From Treponema sp. (lineage in GTDB: Bacteria > Spirochaetota > Spirochaetia > Treponematales > Treponemataceae): a DNA stretch of 64,000 bases. Where the stretch lies: the NCBI GenBank assembly GCA_017934745.1, contig JAGBIY010000065.1, forward strand, positions 61,926 to 125,925, in the 5' to 3' direction. The position numbers were made by a program, and so were the translations under genes. Shown in pieces: positions 1 through 64,000 of the stretch; position 1 is the first letter of the stretch, and each line of letters starts with the position of its first letter. The notes under the pieces were generated by a model. It had not been told where the DNA came from. It was given only the letters and a program-made list of their open reading frames with translations, and ran no database searches.

Positions 1-202
1 CGGAAGAGGCGTTGATGAGGACCTGCACGGGAACGATTTCGCTCGCGAACTGGAACATGGACTCGTCCTCTGTTCCGTCCACCATAGCGAAGCCCTCCGG
101 CAAATCAATCGTGTATCCGAACTTCGCGGAAGTCATCAACTCAGCGGACGCGGCGCAAACGGCCAGCGCGAAAACGAAAGCAAAAGAAAAAAATCTACGC
201 AT
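1..202 (-). CDS. Secreted protein of unknown function (3' end beyond the window)
   Basis: The reading frame starts at an ATG at 202 (minus) and runs off the left edge. The first 20 residues (Arg-Arg, then a Phe/Ala/Val-rich core ending in CAASA) form a signal peptide, so the protein is exported. The mature part begins ELMTSAKFGYTIDLPEGF; I do not recognise the family from 67 residues. Codon use matches neighbouring genes. No Shine-Dalgarno precedes the ATG, but a perfect TATAAT lies 6 bases upstream, so the transcript may be leaderless. It is divergent from the pseudouridine synthase gene at 298. Confidence 0.7.
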   Translation of the reverse strand, partial: MRRFFSFAFVFALAVCAASAELMTSAKFGYTIDLPEGFAMVDGTEDESMFQFASEIVPVQVLINASS

Positions 203-208
203 ACGGAA

Positions 209-214
209 ATTATA
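209..214 (-). promoter_or_regulatory. Consensus -10 hexamer placed for a leaderless start
   Basis: Minus-strand TATAAT followed by six bases and then the ATG of the secreted-protein gene (202). With the usual 6-7 base distance from -10 to +1, transcription would begin at the start codon. No good -35 is visible at 16-18 bases. Assigned from spacing only. Confidence 0.5.
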
Positions 215-284
215 CCCCAAAAAACATCTCCGTTCATAAGAGACTCTCAAGAAAAAACGAAGAACACACCTATGTTTTTTAATG

Positions 285-290
285 TATAAT
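285..290 (+). promoter_or_regulatory. Consensus -10 hexamer directly upstream of the pseudouridine synthase start
   Basis: Plus-strand TATAAT with seven bases to the ATG at 298 and no Shine-Dalgarno between them. It mirrors the arrangement of the divergent gene at 202 and implies a leaderless or nearly leaderless mRNA. A -35 element is not obvious. Confidence 0.5.
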
Positions 291-297
291 TCCCATC

Positions 298-990
298 ATG
301 AAAGAGAAAATTCCAATCGAATACGAGGACGACGAAATCCTCGTCATAAACAAACCAGCGGGTCTGGCTGTGCAGGGAGGCGAAGGAGTCGCGCACCCGA
401 TGGACGAGGAGCTTCCAAAGCAGCTCGGATACAAAATCCACCTCGTCCACCGGCTCGACAAGGAAACCTGCGGCCTCATGGTCGTGGCGAAGAATCCCGA
501 AGCGGCCTCAAAATGGATAAAGCTCATCGCGGGGAAGCTCGTCACGAAAGAGTACACGGCGGTCTGCTTCGGCGCGCCGAAAATCAACGGAAAGTTCCAA
601 AAATCAGGGAGAATCCAGTCGAACGTCACGAAGGGGGAGCGGGAACTTCCGGCGGAGACGAATTTCCTGGTGGAGGACACATGGGAACGCGGATTCGAAA
701 AGACGAACGTTGAAACAGGCGAAACGAAAAAAGAAATTTTCCAAATGTCCAAAATCAACCTAAAATTGGGAACCGGCAGAATGCACCAAATCAGAATCCA
801 CCTCGCGTCGGTGGGCTCTCCGATTGTGGGCGACGACAGGCACGGGGACTTCAAGAAGAACAAGTTCGCGAAGCAGAAGCGGCTCCTTCTCTGTTCAAGA
901 AGGCTCACGATTCCGCTCATCGACGGAACATCCAAGACAATCGAAATCGACACGCCGGACTATTTCCTGAAAAACGAAAAGTGCGATTAA
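298..990 (+). CDS. RluA-family RNA pseudouridine synthase
   Basis: This 230-residue cytoplasmic protein should isomerise uridine to pseudouridine in rRNA or tRNA. The RluA/RsuA superfamily core is visible: an opening YEDDEILVINKPAGL block, the catalytic block VHRLDKETCGLMVVAKN (the Asp after HRL is the nucleophile in this family) at about residues 52-68, and a later GRMHQIRIHLA block near residue 160. It lacks an N-terminal S4 domain and is shorter than E. coli RluC or RluD, closer to RluA in size. The target base cannot be read from sequence. The start is supported by the conserved opening and by the -10 seven bases upstream; there is no ribosome-binding site. The stop lies 14 bases before sbcD, so the two may be co-transcribed. 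Confidence 0.9.
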   Translation: MKEKIPIEYEDDEILVINKPAGLAVQGGEGVAHPMDEELPKQLGYKIHLVHRLDKETCGLMVVAKNPEAASKWIKLIAGKLVTKEYTAVCFGAPKINGKFQKSGRIQSNVTKGERELPAETNFLVEDTWERGFEKTNVETGETKKEIFQMSKINLKLGTGRMHQIRIHLASVGSPIVGDDRHGDFKKNKFAKQKRLLLCSRRLTIPLIDGTSKTIEIDTPDYFLKNEKCD

Positions 991-1004
991 ATAAGGAAGG
1001 ACAA

Positions 1005-2195
1005 ATGAAATTTCTACACACAGGCGACTGGCACCTTGGGAAGACGCTGCACAACACACCGCTAGTCGAAGACCAGGAGAATCTGCTGAAGCAGGTGCTG
1101 GACATATTCGAGGAGGCGCGGAAAGCAGGAGAGCCGTACGACGCGCTCATGATTCCGGGAGACCTCTACGACAGAGCGATTCCAAGCGTGGCCGCCGTAA
1201 AGATGTTCGACAGATTCCTCGACGAGATGAGCGGGAGGTTCAAGGAGACACACGTCTTCATACTTGCGGGGAACCACGACGGACCTGACAGGCTCGGATT
1301 CGCATCTTCTTTTTTGGAGAGGTCGAACATCCACATCTGCACGCAGGCGGAGGACATAGCGAAATGCACAGTCGTGAACGGAACCGCCGTTTACCAGATT
1401 CCGTTCCTGATGCCAGGAAGCTTCGGCGACGGACTTTCAAAGCAGGGAGAGCTTTTCGAGAGGGCGGCGAAAATAATAGAGGAAGACCACAGGAAAAACC
1501 ACCCCGACCTCCCGACAGTCGTCTGCGCTCACGCCACGGTCTACGGAGGAGCGGACGAGAATTTCTCGGTGGGGACGGCGACATCGATAGACCCGAAAAT
1601 CTTCGAGAATTTCACATACACTGCCCTCGGCCACATCCACAAATTCCAGCAGATAGGGAAAAGCGGAAAGATATTCTACTCAGGCTCGCCGATAGCGTAC
1701 TCCTTCGACGACGACGCGCAAAAAGTGTTTCTCTCTGTGGAAATCGGAGCGGGCATGGAAAAACCGGACTCGGTGGAGCAGATAAAGGTCGACACTCTCC
1801 ACCCCGTTGTCCGTCTCAGGGGAAAATTCCAGGACTTCATGGAGAAAGCAGAATTCGACAAGTACAAGGACTTCTACATGGAGATAAAAAGCACCGACGC
1901 AGTGCCCATACACAACGCGAAGCAGCTTCTCAAGGCCAAGTTCCCGCACCTGCTTTCGTTCGTCAGGGAGAGCACGCTCTCTATGGAACAGAACGAAGAC
2001 TTCAGGGAACGGAAGAGGATGCTCCAGGAAAAGAAATCGACATCGGAGCTTTTGAGGAAGTTCCTTGAGGAAATCTACACAGTCGAAGGAGCTGGCGGAG
2101 AGAAGACGCTGGCGGAGAACGCCAAAATCGACGAGAAAATCCGCCTATTCGAAAAACTGGTCGGGGACAGTCTTAACAGGAGAAGCGACAAATGA
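1005..2195 (+). CDS. sbcD: Exonuclease SbcCD, nuclease subunit SbcD
   Basis: Mre11-type calcineurin-like phosphoesterase of 396 residues. With SbcC it forms an ATP-dependent nuclease that cuts DNA hairpins and blocked ends during replication-linked repair. All metal-binding motifs are present in order: GDWHLGK at the N-terminus, IPGDLYD, GNHDGPD, an HATVYG histidine block and GHIHKF. The start at 1005 is chosen over an in-frame GTG at 981 because an AAGGAAGG ribosome-binding site lies just upstream and the family begins MKFLHTGDWH. The stop overlaps the sbcC start (ATGA), typical of translationally coupled partners. Confidence 0.95.
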   Translation: MKFLHTGDWHLGKTLHNTPLVEDQENLLKQVLDIFEEARKAGEPYDALMIPGDLYDRAIPSVAAVKMFDRFLDEMSGRFKETHVFILAGNHDGPDRLGFASSFLERSNIHICTQAEDIAKCTVVNGTAVYQIPFLMPGSFGDGLSKQGELFERAAKIIEEDHRKNHPDLPTVVCAHATVYGGADENFSVGTATSIDPKIFENFTYTALGHIHKFQQIGKSGKIFYSGSPIAYSFDDDAQKVFLSVEIGAGMEKPDSVEQIKVDTLHPVVRLRGKFQDFMEKAEFDKYKDFYMEIKSTDAVPIHNAKQLLKAKFPHLLSFVRESTLSMEQNEDFRERKRMLQEKKSTSELLRKFLEEIYTVEGAGGEKTLAENAKIDEKIRLFEKLVGDSLNRRSDK

Positions 2196-5100
2196 GACCA
2201 TTGACACTCAGGATGAAGAATTTTGGACCGTTCGAGGACGAGACAGTCGATTTCACGAAGCCGAGACCGATGTTCCTCATAACGGGAAAGACGGGCAGCG
2301 GAAAGTCGATGATATTCGACGCGATGACATACGCCCTGTACGGAAAATATTCAGGCTCCCGGCAGAAACTCAAGCAGGCATCCCTCCGCTCCGATTTCGC
2401 GGAGACGGGAGAGGAATCATACGTCGAATTCGAGTTCTCGGTCCACGACCTCGGCGGAAGCGGCAGGACGAGCACCTACAAAGTCAAGAGAATCGTACCT
2501 TACGAATACAAGACGAGGACGGGGAGCATCTCCACAAAGGCACCGGAGGTCGAGCTTTCAAAGAAGGACCCGGAGAGCGGAGAATGGCTTCCGATTCAGT
2601 TCAAGACGAACGAGGCCCGGACGAACGCAATCGCCGAGGACATAATCGGGCTGCAGTTCGGGGAATTCAACCAGATAGTCCTCCTCCCCCAGGGAAAATT
2701 CGCGGAATTCCTCACAGAATCGTCAAGCGACAGGGAAGCCACGCTCAAAAAAATATTCCCGATAGACGAAATCGAAAGCGTCGTGGACACACTCAAGGAA
2801 AAGAACAAGGAATACAGCGCGAAAATCAAGGAATACGCGAACAGAATCGAAGAGATAACGAAGGACGGCCGCACGGAGAGCTACTTCACGGAGAGGGAGG
2901 CCGAGATTTCCGCCGAGATGGAAAAACTCGAATCGGAGAACAGAAAAGCGGCGGAAAGGCGTAACATCCTGTCCGAGGCAAAGGCGAACGCCCAGAACAG
3001 GCTGGAAAAGGCGCAGGAGAACGCGGAAACAAAAATGCGAATAAGCGCGCTCGAAAGCCAGAGGGGCGAAATCGAAGAACTCGAACGGATAGTCGAGAAC
3101 TCGAAGAAGGCGTCGCTCTTCAAACTCGACATCGACAAGTGCGCCACAGCACGCGAACGGCTGGAAAAGGCCCGGTCGGACTTCTCATCGATAAAATCAA
3201 GCAGGGAAGAATCCCAAAAGCGGCTCTCGGAGCTTGAGGGAAAAGCGCAGGAGATTGCGGAGCTTTCGAAGAAGAACGAGGCCGACACGGAGAAAGTGAA
3301 AAATCTCATCGACACGCTTGAGAAACTCGAAAAACTGCGCGAAGCCAATGCCAGAAAGAAAAAAGCCGAAGCAGAACTTGAGGAATTCAAAAAGACGACA
3401 GAGGAAAACGACAGGAAAATAGAAGAAGCCGAATCGGAACTTTCGAAAACCGCAAGCGCGTTCGGAATCGCTGTCGTAGACGGAAGCGACATAGCGGTGG
3501 CTCTCCTTCAGAAATTCCACGAAGCCGGAGAAAAGAGGAAAGAGGCCGAGTCCCTGCTTTCTGCCGTTGAAAGAATCAGGGACGAAGAGGAAAAGCTCAG
3601 GCTCAAGGAAAAAGACAAGGAAGAGGCCGAGGAAAAAGCGGCAGAGGAAGCGAAGAAACTCGAAACGGCGAAAAACACGCTCGAACGGTTGAAGAAGCAG
3701 CAGAAGGAATTCGAGGACAATGAAAAAGCCTCCGCCCTCGCGAAACTCCTGAAACCAGGCTGCGCATGTCCGGTCTGCGGCTCGAAGGAGCATCCGTCGC
3801 CAGCGAAGGAATCGGGAAAGGACATCGGTGAAGAGATAGAACTCCAAGAGGAAACGGTCGCATCATTCGAAAAGAAAAGCACGGCTGCGACCGAGACAGC
3901 CATCGGCCTGAAAAAGGATGTGGAAAACCAGGCATCTCTCATCGAAAACCTAAAATCTTCTGTTGAAGGCGGAGCGTCGGTTTCGGAAGCGGAGGAGCGG
4001 CTTTCAAAAGCTCAAGAATGCGAAAGAAAACTTGAAGAAGGCTACATACGCGCGAAAAACACGCAGGACTCGCTCGCAAAGGCGAAGAGGACGCAGCAGA
4101 CACAGAAGGACACCCTAAACACACTGGTCACGGAACTCGAAAAGGCGAAGGCAGTCGTCGAGGAGCAGGAAAAGAGCATCGCCGAAGACAAAGACGTGGA
4201 TTCATCCGAGCTTAAAGAGCGGATTCGCGGAATAGAGGGCGAACTTGAAAGGAACAGAAGCCTCGTCGCGAAGTTTGGAGAGTCGCTGACGAAGGCAAGG
4301 GAAGAGGACGGGCGGAATTCCGCACTCGAATCAAAGACAGAGGAAATCCTGAAGGAAGCAGAAAGGGAATCCCAGACTGCCGAGAAGAACTTCAACGACA
4401 AGCTGGAGACCTCCATGTTCAAAAGCGAAGACGAAGTGAGGTCGAGCATGATGCAAGAAAAGGAAGCCGAAGACTCGGAGAAGAAAATCTCGTCGTGGAA
4501 AACCGAACTTGAAAAAATGAAAACATTGTTCGAAAGCACAAAAAGCGCAGAAAGCATCGACGAAATCAGGAAAGAAATCGAAGAGACGACTTCCGAGTTG
4601 GACTCGCTTTCGGAAAAGGAAAGAGCAGCCGCCGAGCGGATAAAGTCGCTTTCAGGAGAGAAAGCCACAGTCGTGAACACTCTGGGCGAACTCAGGGAAA
4701 AAACCGAGAGGCACAAGAAACTTCTGGAGGAAAGCGAAATCTACACCTCGCTCTACAAGGACATGAACGGAGAGACTGGACCGAAAAACGTGTTCAGCTC
4801 GTGGATTCTCGCCATGCACTTCTCCGAGATAGTCGACTACGCGAACGAAAGATTCCTTGAACTTTCAGGCGGCCGATACCAGTTCAAAATCCAAAAGACC
4901 AAGGAAGTCGGAAAGCACGGACTGGACATAGCCATAAACGACTCCGAGAACGGAGACAGGGCGCCGGAGACGCTCTCAGGCGGAGAGACGTTCCAGGCCT
5001 CGATAAGCCTCGCCCTCGCCATGACGGACGTGATATGCCAGCGCACTGGCGGAATCCGGCTCGACTCGCTCTTCATAGACGAAGGATTCGGCTCGCTCGA

Positions 5101-5272
5101 CCAGGAATCGCTGGACAAGGCGATAGCCACGCTCAAGAAAATACAGGAGCACAAGATGGTCGGCGTCATCTCCCACGTCGAAGCGATGGAGAAGGAGATA
5201 AAGTCGCACGTAGTCGTGGACAAGGGCCCGGACGACTGCCACTCTTCCGTTAGAATCGCGAACTTCGAATAG
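2192..5272 (+). CDS. sbcC: Exonuclease SbcCD, ATPase subunit SbcC
   Basis: Rad50-like SMC ATPase of 1026 residues. The Walker A block (TGKTGSGKSMIFDA) lies near residues 30-43. Two long Glu/Lys-rich coiled-coil arms (roughly 200-500 and 550-850) flank a zinc-hook CPVCG motif near residue 525, through which two molecules dimerise. The C-terminal head has the ABC signature LSGGETFQAS and Walker B FIDEGFGSLD. The length is typical of SbcC. It is coupled to sbcD by a 4-base overlap and ends just before a bidirectional terminator at 5288. Confidence 0.95.
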   Translation: MRPLTLRMKNFGPFEDETVDFTKPRPMFLITGKTGSGKSMIFDAMTYALYGKYSGSRQKLKQASLRSDFAETGEESYVEFEFSVHDLGGSGRTSTYKVKRIVPYEYKTRTGSISTKAPEVELSKKDPESGEWLPIQFKTNEARTNAIAEDIIGLQFGEFNQIVLLPQGKFAEFLTESSSDREATLKKIFPIDEIESVVDTLKEKNKEYSAKIKEYANRIEEITKDGRTESYFTEREAEISAEMEKLESENRKAAERRNILSEAKANAQNRLEKAQENAETKMRISALESQRGEIEELERIVENSKKASLFKLDIDKCATARERLEKARSDFSSIKSSREESQKRLSELEGKAQEIAELSKKNEADTEKVKNLIDTLEKLEKLREANARKKKAEAELEEFKKTTEENDRKIEEAESELSKTASAFGIAVVDGSDIAVALLQKFHEAGEKRKEAESLLSAVERIRDEEEKLRLKEKDKEEAEEKAAEEAKKLETAKNTLERLKKQQKEFEDNEKASALAKLLKPGCACPVCGSKEHPSPAKESGKDIGEEIELQEETVASFEKKSTAATETAIGLKKDVENQASLIENLKSSVEGGASVSEAEERLSKAQECERKLEEGYIRAKNTQDSLAKAKRTQQTQKDTLNTLVTELEKAKAVVEEQEKSIAEDKDVDSSELKERIRGIEGELERNRSLVAKFGESLTKAREEDGRNSALESKTEEILKEAERESQTAEKNFNDKLETSMFKSEDEVRSSMMQEKEAEDSEKKISSWKTELEKMKTLFESTKSAESIDEIRKEIEETTSELDSLSEKERAAAERIKSLSGEKATVVNTLGELREKTERHKKLLEESEIYTSLYKDMNGETGPKNVFSSWILAMHFSEIVDYANERFLELSGGRYQFKIQKTKEVGKHGLDIAINDSENGDRAPETLSGGETFQASISLALAMTDVICQRTGGIRLDSLFIDEGFGSLDQESLDKAIATLKKIQEHKMVGVISHVEAMEKEIKSHVVVDKGPDDCHSSVRIANFE

Positions 5273-5287
5273 GCGGTCAAAAAAAGG

Positions 5288-5320
5288 AAAGCCGGCAGGC
5301 AAAAAACACCTGTCGGCTTT
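5288..5320. terminator. Bidirectional intrinsic terminator after sbcC
   Basis: A 12-bp stem (one wobble pair) around the arms AAAGCCGGCAGG and CCTGTCGGCTTT with a 9-base A-rich loop. T-rich tracts follow on both strands, so it can end sbcC and the convergent minus-strand small ORFs. Confidence 0.7.
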
Positions 5321-5345
5321 CATCATCTTTCATGCAGAACAAAAA

Positions 5346-5465
5346 CTACAGTCCGCGGTCCATCGCGGCAATGATTTTATCGCCAATGTTGTCGATGAGG
5401 ATTCCGAGAATCGAAAAGACAAAAGAGAATCCGACAACAGCGGCAAGAACCATCAAAAAGAACAT
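5346..5465 (-). CDS. Putative 39-residue single-span membrane protein
   Basis: A short ORF with an ideal ribosome-binding site (GGGAGG, seven bases before ATG at 5465). The translation starts MFFLMVLAAVVGFSFVFSIL, one long hydrophobic helix, followed by a polar amphipathic tail (DNIGDKIIAAMDRGL). It follows another tiny hydrophobic ORF by 15 bases in the same direction and ends before the shared terminator at 5288. I recognise no family. Small membrane regulator or type I toxin-like peptide are both possible. Confidence 0.5.
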   Translation of the reverse strand: MFFLMVLAAVVGFSFVFSILGILIDNIGDKIIAAMDRGL

Positions 5466-5480
5466 AAAAACCTCCCTTGG

Positions 5481-5552
5481 CTATGAAAAAAGCCAAACGC
5501 AAATTCCTGTCACCACGACGAAAATCGCGATGATAATGAGAAACATGACCAT
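5481..5552 (-). CDS. Putative 23-residue hydrophobic peptide
   Basis: ATG at 5552 preceded by an AGGA-type ribosome-binding site. The peptide (MVMFLIIIAIFVVVTGICVW plus LFS) is almost entirely a membrane helix. It is immediately upstream of the 39-residue ORF and could be co-translated with it. At this length the coding call rests on the ribosome-binding site, the hydrophobicity and the tandem arrangement only. Confidence 0.35.
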   Translation of the reverse strand: MVMFLIIIAIFVVVTGICVWLFS

Positions 5553-5616
5553 ATTTTTTCCTGAAAATGAGAAAACTAAAAAAAGAATATGAAACGCAAG
5601 AATTGCTTGGGAGAGT

Positions 5617-6000
5617 CTATATTACAGTTTGCAAGAAAAGCACTGACTGGATGAATTTGTTGCGGGAGAACGACTCCGCATCGACAGTCGCACGGGCTTT
5701 TATGAAGGAAAAAGAGACAAGAAAATCGAATTTCGCCTCGAAAAAGAGGTTTCCATCTCCGTTCGACTTTCGGACTTCACGATTTCCGCCAGTTCTCGTT
5801 CCAAAAACGACCGTCTCCGACCTCTCATGAGATGACATGAAGAATTCAGGAGCTGACGGCTTGGGATTTTCAACGAACGCCTCCGACGTCTCCCGTATGA
5901 AATCCGCAACAGCAGACACGTCCTGAAAGACAGGAGCCGCGGCAACGGAACAGGCGAGAAAAACGGAGATGAAAAAGCAAGAAAAGATATTTCTCTTCAC
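5617..6000 (-). CDS. Small secreted protein of unknown function
   Basis: A 127-residue ORF starting at GTG (6000) behind a CAGGGA ribosome-binding site. Residues 1-22 are a clear signal peptide (basic start, Phe/Ile core, ACSVAAA end). The mature part is polar with no cysteine or recognisable fold. The last 30 residues look less protein-like, so a frameshift near the 3' end cannot be excluded. Its start lies just beyond the oadB terminator, so it is probably transcribed separately or by read-through. Confidence 0.5.
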   Translation of the reverse strand: MKRNIFSCFFISVFLACSVAAAPVFQDVSAVADFIRETSEAFVENPKPSAPEFFMSSHERSETVVFGTRTGGNREVRKSNGDGNLFFEAKFDFLVSFSFIKARATVDAESFSRNKFIQSVLFLQTVI

Positions 6001-6010
6001 AAAAATCCCT

Positions 6011-6057
6011 GAAAAACAAAAACAGAACGGTCTGGGCTTAGATTTTCCAGACCGTTC
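6011..6057 (-). terminator. Intrinsic terminator of the oad operon
   Basis: Perfect 11-bp stem (GAACGGTCTGG / CCAGACCGTTC, 6025-6057) with an 11-base loop. On the minus strand it is followed by a T-rich stretch (TGTTTTTGTTTTTC). It lies 28 bases past the oadB stop. Confidence 0.8.
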
Positions 6058-6085
6058 ATCGAATCAAAACGACATCAAACCTGCA

Positions 6086-7738
6086 TTAGCGGCTGGCGTA
6101 TGTCGCGATGAAGACACCTGCCGCGATGGCAGTTCCGATGACGCCGGAAACGTTCGGTCCCATGGCGTTCATCAAGATGAAGTTCGAAGAATCCTCGCTC
6201 TGGGCGACCTTGTGGGCCACGCGGGCGGCCATAGGAACGGCAGATACACCGGCGGAACCGATGAGAGGATTGAGCTTCTTGTCTTTCGGCATGAAGAGGT
6301 TCATGATGTGCGCCATGCAGATACCGCCTGCCGTGGCGACACCGAACGCGACGAGTCCGAGTACGATGATACCGACAGACTCACCCTTGATGATTTTCTC
6401 TGGAGTCATCTGTGAACCGACACCGAGAGACAAGAGAATCGAGACGATGTTCATCAACTCGTTCTCCATTGTCTTTGAAAGGCGGGCGGCCGCACCAGAC
6501 TCTTTCACGAAGTTTCCGAACGCGAGCATACCGATGAGCGGAGCCGCTGGCGGCAACAAGAGGATTGTCAAGAGAAGGAGCATCATCGGGAAGAGGACTT
6601 TCTCCGCCTTCGAGACCTGCCTTGGGTTAGGCATGTGGATCATTCTCTGCTTCTTTGTCGTGAGCAGCTTCATGATTGGAGGCTGAATCATCGGAACGAG
6701 AGCCATGTAAGAGTACGCGGCGACGGCGATGACGGCCATCAACTCAGGAGCGAGCTTTCCAGAGACGTAGATTGAAGTAGGACCGTCGGCACCACCGATG
6801 ATGGCGATTGCGCAGGCCTGCATGATGTTGTAGTTGAGACCGAAGATGTTGAGCACGGCGACACCGAACAACGTGAAGAACACGCCGAACTGAGCGGCAC
6901 CACCGAGCAAGGCTGTCTTCGGGTTCGCGATGAGCGGACCGAAATCCGTCATGGCTCCGATTCCCATGAAGATGAGCATCGGGAAGAATTCGTTTCCGAC
7001 ACCGGCCTTGTAGATGATGGCGAGCATTCCGTCAGGGAGATTTCCCATTCCGGCGCCGACAGCGTTGACGAGGATTGTTCCGAATCCGATTGGAATCAAG
7101 AGCAATGGCTCGAATCCGCGTCCGGCACCGAGATAGACGATGAGGAAGCCGATTGCCATCATGATGAACGACTGCCAGCCAGGGGCAGTTCCCCAATCCT
7201 TCACATGGTTGGCGGACTCTTCGACGATTTCAGACAAGACCTCGTCGTTGGCGTTCGGGTCCTGAATCGCCACGCGGAGCTTGTTGATTGTAGTCTTCGG
7301 AAGGTCGTTGTCGGCAGTCGTGAGTTCCTGGACCTTGGCCATCATGCTGTCGTACTCTTCTTTTGAAGTCGGCTGCTTGTAGAGATCCACATCGTCCGCA
7401 TCGGTTTTGACCGGCGCGCCTTTTGTGGAGATGATTTTCGAGATTCCAGTGGAGTTCCAGATTCCCTTCAAGAATTTCACAGGGTCGATGTTGGAAATTC
7501 CATCGCTTCCCTTGATTTTTCTTGAGAGGCCAGTGCCGGAATCGGCGGCTGGAGCGTTGTCGGTAGAAGTCTCGGCAATGGCGACAGGCGCGGACGCCTG
7601 CTCTGCGGACGCCTGCCCAGCGGATGAATCAGCCGTCTGAGCAAGGACATTCGAACCGACGCTCAAGACGAACGCGATTCCCATGATTGCGAGAGATACA
7701 CCAAGAACCTGTCTTTTAAAATTCTTTTGTAAATCCAT
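6086..7738 (-). CDS. oadB: Oxaloacetate decarboxylase Na+ pump, beta subunit (N-terminally extended)
   Basis: The membrane subunit that couples decarboxylation of carboxybiotin to export of Na+. From about residue 188 the protein is a typical OadB/GcdB/MmdB: many hydrophobic helices, [13 protein letters not shown], the [19 protein letters not shown] region with the ion-binding Asp, and the [16 protein letters not shown] segment. At 550 residues it is well above the usual 375-435. The excess is N-terminal: a signal-anchor helix (about 12-34), an Ala/Ser-rich linker and a charged helical stretch to residue 185. The start is the first Met before that helix. It is last in oadG-oadA-oadB. The decarboxylase type (oxaloacetate or another 3-oxo acid) is set by OadA. 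Confidence 0.93.
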
Positions 7739-7769
7739 TTTGCTAAATATCCTTTCCTATCGAACTGAA

Positions 7770-9827
7770 TTACTGAACAGAAGCGACCTGCTGTCCGTTA
7801 GCAACCTGTGTTCCCGTCGGAACGATGAAGTGAATCTTGCCAGCGGCGCCGGCCTTGATTTCAAGCTCCATCTTCATAGACTCGATGATGATGACTGTGG
7901 TGTCGGCCTGGACAGAAGCACCCTCGGCGACAGCGTACTTCAACAAAGTACCTGCGACAGGAGCGTTCACGGCTTTTCCACCGGCAGGAGCGGCAGCGGC
8001 TGGTGCGGCTGCTGGAGCGGCAGGAGCTGCGGCTGGTGCCGGAACGGCCTTCACGACACCGCCGATTGTGGCGATTGTCTGTCCGTTCTGAATCTGAGTT
8101 CCTGTAGGAACAGTGTATGTGATTGTACCATCGGCAGGAGACTTCACCTCAAGCTCCATCTTCATAGACTCGACGATGATGATTGTCTGTCCCTTTGTGA
8201 CTTTAGTTCCGTTGGCGAAGCACTGCTTGAGCAATGTTCCAGCGACAGGAGCCTTCACATCCTCTCCACCGACTGAAACAGGGGCTGCGGCAGCTGCTGG
8301 AGCGGCACCGGCGGCACCGAACTGAACGTCGTAGGCTGTTCCGTTCACAGTGACAGAAGAGCCGTTGGCAGAAACCTGGTAGGCAGTTCCGTTTACAGTG
8401 ACTGTGTAAGAACCGTTGGCGGACTTGGCGGCTGCTGGAGCGGCCTCTTTCTTTGCGAATGTGCTCTCAGCGTCGACCGGTCCGTTCGCGCGTGTCTCGA
8501 AGAACTTCGTGGCGACCTTCGGGAACATAGCGTATGTGAGAACGTCCTCGATGGAACCGTTTCCGCCGTTCTTCTTCGACTCCTCGACCATCTTGTCCCA
8601 CTCCGGCTCGATTTTGTCCGCAGGGCGGCAAGTGATGGCTTCGTCCATCTTGTTCTGCTCAAGAGCCTTCTTGACGAGGTCGGCGTTTGGAGCCGCAGGA
8701 ACCTTTCCGTACTTTCCGACGAGGAGGTCGCGGAATTCCTGGGTGAGGTTCTGGTAGCGTCCGAAGAGGACGTTGAATACAGCCTGTGTTCCGACAATCT
8801 GGGAAGTCGGTGTAACGAGAGGAACGTATCCGACATCCTTCTGGACGAGCGGAATTTCCTTCAAAACGTCGTCGATTTTGTCAGAAGCGCCCTGCTGTTT
8901 GAGCTGGTTCTCAAGGTTAGAAAGCATTCCGCCAGGAACCTGAGACTTCAAGATGCGGGTGTCGGCTCCGAGGAACTTCGACTCGAGTGAAGAATAGTGC
9001 TTGCGGATGTCGCGGAAGTAGGCGGCAATCTCAAGCAAAGCCGAGATGTCGAGACCTGTGTCGTACTCCGTTCCCTTGAGCATCTCGACGATTGTCTCTG
9101 TCGGAGAGTGGGAAGTTCCCATAGCCATCGCGGAGATGGCGGTGTCGAGAACGTCGGCGCCAGCCTCGGCGGCCTTGAGCAATGTGGCGACTGAAAGACC
9201 AGTTGTTGCGTGTGAGTGGATTTCAATCGGCAAATCGCACTTTGCCTTGATTGCCTTCACGAGGTCGTAAGCTTCATACGGCTTGAGCAAGCCAGACATG
9301 TCCTTGATACAGATTGAGTCAGCGCCGAAATCAGCGTATGTCTTTGCGAGGTCGGCGTAAATCTCTTTTGTGTGGTAAGGAGTCGTCGCATAAGAGATGG
9401 CCATCTGAACGTGCTTTCCAGTGGCTTTGGCGGCTTTTGTCGCGCGCTCGAGGTTTCTCGGGTCGTTGCAGGCGTCGAAGATTCTGAAGACGTCGACACC
9501 AGTCTTGGCGGCGTGCTCGACGAACTTGTCGACGACGTCGTCGGCGTAGTGGCGGTATCCGAGGAGGTTCTGTCCGCGAAGGAGCATCATGATTTTCGTG
9601 TTCGGCATCGCCGCGTGCAGTTTGCGGAGGCGTTCCCAAGGATCTTCGTTCAAGAAGCGGATGCATGAATCGTAAGTAGCTCCACCCCAGGCCTCTGCAG
9701 CCCAGTATCCAATCTTGTCAAGTTTAGGGGCGATTGGCAGCATATCCGCCAAAGTCATACGGGTCGCGTGAAGAGACTGTGTAGCATCACGCAAAACAAG
9801 TTCAGAAATACCAATTTTGTTAGCCAT
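7770..9827 (-). CDS. oadA: Oxaloacetate decarboxylase alpha subunit with two biotinyl domains
   Basis: A 685-residue cytoplasmic carboxyltransferase that moves CO2 from oxaloacetate to biotin. The N-terminal TIM barrel has the family opening (VLRDATQSLHATRM, residues 12-25), the metal-site HSHATTG block and the DTAISAMAMGTS block. The conserved carboxylase region follows. Unlike the usual single carrier, there are two biotinyl domains in tandem (about 520-590 and 616-685), each with ESMKME. The predicted biotinylated lysines are Lys556 and Lys652, joined by an Ala/Pro linker. A repeated VTVNGTAY unit precedes the first domain. The ribosome-binding site AGGAG precedes ATG at 9827. Confidence 0.95.
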   Translation of the reverse strand: MANKIGISELVLRDATQSLHATRMTLADMLPIAPKLDKIGYWAAEAWGGATYDSCIRFLNEDPWERLRKLHAAMPNTKIMMLLRGQNLLGYRHYADDVVDKFVEHAAKTGVDVFRIFDACNDPRNLERATKAAKATGKHVQMAISYATTPYHTKEIYADLAKTYADFGADSICIKDMSGLLKPYEAYDLVKAIKAKCDLPIEIHSHATTGLSVATLLKAAEAGADVLDTAISAMAMGTSHSPTETIVEMLKGTEYDTGLDISALLEIAAYFRDIRKHYSSLESKFLGADTRILKSQVPGGMLSNLENQLKQQGASDKIDDVLKEIPLVQKDVGYVPLVTPTSQIVGTQAVFNVLFGRYQNLTQEFRDLLVGKYGKVPAAPNADLVKKALEQNKMDEAITCRPADKIEPEWDKMVEESKKNGGNGSIEDVLTYAMFPKVATKFFETRANGPVDAESTFAKKEAAPAAAKSANGSYTVTVNGTAYQVSANGSSVTVNGTAYDVQFGAAGAAPAAAAAPVSVGGEDVKAPVAGTLLKQCFANGTKVTKGQTIIIVESMKMELEVKSPADGTITYTVPTGTQIQNGQTIATIGGVVKAVPAPAAAPAAPAAAPAAAAPAGGKAVNAPVAGTLLKYAVAEGASVQADTTVIIIESMKMELEIKAGAAGKIHFIVPTGTQVANGQQVASVQ

Positions 9828-9855
9828 TTTCTAAAAACTCCTGAAAATAAGTTGG

Positions 9856-10095
9856 TTAGTTTTTCTCGTGCAACGCTGTCGCTATAGCGGCGACGATTGC
9901 TTTTTCATCCACTGCTGGCGCTGCAGCAGCCACTGGTGTCTGGGCTTTCGGCTCTTCCTTGTCGAGTTTGAGAGCGTGAACGACTACTCTGAGCACGTTC
10001 ATGCACCCGATAAGGATAACCAGGAAAGCGAAGACAACACACATACCGAGCACAGTGAGAATTCCACTCTGCGTCAGCATTTCAGCTATTGTCAT
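9856..10095 (-). CDS. oadG: Oxaloacetate decarboxylase Na+ pump, gamma subunit
   Basis: A 79-residue single-span membrane protein that anchors and assembles the decarboxylase. The pattern is typical: a short N-terminus, one helix (about 12-36, with MCVVFAFLVILIGCMNVL), then a Pro/Ala-rich cytoplasmic tail ending in a conserved-looking helix. The start at 10095 is preferred over an upstream in-frame codon because GGAGG sits seven bases before it. It is first in the operon, behind a strong sigma70-type promoter. Confidence 0.88.
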   Translation of the reverse strand: MTIAEMLTQSGILTVLGMCVVFAFLVILIGCMNVLRVVVHALKLDKEEPKAQTPVAAAAPAVDEKAIVAAIATALHEKN

Positions 10096-10141
10096 AAAGT
10101 CCTCCAAAACGGTTTTATCCAAAAAAAATTGAATTTGAAAA

Positions 10142-10170
10142 ATTATAAAAGAAAAGATTTCTTTACTCAA
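10142..10170 (-). promoter_or_regulatory. Strong sigma70-type promoter of oadGAB
   Basis: Minus-strand -35 TTGAGT (10165-10170), exactly 17 bases, then -10 TATAAT (10142-10147). It lies about 47 bases upstream of the oadG start with only AT-rich leader between. Confidence 0.75.
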
Positions 10171-10215
10171 TTAAAAAACAAGCCGATAAAATGAGATTTC
10201 CAAACCGGATTATCT

Positions 10216-12087
10216 CTACTTGGTGGTGAATTTTATCGCTCCGTCCCAATTCTCTGGCGGATTGGCGATGAATTCCTCGCACCTCGACTTCATCAATTTC
10301 GCTGCCTTGTCGTCGGGGACTTCCAGCAAGCACTTCGAGAAATACTCCTTGGCCAGATTGAAGACGCCCTGCTTGTAGAGGGAGAAGCCCTTGTTGTAGC
10401 AGTCGCGGTAGACTGGCGAAAATTCGTCGATGTTCCTGTCGACCCCGTAAATCGGAACCGGAGTGGACTTTCCCTTCACGCGGACGTCGTCCAAATATCG
10501 AAAGACGAAATCATCGCACTTCAAATTCTCCTCGATGTCCCTCTTCACGGAATCGCTCACGAGAATCATGGAGCCGTATGTCTTCGTCAGCCCCTCAAGC
10601 CTCGAAGCCAGGTTCACGTTGTCGCCTATTACGGTGTAGCTCGTCCTGTCCTCGGAGCCGAGAGAGCCGACAGTCAAATCTCCGTAGTTGATTCCGATGC
10701 CGATGTCGAATTTCATGCCGGGCGGAAGAATCAAATCCCCAAGCGGCACGGACGGCAGGGCCTCCCTCATCTCGTAGGCGGCGGCGACGATTCTCCTCGT
10801 GTTGTCCTCGTAGGACACGGGCGCGCCGAACAGGGCCATTATCGCATCCCCGATGAATTTGTCGACCGTGCCGCCGTGCTTCTTTATGATGTTGCACATT
10901 ATTGTGAAATAGCGGTTCAGGAAGGCAATCATGACTTCAGGCTTGTTGCACTCCGAGATGTTCGTGAAGGAGCGGATGTCGCTGAACAGGACCGCCACAG
11001 GCCTCTTCTCTCCCAGCGCGGTCTTCTGCGACTCGGAATCCGAGTCGCTTATGCCGTTCACGTATGAGTCGATGACCTGTTCCGGGACGAAAAGGCTGAA
11101 CGCCTTCCTGATTCTCTTCTCGACGAAAATCTTCTGTTTTATCATCAGTACCTTCTCGAAAAGTATGCTGGCGTTCTCCGAGCAGAAATTGAAGAGGTCG
11201 GACTGGAGCGAAGAGAAATTTCCGCCGCGGAGGACGTTTATCACGCCGTATTCGCGGCCGGAGGAGTCGAGGAGCTTCGCGCTCAGATACGACGAGAGAG
11301 GAACGCCCGAAGTCTTGAAAGCGTCCATGTTGATTCCAGAATCCAGGAACTGGGGGACGAGCATGGAGAGGCTGGAATCCAAATCCAAATCCTCGAAATC
11401 GCTTTTGCAGACCTTCAGGAAATCCTCTTTCTCAGCGTCAGAAAGAAGAGAGGAGCACATGACATACGAATGAGGACCATTGTTCTCGACGAGGTTGAGG
11501 GAGACTGCGGGGGCGCACATGAACTCGGCGAGGAACGAAAGAAATTCCGTGGCGACGCTCTCCACCGACTCCATGTTGTTCATCATGGAAAAGAGCGACG
11601 TGAGAATCTTGTTCCTCAAACGAGCCTCTCCGTTCATCCCGGAACTTATCACGACGAGTTTCCTGTCGTCCATAGTTTTCCTGGCCTGAATCACATCCGC
11701 CTTGTCCATCCTCTCTCCGCTGTAGCTCGATATTTCGGAAAGCTCCTCCACGTTCAGGAGAAGAGTCTTGGGGTCGAGCCGCACGAACGTGTTTGCGCCG
11801 CACGAATAGGCGAATTCCTCATCGAACGAATTCTCCGTGTTCGAATACATTCCGATGGCGAGATTCTTGAAACAAGGAATGGAACGAATCAGCTTCACGA
11901 AATCGAAGCTGGAAGGCTCGGAGAAATCGGAATTCAGCAAAAGGATGTCGGGGAAGAAGTCGAACACGGCTTCTACAAGCTTTCCCAAATCGGATTCGAA
12001 TCGGAAGTTGTAGCCTTCGTCGAACGTCTTTGTGAAAATCTTCTGCACAGTGATGGAATTCTCTACGACCAGAATCTTTTTGTTCAT
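10216..12087 (-). CDS. Adenylate cyclase with degenerate receiver and GAF-like domain
   Basis: A 623-residue soluble signalling protein. Residues 1-115 fold-match a response-regulator receiver, but the acidic pair is Glu9-Asn10, the phospho-acceptor position is Asn52 and the usual Lys is Arg103, so phosphorylation is unlikely. Residues about 165-315 resemble a GAF sensor. Residues 360-560 are a class III nucleotide cyclase with both metal Asp residues (Asp370 in LFSDIRSF, Asp414 in FIGDAIMALFG). The Lys410 / Thr (YTVIGDNVN) specificity pair favours ATP over GTP. A TPR-like tail follows. Its start overlaps the cheA stop by 4 bases, making it the last gene and presumed output of the chemosensory operon. 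Confidence 0.88.
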   Translation of the reverse strand: MNKKILVVENSITVQKIFTKTFDEGYNFRFESDLGKLVEAVFDFFPDILLLNSDFSEPSSFDFVKLIRSIPCFKNLAIGMYSNTENSFDEEFAYSCGANTFVRLDPKTLLLNVEELSEISSYSGERMDKADVIQARKTMDDRKLVVISSGMNGEARLRNKILTSLFSMMNNMESVESVATEFLSFLAEFMCAPAVSLNLVENNGPHSYVMCSSLLSDAEKEDFLKVCKSDFEDLDLDSSLSMLVPQFLDSGINMDAFKTSGVPLSSYLSAKLLDSSGREYGVINVLRGGNFSSLQSDLFNFCSENASILFEKVLMIKQKIFVEKRIRKAFSLFVPEQVIDSYVNGISDSDSESQKTALGEKRPVAVLFSDIRSFTNISECNKPEVMIAFLNRYFTIMCNIIKKHGGTVDKFIGDAIMALFGAPVSYEDNTRRIVAAAYEMREALPSVPLGDLILPPGMKFDIGIGINYGDLTVGSLGSEDRTSYTVIGDNVNLASRLEGLTKTYGSMILVSDSVKRDIEENLKCDDFVFRYLDDVRVKGKSTPVPIYGVDRNIDEFSPVYRDCYNKGFSLYKQGVFNLAKEYFSKCLLEVPDDKAAKLMKSRCEEFIANPPENWDGAIKFTTK

Positions 12088-14186
12088 TTTTCAGCTCCTT
12101 CCAAAAGCGACTTCACAGAATCGAGCAGCTTTCCACGGTTGAAATTGCCCTTCGAGATGAACGCGCTCGCTCCGGCCTCTTCGAATTCCTTCATGGACGA
12201 ATCGTCGGACGACATTATGACTACCGGGACCGTCCTGTAGTTCTCCATTAGCCTGAGGTTCTCAAGAAGGACCAGCCCGTTCATGCGCGGCATGTCCTTG
12301 TCGCTCAGGACGAGGTCGTACTGCTTGGACTTCACGCGCTCGATTGCGTTGATGCCGTCCACAGCGCAGTCCACAGAGTATCCGCCGTTCGTGAGTATCG
12401 TCTTCTCAATCTGCCTCGTGGTGTCGGAATCGTCCACGACAAGAATCCTGTAGATGCGCTTCTTCGTGTTCGCCTCGTACTTTTTTATGTCGTAGCCGCG
12501 GAGCTTCTTGAATTTCGTGATGATTTCAGGAACGTAGAGAATCGGAACTATGTCGTAGTGCTCGTCGAAGACGATTCCCTGCAGAATCTTGAAATTCTTG
12601 AACGCCTGTGGAAGCGGCTTGACGACGAGAGACGCATACCTCTGCACGTTCTCCACGATGATTCCGACCTGCTGCTCCATGAATTCCGCTATGAGTATGG
12701 TGTCGGCGTCCGCGTTCTGCACAGACTTCTGCTCCTTGAAGAGCGACGAAAGCGAATAGACAGGAATCAGGCTGCTGTCCAGGCGGATGTAGTTCTGGTT
12801 CTGGAGGTTTATGTACTCGCTCTTCTTCCTGTAGATGATGTCGACGAGGTGCTGCGACGGAATGAGGAATTTGTCGTGGTTCGAGGTGACGAACAAGCCC
12901 TGCATGGTCGCGAGCGACAGCGGGAACCTCAATATGAACGAAGTGCCTTTTCCCCTCTCGGACTCTATCGAAATGCGCCCCTTTATCTTCTCGATGTTCG
13001 TCCACACCACGTCAAGCCCCACTCCCCTGCCGGAAAGGTCGGAGACCTTGTCCTTCGTGGAGAAGCCGGACATGAAGAGGAACTGGGTCAGCTCCTTGTC
13101 GCCCATGTTCCTTATCTCGTCGGTGCGCTCCGGGAATTTCTCCATCGCCTTGCTCCTGATTTTCTCGTAGTTCAAGCCCTTTCCGTCGTCCGCGACCGTA
13201 AGCTCCACGAATTTCGAGTCGGCCTTGCAGTGTATCGATATGACGCCCTGCTCGTCCTTGCCCGCGGCCGCCCTCTCTTCGGGAAGCTCGATTCCGTGGT
13301 CGAGGCAGTTGCGCACGAGGTGCACGAGGATGTCGGAAAGCTGTTCGAGGACGACCTTGTCGAGCAAGATGTCCGTCTCCGGGATATCGGCGCGCACGTT
13401 CTTGGAAAGCTGCATTGACTCAATCGCGATTGTGTTCTCGAACGAGCCGAGCACGCGGGAAATCGGAAGCATCCTAAGGTCGAAGACCTGCTGCTGGACA
13501 GAGAAAATCGTCGTCTCAAGAGAGCCGATGTCCGTCTCAAGCTGCTTCCGAAGCCTTGCGATTTCGTGGTTCCCGGTCTTCTCCTCGATTTCGCGCAGGG
13601 AGTCGAGCTGGTGCTTGAGGCGGAACTCGCGGATGAGCATGTCGTCGAAGGAGGAGATTATCTCGTTGATTTTCTTGAGCTTTATCCTTATGGACTGGAT
13701 GTCGGAAACGCTCTGTCCGTCGTCGTCCCCGTCGTCTTCAAAAATCAGGCCGCCCTGGCTCCTCTGGATTTCCTTCTCCACCTCGTCTATGTCGAAAAGC
13801 TCCCCCGCACCGATTTTGTCGCAGTAGGTGACGTAAAGAGAGACATCCGTCTCGTCCGTTCCTGACTTCTCTATGGAAGAAAGGCAGCTTGCGATTTTGT
13901 CCGAAACCAAGAAGACGAGCCTGACGAGCCTGTCCGAGATTTTCACCTGCCCGTCCTTCACCCCCTTGAAGATGTCCTCGACAGCATTCGCGAGACGCTC
14001 GATTGAAGAGTAGCCGAGCATTCTTGAGTTTCCCTTGACCGTATGGAGATTCCTGAGAAGCTCGGAGAGAATTCCGGCGTCGTCCTTGTCCTTCTTCAAC
14101 GCCAGGACCGACTTCCGCACGCTCTCCAAAAGCTCCTCCGACTCCGAAAGAAAGCTTTCCGTTATGTCTTCTGATATTCGTGGCAT
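12084..14186 (-). CDS. cheA: Hybrid chemotaxis-type histidine kinase CheA with C-terminal receiver
   Basis: A 700-residue kinase. An Hpt domain with phospho-accepting His48 (LHTVKGNSRML) is followed by a dimerisation region and an HATPase domain (HLVRNCLDHGIE, ADDGKGLNY and GRGVGLDVV boxes). A CheW-like coupling domain (about 440-560) and a C-terminal receiver with an intact VVDDSD pair and Asp629 (LSDKDMPRMNG) complete it. A CheY-binding P2 domain is not evident. CheA-REC hybrids occur in non-motility pathways such as Myxococcus FrzE. The gene lies 15 bases after cheR and overlaps the cyclase gene. There is no separate CheY in the cluster. Confidence 0.93.
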   Translation of the reverse strand: MPRISEDITESFLSESEELLESVRKSVLALKKDKDDAGILSELLRNLHTVKGNSRMLGYSSIERLANAVEDIFKGVKDGQVKISDRLVRLVFLVSDKIASCLSSIEKSGTDETDVSLYVTYCDKIGAGELFDIDEVEKEIQRSQGGLIFEDDGDDDGQSVSDIQSIRIKLKKINEIISSFDDMLIREFRLKHQLDSLREIEEKTGNHEIARLRKQLETDIGSLETTIFSVQQQVFDLRMLPISRVLGSFENTIAIESMQLSKNVRADIPETDILLDKVVLEQLSDILVHLVRNCLDHGIELPEERAAAGKDEQGVISIHCKADSKFVELTVADDGKGLNYEKIRSKAMEKFPERTDEIRNMGDKELTQFLFMSGFSTKDKVSDLSGRGVGLDVVWTNIEKIKGRISIESERGKGTSFILRFPLSLATMQGLFVTSNHDKFLIPSQHLVDIIYRKKSEYINLQNQNYIRLDSSLIPVYSLSSLFKEQKSVQNADADTILIAEFMEQQVGIIVENVQRYASLVVKPLPQAFKNFKILQGIVFDEHYDIVPILYVPEIITKFKKLRGYDIKKYEANTKKRIYRILVVDDSDTTRQIEKTILTNGGYSVDCAVDGINAIERVKSKQYDLVLSDKDMPRMNGLVLLENLRLMENYRTVPVVIMSSDDSSMKEFEEAGASAFISKGNFNRGKLLDSVKSLLEGAEK

Positions 14187-14201
14187 TTTTTTCCCTTAAA
14201 A

Positions 14202-15014
14202 TCAATTTGTTTTCATGAAATAGAACACATTGCCGTCCGCTATCTTGGTGAGCGAGGCCGGTGTCATCTCGGAATCTATCTGGGCGATTTCGTTCATGGA
14301 TACGAAAATCAACCCTCCGTCGGCAAGGTACTTTTCGGCGAGGGCTTTGAGTATTTCCGCGCGGGTCTTCCGTGAAAAATAGATGAACACGTTCCTGACG
14401 AAGATGACGTTCTGCTTCTCGATTTTCACATCATCGCCACCGATACGCGTGAGATTTATCTTCTTCGTCGAGACCGCGCTTTTCACGGAGTCGTCGAAGA
14501 CAATCTCCCCTTGCGGATTCGTGTACCTTTGAAGGAGATGCTTGAATTTCTCCCCATCACCCGCGCGGACTGTAGAAGGCTTGAACACTCCATTCCGGCA
14601 TTTCTCCAGCACGGCGGTGTTTATGTCGCTCGCCAATATCAACGGCTTCACCCTGCAGTGCGAAGCCAAAAGCGCGAGAGAATAGGCTTCCTCGCCTTCG
14701 GAGCAGGCCGCGCTCCAGATTCTCATCGGCTCCGCGCCGTGCCTGTTTATCCATTCAGGAAAAATCTTGGAGCGCAAAAGCTCGAACTGCTTCTCCTCCC
14801 TGAAGAAATACGTCTCGTTCACTGTCGAACCGTTCACAAGCTCGTCGAACTCTTCCTTCTCGGTCTGGATTTTCATGAAATAGTTCCCGAAACCGAGCGT
14901 GGCGATTTTCTTCTCCACGAATTTGCTTATGCCGAACTTATGGCTCTCCCGTGGAATTATCCCGATTTTCTCGGTTATGAACGCGATTATCTTCTCAAAT
15001 TCGATTTCATTCAT
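14202..15014 (-). CDS. cheR: Chemoreceptor methyltransferase CheR
   Basis: A 270-residue SAM-dependent enzyme that methylates receptor glutamates. It has the CheR N-terminal helical domain, then the family signature NETYFFREEKQFELL, the SAM site WSAACSEGEEAYSLA and the VIFVRNVFIYF block. The length is normal. The start overlaps the cheB stop by 4 bases. Together with cheB it shows that the receptors of this operon undergo adaptation. Confidence 0.95.
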   Translation of the reverse strand: MNEIEFEKIIAFITEKIGIIPRESHKFGISKFVEKKIATLGFGNYFMKIQTEKEEFDELVNGSTVNETYFFREEKQFELLRSKIFPEWINRHGAEPMRIWSAACSEGEEAYSLALLASHCRVKPLILASDINTAVLEKCRNGVFKPSTVRAGDGEKFKHLLQRYTNPQGEIVFDDSVKSAVSTKKINLTRIGGDDVKIEKQNVIFVRNVFIYFSRKTRAEILKALAEKYLADGGLIFVSMNEIAQIDSEMTPASLTKIADGNVFYFMKTN

Positions 15015-16018
15015 TTGACAAGCTCCCGTATGCGCGCAGGAATCTCGCTTCTTGGAAGGACTTCCCTCGCTCCGCCGACTTCAATGGCAGCCGCGGGCAT
15101 GCCAAAAACAACGCATGTTGACTTGTCCTCGGCGATTGTGAAACCGCCGGAATCCACCACCATCTTGCAGCCGTCCGCTCCGTCCCGCCCCATTCCAGTG
15201 AGGAGGACGGCCAGACACGCGTTCCTGTAGTGCTTTGCCGCACTCGCGAACATCTTGTTGACGGCAGGTCGCAAAAAACGTTCGGGAGGCTCGTCGGAAA
15301 TCTTCAGGACAGGATTTCCGTTCGGCTTTACGTAATCCACGAGGAGGTGCCTGTCGGCCGGAGCCATGTACACGGTTCCGGGCTTGCCCTCCTCCCCGTT
15401 CGACGCGAGTTTCACATGGACATTGGGGCAGGTGTCGTCGAGCCACTTCGACATCTTTTTGTCCGCGCCGACCTCGATGTGCTGGGAATATATTATCGGA
15501 AGCGGAAAATCTGGACCAAGGCCGGAGAGAACGGAAGCCACGGCCGTCGGACCGCCGGTCGAGGCTCCTATGCAGACTATCCTGAACCCGGAGAACGACG
15601 GATCGGACTCGACATCTATCTTTTCCGTTTTCTTCAGCGGCTTCAGCGCGCTCCGGCAGCCGCTCCTGAGTTTTTCAGACAGTTTCGAGAAAAAATCCGA
15701 ATCAAAATCCTTCACCTTGGGCTTCCTCATGAAAATCGCGCCGATATCGAATGCGGCGGAAGCGTCCTTTTGGTTCTCGGACAGCAGCACGACAGGAATG
15801 TCCAAATCCCTGACAAACACGCCGGCGGTCTCTATGCCGTTCATCTCCGGCATATCGGAGTCGAGTATAGCGATGTCGACACCCGAATTCCTGGCGAAAT
15901 CGAACGCCTTGCGCCCTGTAGAGACAGCGCACACTATCTCGAAATCTGGACTTTTCTCAAGATTCTGCGAAAGAATCGTCCTCACAATCGCTGAATCATC
16001 GGCAATCAGCACCCTCAC
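15011..16018 (-). CDS. cheB: Receptor methylesterase / response regulator CheB
   Basis: A 335-residue protein in two parts. The N-terminal receiver has ADDS and the phospho-Asp in LDSDMPEMNG. The C-terminal methylesterase has the catalytic triad motifs GASTGGP (Ser), SQHIEVG (His) and GMGRDGADG (Asp). It removes methyl groups or deamidates receptors when phosphorylated by CheA. The start is the GTG at 16018, preceded by GGAGG and overlapping the upstream stop as GTGA. A longer frame reaching 16117 would read back through the preceding gene and is rejected. Confidence 0.93.
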   Translation of the reverse strand: MRVLIADDSAIVRTILSQNLEKSPDFEIVCAVSTGRKAFDFARNSGVDIAILDSDMPEMNGIETAGVFVRDLDIPVVLLSENQKDASAAFDIGAIFMRKPKVKDFDSDFFSKLSEKLRSGCRSALKPLKKTEKIDVESDPSFSGFRIVCIGASTGGPTAVASVLSGLGPDFPLPIIYSQHIEVGADKKMSKWLDDTCPNVHVKLASNGEEGKPGTVYMAPADRHLLVDYVKPNGNPVLKISDEPPERFLRPAVNKMFASAAKHYRNACLAVLLTGMGRDGADGCKMVVDSGGFTIAEDKSTCVVFGMPAAAIEVGGAREVLPRSEIPARIRELVK

Positions 16019-16503
16019 ATCAAACCTCCGGAAAAGAACCTGCGCAAAAGGGAATCTGGAGAAATGAGCACCTGCTTTCTTCCGTCGGAGGTGAAGCGGA
16101 CGGCGCAGATTCCGCACTCCAAAAGCCTGTTCCTTATTCCGCTGGGGAAAACGTGGAGTTCGGAAAGCTCCAACTCCCGGCTGCTCAAATTTCCAGTCAT
16201 CGAAAGAGCCAAGTTTCCAGTGGCCGGAAAAGCGGTCTCCGTCGCGTCCTCAATCTGCTTTCCCACGTCGCGGGCGAAATCTTTTGAATTCATCACTATC
16301 ACAGCGTTCGCGTTTCCGTCCGCGCTGCATCCGAATTCCTTCTCAAGCTGGCCACCGATGAAAAGATGAGGAAGAGTCTCCCTGTTGAAGACAATGTTCA
16401 TGGAATTTTTCGGGACGCTGAGGTATATGCCGGAGACGATGTACTCGCTCGGAATGAGGAAATCCATGTTGTCGTAAAAAATGCAGGTGAAATGCTTCTT
16501 CAT
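16015..16503 (-). CDS. Unassigned chemosensory-operon protein, possibly a divergent CheW
   Basis: A 162-residue soluble protein encoded between cheW and cheB, with its start overlapping the cheW stop (TGATG) and its stop overlapping the cheB start. I cannot assign a family from motifs. The size, position and an early pattern (a bound hydrophobic strand, a middle SVPKNS turn and a hydrophobic FIGGQLEKEFG strand) faintly resemble a CheW fold. It lacks the usual GVINLRG-type signature. It has no signal peptide and no membrane segment. A coupling or receptor-modulating role is inference from context only. Confidence 0.6.
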   Translation of the reverse strand: MKKHFTCIFYDNMDFLIPSEYIVSGIYLSVPKNSMNIVFNRETLPHLFIGGQLEKEFGCSADGNANAVIVMNSKDFARDVGKQIEDATETAFPATGNLALSMTGNLSSRELELSELHVFPSGIRNRLLECGICAVRFTSDGRKQVLISPDSLLRRFFSGGLM

Positions 16504-17006
16504 CAGCTTCCCAAATCCTTTCTCAACAAAATCTCGAACGAGTCTGGGTTGAGCACCGGAATTTCCTCGTGGTTGTAGTCGATTGTCCCAAGAACGACGC
16601 GCTCATCGTCCGTGTTCGGAATCAGGTGCAAATCATCCCCCTCGGTCTCGCAGAAAAACAGTATGTCGGATATGTGCAGCGAAAGCTTGTCGTCGCTGCG
16701 CTTCAAGACAAGGAAAAGCGACGAATCCACGACATCACCGCATTCCTCGTCGATGAACGAGACGGGGTTCAGCACAGTAACAGGCTCGCCCCTCCTGTTC
16801 ATCACGCCCTCGACATACGAAGGCAAAAACGGAAGACGGTAGATTTTCACGTCGTGTATTATCTCGTCCACCGCGCCGGACTTTATGGCGTACTTCCTGT
16901 CAAGAATCGAAAAGACGAGCCACGTTATCCTCTCGCGGACCTCCTCCACGACTTTCTTCTCGACGAGCCCCTCGCGCTCGATTTCCTTTACAACGCTCTC
17001 ATTCAT
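16503..17006 (-). CDS. cheW: Chemotaxis coupling protein CheW
   Basis: A 167-residue CheW-fold adaptor linking receptors to the kinase. Visible features are the opening strand WLVFSILDRKYAI, the middle FLPSYVEGVMNRRGEPVTVL signature (equivalent to the VxGVxNLRG motif) and a second beta subdomain. A 25-residue charged N-terminal extension precedes the fold. The start (ATG at 17006) has a GGAG site seven bases upstream and overlaps the receptor gene by 8 bases, indicating translational coupling. Confidence 0.9.
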   Translation of the reverse strand: MNESVVKEIEREGLVEKKVVEEVRERITWLVFSILDRKYAIKSGAVDEIIHDVKIYRLPFLPSYVEGVMNRRGEPVTVLNPVSFIDEECGDVVDSSLFLVLKRSDDKLSLHISDILFFCETEGDDLHLIPNTDDERVVLGTIDYNHEEIPVLNPDSFEILLRKDLGS

Positions 17007-18780
17007 TCGGCTTCTCCACGTTCGCGGAATTCTTCTGCGCGCTCAATTCCTGAGCGATTTCCTGGACGACCTGCGCGGCCGAAGAGATGTTCTCCGTCGA
17101 CTGGGTGAAGTTCTCGACACCAGTCGCAATCTGCTTGAGAGTGGCGAGCATCTGCTCAGAGGCGACCGCCTGCTGCTGTATTATCGAGGTGATGTCCTCC
17201 GCGCTCGTGGCCGTTATCTCGGAGGCGTTCTTTATGCTCTCGAACTTCAGCTCAAGCTCCTTCGCGCTCTCGCATCCCTCGTTGATTTTCTCGGTGCCGC
17301 TCTCGCTCGCCAGAATCAAGCTGTCCGAACTCTGCTGAATCTCGTTTATCCTTGACTTGATTTCCTTCGTTCCGTCGATGATTCCGTCGGCCAACCGCCT
17401 GATTTCGGTCGCGACGATGTGGAAGTTCTTTCCGGCCTCGCCCGCGCTCGAAGCCTCAAGCTCGGCGTTGAAAGCGATGATTTTCGCCTGGTCGGCCACG
17501 GAGTTGATGAGCGTCACGATGTCCCAGATGTTCTCGATTTTCTCTCCGAGTGCCTTTATTCCCTTTATCGTGTTCTGGTTCGCATCGAAAATCTCGTGGA
17601 GCTTCTTCACGTTCTGTTCGAGCGAGGACACGCCCGCTATAACATCGGACGAAGTTTTGTGGGCGACCGCCGACACGTCCTTTATCTTCACGGATATGCT
17701 CTCCGAAAGCGTGTTCGTGTCCTCCATCGTCGCGACCATCTCCTTGACGGACGCGCTCTGGTCCTGGCTCGTGGCGGCGTTCTCCTTCGTCGCCGTAGCG
17801 AGGTTGAGCGTCTCGGCGTGGAGCTTGTCGCCAAGCACCCTCTCCGCCTTCTTCATTTTGTCCATCGAAACCATGTTCAGGACGACGCAAACGATTATGA
17901 GGAGAATCGTCACAAATATCGTAATCGAAAACCATTTGTTGAAATCGCCCGTGAAATCCGAGACAGGGCCTTCAGCGACAATGAACCAAGGGTAGTTGAT
18001 GAACCTCTTGACCGCGTAGTAGTTGTCGTCCTGAATCAGGAATTTCTCGTCGCCGTCGAAGTACTCGGTCTCGTCGAACCGCTTGGACACTTTTGAATGG
18101 TCGAAATACTTCTCGGAAAGCACATAATCCTTGTTGAAATTGGAGATGTACGTTCCATCCGTGTTGATGGTCTCGCTTATGGAGTTGTCCGAAATCAGAA
18201 CGCCGCTCGTCGCGTCGGCAAAGTAGTCGAGGGCGACGACGAAGCCAGATACCGCGTAGACGCTGCCGTCGTCTTCGTATACGGCCTCGGTCAAAAACAT
18301 CACATTGTCGGCGAAGTGCTCGTCGTACCTGGCGAGCCCGCCCGCAAGCCCTTCCGCATCGACCGCGGTCTGGTACCAGTCCATAGAGCTGATGTCTGTG
18401 CCGTAGTCAAGTTCCCATCCATCGCTCGAAACGAAGAAACCTCCGTCCGACGAATCCTCGACGGTCGCGAAGAAGAACGTGGTGTCCGCGTTCACGCTCG
18501 CCGCGTCCATGAGGCACCGCTCCACCGCGCTTCTGCTCCTCGTGGAAAGGGCGACAGTGTTCACCATCTCAAGGCTCTTCACCTTCCCTGAAAGGTAAGA
18601 ATCGCACGACAGGTTCACCGAGTCGACATACGAACGCGCCCTCTCGATTACGTTCTTCCTGATGAGTCCTTCCGTGACCTTGTTGAACGAAACGCTCACG
18701 AAAAGCCCCACGACGACCATGGGCACGAGCACCATCAAAAACTGCTTCGGCGACATCGAAATAAACTTCTTGATTTTCAT
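16999..18780 (-). CDS. Methyl-accepting receptor with dCache-like sensor (receptor 1)
   Basis: A 593-residue transmembrane receptor. One helix lies near residues 16-36, a roughly 260-residue periplasmic dCache-like sensor follows, a second helix comes near 305-328, and a cytoplasmic coiled coil completes it. A HAMP domain is not evident. The hairpin tip reads DQAKIIAFNAELEASSAGE instead of the common [18 protein letters not shown]. In the sensor the Arg/Trp residues of the universal amino-acid motif are not conserved (SSMDWYQTAV). The ATG at 18780 is used because the upstream in-frame codon is TTG inside the ribosome-binding site. It is a close paralogue of the receptor that ends at 18799. 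Confidence 0.9.
   Translation of the reverse strand: MKIKKFISMSPKQFLMVLVPMVVVGLFVSVSFNKVTEGLIRKNVIERARSYVDSVNLSCDSYLSGKVKSLEMVNTVALSTRSRSAVERCLMDAASVNADTTFFFATVEDSSDGGFFVSSDGWELDYGTDISSMDWYQTAVDAEGLAGGLARYDEHFADNVMFLTEAVYEDDGSVYAVSGFVVALDYFADATSGVLISDNSISETINTDGTYISNFNKDYVLSEKYFDHSKVSKRFDETEYFDGDEKFLIQDDNYYAVKRFINYPWFIVAEGPVSDFTGDFNKWFSITIFVTILLIIVCVVLNMVSMDKMKKAERVLGDKLHAETLNLATATKENAATSQDQSASVKEMVATMEDTNTLSESISVKIKDVSAVAHKTSSDVIAGVSSLEQNVKKLHEIFDANQNTIKGIKALGEKIENIWDIVTLINSVADQAKIIAFNAELEASSAGEAGKNFHIVATEIRRLADGIIDGTKEIKSRINEIQQSSDSLILASESGTEKINEGCESAKELELKFESIKNASEITATSAEDITSIIQQQAVASEQMLATLKQIATGVENFTQSTENISSAAQVVQEIAQELSAQKNSANVEKPNE
17401..17511 (-). repeat. Hairpin-tip block nearly identical to 19165-19275 (copy in receptor 1)
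   Basis: This 111-bp stretch matches 19165-19275 at 110 of 111 bases, counted by eye; the single difference is the C in GTTCTTT versus GTTTTTT. It encodes the receptor hairpin tip that contacts CheA/CheW. Flanking cytoplasmic regions of the two genes differ at many third codon positions. Confidence 0.85.
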
Positions 18781-18798
18781 TTCCAAAAACTCCAACTT

Positions 18799-20544
18799 TT
18801 ATTTGTTCAATTCCTCTGAAACTTTGTGCAGATTATCGGCAATCACAGATATGCTCTCGGTCGCCTGGAAAGAATTCTCCACTCCGGCGGAAATCTGCTT
18901 GACCGTCATCAAAATCTGGTTCGAGGAGACGACCTGCTGCTGCACAATCGAAGTTATCTCCCCCGCGCTGGTGGCTGTCATCTCGGAAGACGTCTTTATG
19001 CTGTTGAATTTCTCCTCAAGCTCCCTCGCGCTTCCGTACCCCTCCTTGATTTTCTCCGTGCCGTTCTCCGAAGCCAATATGAGGCTGTCGGAACTCTGCT
19101 GGATTTCCGAGATTCTTTCCTTTATCTCCTTCGTGCCGTCGATGATTCCGTCCGAAAGGCGGCGGATTTCGGTCGCGACGATGTGGAAGTTTTTTCCGGC
19201 CTCGCCCGCGCTCGAAGCCTCAAGCTCGGCGTTGAAAGCGATGATTTTCGCCTGGTCGGCCACGGAGTTGATGAGGGAGACGATTTCCCAGATGTTCTCG
19301 ATTTTCTCCCCAAGCGCCTTGATTCCGTTTATCGTGTTCTGGTTCGCGTCGAAAATCGCGTGGAGCTGCTCGACGTTCTTCGACAAAGCGGAAACTCCCT
19401 CAAGGACATCGGCGGACGTCTTGTTCGCTATCGACGCGACATCGGTTATCTTCGTCGATATGCTGCCCGAAAGTTCGTTGTTGTCCTCCATCGTCGAGAC
19501 AATCTCCTTTATGGCGGCGCTTTGGTCTTGGCTCGTAGCGGCGTTCTCCTTCGCTGCGACAGCCAGGGTTCTCGTCTCGTCAGCGACTTTCTCGCCGAGG
19601 AGCAGGTTCTTTCTCCTCACAGACTTAAGGAAAAGACTGATGAAGAAGCTTCCGACGACAGCGAAGAAAACCACCGACACGACAATCGAGAAAGCCATCT
19701 TTCTGAAGAACGAGTTGAAATCGGAGATTGGCCCCTCCACGACAGCGAACCACGGGGAATTCCCGATTTTTTTGACGGCGTAGAACCGTCCCCCCTCCGT
19801 GAACGCCTTCTGCACGCCGTCGAAGTACTCGTCGCGGGAACAGAATTCGGCGATTCTCGAATTGTCGAAGTAATTGGAGGAAAATATCTTCGACTCGTCC
19901 TTGTCGGAAAGGTAGGTTCCGTCGTTAGTCACGATGCTGACTGTGGAATTCTCTGAAAGGTTTATGTCCCTGACCAAATCGACAAGCCCGTTCAAGGTGA
20001 TGTCGAGACCGGCCACTCCGAGCACGACGCCGGAATCCGAGACCGACTCGGAAAACGTGACGCAGACGCTGCCTGTCCTGTCGTCGAGATACGGGTCGCA
20101 ATACGTGAACTGCCCGGAATTGGCGACCGCGTCCGTGAACCAGGGCCTCGTTCGCGGCTCCCAGTTGTTTTCGGGCACCCAATACGGATGTATCAAGAAG
20201 AATCCGCCCTTAGAGAATCTGGAAATGTCGGTGGCATAGTAGAAAGCGGAATCGTCAGACAAATCCTCGCAAAGGCCGTCCAAGACCTTCTGCAGGACAT
20301 TCTTGTCATGGTTCGCGCGCACAATCGAAGACCAGTTGGCGAGCTTCTGCATACTCGGCTCCAATATGTCAAGGACTTCGGAGCTAAGCTCGTTCACGGC
20401 GGCCGAAGCCTTGTCGGAAAGTGATAGGTGTATGATTTTGTTTGTGACGAATACAAAAGAAAAGCAAGCGAAAATGGCAATCACAGCCATAGGCAAAAAA
20501 CTTACAATGAATTCTTTTGGATAAAAATGAAATATTTTTTTCAT
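18799..20544 (-). CDS. Methyl-accepting receptor with dCache amino-acid-type sensor (receptor 2)
   Basis: A 581-residue receptor with the same layout as its downstream paralogue: helix at about 12-34, dCache sensor, helix at about 280-300, and a cytoplasmic domain with the DQAKIIAFNAELEASSAGE tip and no obvious HAMP. The sensor keeps the R131-T-R133-P-W135-F136 block, YCDPY (148-152) and Asp181. These match most of the dCache amino-acid-binding motif, so an amino-acid ligand is plausible. The start at 20544 has no ribosome-binding site but a TACAAT six bases upstream. It is first in the operon; 18 bases separate it from the next receptor. Confidence 0.88.
   Translation of the reverse strand: MKKIFHFYPKEFIVSFLPMAVIAIFACFSFVFVTNKIIHLSLSDKASAAVNELSSEVLDILEPSMQKLANWSSIVRANHDKNVLQKVLDGLCEDLSDDSAFYYATDISRFSKGGFFLIHPYWVPENNWEPRTRPWFTDAVANSGQFTYCDPYLDDRTGSVCVTFSESVSDSGVVLGVAGLDITLNGLVDLVRDINLSENSTVSIVTNDGTYLSDKDESKIFSSNYFDNSRIAEFCSRDEYFDGVQKAFTEGGRFYAVKKIGNSPWFAVVEGPISDFNSFFRKMAFSIVVSVVFFAVVGSFFISLFLKSVRRKNLLLGEKVADETRTLAVAAKENAATSQDQSAAIKEIVSTMEDNNELSGSISTKITDVASIANKTSADVLEGVSALSKNVEQLHAIFDANQNTINGIKALGEKIENIWEIVSLINSVADQAKIIAFNAELEASSAGEAGKNFHIVATEIRRLSDGIIDGTKEIKERISEIQQSSDSLILASENGTEKIKEGYGSARELEEKFNSIKTSSEMTATSAGEITSIVQQQVVSSNQILMTVKQISAGVENSFQATESISVIADNLHKVSEELNK
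19165..19275 (-). repeat. Hairpin-tip block nearly identical to 17401-17511 (copy in receptor 2)
   Basis: Partner of the 111-bp block at 17401-17511 in the paralogous receptor, with one base different. Such silent-site identity suggests recent duplication or gene conversion limited to the signalling tip. Confidence 0.85.
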
Positions 20545-20550
20545 GAATTC

Positions 20551-20556
20551 ATTGTA
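20551..20556 (-). promoter_or_regulatory. Candidate -10 of the chemosensory operon, leaderless geometry
   Basis: Minus-strand TACAAT, six bases (GAATTC), then ATG of the first receptor gene. No Shine-Dalgarno is present. It lies in the 45-base gap after dapB. A -35 is weak (TTTGTG at 18 bases). Confidence 0.4.
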
Positions 20557-20589
20557 AGTTTTAATCAATAGAAACACAAACGAAAAATT

Positions 20590-21369
20590 TCAGAACAAGT
20601 CTTCCATTCCGTAGAGTTTTCCGCGGGAAAGTTCGCCCGAAGAGACTTTCGCGCAGAGCTTTTCGAGCGCGACGACGGAACCGCGGGCGAAACCTTCACG
20701 GCTTCTTGCGGTGTGGGTCAGTTCTATCGTGTCGGCTGGAGAGTCGAAGAAGACCTTGTGCGTGCCGGGGACGAAGCCGACGCGGGTAGAAGAGACATGG
20801 AGCTCGTTCGCCTTCGGCCTCTCGTGGAAAGCGTCGATGACCATCTCCGTCTTCGTCTTGTTTCCGAGCATGACGCGGCGGGCGACCTCAAGCGCAGTGC
20901 CCGAAGGAGAATCAGCCTTCTGGTTGTGGTGAGTCTCCCAGACAGCCACATCGTACTCCGAATACTCGGACATGATTTTCGCGGCTTCCTCCACAATCTT
21001 GTAGAACATGTTCACGCCGATTGAGAAATTCGACGAGCGCATGGCGACACCGTTCGTCTTTTCAAGAAGTGCCTCGATTTCACCCTCGCTCTTCGCCCAG
21101 CCCGTGGTTCCGACGACAATCGGAAGCCCCAGGGGAACGAGCGCGTTCAAATTTCCAAGGACGGCGGACGGATGGGAGAACTCTATCACGCCCTCCGCCC
21201 CAGATTTCTTCACGGCCTCGGCGACCGCGTTTCCGTCACCGACCGGAACGATTGCGGAAGCGTCCTTCGCCGCGACATCGACAGTGGCCACGACCTCGTG
21301 ATCGGCGGCTTTCGCGGCGGCCTCTATCATGTGGCCCATCTTTCCATAACCAACAAGCGCTATTTTCAT
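20590..21369 (-). CDS. dapB: 4-hydroxy-tetrahydrodipicolinate reductase
   Basis: A 259-residue NAD(P)H-dependent enzyme of lysine/diaminopimelate synthesis. The Rossmann opening KIALVGYGKMGHM and the catalytic/substrate block THHNQKADSPSGTAL (His pair and Lys) identify it. DAP or lysine is needed for peptidoglycan; many treponemes carry ornithine instead, so this branch is worth noting. The start at 21369 is chosen for the conserved N-terminus and the GGAG site eight bases upstream. It follows lysC by 16 bases, forming a two-gene aspartate-pathway unit. Confidence 0.93.
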   Translation of the reverse strand: MKIALVGYGKMGHMIEAAAKAADHEVVATVDVAAKDASAIVPVGDGNAVAEAVKKSGAEGVIEFSHPSAVLGNLNALVPLGLPIVVGTTGWAKSEGEIEALLEKTNGVAMRSSNFSIGVNMFYKIVEEAAKIMSEYSEYDVAVWETHHNQKADSPSGTALEVARRVMLGNKTKTEMVIDAFHERPKANELHVSSTRVGFVPGTHKVFFDSPADTIELTHTARSREGFARGSVVALEKLCAKVSSGELSRGKLYGMEDLF

Positions 21370-21385
21370 TTTTTTCTCCATTATT

Positions 21386-22711
21386 TTATTTGAAGAGAGC
21401 CGAATGCAAGACCTGGACGACCTTGTTCGTCTGCTCCGAATCAACTAGCATCGATATGTTCACCTTGCTCGCGCCCTGTGAAATCATCTGCACGTTTATC
21501 CCCTCTTTGTTCAAGGCAGAGAACGCGTCGGAAAGAATCGAAGAGCTGTGCGAAGCGTCGCAGATGAGCGTGACAATCGACTTGGAAGCCTTTACAGTCA
21601 CGTCGGCGACCCTCTCCAAATCCTCGATGAGACCGTCGAGGTTCACCTTCGTGTTCACGGTGAGGGAGACGGAAACTTCCGAAGTCGCAATCACGTCGAT
21701 AGAGATGTTCCATTTGAGGAACTGGTTGAAGATGTGCGCCAGGAACCCTGCCGCGCCGAACATTCCAGAAGACTGGATGTCGATGAGGGTTACGTCCTTT
21801 ACGCTCGTTATGGCCGTCACCCTCGGAGTCGCGCCGGAATGCTTCTCCACGATGACCGAGCCTTCGCTCTTTATGTTGTAGGAATTCTTCACGCGGACAG
21901 GTGTTCCTGTCTTGCGGCACGGAATCATCGAACGCGGATGGAGAACCTGGGAGCCGAACATGGCAAGCTCCTGCGCCTCCTCGTAAGTGACCTCGGGAAC
22001 AGGCCGAGCATCCTTCACAACGCGCGGGTCGGTCGTCAAGATTCCGTCCACGTCCTTCCACGTCTGGATTTCATCGGCATTCATCGCCGCGCCAATCATC
22101 GTGGCAGACAAATCAGAGCCTCCGCGTCCGAGAGTCGTGATGATTCCGTTCTTGTCCTTCGCGATGAAGCCCGTGACAATCGGAATCTCCTTCTGCTTGC
22201 CGTTTTTGTAGTCGTTCAAGGCTTTCGGGATGTTCTCCCAAACCTCGTCGAGCAGTTCCGCGCTCATGTAGTTCGAATCGGAGACCATTCCGATGTCCCA
22301 CGCGTCGTAGAATTTCGCGCTCGTACCCTGCTTCTGCAGATACGCCGCCATCATGCGGACTGACATCCTCTCCCCGAACGACACGAGATAGTCGCGCGTC
22401 CTCCTCGTAAGCTCGTGGAGCATCGAGATTCCAGTGAGGAGGGTCTTGAGCTCCTCAAGAAGTTCCTTTATCGCAGGAACATCAACATCAAGCTCCTTTG
22501 CAGTGTCGAGATGGAGCTTCTCCACTTTCTCGATGTCGACCTTTCCCTGAACGGCCAAGTCGGCGGCCTCAAGCAAATGGTCTGTGGTGTCGCCCATCGC
22601 GCTCAGCACGACAGCCGGCCTCTTCTCTGCATAAGCCTGGATAATCGAAGCGACATGCTTGATTCTCTCGGCATTCGCGACGGAACTTCCGCCGAATTTC
22701 ATAACTATCAT
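21386..22711 (-). CDS. lysC: Aspartate kinase
   Basis: A 441-residue monofunctional aspartokinase that phosphorylates aspartate at the head of the lysine/threonine/methionine pathway. It has MKFGGSSVANAERI at the start, the GRGGSDLSATMIGAAMNA nucleotide/aspartate site, and two C-terminal ACT-type regulatory domains (about 300-441), so feedback inhibition is likely. The start at 22711 is supported by the GGAAGGA site and the conserved Met-Lys-Phe-Gly-Gly opening. A small GCCG/CGGC hairpin lies in the leader upstream of the ribosome-binding site. It is co-directional with dapB. Confidence 0.95.
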   Translation of the reverse strand: MIVMKFGGSSVANAERIKHVASIIQAYAEKRPAVVLSAMGDTTDHLLEAADLAVQGKVDIEKVEKLHLDTAKELDVDVPAIKELLEELKTLLTGISMLHELTRRTRDYLVSFGERMSVRMMAAYLQKQGTSAKFYDAWDIGMVSDSNYMSAELLDEVWENIPKALNDYKNGKQKEIPIVTGFIAKDKNGIITTLGRGGSDLSATMIGAAMNADEIQTWKDVDGILTTDPRVVKDARPVPEVTYEEAQELAMFGSQVLHPRSMIPCRKTGTPVRVKNSYNIKSEGSVIVEKHSGATPRVTAITSVKDVTLIDIQSSGMFGAAGFLAHIFNQFLKWNISIDVIATSEVSVSLTVNTKVNLDGLIEDLERVADVTVKASKSIVTLICDASHSSSILSDAFSALNKEGINVQMISQGASKVNISMLVDSEQTNKVVQVLHSALFK

Positions 22712-22774
22712 TTTCTTTCGTCCTTCCAAGACGCCGTTTTTTTCCGGCATCGATTCATTCAATTCTACTGAAAA

Positions 22775-24709
22775 TCACACTGTTTGAAAAACCGAGGAAA
22801 GCGTCGGCAAGTCGATTTTGGAGACCTTCACCTTCACCGACTCGTTCAGCTCGCACTCGTGCTTCAACTGTATCTCAAGGCCAATCTGCGGAATGAAGAA
22901 CTGGGGGACGTCCCTCGACTTGTCCACGCACACGGCATCGAATTCCATGCCCGGATTCTGCAGGAGATAGACGAGAGTCCAATGCATACGGCTGTTCCTC
23001 TCGGCCTTTTTGGAAGCCTGGGCGGCGGCCTCCCCCGCGCTCATCCTCAGGAGCATCTCGTCCTTGTCTATGAGCTTCTCCTTCTTCAAGAACGAACGGA
23101 GCTGCTGGTGCGAAATCAAGTCGCCGTAGCGGCGGAGAGGAGAAGTCACCTGGGAGTACATCGAAAGCCCCAGCCCCCCGTGCGGAGACGGCGTGACACC
23201 CACGCTCCTCCTTCTCATGCACCTTCTCGTCCTGAATTCCCCGGCAAGCCCCTCCGGTATGTCGTCCGGGATTTCAGGAATCTCCTGGCTTATGAACGGG
23301 AACGGAATGCCGTTCCTGAACGCGAACAACGCGGCCCCCTCGCCCGCCAAAAGCATGGCCTCGCGCACAACATCGGCCGACTTTGGATGCGGAGTCGGCT
23401 CGATTTCGACTTTCTTGGTCTCCGGGTCGACCGTTATGTGCACTTCCGGGATGTCGATGTTGACAGCCCCACGCTTCATCCTCCTTTCGAAGTTGCGGGC
23501 GGCGATGTCGTAGAGCGGCTTCAATTCAGGCGAATCCTTCTCCAAGTCCGCGCTCTCGTATGAATGACGCTTGACGTTCACTATCGTGCGGAGGACTTCG
23601 CAGGACTCCACGTTGCACTCGCCGTCGAGTTTTATCTTGAAGCTCAAAGCCTTGCTCTCTTCGGTAAGGCCGAGCGCGTAGTTCTCAAGGCAGTTCGGAG
23701 CGAGCATCATGCTAGTGCCCTCTGGAATGTAGAGGGTCGCCCCCCTGTCGCGCGCGATTTTGTCGATTTTCGAGTCAGGGGTGACGGCGGCGGCGGGGTC
23801 CGCGATGTGCACCCAAAGATACTCGCCGTCGAACCCGATGGCGTCGTCCGGGTCGTTCGACCACGCGTTGTCGATTGCGTAGGCGACACCCGGAATCTTC
23901 ACGCGCTCTTCGTCAGGCGGCGGGGGAAGCGGCTCTGTCGCGCTTTTCGCGCTCAAGCCCCAGCGGAGCGGATACGGGTTCCTGGTGATTTCCCAGATTT
24001 TCGTCTCCAAAAGAATCTTGTGGGCGTTCTCTGGAGTCTCAGCCACGCCGATTTCCTTCATCAACTTGGATTTGTCCGATTTTCCCAAAGCCACAGTCTC
24101 GATTTCCGTCATGTAGACAGAATCCTCAGGAAGAATCTCCCGCTTCTTCAACCTCTCGACGAACTCTGCCCGAATCTCCTCGGCGTGTTCCTTCTCGAAA
24201 TCCTTCTTCTTCATCGACTCGATTTCGCCGTCGCTTCTGGGGACGAACATGATTTTTCCGTCCGAAACAGGCTCCACGAGCTTGAACTGGTACGAAGCCT
24301 TCAAGGCTGAGAAGATTCCCCAAGCCTCCACGCTCTCAAGCGCGCCCTTCATCAAATCCACAAGCTCGGAGAATTCTATTGGGGAAGAAGCGGTAGAATC
24401 GTCGCTCAAAAGAAGTTCGTGGGTCTCCAGAATCTGCGACTGCGTATCGGAATCAGCGGACAATGCCGAATCGGCGAAGTCCATCATCTTGTCTATGAAA
24501 GAATTTGCCGAGCCTGCAGAGGAATCTGAATTTTTGACGACCAACGGAACGACATCCTTTTCCCTGACCTTCTGCTCAGCGTAAACGGCCTTTTTGCCAG
24601 AAGGAGTCGCACGGGAAGCGCACCAAACGACAACGAATTTGTCGCCGTCGACATCCTTGACCAAAGCCGGAAGATTTTTGTAAATGACAATCGAATTTTT
24701 TGTAAGCAT
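22775..24709 (-). CDS. RNB-family exoribonuclease (RNase II/R-like)
   Basis: A 644-residue 3'-5' exoribonuclease. The catalytic RNB domain spans about 265-560, with the metal-binding Asp cluster AIDNAWSNDPDDAIGFDG near residue 280, an HIADPAAAV block and the later SPLRRYGDLISHQQL region that forms the RNA channel. The N-terminal 200 residues are acidic and do not show clear cold-shock domains. A short basic C-terminal segment may be an S1-like fold. It is shorter than RNase R. The start lacks a clear Shine-Dalgarno. It ends 63 bases before lysC. Confidence 0.85.
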   Translation of the reverse strand: MLTKNSIVIYKNLPALVKDVDGDKFVVVWCASRATPSGKKAVYAEQKVREKDVVPLVVKNSDSSAGSANSFIDKMMDFADSALSADSDTQSQILETHELLLSDDSTASSPIEFSELVDLMKGALESVEAWGIFSALKASYQFKLVEPVSDGKIMFVPRSDGEIESMKKKDFEKEHAEEIRAEFVERLKKREILPEDSVYMTEIETVALGKSDKSKLMKEIGVAETPENAHKILLETKIWEITRNPYPLRWGLSAKSATEPLPPPPDEERVKIPGVAYAIDNAWSNDPDDAIGFDGEYLWVHIADPAAAVTPDSKIDKIARDRGATLYIPEGTSMMLAPNCLENYALGLTEESKALSFKIKLDGECNVESCEVLRTIVNVKRHSYESADLEKDSPELKPLYDIAARNFERRMKRGAVNIDIPEVHITVDPETKKVEIEPTPHPKSADVVREAMLLAGEGAALFAFRNGIPFPFISQEIPEIPDDIPEGLAGEFRTRRCMRRRSVGVTPSPHGGLGLSMYSQVTSPLRRYGDLISHQQLRSFLKKEKLIDKDEMLLRMSAGEAAAQASKKAERNSRMHWTLVYLLQNPGMEFDAVCVDKSRDVPQFFIPQIGLEIQLKHECELNESVKVKVSKIDLPTLSSVFQTV

Positions 24710-24736
24710 AATCTTTTATCGGAATTCCGCGGACAC

Positions 24737-24780
24737 AAAAAAAGCACCGACCCGAACCAAATCGAATCGATGCTTTTTTT
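24737..24780. terminator. Intrinsic terminator downstream of the ABC ATPase gene
   Basis: A 14-bp stem with one mismatch between AAAAAAAGCACCGA (24737-24750) and TCGATGCTTTTTTT (24767-24780). U-tracts form part of the stem on both strands. It separates the ATPase gene (stop at 24832) from the RNase gene. Confidence 0.7.
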
Positions 24781-24831
24781 CAATTGACGAGAATCACCTT
24801 TTGACAGGTGCGGTCAATTTCACGAAGCCAA

Positions 24832-25977
24832 TCATTTAGCACCTGTAGAAGAGTTTGTGTCGCTCCAAGTGTTCTTGATTTCCTCGCAGATGTTGACCTC
24901 TGTCTGGTAGTCGAAGAACTTTGACTTCGCCATGTTAGGAACGAAGTTGATTGAGTCTCCGAGCTGAACCTCGACATCAGGCGCGACACGGGCGACGATT
25001 GTCTTGTCCTTGACCTGGACGAAGACGTGTGTGTCGGCACCGAGAGGCTCCTTGTTCGTGACCTTCAACTGCATGTTGTTCTCGGCCGCTGGAGCCGCCT
25101 GGTACTCAAGATCCTCTGGGCGGACACCGAAGTAGACCTCTTTTCCGACATAAGCCTTGAGCTTCTCCTGCTGCTCTGGAGTTGGTGTCAAAGTGAAAGA
25201 ACCCTCGTTCGCGACGATTTTTCCGTCCTTCTCTTCGATTTTGAGAGTGAAGAAGTTCATTGGAGGTGTTCCGATGAAGCCGGCGACGAATTTGTTGATT
25301 GGGTGGTTGTACAAGTACAATGGAGCGCCAATCTGCTGGATTCTCTTCTCAGACATTACAACGATTTTTGTACCCATCGTCATAGCCTCGATCTGGTCGT
25401 GCGTGACGTAGATCATTGTGGCCTGGAGTCTGTGGTGCAAGTTTGAAATCTCGGCGCGCATCGTAACGCGGAGTTTAGCGTCGAGGTTCGAAAGAGGCTC
25501 GTCGAACAAGAAGACCTTTGGAGAGCGGACGATTGCGCGGCCTACAGCGACACGCTGTCTCTGTCCACCAGAAAGAGCCTTCGGCTTTCTGTCGAGGTAT
25601 GTAGTCAAGTCGAGCATCTTCGCAGCCTCTTCTACCTTCCTCTTGATTTCCATCTTGTCGACCTTGCGGAGTTTGAGTCCGAAAGCCATGTTGTCGAATA
25701 CAGTCATGTGAGGATACAAAGCGTAGTTCTGGAAAACCATCGCGATGTTCCTGTCCTTTGGAGGCACGTCGTTCATCAACTCGCCGTCGATGAGAAGTTC
25801 ACCTGCAGTGATGTCCTCAAGACCTGCGATCATACGAAGTGTCGTAGATTTTCCACAACCAGAAGGTCCTACGAATACGCAGAATTCCTTGTCTTCGATT
25901 GTGACGTTTGACTTTTCTACGGCGAGAACGTTTCCGTCGTAGATTTTTGTGATGCCTTTGAGCTCAACCTTTGCCAT
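24832..25977 (-). CDS. Sugar ABC transporter ATPase, MalK/UgpC/MsmK type
   Basis: A 381-residue cytoplasmic ATPase for carbohydrate or glycerol-phosphate importers. It has Walker A GPSGCGKSTTLRM, a Q-loop (VFQNYALYPHMTV), signature LSGGQRQRVAVGRA, Walker B VFLFDEPLSNLDA, the switch His in YVTHDQIEAMTM, and a C-terminal TOBE/MalK regulatory domain from about residue 240. No permease or binding-protein genes are nearby, so it may be a shared ATPase serving several importers, as MsmK does in streptococci. AAGGAG precedes the ATG and a good promoter lies at 26018-26046. Confidence 0.93.
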   Translation of the reverse strand: MAKVELKGITKIYDGNVLAVEKSNVTIEDKEFCVFVGPSGCGKSTTLRMIAGLEDITAGELLIDGELMNDVPPKDRNIAMVFQNYALYPHMTVFDNMAFGLKLRKVDKMEIKRKVEEAAKMLDLTTYLDRKPKALSGGQRQRVAVGRAIVRSPKVFLFDEPLSNLDAKLRVTMRAEISNLHHRLQATMIYVTHDQIEAMTMGTKIVVMSEKRIQQIGAPLYLYNHPINKFVAGFIGTPPMNFFTLKIEEKDGKIVANEGSFTLTPTPEQQEKLKAYVGKEVYFGVRPEDLEYQAAPAAENNMQLKVTNKEPLGADTHVFVQVKDKTIVARVAPDVEVQLGDSINFVPNMAKSKFFDYQTEVNICEEIKNTWSDTNSSTGAK

Positions 25978-26017
25978 TTTTTACTCCTTATGACATTGGG
26001 ATTATGATTATTCTTCG

Positions 26018-26046
26018 ATTCTAAATGACTTCCGCCATGAATTCAA
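26018..26046 (-). promoter_or_regulatory. Sigma70-type promoter of the ABC ATPase gene
   Basis: Minus-strand TTGAAT (26041-26046), 17-base spacer, TAGAAT (26018-26023). Starts about 35 bases upstream of the ATPase start. Confidence 0.65.
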
Positions 26047-26146
26047 CAAAAAAATTCGATTGTTTTTGTGTGGAGCAGAACAAGAATTTGCAAAATTCAG
26101 AAATTTTCACAAGCAGAATCTAGAAACACAGAAAAAAGCAGCGAAC

Positions 26147-26175
26147 AAAAAAAAGGACTTCCAAAACGGAAGTCC
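26147..26175 (-). terminator. Intrinsic terminator of tRNA-Leu
   Basis: Perfect 8-bp stem GGACTTCC / GGAAGTCC with a five-base loop, followed on the minus strand by eight T. It begins only five bases after the tRNA 3' end. Confidence 0.85.
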
Positions 26176-26179
26176 AAAA

Positions 26180-26261
26180 TGCGGAGAACCTGACTTGAAC
26201 AGGCACAGCTTGCGCCACTAGCACCTCAAGCTAGCGTGTCTACCAATTCCACCATCCCCGC
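26180..26261 (-). tRNA. tRNA-Leu (anticodon GAG)
   Basis: The minus strand folds as an 82-nt class II tRNA. The acceptor arms GCGGGGA / TCTCCGC close with one wobble. The D-arm region is TGGTGGAATTGGTAGACAC. The anticodon stem CTAGC / GCTAG has loop TTGAGGT, giving anticodon GAG. A variable arm follows, then the T-loop TTCAAGT. The 3' CCA is not encoded. It stands alone with its own terminator. Confidence 0.95.
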
Positions 26262-26374
26262 GAATGAGAAATATAGTATTCCATGATTCAGTTATTGTCA
26301 ACTGTTTTTTTTTCGTTTTTCGATTTTTTTACCAGAAAAAACTCCTTCTTAAGAAAATTTCCACAATTCTTTCT

Positions 26375-26403
26375 TTGTTTAAAACGAAAACTCGATGTAT
26401 AAT
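26375..26403 (+). promoter_or_regulatory. Sigma70-type promoter of the receptor gene at 26426
   Basis: TTGTTT (26375-26380), 17-base spacer, TATAAT (26398-26403), leaving a leader of about 15 bases before the ATG. Confidence 0.7.
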
Positions 26404-26425
26404 GAATTTCAAAAAGGCAGGAAAA

Positions 26426-28189
26426 ATGAAAAAACAAACTTCCATAACAAAGATAATAAACATCATAATAGCAGTCGCGATAGTCGCATACTCATCGATA
26501 ATCTTCTACACAGTGCAATCGCGGCTTAATTCCGGGCTGGAAGAATACTTCACGGAAGACACAAAGACACTTTCAAAAGTCATAACGGACGAAATGGACA
26601 CGGCGCTTTCAGAGACATCGAAAATAGCGGACTTCCTGAAAGACACGGTGGAATTCGAATATAGTTCCACGGGCTTGATTTCAGCGGATTTCGCCGACAC
26701 GATATGCGGCAGCGTCTCAAAAACCACGAATATCGACACCGTTGTCATAGTCGATGCGGCGGGAAGACAGGTTTCGTCGAAGAAATTCGGGGTCGCGTTC
26801 AAATCCGACCTGGTGGAGAAAGCTTTGGCTGGAGAGAGAACCGAGAATTTCGTAAAGCCAGACAGCGACATCTACGCCATAGTCGCGCTTCCCATGAGGG
26901 ATTCGACTTCGGCTGTAATCGGAGCCGCGATACTTAAACAGAAGATATCCACATATGAATTCGTCAAGAAAGTGAGCGAATACACGCAGTCCCAGGTGAC
27001 AATCTTCGACGGAACAACGAGACAGGCGACGAGCATCGACGGAATGCAGGGGACGACAATCGCGCAGGCGAACCTCGTGGAAAACGCCCTCGCGGGAGAG
27101 TGTACGACGCTCATAACAGAAATAAACGGCGTGAAGACAATCGCGCACTACTTTCCGATGACGGACAGGTCAGGCGAAATCCTCACAACGCTCTACATGG
27201 GAAAGCCGCTGCACATCGTCAATTCAGTCGCCTCAAGAATCTTCAAGCCGCTCATAGCCGTAATCATAGTCAGCACAGTAATCATGCTGGCAATCGTCAT
27301 GGGACTCTTCTACACAAAAATCGTGCGCCCGCTCGCGTCTGTCGGAAAGGCGATTGAAAGCCTGTCTTCGGGGAACGCGGATTTGACGTACAGAATAGAA
27401 GAGAAAGGCAACGACGAATTCTCGGCGCTGGCGAAGAACGTGAACAACTTCATCGACCTTCTTCAGGGAATCGTCGTGCGCATAAAGGAGAACGCAATAC
27501 AGGTGCTCACGAGCAGCGAGCAGATAAGCGAGTCCAGCCAGGCGATTTCCACGGGAGCCTCGGAGCAGGCGGCCTCCACGGAAGAGATGAGCGCGACAAT
27601 GGAGCAGATGGCCTCGAACATAAACCAGACGGCCATGAACGCGGACAGGACGGGAAAGATAGCCGACAAGACGGAGCTGGAAAGCGAATCCGGGGAGGAA
27701 GCCGTGCGGGAATCCGTCGAAGCCGTGAAGGAAATCGCGGAAAAAATCGGAGTCATCGGAGCGATAGCGAAGCAGACGAACATCCTTGCGCTCAATGCGG
27801 CCATAGAGGCGGCCCGCGCGGGAGAAGCGGGAAAGGGATTCGCCGTGGTCGCCTCGGAAGTCAGGAAACTGGCGGAACGCTCTCAGATTTCAGCGGGCGA
27901 GATAGTAGACCTCTCGGAAAGGACTCTCGACGCAGCCGAGAACGCAGGCGAAAAAATCGCGAGCATAATCCCGGAAATCAGGCAGACGACATCTCTCATC
28001 GACGAAATCTCAGTCGCATGCAAGGAGCAGAACAACGGAGCGCAGCAGGTCAGCCAGGCGATAATCCAGCTCGACGCGGTTGTCCAGCAGAATGCCAGCT
28101 CCGCGGAGGAGCTTGCGGCGATGAGCGAGGAGCTTTCGGCGAACGCCAGGGAACTGACGAAAATCATCAGCATCTTCAAGACGGAGTAG
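26426..28189 (+). CDS. Methyl-accepting chemotaxis protein (canonical, Cache-HAMP)
   Basis: A 587-residue receptor. It has a helix at about residues 9-31, a compact periplasmic Cache sensor (to about 280), a second helix (about 284-306), a HAMP linker with the [19 protein letters not shown] segment and a signalling domain. The hairpin tip is the common form [20 protein letters not shown], unlike the two receptors of the 10-20 kb cluster, so it probably joins the motility array. The ATG at 26426 has AGGAAAA upstream; the open frame extends further 5' without support. It stands alone between its own promoter and terminator. The ligand is unknown. Confidence 0.92.
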
Positions 28190-28237
28190 TTCCGGCACCG
28201 CAAACACAGAAGAAAATCCGCGATTCAAATTCACTTC

Positions 28238-28272
28238 AGAGCCGTCCTTTTTTCCGGGCGGCTCTTTTTTTC
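28238..28272 (+). terminator. Intrinsic terminator after the receptor gene
   Basis: Stem AGAGCCG / CGGCTCT, extendable across a mismatch, then a run of eight T. Lies 49 bases past the stop. Confidence 0.8.
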
Positions 28273-28292
28273 ACAATCCTTCCTAGAAAAAT

Positions 28293-28343
28293 TTGTTATT
28301 TCCGTATCAGAAAAAAAGAAAGTTTTGTTATCAGTATAGAAAG
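28293..28343 (+). repeat. Pair of direct repeats upstream of the efflux operon
   Basis: TTTGTTAT occurs at 28293-28300 and again at 28325-28332, each followed by GTAT and AAA (for example CAGTATAGAAA in the second). The copies are 32 bases apart, three helical turns, and lie about 90-130 bases before the TolC start. They could be regulator half-sites. Confidence 0.4.
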
Positions 28344-28420
28344 CGCAAAAAGAAAAGCGGTATCGTTTTTCCAGCGCGGCACCGGTGCATTATTCAAAAA
28401 TTCTCGGAGGAAGCACAACG

Positions 28421-29752
28421 ATGAAGAAAAAACTAGTTGCGGCGATTCTGCTCTCAATCTCGGCTTTTACCCGGATTTCTGCGGAGGAGACGCTTGAGAT
28501 AACGGCGGATTCGGCCGTACAGGCCGCATTGGACACGAACGCCTCGGTAAAAAAAGGAGCCATAACGCTCAACCAGGCGAAACGGGAATACAAGCACGCA
28601 TGGAACAATTTCCTCCCGGAAGTCTCGGCTTCGGCGACGGGGACGGCGCAGGACAACTCGCTCTCGGCAACCGGACAGACGCGCACCGTATCGGGCGGAA
28701 TGAGCGCGTCGCTTTCTCTGAGCGCGTCGCTCATACAGAAGATAAGACTACTCAAGGAATCCTACCAGAGCGGACAAGCGGACTACGAGGACACAGTGCG
28801 GGACGTGGAGACCACGGTCAGGAAGGCCTTCTATTCGATTCTCTACCAGCAGCAGAGCGTCGAATCGTACAAGGCGAACGTGAAGTCGTATGAGAAACAG
28901 TACGAGCAGACAAAAACAAAAAAAGAGCGGGGGTTAGTCCCAGAGCTAGACCTTCTGACGGCCGAAGTCAACCTCAAAAGCGCGAAACTCGACTTGAAGA
29001 ACGCGGAGAAGGACTACTACAACTCGGTAATCGACTTTTTGAACGAAATCGGGCTGGAGACGAACCCGGCAGAAACGGAAGTCGTCTTCAAGGGGACGCT
29101 GGACGACGCGGACGCATTCACGGAAAGAGAAAACGAGCCGCCCACGAAAGAGAAAATCGACGAGCTGGTCGACAATTCGCCCTCGGTCAGAAGCGCAAAG
29201 TCGGAGCTCGCGACAGCGAAACTCAACAAGACATACACGGCGACTTCATCATACCTTCCGTCATTGAACCTCTCGGCGAGCCTAAGCCCGTTCGAGAAGA
29301 CCTACTACAAGGATTCCGGGGAAACGGTCGACAGCGACTCGTGGAGCGCGTCCGTCGGGGTGAGCATTCCGCTGGACGGTCTTGTCCCCGGTTCCGCGAA
29401 AATGGATTCGGTGCTCGAAAAAGACGACACAATCAAGACGCTTGAGCTTGAGCTTTCGGACACGAAAAAATCAGTGAGGACGCAGATAATCGAAAAAATC
29501 CACGACATCGAAATCTCAAACGAGACAATCGAAGAGCGGAAACTCAACATGGAACTCGCGAAGAAGACGTACGAGATGACGGAGGAAGCCTACAGCAGGG
29601 GAACGAAAGACCTCCTCACAGTTCAGAACGCCCTCGACTCGTACAGGAGCGCGCAGGTCGAATGGAGGAAGGAACAGTACAACCTCATAAGCTACGTTCT
29701 GGATTTGGAGAATCTTTTGGGACTTGAAAGCGGCTCGCTCTTGAAGAACTGA
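28421..29752 (+). CDS. TolC-family outer-membrane efflux protein
   Basis: A 443-residue outer-membrane channel of a tripartite exporter. A signal peptide covers residues 1-21 (KKKLVAAILLSISAF to RISAEE). Two related long-helix halves follow, recognisable by the repeated ALD/AKREYKHAW...LPEVSASATG and TATSSYLPSLNLSASLSPF blocks, which are typical of OEP repeats. The length fits the family. The start at 28421 has GGAGGAA upstream. It is first of a four-gene operon with the fusion protein, the RND pump and a small PG0541-like protein. Confidence 0.9.
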   Translation: MKKKLVAAILLSISAFTRISAEETLEITADSAVQAALDTNASVKKGAITLNQAKREYKHAWNNFLPEVSASATGTAQDNSLSATGQTRTVSGGMSASLSLSASLIQKIRLLKESYQSGQADYEDTVRDVETTVRKAFYSILYQQQSVESYKANVKSYEKQYEQTKTKKERGLVPELDLLTAEVNLKSAKLDLKNAEKDYYNSVIDFLNEIGLETNPAETEVVFKGTLDDADAFTERENEPPTKEKIDELVDNSPSVRSAKSELATAKLNKTYTATSSYLPSLNLSASLSPFEKTYYKDSGETVDSDSWSASVGVSIPLDGLVPGSAKMDSVLEKDDTIKTLELELSDTKKSVRTQIIEKIHDIEISNETIEERKLNMELAKKTYEMTEEAYSRGTKDLLTVQNALDSYRSAQVEWRKEQYNLISYVLDLENLLGLESGSLLKN

Positions 29753-29814
29753 GCCGCAAAAAACGGAAATCCTAGAAAAAAAACAAAGGCAAATATTCCA
29801 AGGAGAAGAAAATC

Positions 29815-30720
29815 ATGAAGGAAACGCACAAGAAAGTGATATTGGTGGCGGTCGTGGCGGCGGTCGTGGCGGGAGTTGCGGTGGCCCCAAAAAAGCAGGC
29901 CCAGAGGCCGAAAACAGAGCAGAGTGAAACAGTGTACTCAGTGCAGGTCCAGACAATCGAAAAGACGAGCGTGCAGGAATATCTTTCGCTCAACGGAAAC
30001 ATCCAGACGAACAACACGATTTCGGTCTACCCGGACATAGCCGGAAAAATAAAAGCCGTGAGGGTCACACTCGGAAGCAACGTGAAGAGGGGCGACGTGA
30101 TAGCCACAGTCGACCCGTCAATCCCCGGAAGCGTGTACGCAGAAAGCCCGATTTACGCTCCGATATCGGGGAAAATCACTTCGATTCCGCTCACGACAGG
30201 AACGGCGGTGACGACGACGAGCGCAATCGCGAACATCGGAACGACGAACGGGCTGCAGATAAAGGCGATGGTGCCGGAAAGGGACGTGGCGGCGCTCAAG
30301 AACGGACTCGACGCGGACATCTCGCTCGTCGCCTACAAGGGGGAGACCTTCAAGGCGCACGTCAACAAAGTATCGCCGATTCTGGACGAGACAAGCCGCA
30401 CGAAGGAAATCTACCTGCTCTTCGATGCTGACGACGCGAGGATAAACGCAGGAATGTACGCGAAGATAAAGCTCTACACAACGAAGCACGAGAACGTCGT
30501 GGCTGTTCCGTACGAATGCGTGGCGACAATCGACGGAAAGCAGAACGTCTACATCGCGAAGGACGACGGAACCGCGGAAAGAAGACAGGTTCAGGTAGGC
30601 GTGATAGTCGACGGAACCGCGGAAATAGTATCGGGGATTTCAGAGGGAGAGAAGGTCATCGTGTCTGGAGTGCAGGCTTTGGACGACGGAGTGAAAATCA
30701 GAATCGTGGAGGGTAAATAA
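29815..30720 (+). CDS. RND efflux periplasmic adaptor (membrane-fusion protein)
   Basis: A 301-residue adaptor linking the RND pump to the TolC channel. It has one N-terminal anchor helix (about 6-24), then a lipoyl-like half (VYPDIAGKIKAVRVTLGSNVKRGD), a very short hairpin region, the second lipoyl half (SPIYAPISGKITSI) and beta-barrel/membrane-proximal domains. It is shorter than AcrA because the coiled-coil hairpin is almost absent. No lipobox cysteine is present, so it is held by the helix. The ribosome-binding site is AAGGAGAAG. Its stop shares one base with the pump start (TAATG). Confidence 0.9.
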   Translation: MKETHKKVILVAVVAAVVAGVAVAPKKQAQRPKTEQSETVYSVQVQTIEKTSVQEYLSLNGNIQTNNTISVYPDIAGKIKAVRVTLGSNVKRGDVIATVDPSIPGSVYAESPIYAPISGKITSIPLTTGTAVTTTSAIANIGTTNGLQIKAMVPERDVAALKNGLDADISLVAYKGETFKAHVNKVSPILDETSRTKEIYLLFDADDARINAGMYAKIKLYTTKHENVVAVPYECVATIDGKQNVYIAKDDGTAERRQVQVGVIVDGTAEIVSGISEGEKVIVSGVQALDDGVKIRIVEGK

Positions 30721-33700
30721 TGAGCGTGTCAAAAAAAGTTCTTGAACATCCAGTCCTGACGGCGTGCGCTTTCGCTCTGATAGTCGTCGTGGCTCTTTTC
30801 ACAATGGGAAACATCAAAATCGACCTCATGCCGGACATGACGATGCCGGTGGCGATGATTTCGACGACATACGAGAACGCGGGACCGGAATCGGTCGAGA
30901 AGAGCGTGACGGAAATCCTCGAAAGCGGACTCGTGAGCGTGTCGGACCTCAAGACAATGACAAGCACTTCAAGCGAGGGGTCTTCCATAATAAAGCTCGA
31001 ATTCAACTACGGAACGGACATGGACGTGGCGGTGAACAACATCCGCGACAAACTCGACAGGGTGAAGGGCAGCCTCCCGGACGACGCGAGCACCCCGCAG
31101 ATTTTCCAGTTCGACTCTTCGAGCATGCCGGTGATGACACTCGCGGTGAACGGAAACAGGACGGCGGAGGAACTGAGGAAGATTGCGGACGACCAGATTG
31201 CCGACAGGCTGGAGCAGGCTCCGGGTGTCGCTTCGGCTTCCGTGTCGGGCGGACGGGACAGCATCGTGCGGGTGGAGCTTGAGCAGAACAGGCTCGACGC
31301 GTACGGTCTGACGCTCTCGTCCGTCGTAAGCACGCTCGCCGCGCAGAACCTGGAAGTCGGCGGCGGAAGCGTCTCCGAGGGAACGAGAAAGTACATGGTC
31401 AGGACGACCGGTGAATTCGACTCGATAGAAGAGATAAACGACACGGTTGTCGGCACCCTCAACGGCTACGACGTGAAGCTCAGCGACATCGGAAAGGCCT
31501 ACAGGGGATACGAGGACGAGACGAGCAGAATCTACATCAACGGAAAGGCGGGAGTCTATGTGCAGGTGCAGAAGCAGTCCGGCTCGAACACGGTGAACGT
31601 GGCGAACGCGGTCTACTCGAAACTCGAACAGATAAAGGCGACACTCCCCTCCGACGTGTCAATCGAAATCATCAGCGACGACTCCACATCGGTGCGCGAC
31701 ACATTGAAGGAACTCATAAAGTCAATCATCGAAGGCTTCGTCCTCGCAGTCGCAATCCTCTTCATCTTCCTCAGAAGCGCGAAATCCACGCTCATAATGG
31801 CGATTTCGATTCCGTTCTGCATCCTCCTCACGATTCTCATCATGATTTTCTCCGGCATAACGCTGAACATGATAACGATGACCGGCTTGATTCTGGGACT
31901 GGGAATGGTCGTTGACGCATCGGTCGTCGTCCTTGAGAACATCTACGTCTACAGGAACAGGGGCACGGAGCCGAAAACGGCGGCGGCGATTGGAACACAG
32001 GAGGTCATGACTTCCGTAATCTCAGGAAACCTCACGACGATATGCGTGTTCGTTCCGTTCTTCGTCTTCAAAAGCAAGCTGGACATGGTGGGGGAGCTTT
32101 TCTCCTCGCTCATGACGGTCATCATCATCGCCCTCATCTCCTCGCTTTTCGTGGCGATGTTCCTAGTCCCCGTCCTCGCCGGAAAATTCCTTCCGGTGGA
32201 CAACAGGCGCGAAGTCCCGATAAAGAACAAGGCACTGGCGAAAGCGGACAGAAAAGTAGAGGGCGCGATAGGCTGGATAACGAAGAAATACAAGAACGCG
32301 CTCCATTTCGTGCTCAGACACAGATTCACCACGGTCGTCATCGCGTTCGGACTTCTCTTCGCCTCGATTGCATCGTTCGGGCGGCTCCGCATTTCCTTCA
32401 TGTCGTCTTTCGCGGACTCGTCGGTGGGTCTGAACGTGCAGCTTCCGCTCGGAACGCAGCTTGAGGAGACGCAGAAAGTGCTCGACGACTTCTACGAAAT
32501 CGTCAGGGACGAGGTGAAAGGCTACAAGAACATCGTTGTGTCGGTCGGTACCGGAAGCGGAATGTCGCTTTCTTCGGACACGTCGTACAAGGGCTCGATA
32601 TCGATTTACCTGCCGGACGCCTCGGAGCAGATTGACACGGCGGAGACAATCAAGGCGAAACTCAGGGCGCACTTCGGAGACTACCCGATAGCCACCTTCA
32701 CGTTCGACGAGGGAAGAATGCAGCAGATGGCTGGCTCGGACATAGACATCGTGTTCCGCTCGAACGACCTCGACGGGACGCTCGAACTTGCGCAGAGGAT
32801 AAAGAAGCTGATACAGGAGAACATCGACGAAGTGGCGGAGCCTGAAATCGACCTCGACGACGGACTTCCGCAAATCGAAGTCAAAATCGACAGGGCGCGC
32901 GCGTCTTCGTTCGGAATCTCGGTAACGTCCATAGCGAACGAAATCAACTACTGCATAAACGGAAAAACCGCCACCACGTTCAGGAAGGACGGAGAGGACT
33001 ACGACGTGGTGGTTCTCTTGGCGGACGAGGACAGGAAGGAGATTCCCGATTTGGAGAAGATTTTCGTGGCGGGAAGCGGCGGAAGATATTCAGTGGCGAA
33101 TTTCGCGACGGTGGAGCGTGGAACAGGTCCTGTGACCATAAACCGCGAGGACCAGACCAGAATCATACACTTGACGGCGAACGCTGTTGGAGAATCCAAC
33201 GCCGGTGAAATCGAAAACAAGATAAAGTCCATAATCGAAGAGAACATCGTGGTCCCCGACGGCATAAGCCTCACGTTCGACGGCTCGTGGGGCAACACGA
33301 GGGAGACCGGAAAAGTCTTCGTCCTCATCATCATCCTCGCCATCATCCTCGTCTTCGGAGTCATGGCGGGAACATACGAGAGCTTCAAGGACCCGTTCAT
33401 CAACCTCTTCACTCTCCCCTTCCTCATCGTCGGAGTCGTGATAATCCACCTGGCGACGGGACAGGCGTTCAGCATGGTGAGCCTGATTGGAGTCGTGATG
33501 CTCGTGGGAATCGTCGTGAACAACGGAATCATCTTGGTGGACCAGACGAACCTCCTCGTGCGGAGGGGCGTAAACGTGCTGGAAGCCTGCGAGGAAGCAG
33601 GAGCGAGCCGCCTGCGCCCTGTGATGATGACGACGCTCACGACAATCCTCGCGATGATTCCGATGGCCTTCTTCTCCGGAGAATCCGGCTCCATGACGCA

Positions 33701-33866
33701 GCCGATTGGACTCTGCGTAATCGGAGGGCTCACGTCGAGCACGCTCGTGACGCTCTTCATAATCCCCGTCATCTACTCGCTCTTCAACAAGGGCGCGGAC
33801 AAGAAGGACATGAGCGGAATTCCACAGGAGCTCATAGATTCGATAAACGGAAGCGAAAAGGAATAA
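30720..33866 (+). CDS. RND-family efflux pump (AcrB/HAE1-like)
   Basis: A 1048-residue inner-membrane proton-driven exporter with the twelve-helix, two-large-loop RND plan. The first helix follows SKKVLEHPVLT, a porter domain includes DVAVNNIRDKL, and a helix cluster spans about 340-480. The conserved helix-4 region reads GMVVDASVVVLENIY: only one Asp of the usual Asp-Asp proton-relay pair remains. A second loop and a second helix set (GIVVNNGIILVDQTN) follow. Substrates could be drugs, lipids or fatty acids and are not predictable. It is translationally coupled to the adaptor. Confidence 0.92.
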   Translation: MSVSKKVLEHPVLTACAFALIVVVALFTMGNIKIDLMPDMTMPVAMISTTYENAGPESVEKSVTEILESGLVSVSDLKTMTSTSSEGSSIIKLEFNYGTDMDVAVNNIRDKLDRVKGSLPDDASTPQIFQFDSSSMPVMTLAVNGNRTAEELRKIADDQIADRLEQAPGVASASVSGGRDSIVRVELEQNRLDAYGLTLSSVVSTLAAQNLEVGGGSVSEGTRKYMVRTTGEFDSIEEINDTVVGTLNGYDVKLSDIGKAYRGYEDETSRIYINGKAGVYVQVQKQSGSNTVNVANAVYSKLEQIKATLPSDVSIEIISDDSTSVRDTLKELIKSIIEGFVLAVAILFIFLRSAKSTLIMAISIPFCILLTILIMIFSGITLNMITMTGLILGLGMVVDASVVVLENIYVYRNRGTEPKTAAAIGTQEVMTSVISGNLTTICVFVPFFVFKSKLDMVGELFSSLMTVIIIALISSLFVAMFLVPVLAGKFLPVDNRREVPIKNKALAKADRKVEGAIGWITKKYKNALHFVLRHRFTTVVIAFGLLFASIASFGRLRISFMSSFADSSVGLNVQLPLGTQLEETQKVLDDFYEIVRDEVKGYKNIVVSVGTGSGMSLSSDTSYKGSISIYLPDASEQIDTAETIKAKLRAHFGDYPIATFTFDEGRMQQMAGSDIDIVFRSNDLDGTLELAQRIKKLIQENIDEVAEPEIDLDDGLPQIEVKIDRARASSFGISVTSIANEINYCINGKTATTFRKDGEDYDVVVLLADEDRKEIPDLEKIFVAGSGGRYSVANFATVERGTGPVTINREDQTRIIHLTANAVGESNAGEIENKIKSIIEENIVVPDGISLTFDGSWGNTRETGKVFVLIIILAIILVFGVMAGTYESFKDPFINLFTLPFLIVGVVIIHLATGQAFSMVSLIGVVMLVGIVVNNGIILVDQTNLLVRRGVNVLEACEEAGASRLRPVMMTTLTTILAMIPMAFFSGESGSMTQPIGLCVIGGLTSSTLVTLFIIPVIYSLFNKGADKKDMSGIPQELIDSINGSEKE

Positions 33867-33880
33867 AACTGGAGGGAAAA

Positions 33881-34165
33881 ATGATAAGGATAGAAATCAT
33901 CGCGAACCAGTCGGTGCAATCGGAACTTTTGAAGAACATTGAGGCGCTTCTCCCGGACCTCCTCTTCACGATTCTGCCGCTCGCGAACGGCAAAGGCAAA
34001 AACTCGTACAAACTCGGAGACACCACATGGCCTGAGACGAATTTCGTGCTGATTGCATACGCGGACGACAAAATCGAAAAGAAAATCAGCCAAATCGTGC
34101 GCTTCGTGAAGCTCAAATTCTCCACGGAAGGCATAAAGCTCTTCATCATGCACGACAGACAGTGA
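33881..34165 (+). CDS. Small PII-like transporter-associated protein (PG0541-like)
   Basis: A 94-residue cytoplasmic protein directly after the pump gene, with GGAGGG upstream of the ATG. The pattern of an opening IRIEIIANQSVQSEL strand/helix and a closing helix resembles the small ferredoxin-like proteins (PG0541 family) often encoded beside RND pumps. That resemblance is from memory of the family rather than a search. A regulatory or assembly role for the pump is inferred from position. Confidence 0.65.
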   Translation: MIRIEIIANQSVQSELLKNIEALLPDLLFTILPLANGKGKNSYKLGDTTWPETNFVLIAYADDKIEKKISQIVRFVKLKFSTEGIKLFIMHDRQ

Positions 34166-34256
34166 CTAATTTTTTTCATCAAAAGAAGATTTCCCACCAA
34201 TCCACTCTGATTTGAGGTAAAATAGTCAGGTGCGCGCATGGCGCAAGGAGTGAAAA

Positions 34257-34649
34257 ATGAACGAAATCTACGAATTCATCAAGAAATGCGGGACATACTA
34301 TCTCGCGACAGTGGAAGACGGGCAGCCGAGAGTGCGCCCGTTCGGCACCGTGAACATCTTCGACGGAAAGCTCTACATCCAGACAGGAAAGAAGAAGGAC
34401 GTCTCGAAGCAGATTCAGAAGAACCCGAAAGTAGAGCTCTGCTGCTTCAACGGAAGCGAATGGTGCAGACTCTCAGGCGAGCTTGTGAACGACGACAGGG
34501 TCGAGGCTAAGGCCGCCATGCTCGAAAGCTACCCGAACCTCAAGGCGATGTACTCGGCGGAGGACGACAACACGCAGGTTCTCTACTTCAAGAACGCCGT
34601 AGCGACAATCTCAAGTTTCTCTGGCGCGCCGAAGACGGTGAAATTCTAA
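34257..34649 (+). CDS. Pyridoxamine-5'-phosphate-oxidase-like flavoprotein
   Basis: A 130-residue split-barrel flavin-binding protein. The pattern TYYLATVEDGQPRVRPFG, then a YIQTGKKKDVSKQIQKNPKV block and a closing barrel strand is characteristic of the small FMN-binding PNPOx-like family. That family includes many uncharacterised reductases, and the true substrate is unknown. AAGGAG precedes the ATG. A glutaredoxin-like gene follows 15 bases later, suggesting a redox pair. Confidence 0.85.
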   Translation: MNEIYEFIKKCGTYYLATVEDGQPRVRPFGTVNIFDGKLYIQTGKKKDVSKQIQKNPKVELCCFNGSEWCRLSGELVNDDRVEAKAAMLESYPNLKAMYSAEDDNTQVLYFKNAVATISSFSGAPKTVKF

Positions 34650-34664
34650 AAGAAGGAGGCGAAA

Positions 34665-34967
34665 ATGCTCAAAGTTTACGGCTCAAAGATGTGCCCTGAC
34701 TGCATCGAACTCGAAAAGGCGTTCGAAAGCGAAAAAGTCGAATACGAGTACCACGACATCACAGGGGACTTGAGGGAACTGAAGGCCTTTCTCGCCCTCC
34801 GCGACTCGAACCCGAAATTCGACAAGGCTAAGGCGAAGGGGCTCATCGGAATCCCAATTGTGCAGACGGAAGACGGAACGCTCACGTTCAAGTGGCAGGA
34901 CTTCCTCAAAAAGCCCGTCCAGACAAGCGGATGCTCCGACGGAGTTTGCGGAGTTCCGCAAAAATAA
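34665..34967 (+). CDS. Glutaredoxin-like thiol protein
   Basis: A 100-residue thioredoxin-fold protein with a CPDC motif at residues 10-13 after the first strand (LKVYGSK) and a cis-Pro loop GIPIVQTEDG. It should exchange disulfides with small proteins or glutathione-like thiols. The C-terminus carries an additional CSDGVCG pair, not typical of glutaredoxins, which could bind metal or act as a second redox site. GAAGGAGG is a strong ribosome-binding site. Probably co-transcribed with the flavoprotein. Confidence 0.85.
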   Translation: MLKVYGSKMCPDCIELEKAFESEKVEYEYHDITGDLRELKAFLALRDSNPKFDKAKAKGLIGIPIVQTEDGTLTFKWQDFLKKPVQTSGCSDGVCGVPQK

Positions 34968-34982
34968 AGAGTTTTTTGGTGG

Positions 34983-35082
34983 TGTTACGAAAGGTATGCT
35001 AACAAGGGGGCATTGTCATGCAAAAACGGTCATTTCGACTTCGCTCAATGACCGTTTTTATTTCAGTATACTTAGCGTAACA
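34983..35082. mobile_element. MITE-like palindromic element between the glutaredoxin gene and fusA
   Basis: A 100-bp non-coding stretch bounded by imperfect inverted termini (TGTTACG at 34983 and CGTAACA ending 35082; about 14 of 18 terminal positions pair). It encloses a perfect 13-bp hairpin (35022-35059). It has no coding capacity. No target-site duplication is obvious. It could be a miniature transposon remnant or a structured terminator. Confidence 0.35.
35022..35059. terminator. Bidirectional terminator between convergent genes
   Basis: Perfect 13-bp stem AAAAACGGTCATT / AATGACCGTTTTT with a 12-base loop; T-runs on both strands. It serves the plus-strand redox pair and the minus-strand fusA. 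Confidence 0.75.
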
Positions 35083-35113
35083 TCTCCTGTTTTTTTCGCT
35101 TTCAAGCGGACAA

Positions 35114-37174
35114 TCAGTACGCGTTTCCGAGACCGCCGACCTTCACCTGGAAATGCGAGAATTCCATGCTGAAGCTCGCCCTTCCCTGCGTCACCGAGCG
35201 GAGCGTCGTAGAGAAGCCGAACATCTTCGCCATCGGAGCCGTGCAGTGGACGATTTCGCCCGAAGACTTGGAATCCTGCCCCTGAATCATTCCGCCCCTC
35301 TGCGTCACCTGCGAAATGGCGTCGCCGACGAACTCAAGCGGACAAGAGATGTCCACGTTCATCACAGGCTCCAGAAGCTCAGGTCCGGCCTTCCTCGTGC
35401 CCTCGTCGAACGCCTGCGCCGCGCAGGCAGTGAACGCCATCGGAGAAGCCGTCGACTCGTCGTAGTCGATTTTCGTGACCACGACACCGATATCGGCGCA
35501 AGGATATCCGTACTGGATTCCAGAAGCGAAAGAGTTTTCGATTCCGTTCTTGACAGCCTCGTAGATTTCGTCCGGAATCTGGTTGTCGTGGACGGCGCAC
35601 TCGTAAGTGTTACCCTTTCCCTGCTCGTTCTGGGAGATTTTTATCGTGAGACCGGCAGAGTTCTCCTTTCCGCCGAGAACCTTGCTCCATTCCGTGCTCT
35701 CCTCGACCTCGGAAGTGACCGATTCCCTGTAAGTGACCTGCGGCGCGCCAACGTTCGCCTTCACGCCGAAGTCGTCCTTCATGCGCGTCACGAGAACGTC
35801 CAGATGAAGCTCTCCCATGCCGGAAATGATGAGCTGGCCAGTCTCGGCGTCCTCGTGGCTCGTGAAAGTCGGGTCCTCGCGGCTCATTATCGCCAGAGTA
35901 TCGACGAGCTTGTCCTTGTCCGAAAGCGTCTCCGGCTCAATCGCAATCGATATGACAGGCTCCGGGAATTTCACGCTCTCAAGGAGAATCGGGAAGCCCT
36001 CGGAACCGAGAGTGTCGCCCGTGCGAGCAAGCTTCAAGCCCACGAAGACAGCGATGTCGCCTGCGGAGACGGAATCAATCTGCTCCATGTGGTTGGCGTT
36101 CACGCGCAGAATCTTGTTGATTCTCTCACGTTTTTTCTGGCTCACATTCAAGACCTGGGAACCCGCGCTGAATTTTCCAGAATAGACGCGGACGAAACAA
36201 AGAGAGCCCATCTCCCTGTCCTGCTGGATTTTGAAGACGAGACCGAGCGGCATCTTCTTCTCATCGCAAGGAACCTCGACCTCCTCTTCCTTGTCCTTCT
36301 TGACGTGCAGGCCTTTCGCGGCCGGAACATCGAGCGGAGACGGAAGATAGTCGATTACAGCGTCGATGAGCGGCTGCACGCCCTGGTTGTGCCTTGAAGA
36401 GCCGAGCAGGAAAGGAACGAAAGTCCTGTTTATGGTGCCCTTCCTGATTGCCGCCTTGAGCATCTCCTCCGTGATTTCGCCGCCCTCAAGATAGACCATG
36501 CCCAAATCGTCGTCGCCCGAAGCCACATCGTCCACCAGTTTGTCGTGCCACTTCTGCGCCTCTTCCTTGTTGGCGTCGGAGATTTCGGACACTGTGAACT
36601 TCTCGCCCTCGCTCTCTGCGTCCCACCTGATTTCCTTCATCTTAATCAAGTCGATTACGCCCTCGAACTTCTCGCCCTGCCCGATTGGAATCTGCAAAGC
36701 TATCGTGTTCGCTCCGAATTTCTCGTTGATGTCCTTCAAGCAATAGAAGAAATCGGCTCCGATTCTGTCCATCTTGTTGACGAAGCAAATCCTCGGGACG
36801 TTGAATTCATCGGCCTGCTTCCAGACAGTCTCCGTCTGCGGCTGGACACCATCAACCGCGCAGATGACGGCGACGGCTCCGTCCAGGACGCGGAGCGAGC
36901 GTTCGACCTCGGCAGTGAAGTCGACGTGGCCTGGAGTGTCGATTATGTTTATCGTGTGGCCGTTCCATTGGGTCGTGATGGCGGCAGACGCAATCGTGAT
37001 TCCCCTCTCCTGCTCCTGCTTCATGAAGTCCATCGTCGCGGCGCCGTCGTCAATCTCGCCGATTTTGTGGATTTTTCCAGTGTAATAGAGGATTCTTTCC
37101 GTAGTAGTCGTCTTTCCGGCATCGATATGCGCCATGATTCCGATGTTGCGCATTTTTTTCAGGTCTGTGGCCAT
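35114..37174 (-). CDS. fusA: Translation elongation factor G
   Basis: A 686-residue GTPase that drives ribosomal translocation or ribosome recycling. G-motifs are in order: AHIDAGKTTTTERILYYTG, the switch block QEQERGITIASAA, DTPGHVDFTAEV and NKMDRIGAD. EF-G domains II-V follow, ending in the SFSMEFSHFQVKV region. Spirochaetes commonly carry two EF-Gs, one of a mitochondrial-like type, and which paralogue this is cannot be settled here. The start at 37174 (MATDLKK) is preferred over ATG six bases upstream because of spacing to GGAG. Confidence 0.93.
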   Translation of the reverse strand: MATDLKKMRNIGIMAHIDAGKTTTTERILYYTGKIHKIGEIDDGAATMDFMKQEQERGITIASAAITTQWNGHTINIIDTPGHVDFTAEVERSLRVLDGAVAVICAVDGVQPQTETVWKQADEFNVPRICFVNKMDRIGADFFYCLKDINEKFGANTIALQIPIGQGEKFEGVIDLIKMKEIRWDAESEGEKFTVSEISDANKEEAQKWHDKLVDDVASGDDDLGMVYLEGGEITEEMLKAAIRKGTINRTFVPFLLGSSRHNQGVQPLIDAVIDYLPSPLDVPAAKGLHVKKDKEEEVEVPCDEKKMPLGLVFKIQQDREMGSLCFVRVYSGKFSAGSQVLNVSQKKRERINKILRVNANHMEQIDSVSAGDIAVFVGLKLARTGDTLGSEGFPILLESVKFPEPVISIAIEPETLSDKDKLVDTLAIMSREDPTFTSHEDAETGQLIISGMGELHLDVLVTRMKDDFGVKANVGAPQVTYRESVTSEVEESTEWSKVLGGKENSAGLTIKISQNEQGKGNTYECAVHDNQIPDEIYEAVKNGIENSFASGIQYGYPCADIGVVVTKIDYDESTASPMAFTACAAQAFDEGTRKAGPELLEPVMNVDISCPLEFVGDAISQVTQRGGMIQGQDSKSSGEIVHCTAPMAKMFGFSTTLRSVTQGRASFSMEFSHFQVKVGGLGNAY

Positions 37175-37222
37175 TTTCATTTCTCCAAATAAAGTTTGAA
37201 TTTAAGATTTATTGATTTTCAA

Positions 37223-37234
37223 ATTATAATTATA
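37223..37234 (-). promoter_or_regulatory. Tandem -10 elements upstream of fusA
   Basis: Two abutting minus-strand TATAAT hexamers (37229-37234 and 37223-37228) 50-60 bases before the fusA start. No convincing -35 at 17 bases. Confidence 0.4.
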
Positions 37235-37292
37235 CCGATGGATTTTAGCAGAAAACACCGTGTTTGTTGATTAGCGGACGCTCCACCGGGCA

Positions 37293-37326
37293 CAAAAAAA
37301 GCACTCCAGATTTCTCCGAAGTGCTT
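37293..37326 (-). terminator. Intrinsic terminator of tRNA-Lys
   Basis: Stem AAGCACT / AGTGCTT with a 14-base loop, followed on the minus strand by seven T. It starts three bases after the tRNA end. Confidence 0.8.
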
Positions 37327-37328
37327 CA

Positions 37329-37401
37329 TGAGCTACGATGGACTCGAACCATCGACAGCCGCCTTAAAAGGGCGGTGCTCTACCACCTGAGCTAGTAGCC
37401 C
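37329..37401 (-). tRNA. tRNA-Lys (anticodon TTT)
   Basis: Minus-strand 73-nt tRNA. The acceptor GGGCTAC pairs with GTAGCTC (one wobble). The D-arm TAGCTCAGGTGGTAGAGCA is standard. The anticodon stem CCGCC / GGCGG holds loop CTTTTAA, giving TTT. The T-loop TTCGAGT is standard. CCA is not encoded. It lies between fusA and a secreted-protein gene. Confidence 0.96.
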
Positions 37402-37479
37402 ATCATTCTTGCGAATGTTTCTCTAATATATACGGAACCGAATTTATTGTCAAGCACTCCCGGATTTTTTCTTGAAAAA

Positions 37480-38178
37480 TCAGTACCGTATCGCCTCGAC
37501 CATGTACCGGACCGAAGTGCCATGCTTCTCCTCAAGGGTCTTCGCAATCACGAAGACAAGGCTCCTGTTCGACTTGTCCATGAAGATTTTCTCGATTTTG
37601 TAGTCGGTGACGGACGGCCTTTTTATGTCGGGAGAGCCAATCATGTCGCGGCTCAAAGTGTGCCCGTTCCCGTCCGCCTTCTCCAAGGTTATGAAGAACG
37701 AAGACTTCAGGGACTGCCCGCTGCCCTCCACAGTCTTCACAAGCTTGATGTGGTAGAAGATTTCGCGCTCCACTGTCGAACCTTCCAAATCCTTGAAGAC
37801 AATCTCATCGCTCCCCGCCGACGTTCCGTCCGCCGTGAAGATGACGTGCTCGGAGTCGACGCTCTTGCAGTCGTATTTCCTGAGCCACCAGCGGGCCTTG
37901 GAGAGCAGAGCGTCATAGACGTCCCTGCCAGCCTTCGCGTATGTCGACTTAGAAGGTTTCGTCCTGAAGACTCCGCCCTTCACGAAGTCGTTTTTCTCGA
38001 CATCGACGGTGTATATTTCGGCGTACCCCTGGAAATCGTAGTCGGTGACTCCATATTCGCCGAAGACATAAGTCTTTCCATCATCGGAAAAACCGATATC
38101 GACAAAAGCCGCAGCGTCGCCGCAAAAAGCCGAGACAGAAGCGAACAAAAAAAGCGCAAAAGCAAGAATTCTTTTCAT
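37480..38178 (-). CDS. Secreted protein, DUF2259-like
   Basis: A 232-residue exported protein. A signal peptide covers residues 1-19 (KRILAFALFLFASVSAF). The mature part opens AAFVDIGFSDDGKTYVFGEYG and continues with YAEIYTVDVEKNDFVKGGVF, which I associate with the DUF2259 secreted family common in treponemes (recalled, not searched). Its function is unknown. AGGAG precedes ATG at 38178. It is divergent from the membrane-protein gene at 38314. Confidence 0.75.
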   Translation of the reverse strand: MKRILAFALFLFASVSAFCGDAAAFVDIGFSDDGKTYVFGEYGVTDYDFQGYAEIYTVDVEKNDFVKGGVFRTKPSKSTYAKAGRDVYDALLSKARWWLRKYDCKSVDSEHVIFTADGTSAGSDEIVFKDLEGSTVEREIFYHIKLVKTVEGSGQSLKSSFFITLEKADGNGHTLSRDMIGSPDIKRPSVTDYKIEKIFMDKSNRSLVFVIAKTLEEKHGTSVRYMVEAIRY

Positions 38179-38300
38179 TTTTTCTCCTATTGAAAAACTG
38201 TTCCCAAAAAGGTCGTTGATAATGACAACAAACAAACGGTACTCAAAGTTTCCACCAAAATCAACACATGGCGCGGCGAAAATTTTTTCTGCGTTTGTGC

Positions 38301-38306
38301 TATGAT
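38301..38306 (+). promoter_or_regulatory. Candidate -10 with leaderless spacing
   Basis: TATGAT with seven bases to the ATG at 38314 and no Shine-Dalgarno. A -35 is poor. Confidence 0.4.
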
Positions 38307-38313
38307 TCTCCGC

Positions 38314-39141
38314 ATGACACTCAAGATACGAAACAGGTTCTTCAAGATTTTCTCTTTTTTTTCGGTATGCACGGTGGCAGCGGCCGCTCTCGTCCTGTTC
38401 ACAACGACACTAGGCCAGAAAGTCATGCCGCCGCCGACAGAAATCAGGACGATTCCAACATTCGCAATCGAGTTTTTCAGCAAATGCAGTTTTCCGATGA
38501 CAATCTGCTCGATTTTCATACTGCTGGTTTTCGTCATAATCGCAGGCATCTTCGCAATCATGCACTTCCAAAAAACGCAAAGCACGGAACTCATCTTCTT
38601 CTTCGCTTTTCTCGGAGGCATTCTCTGCGAAGCGTTCAGGATTCTCATAATATCGCTCGGCCTGTGGGTGACATTCTCAGATTCGCTGCTGATTCTCGGC
38701 AAACTCATTCTCTTCGGGCGTGTGATGGCGGCACTGAGCTTCTTTTTCGCCTCGCTCCTTAGCGAGACAAGCAGGCGCAACGAAGTCGAACGGAACTTTC
38801 TCATGCTCATAGTCATCTCCGCACTTATAGCCGCGATAACACCGCTGAACACGGCACGAATAACATCGACCGGAATGGCGACAATCGGATTCTCAAAGAT
38901 GTACACGACTTTCAAGATAACCATCATCGTCCTCTGCGCCCTCATGTTCCTCTACAACGCAATAAGAGAAGAGAAGCCGAGCTTCAATTGGCTTTCCGTG
39001 AGTTTCCTTGTTTTGTTCATGGGATATGAAATCATGACGAATTCCGACTGCGCGATAACGACCGTTACAGGAACTCTACTGCTCTACTTGGGAACGACGC
39101 AATACCTTCTGACACTCCACAAGATATACCTGTGGGCGTGA
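38314..39141 (+). CDS. Polytopic membrane protein of unknown function
   Basis: A 275-residue integral membrane protein with about seven to eight hydrophobic segments and short charged loops (for example SETSRRNEVERN near the middle and NAIREEKPSFN later). The first helix (about residues 12-32) is followed by a periplasmic loop (MPPPTEIRTIP). I recognise no family. An in-frame ATG at 38302 lies inside the -10 hexamer, so 38314 is chosen. No ribosome-binding site is present, as at other candidate leaderless genes here. Confidence 0.7.
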   Translation: MTLKIRNRFFKIFSFFSVCTVAAAALVLFTTTLGQKVMPPPTEIRTIPTFAIEFFSKCSFPMTICSIFILLVFVIIAGIFAIMHFQKTQSTELIFFFAFLGGILCEAFRILIISLGLWVTFSDSLLILGKLILFGRVMAALSFFFASLLSETSRRNEVERNFLMLIVISALIAAITPLNTARITSTGMATIGFSKMYTTFKITIIVLCALMFLYNAIREEKPSFNWLSVSFLVLFMGYEIMTNSDCAITTVTGTLLLYLGTTQYLLTLHKIYLWA

Positions 39142-39150
39142 AAAGACGAA

Positions 39151-39768
39151 TCACAGGAGGAACTGGGCAGTTCCGCCGAGCACCACCGGAATCAAGAGAT
39201 TGTCGAAATCCTTAAGCGGAAGAACCTCGACAAACGCGCCCACGCACGCCACGACAAGCGCGACGAGCGAATTCTCCGAGACAAACCATGCGGCGCAGAA
39301 AATGGCGAAAAAGCAGGTGAGGCTTCCGGCGGCCGTCTTTCCCTGGGTGAGCGGAATCTTTACGGTGCCGAACGTCTTTCCAGCGAGGCTCGCAAGGCCG
39401 TCCCCGAACGCCAGCGCCAAGATTCCGATTCCGGCCGATTTCTCATCCCACAGGATTGCCGCCGCGACTATTCCCAGAACGAGCGTGACAGGTCCCAGAA
39501 CGAACTTGTTCTCGTCGCGTTTGCGCGCCGCAGCCGCCGTGACGGCGGACACAATGGGAATCTCGTGCCCCCTTATCCGAAACGATTCCGAGACAACATA
39601 AAAAATACCGGCGGCGGCTACAAGGCACAGCGTCGGTATCTTCTGGAAATGCAGCAGGACAGGAACGAAAGCGGTGCAAACATGGATTGTCTTTCGGAAA
39701 AATTCCTTCTTCAGAGAATTCAGCTTACGCTTCGCTTCGATTCCTTCTTGTGCGCAAAAAAATCTCAT
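39151..39768 (-). CDS. CTP-dependent lipid kinase-like membrane protein (dolichol/phytol kinase type)
   Basis: A 205-residue membrane protein of the phosphatidate cytidylyltransferase / dolichol-kinase superfamily. About six helices are present, and the family block LAFGDGLASLAGKTFGTVK followed by QGKTAAGSL (near residues 117-150) is clear. Relatives phosphorylate dolichol, phytol or diacylglycerol with CTP, and the substrate here is unknown. The N-terminal 25 residues are basic and cytoplasmic. It begins six bases after the flcA stop and is probably co-transcribed with it. Confidence 0.8.
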   Translation of the reverse strand: MRFFCAQEGIEAKRKLNSLKKEFFRKTIHVCTAFVPVLLHFQKIPTLCLVAAAGIFYVVSESFRIRGHEIPIVSAVTAAAARKRDENKFVLGPVTLVLGIVAAAILWDEKSAGIGILALAFGDGLASLAGKTFGTVKIPLTQGKTAAGSLTCFFAIFCAAWFVSENSLVALVVACVGAFVEVLPLKDFDNLLIPVVLGGTAQFLL

Positions 39769-39774
39769 ATGGCT

Positions 39775-42534
39775 CTACTGCTCAAGGACTTTCTCGTCCG
39801 TGAGTATCTTTGGTATGTCGGTGTAAATCGACGGCTCGTAGTCCGGAACAGGATGCATGACGTTCTTCGAGTTCAAAGACGCAAGGTTTCCTCCGTCCAT
39901 CTTCACCATCGTCCTCTGGTCTCGCGTCATCGCATCCCATGCCCTCATGGAATCGGAGAAATGGACGAGAGACTTCGCGTAGTAGTCGCTGTTTCCAGTC
40001 TGCTTTGCGATGCGGTAGTACGTTACGCCGAGGTTGTTGTTCGCCTTCACGTACAAATCGACCATCTTGTTGTCGTCGTCCTTTTTCTGTGGCTCAAGAT
40101 AGTGGACTTTCGACTTCTTCGCATCCAATATCTCAAGCAGCTGCTGGTAGTAGCTCTGAGCCGCGAAGTTGTTGCCGCGGAGGGAATGGAGATTCGCGAG
40201 AGAAATCAAAAGGTTGGTGTCGCCCGGCTTGTCCTCCGAAACCCTGATGAACGAATCGAGGGCGGCATCGTACTCCTTTCTGCCATACCGTATTGCGCCG
40301 ATTCTGAAATTGATGCCAGGAGTGTCGTTCTTCGTCCTGACGGCGGCCTCGTAGTTCGTCAACGCGCTGTCGATGTCGCCGGTTATGAAATAGTCGATGT
40401 CGGCCATGTCCTCAAAAAGTTTTCCAGTATTCTCGTCGCCGACAAACCCGGTCCTCATGTGCTCGTCGTTGAACAGGTTGATTCCCTGCGTGAAGACTTT
40501 GCTCGCCTCTATGTACTCCTTGTTGTCCGAGTAGATTTCTCCGAGAAGCCTGGACGCGTTTATCTCCTTGTGCACGTTCTTCTTCGTGCGGACGGTCTGC
40601 TGTCCAAAAAGGTTTATCGCCCTCTCCATCTCGACCTTCGCGTTCTTGTCGTAGCCGTTGTAGATGAAGTAGCGGGCGAGATTGTATCTCGCGACCGGAT
40701 CGGAAGGGTCGGACGAAACAGCAATCTCCAGCATCGAGCGGACATCCTCTATCGACGCCCTGAGGTATTCGTCGTTGCGGCTCAAAGGTCCGTACAGTTT
40801 CTCAAGGAGATAACCGCTCAACTCAGTCCAGTCCTTCGCGCTGAGGGACTTCTTTTTCGGATAGAAGAGATTCTTGTACTCAAGAACCTTGCGGAGCTGG
40901 TCGGTCCTTATGTAGTAGCGGAGCATTCGGGACAGGTACAGTTTGTTCTCCGGGAATTTCGAGAGAAGCGAGTTGTAGAATTCAAGGGCGGAATCATATT
41001 TGGAAGGATCCTCTTCCGCCCACTCAAGGAAAATGTCGCCGAGCAGAAGCTCGCCCGCGGGATCGTTCAAGTGCTTGTCGAGCACGTACCGCCTTACGAT
41101 TTTCTCCGCCTCGGCATAGTTTGCCCTGTCGTAAAGCTCCATGTTGGCGTATTCGAGTCCCGCTTCCTTGTCGAAATTGAAGAACACGAGGATGTTCTTG
41201 TACATCTTGGCCGCGCGCTCGTACTGCTTGTGGGCGCGGTAGCCCCTGGCATAGTTGAAGAACCAGCTCTTTATCGGCCGGTAGGATACGGCCTTCTCGA
41301 ATTTCTCCTCCGACTGAGTGTAGGCGTTCTTCTCAAGAAGCTCGTATCCGTCGCGGTAGTTGAGGCGCGCCATCACAGGCTCGTAGATTACCTTCTGGCC
41401 GAGCTTGAAGAGTCCAAACCCGACAACGCAGAGAAGGGCGAGGATTACGGCAGCAGGAATCACCCTGTTCTTGAGCTGGTACTGGAACGAAGACTTGTAC
41501 GCCTCGTACTGCTCGAACGTCCTGTGCTCGAAATCCCGCGGAATGTTTATCGATATGTCGAGAAGCTTCTCCATGTATCCGGCGAGCTGTCTTGCCGGAG
41601 TCTTCTTCAAAACCTTTTCTATTATCTCGAAGAGAATCTCGTCCGTGAAACTGTTCGAATCATCCTTGGAGATGGTCTCCTCGATGACGAGTTTCAAGTT
41701 CAGCGGATATTCAGAGAGGTTCTTCTTGAAACGCTCGTATTCGGCTTCAGTGAGAGAATTCTTTGGCTGCTGAGAGTCCCTGCCTGTCTTGGCCTTTGAA
41801 AAATCGATTACGTCCGGCTTTTTCCTGCCCATGTCGGCGGTATCTATGTTCGTGAAGCCTTCAATGTCGAAATCATCGGAATGGGCGAAATCGTCCCCCT
41901 CCCCCGTGACCTGGAATTCGCTGTCTGGATCGTCCGAAGAAACGCCGGCATCGTCGTCGCTGAAATTGCTGAGGTCGTCCATGACGGAAGGGTCTATCTC
42001 TTCGACGGGGTCGTCCACCGTAGCGACAGGATCGGCCTTCTCGACATCAGAATCGTCTCCGACAATCTCCCCCAAAATGTTGTCTATGTCGTCGGAAGAT
42101 ACAGTCTCTTCCATGCCGCCCTCTGGAGTGAGTTCGATTCCATCATCGCCCCCATCGGCAGGCTCAGAAAGCCCTTCAAGGACATCATCCGAAAGAGAGT
42201 CGTCAGAAAGCCCCTCTTCAGGAAGTCCGTCACCGTCTATCAAATCCTTCAAAAGCTCGTCGGTGTCGGAATCGGCTACAGCATCGTCAGTCACCGAAAC
42301 AGGCTCAAGGCTCTCAACGTTGTCGCCGCCTCCATCGGACTCTCCATCATCGCCACCATCAGCCTCGTCAGGAACCGGCAGACCGTCGATGAATTCGTCC
42401 GAATCGTCCTCTTCATAAGTTTCCGGCAACGGCTCATCGAAGACAGGCTCTCCCCTCTTCTTCCTGATTTCAACCTCGTTTCCGAGCTGTTTTATGTCGC
42501 TATTGAATTTTTCAAGCTGTCTTAATCCTGGCAT
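39775..42534 (-). CDS. flcA: Periplasmic flagellar collar TPR protein FlcA
   Basis: A 919-residue protein in three parts. A cytoplasmic N-terminus opens MPGLRQLEKFNSDIKQLGNE, then a long acidic, Asp/Ser/Glu-rich low-complexity stretch (about 35-255) precedes one transmembrane helix (about 352-372, VIPAAVILALLCVVGFGLF). A 540-residue periplasmic array of TPRs follows. This plan and size match the spirochaete FlcA (BB0326 in Borrelia), which builds the collar around the periplasmic flagellar motor and recruits stators. The identification is from architecture and N-terminal pattern, not a search. The start at 42534 has GGGAG upstream. Confidence 0.78.
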   Translation of the reverse strand: MPGLRQLEKFNSDIKQLGNEVEIRKKRGEPVFDEPLPETYEEDDSDEFIDGLPVPDEADGGDDGESDGGGDNVESLEPVSVTDDAVADSDTDELLKDLIDGDGLPEEGLSDDSLSDDVLEGLSEPADGGDDGIELTPEGGMEETVSSDDIDNILGEIVGDDSDVEKADPVATVDDPVEEIDPSVMDDLSNFSDDDAGVSSDDPDSEFQVTGEGDDFAHSDDFDIEGFTNIDTADMGRKKPDVIDFSKAKTGRDSQQPKNSLTEAEYERFKKNLSEYPLNLKLVIEETISKDDSNSFTDEILFEIIEKVLKKTPARQLAGYMEKLLDISINIPRDFEHRTFEQYEAYKSSFQYQLKNRVIPAAVILALLCVVGFGLFKLGQKVIYEPVMARLNYRDGYELLEKNAYTQSEEKFEKAVSYRPIKSWFFNYARGYRAHKQYERAAKMYKNILVFFNFDKEAGLEYANMELYDRANYAEAEKIVRRYVLDKHLNDPAGELLLGDIFLEWAEEDPSKYDSALEFYNSLLSKFPENKLYLSRMLRYYIRTDQLRKVLEYKNLFYPKKKSLSAKDWTELSGYLLEKLYGPLSRNDEYLRASIEDVRSMLEIAVSSDPSDPVARYNLARYFIYNGYDKNAKVEMERAINLFGQQTVRTKKNVHKEINASRLLGEIYSDNKEYIEASKVFTQGINLFNDEHMRTGFVGDENTGKLFEDMADIDYFITGDIDSALTNYEAAVRTKNDTPGINFRIGAIRYGRKEYDAALDSFIRVSEDKPGDTNLLISLANLHSLRGNNFAAQSYYQQLLEILDAKKSKVHYLEPQKKDDDNKMVDLYVKANNNLGVTYYRIAKQTGNSDYYAKSLVHFSDSMRAWDAMTRDQRTMVKMDGGNLASLNSKNVMHPVPDYEPSIYTDIPKILTDEKVLEQ

Positions 42535-42701
42535 CGAAATTGCTCCCACTTATTTCTTAAATTTCGGCATTTTGACCGCCGCCCTTTAGAATCCAACAAA
42601 ATCAAATCGACAATGGCAGCCCACCATTTTCAATATCGTGATTTTAATTTAGAATCTGCTGTATATTTTATATTTTTTTTATAAATTCCGATAAATAATA
42701 T

Positions 42702-43451
42702 ATGAAAAAACTGACTTTTGCATTTATTGGCATGATTTTCATTTGCTCGCTCTCCACGACAGCGTTCGCGGCGAAAAAAGCGGGCGGCACATCGACGACA
42801 AAAGAGGACATCGACGCGTACGACTACGATTCGCTCGTAAAAAAGATAAAGCGCGTGACGCAGCCGCACGTGGACGGCGACTACCTGGTGTTCACCGCAA
42901 GAAACAACGCCCGCTCCGTAGGAATCGCGTTCGATTTCGAGGAATACAAGACGGTGCACCAGTTCACGCTGCACAAGTCCTACGACTACAACAGCGAAGT
43001 CCTCGACTCGTGGTTCTACTTCATAATGAAAAAGCCGAAGAAGGCATCGCAGGTCTCCTACAGGCTAGTGATAGACGGGCTTTGGACAACGGACCCGAAC
43101 AATGAAAGGACAGTCTTCGACGAAAGCGAGGGCATCCTGCTCTCCCAGCTTGTGATACCGAACGAAGACCCGGCTGTGACGGAGACGCTTTCTTCGGGGA
43201 TAACGAGGTTCGTATGCTTCGAAAAGACAGGGCAGAACATAAGAATCGGAGGCTCGTTCACGAACTGGGACTCGTGGATCTACACGATGACGGAAGTTTC
43301 TCCAGGAAGATACGAAATCGACATCCCCCTTCCGCAGGGAACGCACTACTATTCATACTACAAGGGAATAACGGCGTTCATAGACTCAACAAACCCGCTG
43401 AAGGGATACTCGAACGACGGCAAAGTCGTCTCCAGAATCGAGATTGAATAG
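42702..43451 (+). CDS. Secreted protein with C-terminal glycogen-binding (CBM48-like) fold
   Basis: A 249-residue exported protein with a signal peptide at residues 1-23 (cut near TAFA-AKK). The N-terminal half is beta-rich. The C-terminal 85 residues match the AMPK/isoamylase-N early-set pattern: FVCFEKTGQNIRIGGSFTNW, a tryptophan-rich loop, PGRYEIDIPLPQGTHYYSYY and a closing strand. No catalytic domain is present, so it should bind glycans or a partner. It is divergent from flcA with a 167-base AT-rich gap that likely holds both promoters. It lacks a Shine-Dalgarno. Confidence 0.75.
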   Translation: MKKLTFAFIGMIFICSLSTTAFAAKKAGGTSTTKEDIDAYDYDSLVKKIKRVTQPHVDGDYLVFTARNNARSVGIAFDFEEYKTVHQFTLHKSYDYNSEVLDSWFYFIMKKPKKASQVSYRLVIDGLWTTDPNNERTVFDESEGILLSQLVIPNEDPAVTETLSSGITRFVCFEKTGQNIRIGGSFTNWDSWIYTMTEVSPGRYEIDIPLPQGTHYYSYYKGITAFIDSTNPLKGYSNDGKVVSRIEIE

Positions 43452-43459
43452 ACGGCGAC

Positions 43460-43497
43460 AAAAAGGGGCTTCGTGAAGAATCATGAAGCCCCTTTTT
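43460..43497. terminator. Bidirectional terminator between convergent genes
   Basis: Perfect 13-bp stem AAAAAGGGGCTTC / GAAGCCCCTTTTT with a 12-base loop; T-tracts on both strands. Serves the secreted-protein gene and ffh. Confidence 0.85.
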
Positions 43498-43570
43498 GCT
43501 AAAAAACTTTTCGGCACCCTGCCCAAAAAGCCTAGACTTGTTCGGAAACCGAAGTCCCCGAACAATTTTT

Positions 43571-44908
43571 CTATTTCATTCCACCAAGCTGCTGCATTAG
43601 TTTTGCCTGAAGCCCCTTGTTCTTCGTGAGTTTCTTCATCATGAGCTTCGTCTTCTCGAACTGCTTGATGAGTTTGTTGACTTCCGCAACGCTCGTTCCG
43701 CTTCCCTTGGCGATTCTCTTTCTGCGAGAGGGGCCGATAATCAAATGGTTCGCCCTCTCCTTCATCGTCATCGCCTGGATTATCGCCTTCTGGCGTTTCA
43801 TCACGCCCAAATCGAGCTTGCTCTCGTCGACCTGGCCGGCGAGTCCCGGAATCATCTCCATCAAAGACGAAATGGAACCCATCTTTCCGACCCTCTCGAA
43901 CTGTTCGAGCATGTCGTTCAAAGTGAAGTTGCCCTTCGCCATCTTGCGCTCAAGCCGCATAGCCTCTTCGGCATCGACAGTCTCCTGAGCCTTCTCGACG
44001 AGGGACACGATGTCGCCCATGCCGAGGATTCTGCTGGCGATTCTCTCCGGGTGGAACGGCTCGAAATCCTCTGTCTTCTCTCCTGTACCGATGAATAGGA
44101 TAGGCTTTCCGGTGATTGTCTTGAGGGAAAGGGCCGCTCCTCCGCGCGCGTCCGAATCGAATTTCGTGAGGATTACGCCCGAAAGACCGAGCTGCTCGTC
44201 GAACGACTGGGCAATCTCGACTGCGTTCTGTCCAGTCATGGAATCGGCGACGAGGATGGTCTCGACAGGATTCATCGCCTTCTTGACATCGACAAGCTCC
44301 TTCATCATCGCTTCGTCTATCTGCAAACGTCCCGCAGTATCGACAATCACGGTGTCGAGTCCGTTCTTCTTCGCATACGAAAGACCGTTCTGCGCGACTT
44401 TGACGGCATCCTTCTGTCCGTCCTCGAAATAGACAGGAACGTTGATTTTCTCTCCGAGCTGCCTCAACTGCTCGACAGCGGCTGGACGCACCAGGTCGCA
44501 GGCTACGAGGAGGGGCCTGCGTCCGTTCTTCGCAAGGCGGGCGGCGAGTTTGTGGGCGGCGGTCGTCTTACCGGCACCCTGTAGACCCAAAAGGAGGATT
44601 ACGGACTGCGTGTCCGAGCCTTTGAGCTGCAAGTCGACTTTCGTGTCGCCGAGCATCTTGACGATTCTGTCGTATACGATTTTCACGAACTGCTGGCCGG
44701 GATCGACAGCGCGCAGAACCTTCTCGCCCTTCGCCTCCTCTATCGTGGAATTGACGAACCTTCGGACGACGCGCAAATTCACGTCGGCTTCGAGCAACGC
44801 CATTTTTATCTGCTCGACCGACTCCTCGATGTTCTTCTCTGTGATTGTTGATTTTCCGCTTATGGAGCGAACGATGTCGCTGAACGTGTTTGTTATTTTC
44901 TCAAGCAT
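43571..44908 (-). CDS. ffh: Signal recognition particle protein Ffh
   Basis: A 445-residue SRP54 GTPase that captures signal sequences at the ribosome. The N domain (residues about 1-90) precedes the G domain with GLQGAGKTTAAHKLA, VACDLVRPAAVEQL, DTAGRLQIDE and a LTKFDSDARGG block. The Met-rich M domain ends MQQLGGMK and contains the RNA-binding GPSRRKRIAKGSGTS segment. The length is typical. It lies 19 bases after gpsA and heads away from secDF-yajC, within a membrane-protein-export cluster. Confidence 0.96.
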   Translation of the reverse strand: MLEKITNTFSDIVRSISGKSTITEKNIEESVEQIKMALLEADVNLRVVRRFVNSTIEEAKGEKVLRAVDPGQQFVKIVYDRIVKMLGDTKVDLQLKGSDTQSVILLLGLQGAGKTTAAHKLAARLAKNGRRPLLVACDLVRPAAVEQLRQLGEKINVPVYFEDGQKDAVKVAQNGLSYAKKNGLDTVIVDTAGRLQIDEAMMKELVDVKKAMNPVETILVADSMTGQNAVEIAQSFDEQLGLSGVILTKFDSDARGGAALSLKTITGKPILFIGTGEKTEDFEPFHPERIASRILGMGDIVSLVEKAQETVDAEEAMRLERKMAKGNFTLNDMLEQFERVGKMGSISSLMEMIPGLAGQVDESKLDLGVMKRQKAIIQAMTMKERANHLIIGPSRRKRIAKGSGTSVAEVNKLIKQFEKTKLMMKKLTKNKGLQAKLMQQLGGMK

Positions 44909-44927
44909 TTTCTATTCTTTCCGTTGA

Positions 44928-45986
44928 TTAAAGATGTCCCTGTGTCAAAAGCTGCTGCAGGAAGTCCATCGGCTTTATTTCCTTGTTGAGGATTCTGTAC
45001 AGGCCGTCGCAAATCGTAAGCCTCAGACCATGCTTCTGGGCGATTTCATGCACGAACTTGCAGGCGACTGCACCTTCCGACAGGTAGCCGATTTCGGAGA
45101 TTCTGGCTATCAAGTCGTCCAGGCTAGTGAACCGGTCGAGAATGTCGGTCTTTATTATGTCCTGCCCGAATCTTCTGTTCCTTCCGTATTTCGAGCGGCA
45201 CGTCACGTCCAAGTCGCCGACACCGGCAATCGAAGTGAACGTCTCCGGATGTGTGGCACCCATCGCCATTCCAATCTGCTGGATTTCGTTCAACCCCGCC
45301 GCAAGGAGGAGCGACTCGGCGTTGTCCCCGAAAATGTCTGAATGCTCGGAAACCGCGTCCAAGCTTCCGTAGACGACCGCAATGACGTTCTTCGCCGCCG
45401 CGCAAATCTGCACGCCCACAACGTCGAAGCTAGAATACGCCATGAGTCCCGGCACGCGGAGCAAATCCCTGAATTTGAACGAGTTTCTCGGATATTCGCT
45501 GGCCGCGATGAGTCCCGTAAGTTTCCCCATGGCGACTTCCTCGGCGTGGCTTGGGCCGGAAATGTAGACGAGAGAGCTTCTGTAGCTTTCCGGCAAAACC
45601 TCCTCAAGCGTGTCGAGGACAAGGCGGGGGCCTTTCTCAGATGCGATGAACCCCTTGGTCAACACTCCGATGACCGTGCTTCCGTTCTTGATGGAAGGGA
45701 CACCGACAATCTGTTTCACAGTAGAAGCGAGATAAAGGGAAGGACTCGCAAGAATCAAGAATTCCTTTCCATCAGCGACTTCCTCGATATCGGTAGACGC
45801 TGTCAAATTCTCAGAGAGAGGATATCCAGGCAGATAACGCTTGTTCTCATGCTCATTGTTGATTCCATCAACGACATCAAGCTCGCGCGCCCAAATTTGG
45901 ACCTTGTGGCCGCCACGGGCCAAAGCCTGAGCCAAGCCAGACCCCCACGCACCCGCACCGATCACACCAACATTTTTCGGTTCCAT
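44928..45986 (-). CDS. gpsA: Glycerol-3-phosphate dehydrogenase [NAD(P)+]
   Basis: A 352-residue cytoplasmic enzyme making sn-glycerol-3-phosphate from dihydroxyacetone phosphate for phospholipid synthesis. The Rossmann motif is GVIGAGAWGSGLAQAL; the catalytic Lys lies in CAAAKNVIAVVYG; GVGDLDVTCRSKYGRNR is a family block. The start at 45986 has GAGGT upstream. A consensus promoter and a large inverted repeat lie in the 100 bases upstream. Confidence 0.94.
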   Translation of the reverse strand: MEPKNVGVIGAGAWGSGLAQALARGGHKVQIWARELDVVDGINNEHENKRYLPGYPLSENLTASTDIEEVADGKEFLILASPSLYLASTVKQIVGVPSIKNGSTVIGVLTKGFIASEKGPRLVLDTLEEVLPESYRSSLVYISGPSHAEEVAMGKLTGLIAASEYPRNSFKFRDLLRVPGLMAYSSFDVVGVQICAAAKNVIAVVYGSLDAVSEHSDIFGDNAESLLLAAGLNEIQQIGMAMGATHPETFTSIAGVGDLDVTCRSKYGRNRRFGQDIIKTDILDRFTSLDDLIARISEIGYLSEGAVACKFVHEIAQKHGLRLTICDGLYRILNKEIKPMDFLQQLLTQGHL

Positions 45987-46028
45987 AAACAGACCTCTAT
46001 GATTCAATTTTTATTTGTCACGAAATCA

Positions 46029-46061
46029 GACTTGTCCGACGGCTTCGGCATCGGACAAGTC
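46029..46061. promoter_or_regulatory. Perfect 11-bp inverted repeat at the gpsA promoter
   Basis: Arms GACTTGTCCGA (46029-46039) and TCGGACAAGTC (46051-46061) with an 11-base centre. The right arm is one base from the gpsA -10, so the palindrome covers the predicted start point. No U-tract follows on either strand, making a simple terminator less likely than an operator or a 5'-leader hairpin. Confidence 0.5.
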
Positions 46062-46062
46062 C

Positions 46063-46091
46063 ATTATATCCGTTCTATATGTTTTTTACAA
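46063..46091 (-). promoter_or_regulatory. Sigma70-type promoter of gpsA-ffh
   Basis: Minus-strand TTGTAA (46086-46091), 17 bases, TATAAT (46063-46068). The -35 overlaps the ispH stop codon. Confidence 0.7.
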
Positions 46092-46982
46092 ACAAGGCCC
46101 CTCTTCAAGACGCTTTTGCACTTCGTCTATCACATCGTCGGGAGTGCTCGCGCCGGCCGTTATTCCGACCCTCGAAAAAGAGAAGAACTCGCTCGGAATG
46201 TCGTCGGCAGTCTCAATCAACGCGACAGAGCGGCACTTTTTCCCTGCCGACTCGAACAAACGGCTCGTGTTCGCGCTGGTCTTTCCGCCGATGACGATTA
46301 CGCCGTCGACACTCCCGGCAAGCTCGTCCAAGGAAGCCTGTCTCTCATGCGTCGCGCTGCATATCGAACTGACGATTTCGGCATCGGGAATCCTCGCTCG
46401 CAACGCCTCGGAGATTCTCTCGAAAATCGGAATGTTGAAGGTCGTCTGGCTCAAAAGAACCGTCCTGCGCCCAAAATCGATTCTCCCCTCCGAAAAAATC
46501 CTGTCGACATCCTTCTCGTCGCGCACAAGGATGAAGTTCGGAGAGAAACCGGCCTTCCCGTACGCTTCCTCGGCGTGCCCCTCTATGCCAATCACTTCCC
46601 CGTGGTTTCTGTCCCCCGCAAAGATGATGTTGTAGTTTTTCGACGCGAACTCCTCGGCCCTTTTCTGGCTCATCTTTACGAGCGGGCAGGTGGCATCCAC
46701 GACAGCGCCCGCTTTTTCGGCCAAGTCGCGCTCAATGCTTGGAGGAACCCCATGAGCGCGGATGAGCACTGTGTCGTCGGCAGTCAGATTCTGAATGTCG
46801 CCCTCGGAACAGACCCGAAGCCCCCTATCGAAAAATTTCTTCAAAACGACAGGATTGTGTATCAGCGGCCCGAACGTGTAGACCGTCCCATTCCCCTTGT
46901 CGTCGAGAGCCTTGGACGCGGCATCGACAGCGCGGCGCACTCCCGAACAAAAGCCCATAATCTTCGCCCTAACGACTTCCAT
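46086..46982 (-). CDS. ispH: 4-hydroxy-3-methylbut-2-enyl diphosphate reductase
   Basis: A 298-residue [4Fe-4S] enzyme ending the MEP isoprenoid pathway (makes IPP and DMAPP). The three cluster cysteines are visible in GFCSGVRRAV, DATCPLVKM and ICSATHERQ. Conserved substrate residues appear in GPLIHNPVV and GKTSANTSRLF. The start at 46982 has GGAGGT upstream; a longer frame is unsupported. A terminator sits immediately upstream, so it likely has its own promoter or read-through from secF. Confidence 0.94.
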   Translation of the reverse strand: MEVVRAKIMGFCSGVRRAVDAASKALDDKGNGTVYTFGPLIHNPVVLKKFFDRGLRVCSEGDIQNLTADDTVLIRAHGVPPSIERDLAEKAGAVVDATCPLVKMSQKRAEEFASKNYNIIFAGDRNHGEVIGIEGHAEEAYGKAGFSPNFILVRDEKDVDRIFSEGRIDFGRRTVLLSQTTFNIPIFERISEALRARIPDAEIVSSICSATHERQASLDELAGSVDGVIVIGGKTSANTSRLFESAGKKCRSVALIETADDIPSEFFSFSRVGITAGASTPDDVIDEVQKRLEEGPCL

Positions 46983-46998
46983 AAACAGTACCTCCAAT

Positions 46999-47033
46999 AA
47001 AAAAGCAGGAAACGGAAAACCATTTCCTGCTTT
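46999..47033 (-). terminator. Intrinsic terminator after secF
   Basis: Perfect 11-bp stem AAAGCAGGAAA / TTTCCTGCTTT with a 10-base loop, ending in a minus-strand T-run. It stops just before the ispH ribosome-binding site. Confidence 0.75.
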
Positions 47034-47087
47034 CATGATGACACGAAAACGTCAATTGTCAAACCGCGATGCGGCTTTCAAAAACGA

Positions 47088-48332
47088 CTATTTGTCCAAC
47101 TTGAACTGCGAAACGTGGGCAGTAGACTCGACATTGATTTTCGCAGGCTTCTCGAAGCGGTAGTTCCGCCTGACAAGAGCGATGAACGCGCTTGAAATAA
47201 AGATTGACGAGTAACAGCCGCTTATCAAACCGACAATCAACGCCAACGAGAAGTCGTGGATTGTTCCGGTCGTGAAGAAGAAGAGCGAAAGGACAGAGAA
47301 CAAAGTCGTCACGGTCGTGATAATCGAACGTCCGAGCGTCGCTGTCAACGCGGAGTTCAAAACGTCCACGAACGAGTCCGCCTCGACGACCTTTATGTCG
47401 CTTCTCACGCGGTCCAAGATTACGACAGTCGCGTTTATCGAGTAACCGATAATCGTCAAAATCGCCGCCAAAGTCGTGGTGGAGAATTCCATCTGGCTGA
47501 ATGAAATGAACGAGACCATCACAAGCGAGTCATGGATGATAGCTATGACGGAAGCCAAAGCGAAATCCCAATGGAAGCGGATGGTCGCGTAGATGAAAAT
47601 CAAGACGAGAGTCGCGAGGACAAGGAAAATCGAGCCGGAAATCAACGAGCTGCTGAACTGGGGGCTCATGAAGTCGGACTTGACGACCGCGACTTTGTCC
47701 GCTCCGAACGTCCTTTCAAGGGCGGCTGAAGTCTCGGCCTGGATAGTCTTGCCGGAAGCGTCGCCGCTCAATCCCATGCGAATCTGGAAGCTTCTGTCGG
47801 AAGCGTCGCCGAGTTCCTTGACGCTCACGTCGTTGAATTCCTTGAGGGCGTTGCGGACATCGTCGGCGGAAACAGAGCTAGACTTGTCGGATGCGAAAAC
47901 GCGGAGCGCGCTCGTTCCAAGAGCCGAGGAATCAGCCGAATTGACGAACAGGGTGTCGAATTCCACATCCTTCTTCACCGACACGACAAGACCGTCGATG
48001 TCCTGCGACGTCAAAACGGAAGCCACATCGGAAACCTTCGCGGCAGAGTCGAACGGAATGTCGACAGTCCTGTTGTCCGCTCCGATACCGCTGACGACGA
48101 GTTGAACAGAATCGTTGTCGGCGTTGAAATTGATTGTCGCGCTGCCGTTGTAGCTCAATTCGAGAACAGTGTCGGCGACCTTTATCTCCTCGACCATACC
48201 AGGCTTGAAGTCCAAACCGAAGTTGATGCCGCGGACGAAGATGGACACGACTCCGCAAACGATAACCGCTACGCTCAAGACAACAGCGGGCAGGAAAAAT
48301 TTGCTGAATTTACATACTTTTCTATTATCCAT
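47088..48332 (-). CDS. secF: Protein translocase accessory subunit SecF
   Basis: A 414-residue membrane protein with six helices. The first helix (about 16-37) is followed by FVRGINFGLDFKPG and a periplasmic domain of about 190 residues, larger than in E. coli. The C-terminal helices (RFHWDFALASVIAIIHD, LDRVRSDIKV, LGRSIITTVTTL) are those conserved between SecD and SecF. It helps release translocated proteins using the proton or sodium gradient. The start at 48332 has GGAGG upstream; a GTG start at 48350 is unlikely. It follows secD by 21 bases. Confidence 0.93.
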   Translation of the reverse strand: MDNRKVCKFSKFFLPAVVLSVAVIVCGVVSIFVRGINFGLDFKPGMVEEIKVADTVLELSYNGSATINFNADNDSVQLVVSGIGADNRTVDIPFDSAAKVSDVASVLTSQDIDGLVVSVKKDVEFDTLFVNSADSSALGTSALRVFASDKSSSVSADDVRNALKEFNDVSVKELGDASDRSFQIRMGLSGDASGKTIQAETSAALERTFGADKVAVVKSDFMSPQFSSSLISGSIFLVLATLVLIFIYATIRFHWDFALASVIAIIHDSLVMVSFISFSQMEFSTTTLAAILTIIGYSINATVVILDRVRSDIKVVEADSFVDVLNSALTATLGRSIITTVTTLFSVLSLFFFTTGTIHDFSLALIVGLISGCYSSIFISSAFIALVRRNYRFEKPAKINVESTAHVSQFKLDK

Positions 48333-48353
48333 TTGAATTTGCCTCCCCACCGG

Positions 48354-50144
48354 TTATTTTATCTTCCAGCCGATGCTGATGTTCTTCTTCTTCATCACAT
48401 CGGTGTTGAAATCGAACATGAGCCTAGAGACGAAGAGCGCCGTGAACACAGAAGAGCAGACGCCAATCGCGAGCGACACGGCGAATCCCTGGATTGATCC
48501 CGTTCCGAGCTGGGACAGGAACGCCGCGGCGATGAACGTCGTGATGTTCGAGTCCATGATTGCCCAGAATGCGTTCTCGAATCCCAAGTTGAGGGCGACA
48601 GCGCGGCTCTTTCCAAGGCGCAGCTCTTCCTTGATGCGCTCGAAGATGATTACGTTCGCATCGACCGACATACCGACCGTCAAAATCATACCGGCGATGC
48701 TCGAAAGCGTGAGCGTCAAGTTGAACGCGCTCAAGACCGCGAACGTGATGTACATGTTCAGAATCTGGGCGACGACGGCGTTGAATCCGGCACCGAGATA
48801 GAATACGAGCATGAAGCCCAAGACGAGCGCGAGACCGACGGCCAAAGCCATCATACCCTGGCGGATCGCCTCGTCTCCGAGAGAGGCTCCCACGACCTGC
48901 TGGCTCTCGACCTCAAGCGGAACCTCAAGCCAAGCTGTCTGGAGAACTTTCTGGATGTTCTGGGCCTCGTCCACGCTGAATCCGCCGGAAAGCGAAACTG
49001 AACCGCCCGTGATGGCCTGCCTGATTGTCGCGGCCGACTTGATTTTGTCGTCGCTGACGATTGCGAGACGCTTGTTCACGTTCTTGCTCGTGAAGTCGGC
49101 GAAAATCTCCGCGCCCTCTGAATCGAGGATGAAGTTGACTTCAGGCTGGTTCGTTGTCTGATCGGCTGTGACAATCGCCTTCGTGACGTGCTTTCCGTCG
49201 AGGGCGATTTCCTTCTTTACAACGAGATAGTCGATTCTTTCGTCGAGTCCGTAGTCGTCCTTCCTGTAGAGTCCGAAGACCTCGCAGTCGTCAGAAATCA
49301 CCGAAGGATCCTTGAGTTTTCCATCTGCGTTGAAAGAGCCCGCGCCGTTGACGGCGTAGTAGCTCTTGAACTTGGCAGTCTCGTCCTCGTCGACCAAGCG
49401 GAAATTCAAGATTCCCTTTCCCATGATGATTGTGTTGACGCTTTCGCTGTCGGCGGCACCAGGGATTTCTATGTAGATTCTGTCGTCGCCCTGCTGGCGG
49501 ATGACAGGAGAAGTCAAACCGAACTTGTCGATGCGTCCGGTCAAAGTCTCGATGGCCTGCGCCATTGCGTCCTTCTTGTACTGCGCCTCGTCGGTGAAGT
49601 CGTTCTCCTTCGCGGCGGCTTTCTGTGAAGCGAGCGCGGCCTCCAAGTCGGCGCGCACGATGATGTTCATACCGCCGCTCAAGTCAAGTCCGAGTTTGAC
49701 CGAGTTGTTGTATCTTCTCTTGGCCGCAAGAATCTCCTCGCGGTACTTTCCCTCGATGACATCCTCGATGGCCGCCCTCGGGTTGTACCCGCTGAAAGCG
49801 CGGAGAATGTTGGATACGGTCATATCGGAAGGAATGTCGTATTCCTGACCGGCTTCCTTGTAAGCCTTGGCAAGCTCCTTGTAGTTCTTCTTCGCGGCTT
49901 TCACAAGATAGTCGTAAGAAGGATCGAGGTGCTCGTCCGGGCTTTTTTCGGCAAGGGCGATGATTTCGTCGACTTCGCCCTTAGCCTTGTCTGTCGTGTA
50001 ATCCTTGATTTTCTCCAATGAGCCCAAAGCCAAACTCTGCTGGTCTTTTGGAGTGCGTGCATACCAGCTGATTGACGGCCAAAGGAACCAGAAACACACA
50101 GCAAGAACTACCAGTACAATGATGAAACGTGTACGTTTGTTCAT
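48354..50144 (-). CDS. secD: Protein translocase accessory subunit SecD
   Basis: A 596-residue partner of SecF. An N-terminal helix (about 6-26) is followed by a long periplasmic portion with the P1 head and the KLGLDLSGGMNIIVRA block near residue 150, and five C-terminal helices with the family segments TLSSIAGMILTVGMSVDANV and RIKEELRLGKSRA. Together with SecF and YajC it forms the SecDF-YajC complex. Its start has a weak GGGG-type site; 117 bases separate it from yajC. Confidence 0.95.
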   Translation of the reverse strand: MNKRTRFIIVLVVLAVCFWFLWPSISWYARTPKDQQSLALGSLEKIKDYTTDKAKGEVDEIIALAEKSPDEHLDPSYDYLVKAAKKNYKELAKAYKEAGQEYDIPSDMTVSNILRAFSGYNPRAAIEDVIEGKYREEILAAKRRYNNSVKLGLDLSGGMNIIVRADLEAALASQKAAAKENDFTDEAQYKKDAMAQAIETLTGRIDKFGLTSPVIRQQGDDRIYIEIPGAADSESVNTIIMGKGILNFRLVDEDETAKFKSYYAVNGAGSFNADGKLKDPSVISDDCEVFGLYRKDDYGLDERIDYLVVKKEIALDGKHVTKAIVTADQTTNQPEVNFILDSEGAEIFADFTSKNVNKRLAIVSDDKIKSAATIRQAITGGSVSLSGGFSVDEAQNIQKVLQTAWLEVPLEVESQQVVGASLGDEAIRQGMMALAVGLALVLGFMLVFYLGAGFNAVVAQILNMYITFAVLSAFNLTLTLSSIAGMILTVGMSVDANVIIFERIKEELRLGKSRAVALNLGFENAFWAIMDSNITTFIAAAFLSQLGTGSIQGFAVSLAIGVCSSVFTALFVSRLMFDFNTDVMKKKNISIGWKIK

Positions 50145-50261
50145 TTTTAATTAAAACCCCTTTAATCATTCAGGTATTTCATCGAATTCAAAAGAACTCG
50201 TGGATTCAGATGAGATGAAAGTTCCTGCCCGAAAAACCGATTTTTTCCGAACAGGCTCCTT

Positions 50262-50711
50262 TTATTTTTCTTCACCTTCGGAAGTCGAGTCGGCATTACC
50301 GGAAGCTGGAGCGGATTCGCTTGAAGCAGAGTTGTCTTCGACTTTCTCGGTCTTCTCCTGCTCCACTTTAGACTCCTTCTTTTCAGACTTCGCGCCTTTC
50401 TTGTCAGACAAGACAGTGGAAATGGCAGAGCGGTCGAATTCAATCCTTGCTCCATCCTCGACCTTGATGATGACCGTGCTCTCCTTCACAGAAGAGACTG
50501 TTCCATGGACGCCTCCGATGGTGACGACCTTGTCGCCTTTCGAGAGAGCGTTCCTCATCTGCTCGGCTTCCTTCTGCTTCTTATTCTGCGGACGAATAAT
50601 GAAGAAATAGAAGATTGCGATGATGAGAACGAACGGCAAAACAGTCATGAGCATGCTCTGACTTCCAGTAGCGGCTGAAGCTGCTTCCTGCAATAACGGA
50701 ATAAAAGACAT
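50262..50711 (-). CDS. yajC: Preprotein translocase subunit YajC
   Basis: A 149-residue single-span protein. Residues 1-18 precede one helix (about 22-40) ending FFIIRPQNKKQKEAEQM, followed by the conserved beta segment GDKVVTIGGVHGTV. It is longer than E. coli YajC (110) because of a Glu/Ser/Lys-rich C-terminal tail of about 45 residues. The start at 50711 is preceded by AAGGA. It is first of yajC-secD-secF. Confidence 0.93.
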   Translation of the reverse strand: MSFIPLLQEAASAATGSQSMLMTVLPFVLIIAIFYFFIIRPQNKKQKEAEQMRNALSKGDKVVTIGGVHGTVSSVKESTVIIKVEDGARIEFDRSAISTVLSDKKGAKSEKKESKVEQEKTEKVEDNSASSESAPASGNADSTSEGEEK

Positions 50712-50780
50712 TTTTATCCTTCCTTGTGATTTTAGTGTGATTTGAAAGAATATCATTTTCAAGCGGCTCAAGACAAGACA

Positions 50781-52607
50781 TCATTTGCCGCTCTTTATTT
50801 TGGAATCGAGGGAATCGTTCAAAGCCTTCACCCCCGCGTCGTTCGGAGAAATCGAGACGAGCTGCTTGAGGTAGTACTGCGCCTTCCTGTACTCACGCTT
50901 TTCGTAGTAAATCGAATAGAGCCTGTAGAGAGTGTCCTTGTTTCTCGGATTTGAAGTCAGGCTCGAACGCAAATCGGAGAGGATGTTGTCCTCGCCGGAA
51001 TCCACGAAGCTCTTCTGATAGTAGAGGAAACTCTTCATCTTCGACGAACTGCCCGGAAGGAGCTCCGCTATGAGCTTCTTCGCCTCCGACTTCTTCGACA
51101 TCGCCACAAGAACCGAAATGTACGACTGGACAGACTTCTCGTTTCCGCTGTTTTTTGAATAGAGGCTGGAAGAGAGCTGCCACGCCTCGTCGTTGCGTTT
51201 GGAAGCGAGGCAAACCTTTATGTGGTTGAAAAGAACCTCCCACGCGCCGTCGTCGGAATCGGACAAATCGTCCAGCCGCACATTCTCGACCAATGGAACG
51301 CTCAGAGCGTAAGCGGCTTCGAAATCCCCCCTCTTCATGAAATCCTCTATCTGAAGCTCGATGGCGTCGGCGTTGTCGCTCTGAATGGAAAGAATCTCGG
51401 CTGCGTACTCCCCGGAAGTCTTCCCCGCGACGGGGGCGTCTATCTCCGAAGAGAGCTTAGCGGCGGCCAGGAGCACACCCACGTCGTCTGGATAGAGGGA
51501 CACGGCGCTTTCGAGAGTGAAGGCCGCGGCTATGAAGTTCTTGTTCCACTCCTTCTGGACTTTCGCGCGAAGAATCAGATAGTCGCGAGACGTTGTGTTC
51601 GACTTCGCGTGCGAGTCGAGAAGGGCGGACGCGTGTATGTAGTCGCCTTTCAGGATGTAGATTTTCGCGTGGAGAAGGAGGAATTTCAAATTCTCAGGCT
51701 CGGACTGGAGAACCCTGACGACATACCTCGAAGCGGAGTCCAAATCCCCCATCGCGAACGCGGATTCCGCGCTGAGCTTCACCGCCTTCAAGTCGAAGTT
51801 CTCGCCGGACGAAGCCATGTTCTCGGAAATCACCCTGGACTTCTCGTTGTCGCCGTTCTTCAAGTAGCACTCCGATAGCCTGCAAAGGATTTCGAAGCAG
51901 GACGAATGCTTTTTCGCCTTCTCAAGATATCCGCAAGCGTCGGCGTACAGACCCGACTTTTCCTTCAAGACAGCGAGCAGATAGTTTGCGAGAACGGAAT
52001 TCCGCCTCATCTCCAGGGCCTTCTCCAACGCAGGCTCCGCCTTGTCGAAGTAGTCGTCGTTGCTCGAAGACGACAGGAGCGTGAGAGACGGAAGCACCAA
52101 GGAGAGGAAATCGGAGTCGCCCGCGCTGAAATCGTATATTCCGTCGCGAGCGAAATCCACGGCTCCGACGTAAGTGTTGTTCGACAAATCCCCGACTTCC
52201 ACGGACGGAAAAGAAAGGCGGACTGAAGGCCAGCAAATCTTCATCACGTTGGAAGAGACATATATCAAGACGCGCTCGGCATCCGTGTACGAGGAGTCGT
52301 TCTTCCTTATTTTAGAAAGGCCTCGCTGGATGGACTCTGGAGAACCGTCCTCGAAAAGCTCCATCACCGAAGGATCGACGAAATGGAAGAACGACCCCCT
52401 CTTCCTCTCCTTGATTGGAATCGACACGGCCATGGACTCGTCGGCCTCGTACACTTCCGCCATCGACTCGCTTTCTGACGCGGAGACGGACTTTCCGGAA
52501 TCCGAAGAGTCGGCTTTTCTGTCCTTCCTGCGGGCGGAAGCGCAATCGCAGCAACAGAAGCAGATGAGAACAAACAAAATCGAAGCGAATTTCCGTCTTG
52601 CCGACAT
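50781..52607 (-). CDS. Exported TPR protein, possible lipoprotein
   Basis: A 608-residue protein. The N-terminus (SARRKFASILFVLICFCCCDC) is a membrane/signal segment whose cysteine run could act as a relaxed spirochaetal lipobox. Charged Ser/Asp-rich linkers follow, then about 470 residues of helical repeats with TPR spacing and a clear TPR near the C-terminus (KDTLYRLYSIYYEKREYRKA). It probably scaffolds envelope proteins. The start at 52607 lies two bases past the preceding stop; an in-frame ATG at 52625, overlapping the neighbour, is an alternative. Specific function unknown. Confidence 0.75.
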   Translation of the reverse strand: MSARRKFASILFVLICFCCCDCASARRKDRKADSSDSGKSVSASESESMAEVYEADESMAVSIPIKERKRGSFFHFVDPSVMELFEDGSPESIQRGLSKIRKNDSSYTDAERVLIYVSSNVMKICWPSVRLSFPSVEVGDLSNNTYVGAVDFARDGIYDFSAGDSDFLSLVLPSLTLLSSSSNDDYFDKAEPALEKALEMRRNSVLANYLLAVLKEKSGLYADACGYLEKAKKHSSCFEILCRLSECYLKNGDNEKSRVISENMASSGENFDLKAVKLSAESAFAMGDLDSASRYVVRVLQSEPENLKFLLLHAKIYILKGDYIHASALLDSHAKSNTTSRDYLILRAKVQKEWNKNFIAAAFTLESAVSLYPDDVGVLLAAAKLSSEIDAPVAGKTSGEYAAEILSIQSDNADAIELQIEDFMKRGDFEAAYALSVPLVENVRLDDLSDSDDGAWEVLFNHIKVCLASKRNDEAWQLSSSLYSKNSGNEKSVQSYISVLVAMSKKSEAKKLIAELLPGSSSKMKSFLYYQKSFVDSGEDNILSDLRSSLTSNPRNKDTLYRLYSIYYEKREYRKAQYYLKQLVSISPNDAGVKALNDSLDSKIKSGK

Positions 52608-52608
52608 T

Positions 52609-53262
52609 CTATTCGTCCGAACCATGCGCGCGCGGAATGCCCCCCCTCTTTTTTCCGCGGGAACCTCGCCTTTTCAGACCGACGGCATCCGTGGAGTCGG
52701 CGGAGTCCTCCGTCTCATACGGAAAGCGGTTCCCCGTCTGCTGGTAGAGGAACATGGAGACAAGGACACCTCCGCATATTATGAGCATGAGGGGCCACCA
52801 CTTCGATATGAAATTCACGAAAGAGAACTTGACGATTCCGAAAGAGAAAAGGAAGAACATGGCTCCGAGAACGAAGATGAGGACCGCCGGGAAAACGTAT
52901 ATCGTCCTCAGACGCTTGTACTTGTATATGCATGTCAAAAAAAGGCATATCGAGCAGAAAACCATGAAGGACGGCCACAGATGCCTGAACTGGATGTTCG
53001 GAAAAGACTGAAGCGTCAAGAAGAACGACACGCATCCGATGAGGAAGATGTACAGCCCGGAGAAGAAGACGGCGGCGTTTCCGACGACGGCCAGGGAAAG
53101 GTAAATCATTATTGCGCCGGAAATCGAAATCAGAACTGATGATATGGGCAGCTGCTCGGTGAATTCGGTGAGAACCTGGAATCCGCAGAACATGCCCGCG
53201 AGAATCAGCACCACACCTATACCCAAAAGCAGCCTCAAAACCGAAGGCGTGAACTTTTTCAT
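52609..53262 (-). CDS. Polytopic membrane protein of unknown function
   Basis: A 217-residue protein with about six hydrophobic helices between residues 10 and 170. The last is SKWWPLMLIICGGVLVSMFL, a pattern seen in LiaF/LiaI-type membrane modules. A basic cytoplasmic tail ends RRGSRGKKRGG. The similarity is weak and no function is assigned. The start at 53262 has a poor ribosome-binding site. It is tightly linked to the TPR gene after it. It diverges from the lipoprotein gene at 53346 with 83 bases between. Confidence 0.65.
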   Translation of the reverse strand: MKKFTPSVLRLLLGIGVVLILAGMFCGFQVLTEFTEQLPISSVLISISGAIMIYLSLAVVGNAAVFFSGLYIFLIGCVSFFLTLQSFPNIQFRHLWPSFMVFCSICLFLTCIYKYKRLRTIYVFPAVLIFVLGAMFFLFSFGIVKFSFVNFISKWWPLMLIICGGVLVSMFLYQQTGNRFPYETEDSADSTDAVGLKRRGSRGKKRGGIPRAHGSDE

Positions 53263-53332
53263 ATTCTCAAGAATACACCAGAGCCGAACAAACGACAAGT
53301 TTTGCCGACTTCGCTAAAAATCGAAATTGTGG

Positions 53333-53338
53333 TAATTT
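53333..53338 (+). promoter_or_regulatory. Candidate -10 with leaderless spacing
   Basis: TAATTT, seven bases before ATG at 53346, with no Shine-Dalgarno between. It is a weaker hexamer than the others of this kind. Confidence 0.3.
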
Positions 53339-53345
53339 GAAAACC

Positions 53346-54398
53346 ATGCGCAAAAAGACAATCCTCAAGATTTTTTCACTCATTCTGCTTACGGCATCCT
53401 CACTGGCGATCGAATCCTGCACAAAGGAAGAAGAGACGGACGACATCGAAGAAACCAAGGCGATGCTCGACTCCACAAGCTCGGAGCAGCTGCGGTACGC
53501 GGAGCTGAACCGCATAGCGAAGAGCCTCCACGAGAAATCCCCTACGGACATGCCGCTGTTCCTCACGGAATGGGTCGAGACGCACCCGGAAGATCCGTAC
53601 AACGCATACTGGCTGTTCATGGTCGCATCTTCGTATCTCGAAAACAGCAAGAAGGACATGGGGGACTCCAAGCCGATTGCGGAATACTACTTCGAGAGAA
53701 TAATACGGAACTACCCGGACCTGCTCGTCAACGGACAGTCCATACACTTCGCGAGCCTTGAGCACCTGATCGAAATAAGCAAGAATCCATCGAACAGAAT
53801 CTTCTATTTCAACAGGCTCATCAACGGATTCCCGAAGAACGTCAGCAAGACAGAGATGTACGTCAGGCTGGCACTCGAATACGAGAACGAAGGCGAATGG
53901 GACCAGGCCCTCGACGCGTACACGCACTTCCTTGAACAGCCGGACGCCTCGACGATACAGATAGCGGGAATCCCGGACGCGTACGCGAACGCCAGGAAAA
54001 TGGTGGACTTCTCGAACTCGCCGAAGGACTGGACATTCGACACGCTGGACGCGCTGGAGAAGGCCGTCAAGAGCGCGATAACAAGGTACGACTGGAGGGC
54101 GTTGGACTCGTACAGGTCGAAGGTCAACTTCTTCACGATGAGCTGGAAGACGAGCGAGTCGGACGCGAACGCTCAGGAGGAATTCTCGATGCGGAATTTC
54201 ATGCGCGGAAACAGGATAAGATACAACATGGAACTCGACGAAAGCTCGAACTCGGACGAGGCTTATCTGAGGACGACAGGATGGAGCACATACGTCAACG
54301 TCTGGTACCTCTACTTCAGGAAAGTCAATTTCCCGGTAGACCCGGACAAGCACGGAAAATGGGAATGGGCAGGAATCTACCTCGGAGAGAAACTCTAA
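53346..54398 (+). CDS. Lipoprotein with helical (TPR-like) repeats
   Basis: A 350-residue protein. The signal sequence (RKKTILKIFSLILL) ends at LAIESC, a spirochaete-style lipobox, so Cys at about residue 25 is likely lipidated. The body has helical repeat pairs (for example YVRLALEYENEGEWDQALDA, a TPR unit). It is followed one base later by a LysM lytic transglycosylase and then an OmpA-like protein, an arrangement I recall around Tp0622-Tp0624 in Treponema pallidum. A role in wall attachment of the envelope is inferred from those partners. Confidence 0.8.
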   Translation: MRKKTILKIFSLILLTASSLAIESCTKEEETDDIEETKAMLDSTSSEQLRYAELNRIAKSLHEKSPTDMPLFLTEWVETHPEDPYNAYWLFMVASSYLENSKKDMGDSKPIAEYYFERIIRNYPDLLVNGQSIHFASLEHLIEISKNPSNRIFYFNRLINGFPKNVSKTEMYVRLALEYENEGEWDQALDAYTHFLEQPDASTIQIAGIPDAYANARKMVDFSNSPKDWTFDTLDALEKAVKSAITRYDWRALDSYRSKVNFFTMSWKTSESDANAQEEFSMRNFMRGNRIRYNMELDESSNSDEAYLRTTGWSTYVNVWYLYFRKVNFPVDPDKHGKWEWAGIYLGEKL

Positions 54399-54399
54399 A

Positions 54400-55671
54400 A
54401 TGGCACGAGCAGAAATGAAAGCGAACACAAAAAAGAAGGCCGCTGTCCTGCTGGCCGCCGTCCTCGTCGCGGCCCAAGCAGCGAACGCCGCCGACACGAC
54501 ATATTCCGAACCGGAATTCCTCGAATTCGTGAACAAGGAGCTAATCGACGAAGACCTCAAGCAGATAATGGACGAAATCGAGCACGACGAGAAGGCGAAG
54601 GAAGAGGCGACCGAGGAGGAATCCACGGTTACGCTGATAAAGGAAGGCGACGAAATCGTCATAGAGGAAGTCCCCACCCCGCCCGAAATCTTCACGGAGA
54701 TAGGCGGGCTGGCGGTGGACGACTCGGAGTACACGCAGTCGATGATACGGAAGTACATGTCGATGTACACGAGCGAACGAGGGAAGCAGACTCTTTACCA
54801 CGTCCTGGACTCAGGCACGGAGTACCGCATCTTCATACGGCACAAGCTCATGGAGTACTCGCTTCCGAGGGCGTTGGAGTACCTCCCCGTCGTGGAGAGC
54901 GAATACCGCACGACAGCCACGTCCAGAAGCGGAGCGAAGGGGCTTTGGCAGTTCATGGAGAATTCGATAAAGCCCTACCTGAAGAAGAACGACTGGATAG
55001 ACGAGAGGCTCGACCCGTGGAAGAGCACGGAGGCCGCCCTCAAGAAGCTCAAGGAGAACTACGACACGTTCGGGGACTGGGCGCTCGCGCTCGCTGCGTA
55101 CAACTGCGGAGCCGGAGCCATGAGGAAAATCACTAGGGAGCACCCCGACATGACGTTCTGGCAGCTCGCCGAGCAGGGCTACCTCAAGAAGCAGACGGTC
55201 CACTACGTCCCGAAGCTTCTGGGGATAACGGAGCTTTGCGAGAACATGGAGAAGCACGGCATCGAGCTTCCCACAATCGCAGACGACTACGACGAAGTTG
55301 AATACGACTACGCAGTGACAAAAAAGCCGATAAACCTGGCGAAGCTGGCGAAGGAGCTTGGCATGACGACGAAGGAAATCAAGCGGATGAACCCGTCGCT
55401 CATACGCACCGTCACGCCGCCGAGCACGGGATACGAAGTGAGAATCCCCAAGGGAACGGCGGAAAAGGCTCAGGAGGCAATCGAGAAAATCCAGAAGGAG
55501 ATGAAGGGGGACGCGCTCCTCTACGTCGAGCACAAAATATCTTCTGGCGACACGCTCTGGGGGCTTTCACGGATTTACGGCTGCAAGGTCGACGACATCT
55601 GCGACCTGAACGGGATAACGCAGAAGACGATTCTCAAGCTCGGAAAAGTCCTGTACATACCGATGAAATAG
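54400..55671 (+). CDS. LysM lytic transglycosylase (MltD-like)
   Basis: A 423-residue exported murein hydrolase that cleaves the MurNAc-GlcNAc bond. The signal peptide ends near residue 31 (AAQAANA). An acidic linker follows. The SLT domain (about 145-265) has the catalytic Glu near 165 in PVVESEYRTTATSRSGAKGLWQ and the LALAAYNCGAGAM block. The C-terminus has one clear LysM (HKISSGDTLWGLSRIYGC, about 375-423) and a degenerate one before it. The ATG at 54400 is one base after the previous stop, with GGAGAG upstream. Confidence 0.9.
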   Translation: MARAEMKANTKKKAAVLLAAVLVAAQAANAADTTYSEPEFLEFVNKELIDEDLKQIMDEIEHDEKAKEEATEEESTVTLIKEGDEIVIEEVPTPPEIFTEIGGLAVDDSEYTQSMIRKYMSMYTSERGKQTLYHVLDSGTEYRIFIRHKLMEYSLPRALEYLPVVESEYRTTATSRSGAKGLWQFMENSIKPYLKKNDWIDERLDPWKSTEAALKKLKENYDTFGDWALALAAYNCGAGAMRKITREHPDMTFWQLAEQGYLKKQTVHYVPKLLGITELCENMEKHGIELPTIADDYDEVEYDYAVTKKPINLAKLAKELGMTTKEIKRMNPSLIRTVTPPSTGYEVRIPKGTAEKAQEAIEKIQKEMKGDALLYVEHKISSGDTLWGLSRIYGCKVDDICDLNGITQKTILKLGKVLYIPMK

Positions 55672-55758
55672 CGTCGGTCCCTCAAAAGCGGATGTCAATT
55701 CGACATTGACGTAAAAAACGAACCGAAAACTGCCGAAAATGAAGCGAGGTTTTTTAAA

Positions 55759-57174
55759 ATGGCTATCAGAACTCTTAATAAATTCTTCATGTCCGCCCTC
55801 ATCATGGGGTTCACGGCCACGCTCGCACTTGGAGCGCAGGCCTACAACTCCTCCGACTTGGGGACCGGCAAAAAGAACACCATAACATCGGAAAGCAGAA
55901 TCGACTGGACGAAAGCGGAATTCATCTCCGACGTGAGTCTCGACACAGAAAAAGCGGGGATAAACATGCCGTCGGGGAAAAAGGAAGCGACAAACACAAT
56001 CGACAGGGAAATCCCGATACTCATAAAAGACCCGCTGCTTTCGCTCTACGTCAACAACAGGCAGCAGCTCGGAGACCTTGTGCTTGAGGACAGCATAACC
56101 CTCGAACAGCTCACACAGATAATCGACGACGGAAAGAAATCGCCCGGAGTCTTCACGAGGGGAACCCTCACGCTCAAGATGACGCACGAGTTGAACCTCC
56201 TGAAAATCGAGAGTCTCATGGTGAAGCACCACGTTCCGTACAAAAACGCGAAGCCCATCGAAAAAATCTCATCGAAAAAATACACGGGAATCATCATCGA
56301 CGCGAGGGGAACGCTCCCGGTGCACGGAGAATTCGTCTCGGACAGCGTATATCCGTGCTTCTTCCCTGAAATCTGGGACGAGGACATGAACCTCATCTAC
56401 GAAAGGAACATGGGCGACCCGACCCTCGAAAAAATGCAGGGAATGATACACTACGACTGGGACGACACGGAATCGAAGTACCAGAACAGGATAGGTGTCG
56501 CACCTCTCCACATAAAGGCCAGGAAAGTCTACGGAGAGAACAGGACGGATCCGGTAATCTCAAGGAACGACGCGCTCAAGATTCTCACGGTGCCAGAAAA
56601 CCTGGAGCTTCTCAAACAGGGAAAAATCGTCGTGCTTTTGGACAAGGACAAACTCGTGCATTCGGTCGACGTACCGGAAAAGACGGCATCGTACTACACA
56701 GCGGTCGAGAGCATCAAGCGGATATTCGAGAACGAGTACGACGAAGTGGAAGACACGCTCGACGACGGCAAAAAAGGAAAGGCGTTCGACTCATGGGAAG
56801 GCGTGAAGATTCTCGAAAACCTCAAATTCATCGCCGACAGCCCGAAGCTCCTCCCGTCCGAGCTTCCGAAGCTCAAGAAGCTTGCCGAGGAGCTTTCCGC
56901 GCTCACGAAGAACGGGGGCTACACGATAAAGGTCGAGGGCCACACCGCAGACGTGAACAAGCCTACAGGACAGCAGATTCTCTCGGAAGAGAGGGCGAAG
57001 GCGATAGTGAAGGTGCTCGTGGAGAACGGACTCGACGAGAGAATCATGACGTACAAGGGCTACGGCGGAACGAATCCGGTGGCCACGAACGAGACCGCGG
57101 AAGGAAGGGCCGCGAACAGGCGCGTGGAGATAACAGCGACGCCGATAAAAAAGACGAGCATAATGTCAAACTGA
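55759..57174 (+). CDS. OmpA-like peptidoglycan-associated protein
   Basis: A 471-residue exported protein. The signal peptide ends near ALGAQA (residue 28). A mixed N-terminal/central region contains KKYTGIIIDARGTLPVHGEF, a pattern seen in secreted FlgT/LPP20-like modules. The C-terminal OmpA domain (about 345-465) has VEGHTADVNKPTG and LSEERAKAIVKVL, with the peptidoglycan-contacting Asp/Arg (AEGRAANRRVEI). The domain order recalls Tp0624 of T. pallidum. It should tether the envelope to the cell wall. A terminator follows at 57216. Confidence 0.85.
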   Translation: MAIRTLNKFFMSALIMGFTATLALGAQAYNSSDLGTGKKNTITSESRIDWTKAEFISDVSLDTEKAGINMPSGKKEATNTIDREIPILIKDPLLSLYVNNRQQLGDLVLEDSITLEQLTQIIDDGKKSPGVFTRGTLTLKMTHELNLLKIESLMVKHHVPYKNAKPIEKISSKKYTGIIIDARGTLPVHGEFVSDSVYPCFFPEIWDEDMNLIYERNMGDPTLEKMQGMIHYDWDDTESKYQNRIGVAPLHIKARKVYGENRTDPVISRNDALKILTVPENLELLKQGKIVVLLDKDKLVHSVDVPEKTASYYTAVESIKRIFENEYDEVEDTLDDGKKGKAFDSWEGVKILENLKFIADSPKLLPSELPKLKKLAEELSALTKNGGYTIKVEGHTADVNKPTGQQILSEERAKAIVKVLVENGLDERIMTYKGYGGTNPVATNETAEGRAANRRVEITATPIKKTSIMSN

Positions 57175-57215
57175 CATCCAGCGCAAAACCGCAAAACAAA
57201 AAGCGCAGAAGAAAG

Positions 57216-57271
57216 AAGCCCGGAACCATTTGGAGATTTTCAGAAACTCCCAAACGATTCCGGGCTTTTTT
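57216..57271. terminator. Terminator between the OmpA-like gene and purN
   Basis: Outer stem AAGCCCGGAA / TTCCGGGCTT with an inner TTTGGAG / CTCCCAAA pairing, then six T on the plus strand; the minus strand also leaves an A/T-rich tail. Serves the plus gene and probably purN. Confidence 0.75.
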
Positions 57272-57295
57272 CAATGGCCTATCGATTGCTGCCAA

Positions 57296-57922
57296 TCAAG
57301 AACCGACAGACTCGGCCAAAAGGCACACACCTTCGACAAGAGCCTCGTGCTCGTGCGGAGCGATGCGCGCGTAGAGAGTGTCGGGAGTGTCGCCCGCAAG
57401 AACGGGAACCCTCTTCTGTACGAGGATTCTTCCGGTATCGCATCCGGAATCGACCAGATGTACAGTGCATCCCGACTCCTTCTCGCCAGCGGCTATGACG
57501 GCCTCGTGGACGTGGTGCCCCCACATCCCCACCCCGCCGAATTTCGGAAGGAGAGCCGGATGGAGGTTCACGATTCTGTCGGAGAACTCGTCGATTATCC
57601 TGCCCGAAAGCACTGTGAGCCAGCCGGCCAGCACAATGGCGTCGGAACCGGCGGCCTTCGCGGCTTCCATCGCTGCGTCGGAAACGGCCACGCGCTTCTC
57701 CTCCTTCGTCGCCGCCTTCGCCTTCTTAGGCCCCATCACGGCGAACGGGGAGCAGATTCTCGTCGGGATTCCGGCTGAGGAAGCCCGCTCCAAGGCGTAG
57801 GCGTTCTTCGTGTCGCTCACGACGAGGACGATTTTGTAGGGGCAGTCGGCGTGGGACTTCTCGTAGTCGATGAGAGCCTGAAGGTTCGTTCCGCCTCCGC
57901 TGACCAAAACTGTTATGTTCAT
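57296..57922 (-). CDS. purN: Phosphoribosylglycinamide formyltransferase
   Basis: A 208-residue 10-formyl-THF-dependent enzyme of purine synthesis (GAR to FGAR). The GAR-binding opening is VLVSGGGTNLQALID; the catalytic Asn-His lie in IVNLHPALLPKFGG, and the Asp in DSGCDTGRIL. It is 26 bases downstream of purM and probably co-transcribed. The length is usual. Confidence 0.94.
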   Translation of the reverse strand: MNITVLVSGGGTNLQALIDYEKSHADCPYKIVLVVSDTKNAYALERASSAGIPTRICSPFAVMGPKKAKAATKEEKRVAVSDAAMEAAKAAGSDAIVLAGWLTVLSGRIIDEFSDRIVNLHPALLPKFGGVGMWGHHVHEAVIAAGEKESGCTVHLVDSGCDTGRILVQKRVPVLAGDTPDTLYARIAPHEHEALVEGVCLLAESVGS

Positions 57923-57948
57923 TCTATTCTTTTCCCAAAATCAAAAAA

Positions 57949-59046
57949 TCAGTCGAGAATCGTGGCATCGTGGCTGCCCTTCAACTCGCCACCGAGTTCC
58001 TTCTTGGACTTCTCCACGCAGCCGATTCTGTACGCCTTGAGAGGAGCCGCGCCGGCCTTCGTGTAAGGCTCCGTCTGGAATTTCGCGGCGTTGTCGTTGA
58101 AGTGCTTGACGATTTCGTCTGCCTTGTCGGCGCTGACGGCGAGAATCAAGCCGATTCCCATGTTGAACGTTCCCCAAACGCCCTCAGGGTCTGCTCCGCG
58201 GCGCACAAGCTCGGCGAAAATAGCGGGCTTCTCCCAGGAATCTTTCTTGATGTGGGAGACGAGCTGAGTTCCCTTCGGGTACATTCTCGGGACGTTCTCG
58301 TAGAAGCCGCCGCCGGTGATGTGAACCATTCCGTGGATGGACTTTCCGAACGCCTTGAGAGCGTCCATGACAGGGCGAACGTAGATTCTTGTCGGAGTGA
58401 GGAGAACCTCGCCGATTTTCTTTCCGTTGAAGTCCTCGTCGAAGTCCTTCACGAGCTTCCTGACGAGGGAGTATCCGTTAGAGTGGCAGCCTGTGGAAGA
58501 GAGGCCGATGAGGACGTCGCCCTCGCCGATGTCATTTCCAGTAATCATGTCGTCCTTCTCGCCGAAACCGACTCCGAAACCGGCCAAATCGTACTTTCCG
58601 ATGTCGTAGAAGTCCGGCATCTCCGCAGTCTCTCCGCCGAGCAGTGCGCATCCGGCGTCCACGCAGCCGTCGGCCACGCCCTTCACGAGGTCGCCCGCGA
58701 CTTTTGCGTCGAGCTTTCCGCACGCCACATAGTCGAGGAAGAACGAGGTCTGCACGCCGGAACAGAGGATGTCGTTCACGCTCATCGCCACGCAGTCGAT
58801 TCCAACGGTGTCGTATTTTCCCATCTGGAAAGCGATGTCGAGCTTAGTGCCGACCCCGTCGGTGCCGGAGACCGCGACAGGGTGCTTCAACCCCGAAGGA
58901 ATCTCGAACATTCCGTTGAAGCTTCCAAGCTCCGTCAAAAGCCCCGGAATCCTCGTCCTTGCGGCGTGTACCTTGTATTCGTTGACGGCGTTGTATCCCT
59001 CTTCGACATCTACGCCCGAATCCTTGTAATCGATAGTGTTTGCCAT
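57949..59046 (-). CDS. purM: Phosphoribosylformylglycinamidine cyclo-ligase
   Basis: A 365-residue ATP-dependent enzyme forming AIR from FGAM. PurM blocks are in order: DGVGTKLDIAF, the metal/ATP segment MSVNDILCSG, LLGGETAEMPDFY, GLSSTGCHSNGYSLVRKL and HITGGGFYENVPRM. The start at 59046 has GGAG upstream and a MANTIDYKDSGVDVEEG opening. It heads purM-purN. Confidence 0.95.
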   Translation of the reverse strand: MANTIDYKDSGVDVEEGYNAVNEYKVHAARTRIPGLLTELGSFNGMFEIPSGLKHPVAVSGTDGVGTKLDIAFQMGKYDTVGIDCVAMSVNDILCSGVQTSFFLDYVACGKLDAKVAGDLVKGVADGCVDAGCALLGGETAEMPDFYDIGKYDLAGFGVGFGEKDDMITGNDIGEGDVLIGLSSTGCHSNGYSLVRKLVKDFDEDFNGKKIGEVLLTPTRIYVRPVMDALKAFGKSIHGMVHITGGGFYENVPRMYPKGTQLVSHIKKDSWEKPAIFAELVRRGADPEGVWGTFNMGIGLILAVSADKADEIVKHFNDNAAKFQTEPYTKAGAAPLKAYRIGCVEKSKKELGGELKGSHDATILD

Positions 59047-59177
59047 AAAAATCTCCAAAAAATATGATGAGAAGATACTATCTGAAAAACGCAGATAAAT
59101 AAACGACATGCAGTCGAAGAAAAGGATTCTTGCCGATAATGTAAAGATAAAATAAAGAGCATTTTCAAGAGAAGGTC

Positions 59178-61106
59178 ATGAAAAATTCAAGAACGAAAAA
59201 ACGGCGGGCGTTGTTCCCAATCGGAATGAAGCTCGTGCTGATAATCAGCTTCATAGTCGTAGTGTCTCTAGGAGCGATAACAGTCCTCGTAAGCTACTTC
59301 ACGAGGGAGAACGACAGGCTCAAGGCCGAGAGCAACAACTTCACGGTGAACACGAGGTCGGCCGGAATAGCGCAGAGCTTCTTCAACCAGACGCAGTCGA
59401 ACGTGTACCTTCTCATGGACATGGTCTCCACAATCGGAACGAACGGCGCGCTGTCCAAGCAGTCGTCGGCGTACTTCTTCGAGCGGTACCCTGAAATCGG
59501 AGCGATAGTCGAATTCACGAGAAGGCAGCGGAGCATAGACGAAGCCGCCACGGACGACGAGAGGACGATGAACTTCCTGAACACGAGGTTCATGCAGAAG
59601 CACGAGCTTACGGAGAACAAAATCGAGAGCTTCCTCAAATCCGAGAGCGACACAATAGAGAAGGCTTTCCAGGGGGTCGAGAGCGCGGTCAACGCGACAA
59701 CGTACTTCGACACGACCACGATGGGTCTTTTCTTCGCGGCCACGGAAGGCACGGACAGGAAGGCGATAGTCGTCATAACGTCGGCGGAATCGCTGTCGGA
59801 CACGTTCGGAACGTCAGGGACGAACAACTCCTACATCGTGAACGCGGACGGAGACATCATCGTGCACCCGGACTTCGAGAAGGTGCGCCTCGGCACGAAC
59901 GTCTCGGACTCCCCGATTGTCAAGCAGATGAGGGAGAACCCGGACTCTGGCAGGCAGATTTTCTTCACCGACACGGACGGAATCGAATATTTCGGGGCGT
60001 ACCAGAAGCTGCAGTTCGCGGACGTGGGCGTAATCACGACAGTGAAGGCATCGATAATCTACGAGAGCGTCGAATCCACGACAAGGCGCAACATCTACCT
60101 CACGCTGTCGGTCTTCTTCCTCGCGATAATATTCATCGCCACATACTCCAAGCTCATCAGCACGAGGATAAAGAGGCTCACGAGAGCGTCCTCCGAAATA
60201 GAGCGCGGAAACTTCAACGTGCGGATAAAGAACACTTCGAACGACGAGATAACCGTGCTGACGAACAGCTTCATGAAGATGGGGCGAGGACTCGCCGAGA
60301 GGAAGAACCTGGAGGACACGTTCGGCAAATTCGTCAACAGGGAGCTTGCGAAGAAGGCGTTGAGCGGAGGCCTCAAACTCGGTGGAGAGGAGAAGAACGT
60401 GACGGTATTCTTCTCGGACATCAGAAGCTTCACGGCGATTTCGGAGAAGCTCACCCCGGACGAGGTCGTCGGATTCCTGAACGTCTACATGACGAAGATG
60501 GTCGAGTGCGTGCAGAAGACGGGCGGAACGGTCGACAAGTTCATCGGGGACGCGCTCATGGGCGTGTGGGGCGCGCCGTTGACTTCTGGCAGCGTGGCTA
60601 GGGACGCGTTCAACTGCGTGCGCGCGGCTCTTATGATGCGGGCCGCCCTCATGGAATTCAACAAGGACAGGGGCGGAGACAAGAAACCCATCATCAAAAT
60701 CGGATGCGGAATCAACACCGGTCCCGTAATCGCCGGGCAAATCGGCTCCGAGCAGAAGATGGAGTACACGGTCATCGGAGACGCGGTGAACCTCGCTTCC
60801 AGGACGGAGGCGTTGAACAAGCCGTTCGGGACGGACATCCTCATAACGGAGAACACCTACAAGCTCATAAAGGACTACGTTCTCGTGGAGGAGATGCCGG
60901 GCGTGATGGTCAAGGGAAAGTCGGAACCGATAAAGATGTTCGCGGTGATAAACATCCCAAAAGCCACGGGAACTCCGGGAGCGGGAGCGGCGGGACCTTC
61001 TTCGCTCGACGAGGTGAGGTCGATGCTCGGAATCCCGAAGCCCGACCTTTCCTGTGTCGACCCGAACAAGCACGAAGAGAAGTACAAGATAGGCGGAGAC
61101 AAATAA
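59178..61106 (+). CDS. Transmembrane Cache-HAMP adenylate cyclase
   Basis: A 642-residue membrane enzyme. One helix (about 17-40) is followed by a periplasmic dCache-like sensor, a second helix (about 302-324), a HAMP linker (about 325-380) and a class III cyclase. Metal residues lie in VFFSDIRSF and KFIGDALMG, and the Lys (VDKFIGD) plus Thr (YTVIGDAVN) pair predicts ATP as substrate. A Gly/Pro-rich tail ends the protein. Such cyclases are common in spirochaetes. The upstream GAAGG is close to the ATG. It precedes the FecR gene by eight bases. Confidence 0.92.
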   Translation: MKNSRTKKRRALFPIGMKLVLIISFIVVVSLGAITVLVSYFTRENDRLKAESNNFTVNTRSAGIAQSFFNQTQSNVYLLMDMVSTIGTNGALSKQSSAYFFERYPEIGAIVEFTRRQRSIDEAATDDERTMNFLNTRFMQKHELTENKIESFLKSESDTIEKAFQGVESAVNATTYFDTTTMGLFFAATEGTDRKAIVVITSAESLSDTFGTSGTNNSYIVNADGDIIVHPDFEKVRLGTNVSDSPIVKQMRENPDSGRQIFFTDTDGIEYFGAYQKLQFADVGVITTVKASIIYESVESTTRRNIYLTLSVFFLAIIFIATYSKLISTRIKRLTRASSEIERGNFNVRIKNTSNDEITVLTNSFMKMGRGLAERKNLEDTFGKFVNRELAKKALSGGLKLGGEEKNVTVFFSDIRSFTAISEKLTPDEVVGFLNVYMTKMVECVQKTGGTVDKFIGDALMGVWGAPLTSGSVARDAFNCVRAALMMRAALMEFNKDRGGDKKPIIKIGCGINTGPVIAGQIGSEQKMEYTVIGDAVNLASRTEALNKPFGTDILITENTYKLIKDYVLVEEMPGVMVKGKSEPIKMFAVINIPKATGTPGAGAAGPSSLDEVRSMLGIPKPDLSCVDPNKHEEKYKIGGDK

Positions 61107-61114
61107 GCTGAAAA

Positions 61115-63985
61115 ATGGACGGAACCGAGAGAACAAAAAAGCGGACAGCAAATAGCGGAAGGGAGTCCAGAATCCCCTTCGCAATCCTCATAATCATCTG
61201 CCTCATGGGAAGCGGAGTCTTCTCGTACCTTTTCGTAAAGGATTTGAACACCACGCTCACGAAGATGAACGAAGAGCCGATAGCCAGCATCTCGTTCAAG
61301 TACAAGTCGGCTCAGAGGAAATTCGTCGAAAGGGAAATCTGGGACAAGCTCAAGCAGCAGAGCCTCCTCTACAACGGAGACACGATACGAACGGCCCCCC
61401 TCTCGGAAGCCACGATTTTCTTCGGGGAGGACGACACAATCGAGCTGTACGAAGACTCGATAATCCAGATTTTCATGGAAGGAGACGAACTCGTCATCAA
61501 CGTGGGCGGAGGAAACGTCGTCGTGAAGGCGGGAGAGAACTCGAAGGGAATAAAAGTGCGAGTCGGGAAGATGTACACCACTGTTAAGAAGGGCACATCC
61601 CTCTCGACGAAAAGCGACGACCTGAACGGCATAACGAGCTTCCATGTCCTAGAAGGCGGAGCGTACATCCTGAGCGACGGAGAGGACAAAGGAACGTTCG
61701 TGTCCTCTGTGGACCAGACGCTCTTCGCGGAGGACGGAAGCGTAATCGACACCAGCGGAATCCCCATGGTCACGGTCACAAGCCCCGCCCCGAACATGAA
61801 AGTGCTCAGGACGGAGGACGGAAAGAAGACAGTGCATTTCGAATGGCGCGAGAGCAACTTGCAGAACGACCACCTGGTCTTGAGCATAGCCGACAACGCC
61901 TCGTTCGAGATGGCGAAGACATACGACCTTTCCGGAATCGACGGACAGGACGGATTCGACGTGGAAATCGAGGACGGAAAGACATACTGGGAGATGCACC
62001 CGGCCAACTACGGAGACAAATTCAAGGCGCAGAGCCAGATGAACGTCATAAAGGCGAGCAAACCCGAACTGATAGTGCCTGTGAACGAATACGTGCTCGG
62101 CTTCAAGAACGCGGTTCCTTCAATACGGTTCTCGTGGACGGACGACGAATGGGTCTCGAAGTACCTGCTCGAAATCTCCCGAAAGCCAGACTTCTCGGAC
62201 GTGGACACCGCGCTTGAGACGGCGGAGCCATTCACCACGGTCTCGGACTTGGAAGAAGGAATCTGGTACTGGCGCGTCAGGCCGACATTCGGAGCCGACA
62301 TACAGATTCCGGAGAGCGTGTCTGAGACGAGATACTTCCTGCTCACGAAAGACGCAACCATGCCCAAGCCAAAGCTCCTCCACCCCGCCGACAACTCGAC
62401 GACGAACGTGAAGACATCGAAAGCCGGAGAAAGCGAATTCCTCAGCTTCTCATGGAAGAAAAACCCGGACGCTTCGTTCTACGACATAAAAATATCGAGG
62501 GACCCCGACTTCAACTTCACGGACATAGACACCGAAACATCCGACAACTTCCTCAAGCTCGACAAGGCGAAAGTCGAGGAGATGCTGGAGAAGTCGAACG
62601 AATGGCACTGGGCGGTCATACAGGGAGACGAGAACGGAAACATCTCGGAGATGTCCGAGGTCAGGACGTTCTCGATAATCGACAGCGACTACGAGAACAG
62701 GCTCGTCTTCCCACCGGACGGATACGCGGTCGAGAACGGAAGGAAGGCCGACATGGCGTTCTCGTGGAGGCAGAATTTCACCCCCGTCGGGCCACAGCGG
62801 TTCATTGTCGCGTCCGACGAGAATTTCACGGACATTCTCATAGACCGCGAAGTCGCGAAGGGCAACATGGAGGAGGCCACTTCGATTTCCGCCCTTGATT
62901 CAGGCGAGAACGGAAGGACATACTACTGGATGACAATCGCGAAAAACGAGGACGGAAGAAGCATAGAATCCCAGACACGGAAATTCCTGATACTGCCTCC
63001 GTTCAAGGCACCGGAGAGCGTGACACCCGGAGGCAGGGTCACGGTCGGTGTCGCTACGGGAGAGCGGACGCACTTCGAATGGGAGGAGATAGAGGGGGCG
63101 GACTCGTACAGGTTCAGGATATACGACGAAACGAACACGGCAAATCCAGTCTACGAAGACAACCTCGTGACCGAGAACTTCATAGACGTGGACCTCTCGG
63201 AACTGAAAAACGGAGACTACATCTGGACACTGCAGGCGAACGCGATAGAAAGCGAACGCTCCACAAGATTCACGGGGGACACGGCGAAGAACGAATTCGG
63301 CGTAAGGAAGATTTTCCCGGCGAGGCTCACGTTCCCGGCGGACGGAGAAGTCAAAGACGGAATAGAGGAATTCACCGACCCGATGAAGGCAAAGTGGGAA
63401 TGCGAGGAAGAGGAGTACGCGGCAATATTCAGGCTCTACAAGGAAATGCCCGACGGAACCTACAAGGCCATACAGACGGTGCAGAACCCGCCACAGACTG
63501 TGAAGATGCCGCGGCTGGAGCACGGAAGCTACAAGTGGTTGGTGGAGGCCCGCACCCCGGACGGATTCGACGTGTCTTCGTCCGAGAACAAGTTCACCGT
63601 CACGAAGATTCCGCCGCTCAAGGAACCGCTGCTGCTCTCACCCCGCCACCAGTCGAGCATCTCGGCGAAGGCGCTCAAGCGGAACAAGGCCGTGAATTTC
63701 AGCTGGAAGAGCGTCCCCGACGCTACGAGCTACATCATCACGGTGCGCGACAGGAGCGGCAAAGTCGTGGCGAGGAGCAACACGAGAAAAAAGACGTCGT
63801 TCTCGCTAAAATCAATAAACACACTCTCGCGAGGCAGGTTCACATGGACGGTCGAGGCCAGGCAGACGCTGAAGGATGGGACAGTCGTCAGGAAGACCGC
63901 CTCAAGACCCGCGAACTTCGTCATCGACATACCGGTCATAAGGGAAGTCAAGCTGAAGGAGACGGGAGAACTGTACGGACTTTAG
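61115..63985 (+). CDS. Membrane-anchored FecR-domain protein with seven beta-sandwich repeats
   Basis: A 956-residue single-span protein. A helix at about 21-42 is followed by a FecR-type beta domain (about 50-210, with IFFGEDDTIELYEDS and VKKGTSLSTKSDD). Seven fibronectin/Ig-like modules of about 100 residues follow, each with an F-x-W strand, near residues 241, 338, 444, 548, 653, 759 and 861 (for example FSWTDDEWVSKYLLEISR). It is exposed to the periplasm. It follows the cyclase gene by eight bases, suggesting a shared operon. Adhesion or structural sensing is plausible but not shown. Confidence 0.85.
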   Translation: MDGTERTKKRTANSGRESRIPFAILIIICLMGSGVFSYLFVKDLNTTLTKMNEEPIASISFKYKSAQRKFVEREIWDKLKQQSLLYNGDTIRTAPLSEATIFFGEDDTIELYEDSIIQIFMEGDELVINVGGGNVVVKAGENSKGIKVRVGKMYTTVKKGTSLSTKSDDLNGITSFHVLEGGAYILSDGEDKGTFVSSVDQTLFAEDGSVIDTSGIPMVTVTSPAPNMKVLRTEDGKKTVHFEWRESNLQNDHLVLSIADNASFEMAKTYDLSGIDGQDGFDVEIEDGKTYWEMHPANYGDKFKAQSQMNVIKASKPELIVPVNEYVLGFKNAVPSIRFSWTDDEWVSKYLLEISRKPDFSDVDTALETAEPFTTVSDLEEGIWYWRVRPTFGADIQIPESVSETRYFLLTKDATMPKPKLLHPADNSTTNVKTSKAGESEFLSFSWKKNPDASFYDIKISRDPDFNFTDIDTETSDNFLKLDKAKVEEMLEKSNEWHWAVIQGDENGNISEMSEVRTFSIIDSDYENRLVFPPDGYAVENGRKADMAFSWRQNFTPVGPQRFIVASDENFTDILIDREVAKGNMEEATSISALDSGENGRTYYWMTIAKNEDGRSIESQTRKFLILPPFKAPESVTPGGRVTVGVATGERTHFEWEEIEGADSYRFRIYDETNTANPVYEDNLVTENFIDVDLSELKNGDYIWTLQANAIESERSTRFTGDTAKNEFGVRKIFPARLTFPADGEVKDGIEEFTDPMKAKWECEEEEYAAIFRLYKEMPDGTYKAIQTVQNPPQTVKMPRLEHGSYKWLVEARTPDGFDVSSSENKFTVTKIPPLKEPLLLSPRHQSSISAKALKRNKAVNFSWKSVPDATSYIITVRDRSGKVVARSNTRKKTSFSLKSINTLSRGRFTWTVEARQTLKDGTVVRKTASRPANFVIDIPVIREVKLKETGELYGL

Positions 63986-64000
63986 GAATTGAGAATTGAG

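Follow-up and report, generated by a model that had tools for sequence, protein, structure and literature searches.

A Treponema chemosensory operon ending in a predicted adenylate cyclase with a pseudo-receiver, and a sister type whose CheA lacks the kinase domain

Introduction

We describe a chemosensory operon of a Treponema sp. that ends in a predicted adenylate cyclase whose own receiver lacks the residues for phosphorylation, together with a sister form of the operon (type B) in which CheA has neither an ATPase domain nor a phospho-accepting histidine. The reading that we favour, to which we give a probability of roughly 0.55 on the basis of sequence, is that the receptors govern cAMP via a complex of CheA with the cyclase, the receiver of CheA being the likely phospho-switch, and that the type B CheA acts as a CheV-like scaffold.

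The kinase activity of CheA is regarded as the output by which chemosensory arrays are defined. In type B the kinase has seemingly been removed, while the receptors, the coupling proteins, the output enzyme and, at most loci, the adaptation enzymes have been retained. Such a system separates the conformation of the array from phosphorylation, and makes allosteric array signalling directly testable. Taken as a series, the intact, half-lost and lost forms suggest how a phosphorelay might become a protein-contact switch.

Results

An eight-gene operon

The operon lies at positions 10216..20544 of the window (the whole stretch of DNA that was analysed, 64,000 nucleotides) and comprises eight co-directional genes on the minus strand, which carries all features given below, in the order mcp-mcp-cheW-W2-cheB-cheR-cheA(REC)-cyclase. 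The domain calls are sequence-based throughout. MCP1 (18799..20544) is a dCache receptor (Pfam dCache_1, 9.6e-17; MCPsignal, 2.2e-23) and is followed, after a gap of 18 bases, by the receptor MCP2 (16999..18780; MCPsignal, 1.4e-22; dCache_1 at 5.5e-6, below cut-off), whose signalling tip is the same as the private tip that a comparison revealed in MCP1. MCP2 overlaps by 8 bases with the gene of the coupling protein CheW (16503..17006; Pfam CheW, 7.5e-12), which overlaps by a single base with W2 (16015..16503; 162 residues, no known family). Overlaps of 4 bases join W2 to cheB (15011..16018, with a GTG start codon at 16018) and cheB to cheR (14202..15014); a gap of 15 bases separates cheR from cheA (12084..14186), and a final overlap of 4 leads into the cyclase gene (10216..12087). 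A sequence-only reading of the same DNA had proposed an operon of eight genes running in one direction, with overlaps of 8, 1, 4, 4 and 4 and gaps of 18 and 15, all of which the sequence reproduces exactly. It was also correct that the operon has no cheY, cheX or cheC, though the genome has a separate cheA-cheW/CheR-cheX-cheY cluster, and its description of the system as motility-independent-looking agrees with a conserved operon that stands apart from the motility cluster and whose terminal cyclase retains its catalytic residues. Elsewhere the genome encodes flagellins, the motility che cluster and cNMP-binding proteins.

CheB combines a receiver in which the Asp is kept with a methylesterase bearing Ser-His-Asp (Pfam CheB_methylest and receiver; residue check), and CheR is a methyltransferase (Pfam CheR, 1e-37). 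The methylation-tuned adaptation suggested earlier is tentative: the motifs of both enzymes are kept on residue check, but no site in the window receptors fits the methylation consensus exactly, and all matches there have one mismatch. Among window-type (type A) operons, CheB has lost its phospho-Asp in five of the nine readable loci (L052-L054, and by eye L139 and L142), which leaves the receiver of CheA as the only canonical acceptor in those operons.

W2 had been taken for a CheW-like protein. Profile comparison speaks against this, with hhalign probabilities of 0.2% (6 sequences) and 0.6% (19 sequences), and we rejected W2 as a CheW relative on these values. Searches of Pfam and NCBIfam gave no match, and the sole match among solved structures is an unrelated enzyme (E 0.44). 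By eye, the ends of W2 look like CheW strands, an observation that we do not count as evidence. W2 is present in the type A and type C operons read and absent from the kinase-less type B.

A cyclase with a pseudo-receiver

The product of the last gene consists of a pseudo-receiver, a linker or GAF-like region, a class III adenylate cyclase domain (Pfam Guanylate_cyc, 1.5e-24) and a TPR-like tail, whose TPR matches fall below the Pfam cut-off. From the receiver/GAF/cyclase architecture proposed earlier, the cyclase stands by Pfam and the receiver by profile only, Pfam giving neither a receiver nor a GAF match for this protein. Across the 11 cyclases aligned, Pfam recovers a receiver in two (best E 0.021) and a GAF domain in one (E 0.0047), and positions 1-116 of the profile built from these 11 match receivers of solved structure (E 1.1e-7). 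The protein has the residues of a class III adenylate cyclase (two metal-binding Asp, Lys with Thr/Ser, Asn and Arg), and these are kept in 41/41 cyclase rows tabled; its best solved matches are mostly adenylate cyclases, such as 2w01 and CyaB (3r5g). From Lys410 and the Thr/Ser we infer that it would produce cAMP from ATP.

The N-terminus of this cyclase departs from a phosphorylatable response regulator in acid pair, phospho-Asp and Lys alike: Asn52 (codon 11932..11934) occupies the phospho-Asp site, Glu-Asn takes the place of the acid pair and there is no Lys. The Asn is found in 10 of 11 type A loci and in all 34 type B loci, and this column is 98% identical over the 45 rows, against 60% for the median receiver column. 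In other families of the order, the acid pair, Asp and Lys are present in the cyclase receiver of 30/30 loci, these being the best 30 of 49 listed matches to a query that is itself a canonical receiver-cyclase, a choice that biases the sample. One locus found by another route (L077) has the Glu-Asn pair and yet retains Asp and Lys. The 30 canonical receivers suggest that phosphotransfer from CheA to the cyclase is ancestral and that the usual hand-over was lost in the lineage of the window, where a cyclase receiver without the phosphorylation residues makes direct transfer from CheA unlikely. The Asn itself could be inherited without function.

An intact and a kinase-less CheA

The window CheA is arranged as Hpt - P3 - P4 (ATPase) - P5 (CheW-like) - receiver, with no match for P2. 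Pfam recognizes Hpt, HATPase_c, CheW and Response_reg, while P3 is called by alignment only (best E 0.1 for H-kinase_dim among the members of CheA alignment A1). With the phospho-His of its Hpt (His48, codon 14043..14045), HATPase_c and P5, it has the make-up of a histidine kinase. The phospho-Asp of its own receiver (about Asp629, codon 12300..12302) is an Asp in every readable aligned row, and Asp and Lys are both kept in 33/33 readable type B and 11/11 type A rows.

Type B CheA is no histidine kinase by the same measures, since P4/HATPase_c and the Hpt His are both absent in 33/33 loci read; the missing stretch corresponds to residues 238-427 of the window CheA (P4 and the end of P3; 12906..13475). 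The His position is unreadable in L049 and L069. L055, whose CheA is cut by the contig end, is left out of the kinase counts and included for the cyclase and the CheA receiver. In the remaining domains dN/dS is low, at 0.03-0.24 in P1, P3, P5 and both receivers between type B pairs (seven of eight pairs gave a ratio, and synonymous sites are near saturation in several). CheW and Response_reg matches occur at E up to 1 in 11/11 members of A1, eight of them type B, and in the type B protein shown in full (L041) both the CheW-like domain and the receiver exceed the Pfam cut-off. Type B CheA thus has the features of CheV, in that a CheW domain is joined to a receiver that retains the Asp and Lys for phosphorylation, with no kinase; we call it CheV-like only, because of its extra N-terminal segments and its kinship with CheA.

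A split gene supplying P4 to type B was sought and not found: apart from five shorter frames of 438-572 residues, the P4 matches at E 1e-12 or better lie in frames of 682-857 residues. Of the 18 type B genomes with a completeness of 90% or more, eight have their sole P4 match in one long CheA frame (803-854 residues), and this lone CheA belongs to the motility cluster in the two neighbourhoods examined. Among the matches listed from the open-licence PMC literature, there is no account of the operon or of a kinase-less CheA beside a cyclase. The available part of PMC10782961, which surveys 13,673 CheA sequences, reports an ATPase domain in each homologue.

Distribution

The sequence-only reading would have been undermined had the gene order not been conserved in relatives; the order recurs in many genomes, which is not expected by chance. 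A cheA match adjoins the cyclase in 29/30 other-family loci read and in 41/41 annotated loci of the genus and the order. By score and length, type B was assigned to 41 of 201 genomes of the genus. At sequence level 32 of these 41 were read, giving 33 loci with L047, and for nine (G131, G102, G141, G214, G216, G195, G182, G106 and G091) the assignment comes from score and frame length alone. Two possible additional cases, G101 and G005, were left out of the count. Nineteen duplicate loci, recognized by identity of the last 200 CheA residues, had been removed before the count of 62. A stop within the match was flagged in the type B genes L115, L128, L132, L133 and L138, whose receiver motifs are complete (L138 as L043), so that the flagged stop is probably the end of the gene. 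We rejected type B as an assembly artefact because it is seen in 33 distinct loci. Five lower-scoring cyclases (L033-L037) match over the catalytic half only, have no CheA match in the flanking sequence available, and were set aside as other cyclases. Monophyly of type B is weakly supported (SH-aLRT 53), in a tree that carries long-branch warnings, and each of the ten named relatives bears the label MAG or uncultured.

Discussion

If our favoured reading holds, the operon would form a self-contained, non-flagellar chemosensory array with the adenylate cyclase as output enzyme, and the receptors would influence the cyclase by way of its complex with CheA, the pseudo-receiver serving as docking domain. 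In the window type, CheA would autophosphorylate, its own receiver (and CheB) would take up the phosphate, and cyclase activity would be set by the state of the CheA receiver or by array conformation. In type B, CheA would be the CheV-like scaffold of the same complex (dead Hpt - P3 - P5 - receiver), and the drive would come from array conformation, from phosphate that another source passes to the CheA receiver, or from both. The cAMP could then act on the cNMP-binding proteins of the genome. Since the kinase of the window CheA is intact, its signal could also be carried by some unseen response regulator encoded outside the operon. A stricter proposal, which we hold tentatively and with some doubt, is that chemoreceptor signalling became kinase-free: the receptor-CheW-CheA array would control the cyclase by direct conformational coupling, the phosphorelay having been lost stepwise, from the cyclase receiver and then from CheA as ATPase and His, leaving CheA as a mere scaffold.

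Gene order by itself would suggest a conventional phosphorelay, in which CheA phosphorylates the cyclase receiver directly and so switches the cyclase, and the best-matching loci of other families, with their canonical receivers and adjoining cheA, are in its favour. In the window, this runs against the Asn, the Glu-Asn pair and the missing Lys, and the Asn recurs in 44/45 type A and B rows; we consider such a relay very improbable here. It is more conceivable, albeit still rather unlikely, that the array is driven by phosphate from another CheA, encoded in the motility cluster, in a third cluster or in a type A or C operon of the same genome, which reaches the CheA receiver and CheB; in type B this supply would replace the lost kinase, as in a split CheA. 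At least one P4 match (E 1e-12 or better) exists in 39/41 type B genomes, the Asp and Lys of the CheA receiver are kept in every readable type B row and the receiver Asp of CheB in eight of 11 distinct readable type B loci, and in the available text of PMC6829392 CheA3 and CheA4 of Rhodobacter sphaeroides provide a precedent. Yet type B CheA has no phospho-His, unlike CheA3, CheB has no receiver in the other three of the 11 loci, and in the genome of the window the operon receptors have tips unlike those of the 30 other receptors read, which argues against mixed arrays.

Type B could also be a relic of a signalling link that is being lost, with a cyclase that is constitutive or governed by its GAF-like region. 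Successive losses of the cyclase phospho-site, the CheB receiver, the kinase and the His, and in L059 of both cheB and cheR from the operon, would fit such decay. Nevertheless, dN/dS is low over the remaining CheA domains, type B was assigned by score and length to 41 of the 201 genomes, of the 33 CheAs read a single one (L123) ends before its receiver Asp, the cyclase catalytic residues are kept in all rows, and the private tip is kept in the 17 type B operon receptors read. We therefore regard decay as improbable.

Comparison with known systems

Our preferred reading, a CheA-cyclase complex under receptor control, has partial counterparts in known systems. Wsp is a chemosensory operon whose nucleotide-cyclase response regulator, WspR, makes c-di-GMP and carries a receiver that can be phosphorylated. 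Nucleotide-cyclase output is common to both, but here the output domain is Guanylate_cyc by Pfam rather than GGDEF, a class III cyclase with a pseudo-receiver and not a diguanylate cyclase. Pil-Chp of Pseudomonas aeruginosa is likewise a chemosensory system with a CheA-receiver hybrid and a cyclase, a link that in our case is predicted from the genes. According to the portion of PMC3019171 available, the hybrid ChpA, with eight potential Hpt domains, controls cAMP via the cyclase CyaB, output also passes through PilG/PilH and pili, and FimL, a homologue of the ChpA N-terminus with Gln at the would-be phospho-sites, promotes CyaB-dependent cAMP synthesis. The Treponema system differs in that its operon closes with the cyclase, which has its own (pseudo-)receiver, and in that the dead Hpt of type B is on CheA itself; no pilus gene is among the operon genes, and the window CheA has one Hpt match in Pfam, which sets it apart from Pil-Chp.

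Among spirochaetes, CheA1 of Borrelia burgdorferi is dispensable for chemotaxis in vitro and is called a chemosensory-like histidine kinase in the accessible part of PMC10703414, where no cyclase partner is mentioned. CheA3 of R. sphaeroides has no working kinase domain (excerpts of PMC6829392 and PMC10782961) and keeps a phospho-His that is phosphorylated by CheA4 (PMC6829392, in part), whereas type B CheA lacks such a His, and the search for a P4 partner next to it found none. CheV is a CheW-receiver fusion in the part of PMC12691637 available, and type B CheA has the CheW-like domain and the receiver by Pfam, as seen in full in L041. Unlike CheV, type B CheA retains a P3-like segment and an Hpt-like N-terminus without the His; it is a relative of CheA and adjoins a cyclase.

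Results

The operon runs on the minus strand from 20544 to 10216 and encodes two receptors, CheW, the small protein W2 (16015-16503, minus strand), CheB, CheR, a CheA that carries a receiver at its C-terminus, and a receiver-linker-cyclase protein, between dapB on the upstream side and an oxaloacetate-decarboxylase gamma gene on the downstream side. The overlaps and gaps that the sequence-only reading had listed between the eight genes are all correct, and the 4-base overlap of cheA and the cyclase gene suggests coupled translation. That reading had also described the operon as looking independent of motility, and a separate motility-type cluster does lie elsewhere in the same genome (3.58 Mb in 73 contigs), which encodes flagellins. 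The cluster comprises a CheA with P2 and no receiver, a CheW-CheR fusion that recalls CheWS of T. denticola (PMC10653840), CheX and a CheY-like receiver protein. A third cluster reads STAS-cheA-cheR-cheB-cheY-mcp-cheW (L180, 4838-12554, G000:C41), with STAS and CheA named by Pfam and the remaining genes by eye.

Both operon receptors have the tip ADQAKIIAFNAELEASSAGEAGKNF, which is nearly identical in an orphan receptor outside the window (L179, 1804-3564, G000:C37), possibly a third input of the array. The 30 further receptors compared (L149-L178), out of 49 PF00015 matches in the genome, have tips of a different 22-letter kind or near it, and this difference argues that the operon's array may be insulated. 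L154, one of the 30 and itself a receptor gene inside the window (27656-28135, plus strand), carries a motility-type tip, not that of the operon.

The cyclase has ten named relatives, nine titled Treponema and one Spirochaetales, all labelled MAG or uncultured; sheep, roe deer or goat stomach is given in the titles of four. The protein was matched in all 59 genomes searched, many of these matches being other cyclases. Five of them (L033-L037) were set aside as such because the match was confined to the catalytic half, with no CheA hit alongside. At loci with long matches, the order mcp-cheW-W2-cheB-cheR-cheA-cyclase defines type A, the window's own type; type B has the same order minus W2, and a third type, C, shares the core and has its receptors downstream. 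The predicted conservation of mcp-cheW-cheB-cheR-cheA-cyclase is borne out in types A and B, and for the core in type C, in a comparison where contig ends cut some loci.

Such an order is naturally read as direct phosphotransfer from CheA to the cyclase. In the window, the cyclase receiver has Glu-Asn as its acid pair, Asn52 at the phospho-Asp position and no Lys; by these residues it is dead as a receiver, and direct phosphotransfer is therefore unlikely. Across 62 distinct loci, Asn occupies the phospho-site in 10/11 type A rows (Thr in L049) and in 34/34 of type B; type C varies there (Tyr 5, Asp 4, Ser 3, Asn 1), and all four rows from other families have Asp. The Asn seems to be maintained in types A and B, where identity in its column reaches 98%, compared with a median of 60% for receiver columns. 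Catalytic residues of the cyclase are intact throughout the 41 rows tabled, of which one is a duplicate. A second class III cyclase domain lies close to the window end (60390-60941, plus strand; G000:C46:122315-122866) in a 651-aa open frame, one of nine such matches genome-wide, and the genome has eight matches to the cNMP-binding family, in some cases two in one protein.

When 242 genomes of the order were searched with the N-terminal part of a cyclase from another family (L073), 45 of them gave 49 matches. The best 30 of the 49 all belong to other families, three of them already known (L185=L073, L189=L072, L206=L078), and in 29 a CheA hit adjoins the cyclase on the same strand, the exception being L201, with none in its piece. 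Acid pair, phospho-Asp and Lys are present in 30/30, a sample biased toward complete receivers because the query itself had one; L077, an other-family locus found with the window cyclase, has Glu-Asn as acid pair and keeps Asp and Lys. These complete receivers beside CheA suggest that the ancestral system was probably a normal CheA-to-cyclase phosphorelay.

Type B lacks the kinase. With the window CheA as tblastn query, many relatives match to about residue 237 and resume at residue 407-429, with short gaps between. P4 is absent over 33 distinct readable loci, with 5 of 132 aligned positions occupied, and none of the 33 retains the Hpt His, which has given way to Ser (25), Arg (4), Cys (2), Lys (1) or Glu (1). 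The Asp and Lys of CheA's own receiver are retained in 33/33 readable rows (L055 included, L123 unreadable). In this receiver the stretch around helix 4 that joins the strand-4 Ser to the Lys has lost about nine residues (for example L041, 8485-10005), which may have remodelled its output face. Within the genus, a P5-receiver query from type B matched 113 of 201 genomes; as judged from score and frame length, 41 of the 201 carry a type B gene, and 32 of these were read at sequence level.

Type B does not resemble a decaying remnant. By a simple count, dN/dS is 0.03-0.24 for P1, P3, P5 and both receivers wherever computable (7/8 type B pairs), with several synonymous distances close to saturation. 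The operon tip is kept in all 17 type B operon receptors read, and CheB active-site residues are intact in all rows. Among 11 distinct type B loci, the CheB receiver is missing in three and keeps its Asp in eight; the L059 operon is without cheB and cheR. Some genomes hold types A and B together; in G059 (L139/L140, G059:C9) and G217 (L141/L142, G217:C4) the two share a contig at a distance of about 14 kb, an arrangement that may reflect tandem duplication. In the cyclase tree, type A forms one clade (SH-aLRT 99) and type B falls to one side of a branch with a support of only 53 and long-branch warnings, so that the simplest history, though unproven, has the kinase lost once.

W2 is present in 8/8 readable type A loci and is not found between cheW and cheB in 11 distinct type B loci and six further ones; in type C, a short alignable ORF occupies its position in 10/10 loci. 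The family (about 130-200 aa, stop to stop) had no database match. At the genus loci read, W2 accompanies a full-kinase CheA and is missing where the kinase is missing; our guess is that it may serve the kinase within the genus. Outside the genus it occurs in L072, with a similar ORF by eye in L073, and L077 has a complete CheA and only 62 nt, leaving no room for W2.

Discussion

We propose that in type A, ligand binding at the receptors would drive CheA autophosphorylation, that the phosphate would pass to CheA's own receiver and to CheB, and that the pseudo-receiver would mediate a CheA-cyclase contact that sets cAMP synthesis. The strongest individual hint that the switch lies on CheA's receiver comes from a type A subclade in which the phospho-Asp of CheB is lost too (L052-L054 and, by eye, L139 and L142), so that no canonical acceptor other than CheA's receiver is left in the operon. 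The methylation-tuned adaptation proposed earlier would rest on CheB and CheR and on near-consensus methylation sites, the only kind seen in the window receptors.

The same contact would operate in type B, under the control of array conformation, of phosphate reaching CheA's receiver from another source, or of both. One or more P4 matches at E 1e-12 or better occur in 39 of the 41 type B genomes. Of the 18 with low contamination and a completeness of at least 90%, 8 have a single such match, in a frame of 803-854 aa, and in the two neighborhoods read this sole P4 gene lies in a motility cluster (G004, Pfam-confirmed; G185, by eye). Hence, where the motility CheA is the sole P4 protein, the type B array either receives phosphate, from this kinase or from some other donor, or functions without any.

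Among the matches listed from the open-licence literature, we found no description of this operon. Type B may have gone unnoticed through its annotation: Pfam detects CheW and a receiver in the type B CheA shown in full (L041), with Hpt only below threshold, so that such genes may be labelled CheV. A CheA survey, whose starting set was identified through the MiST database, reports that about a third of its CheAs bear a receiver and that an ATPase domain was present in every one (PMC10782961); a collection begun in this way may have missed type B.

Chemosensory control of cAMP is already known from Pil-Chp, and Wsp is a chemosensory system with a cyclase output. In P. aeruginosa, FimL is homologous to the N-terminus of ChpA, has Gln at the would-be phospho-sites and promotes CyaB-dependent cAMP synthesis (PMC3019171). 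This makes FimL a striking functional parallel.
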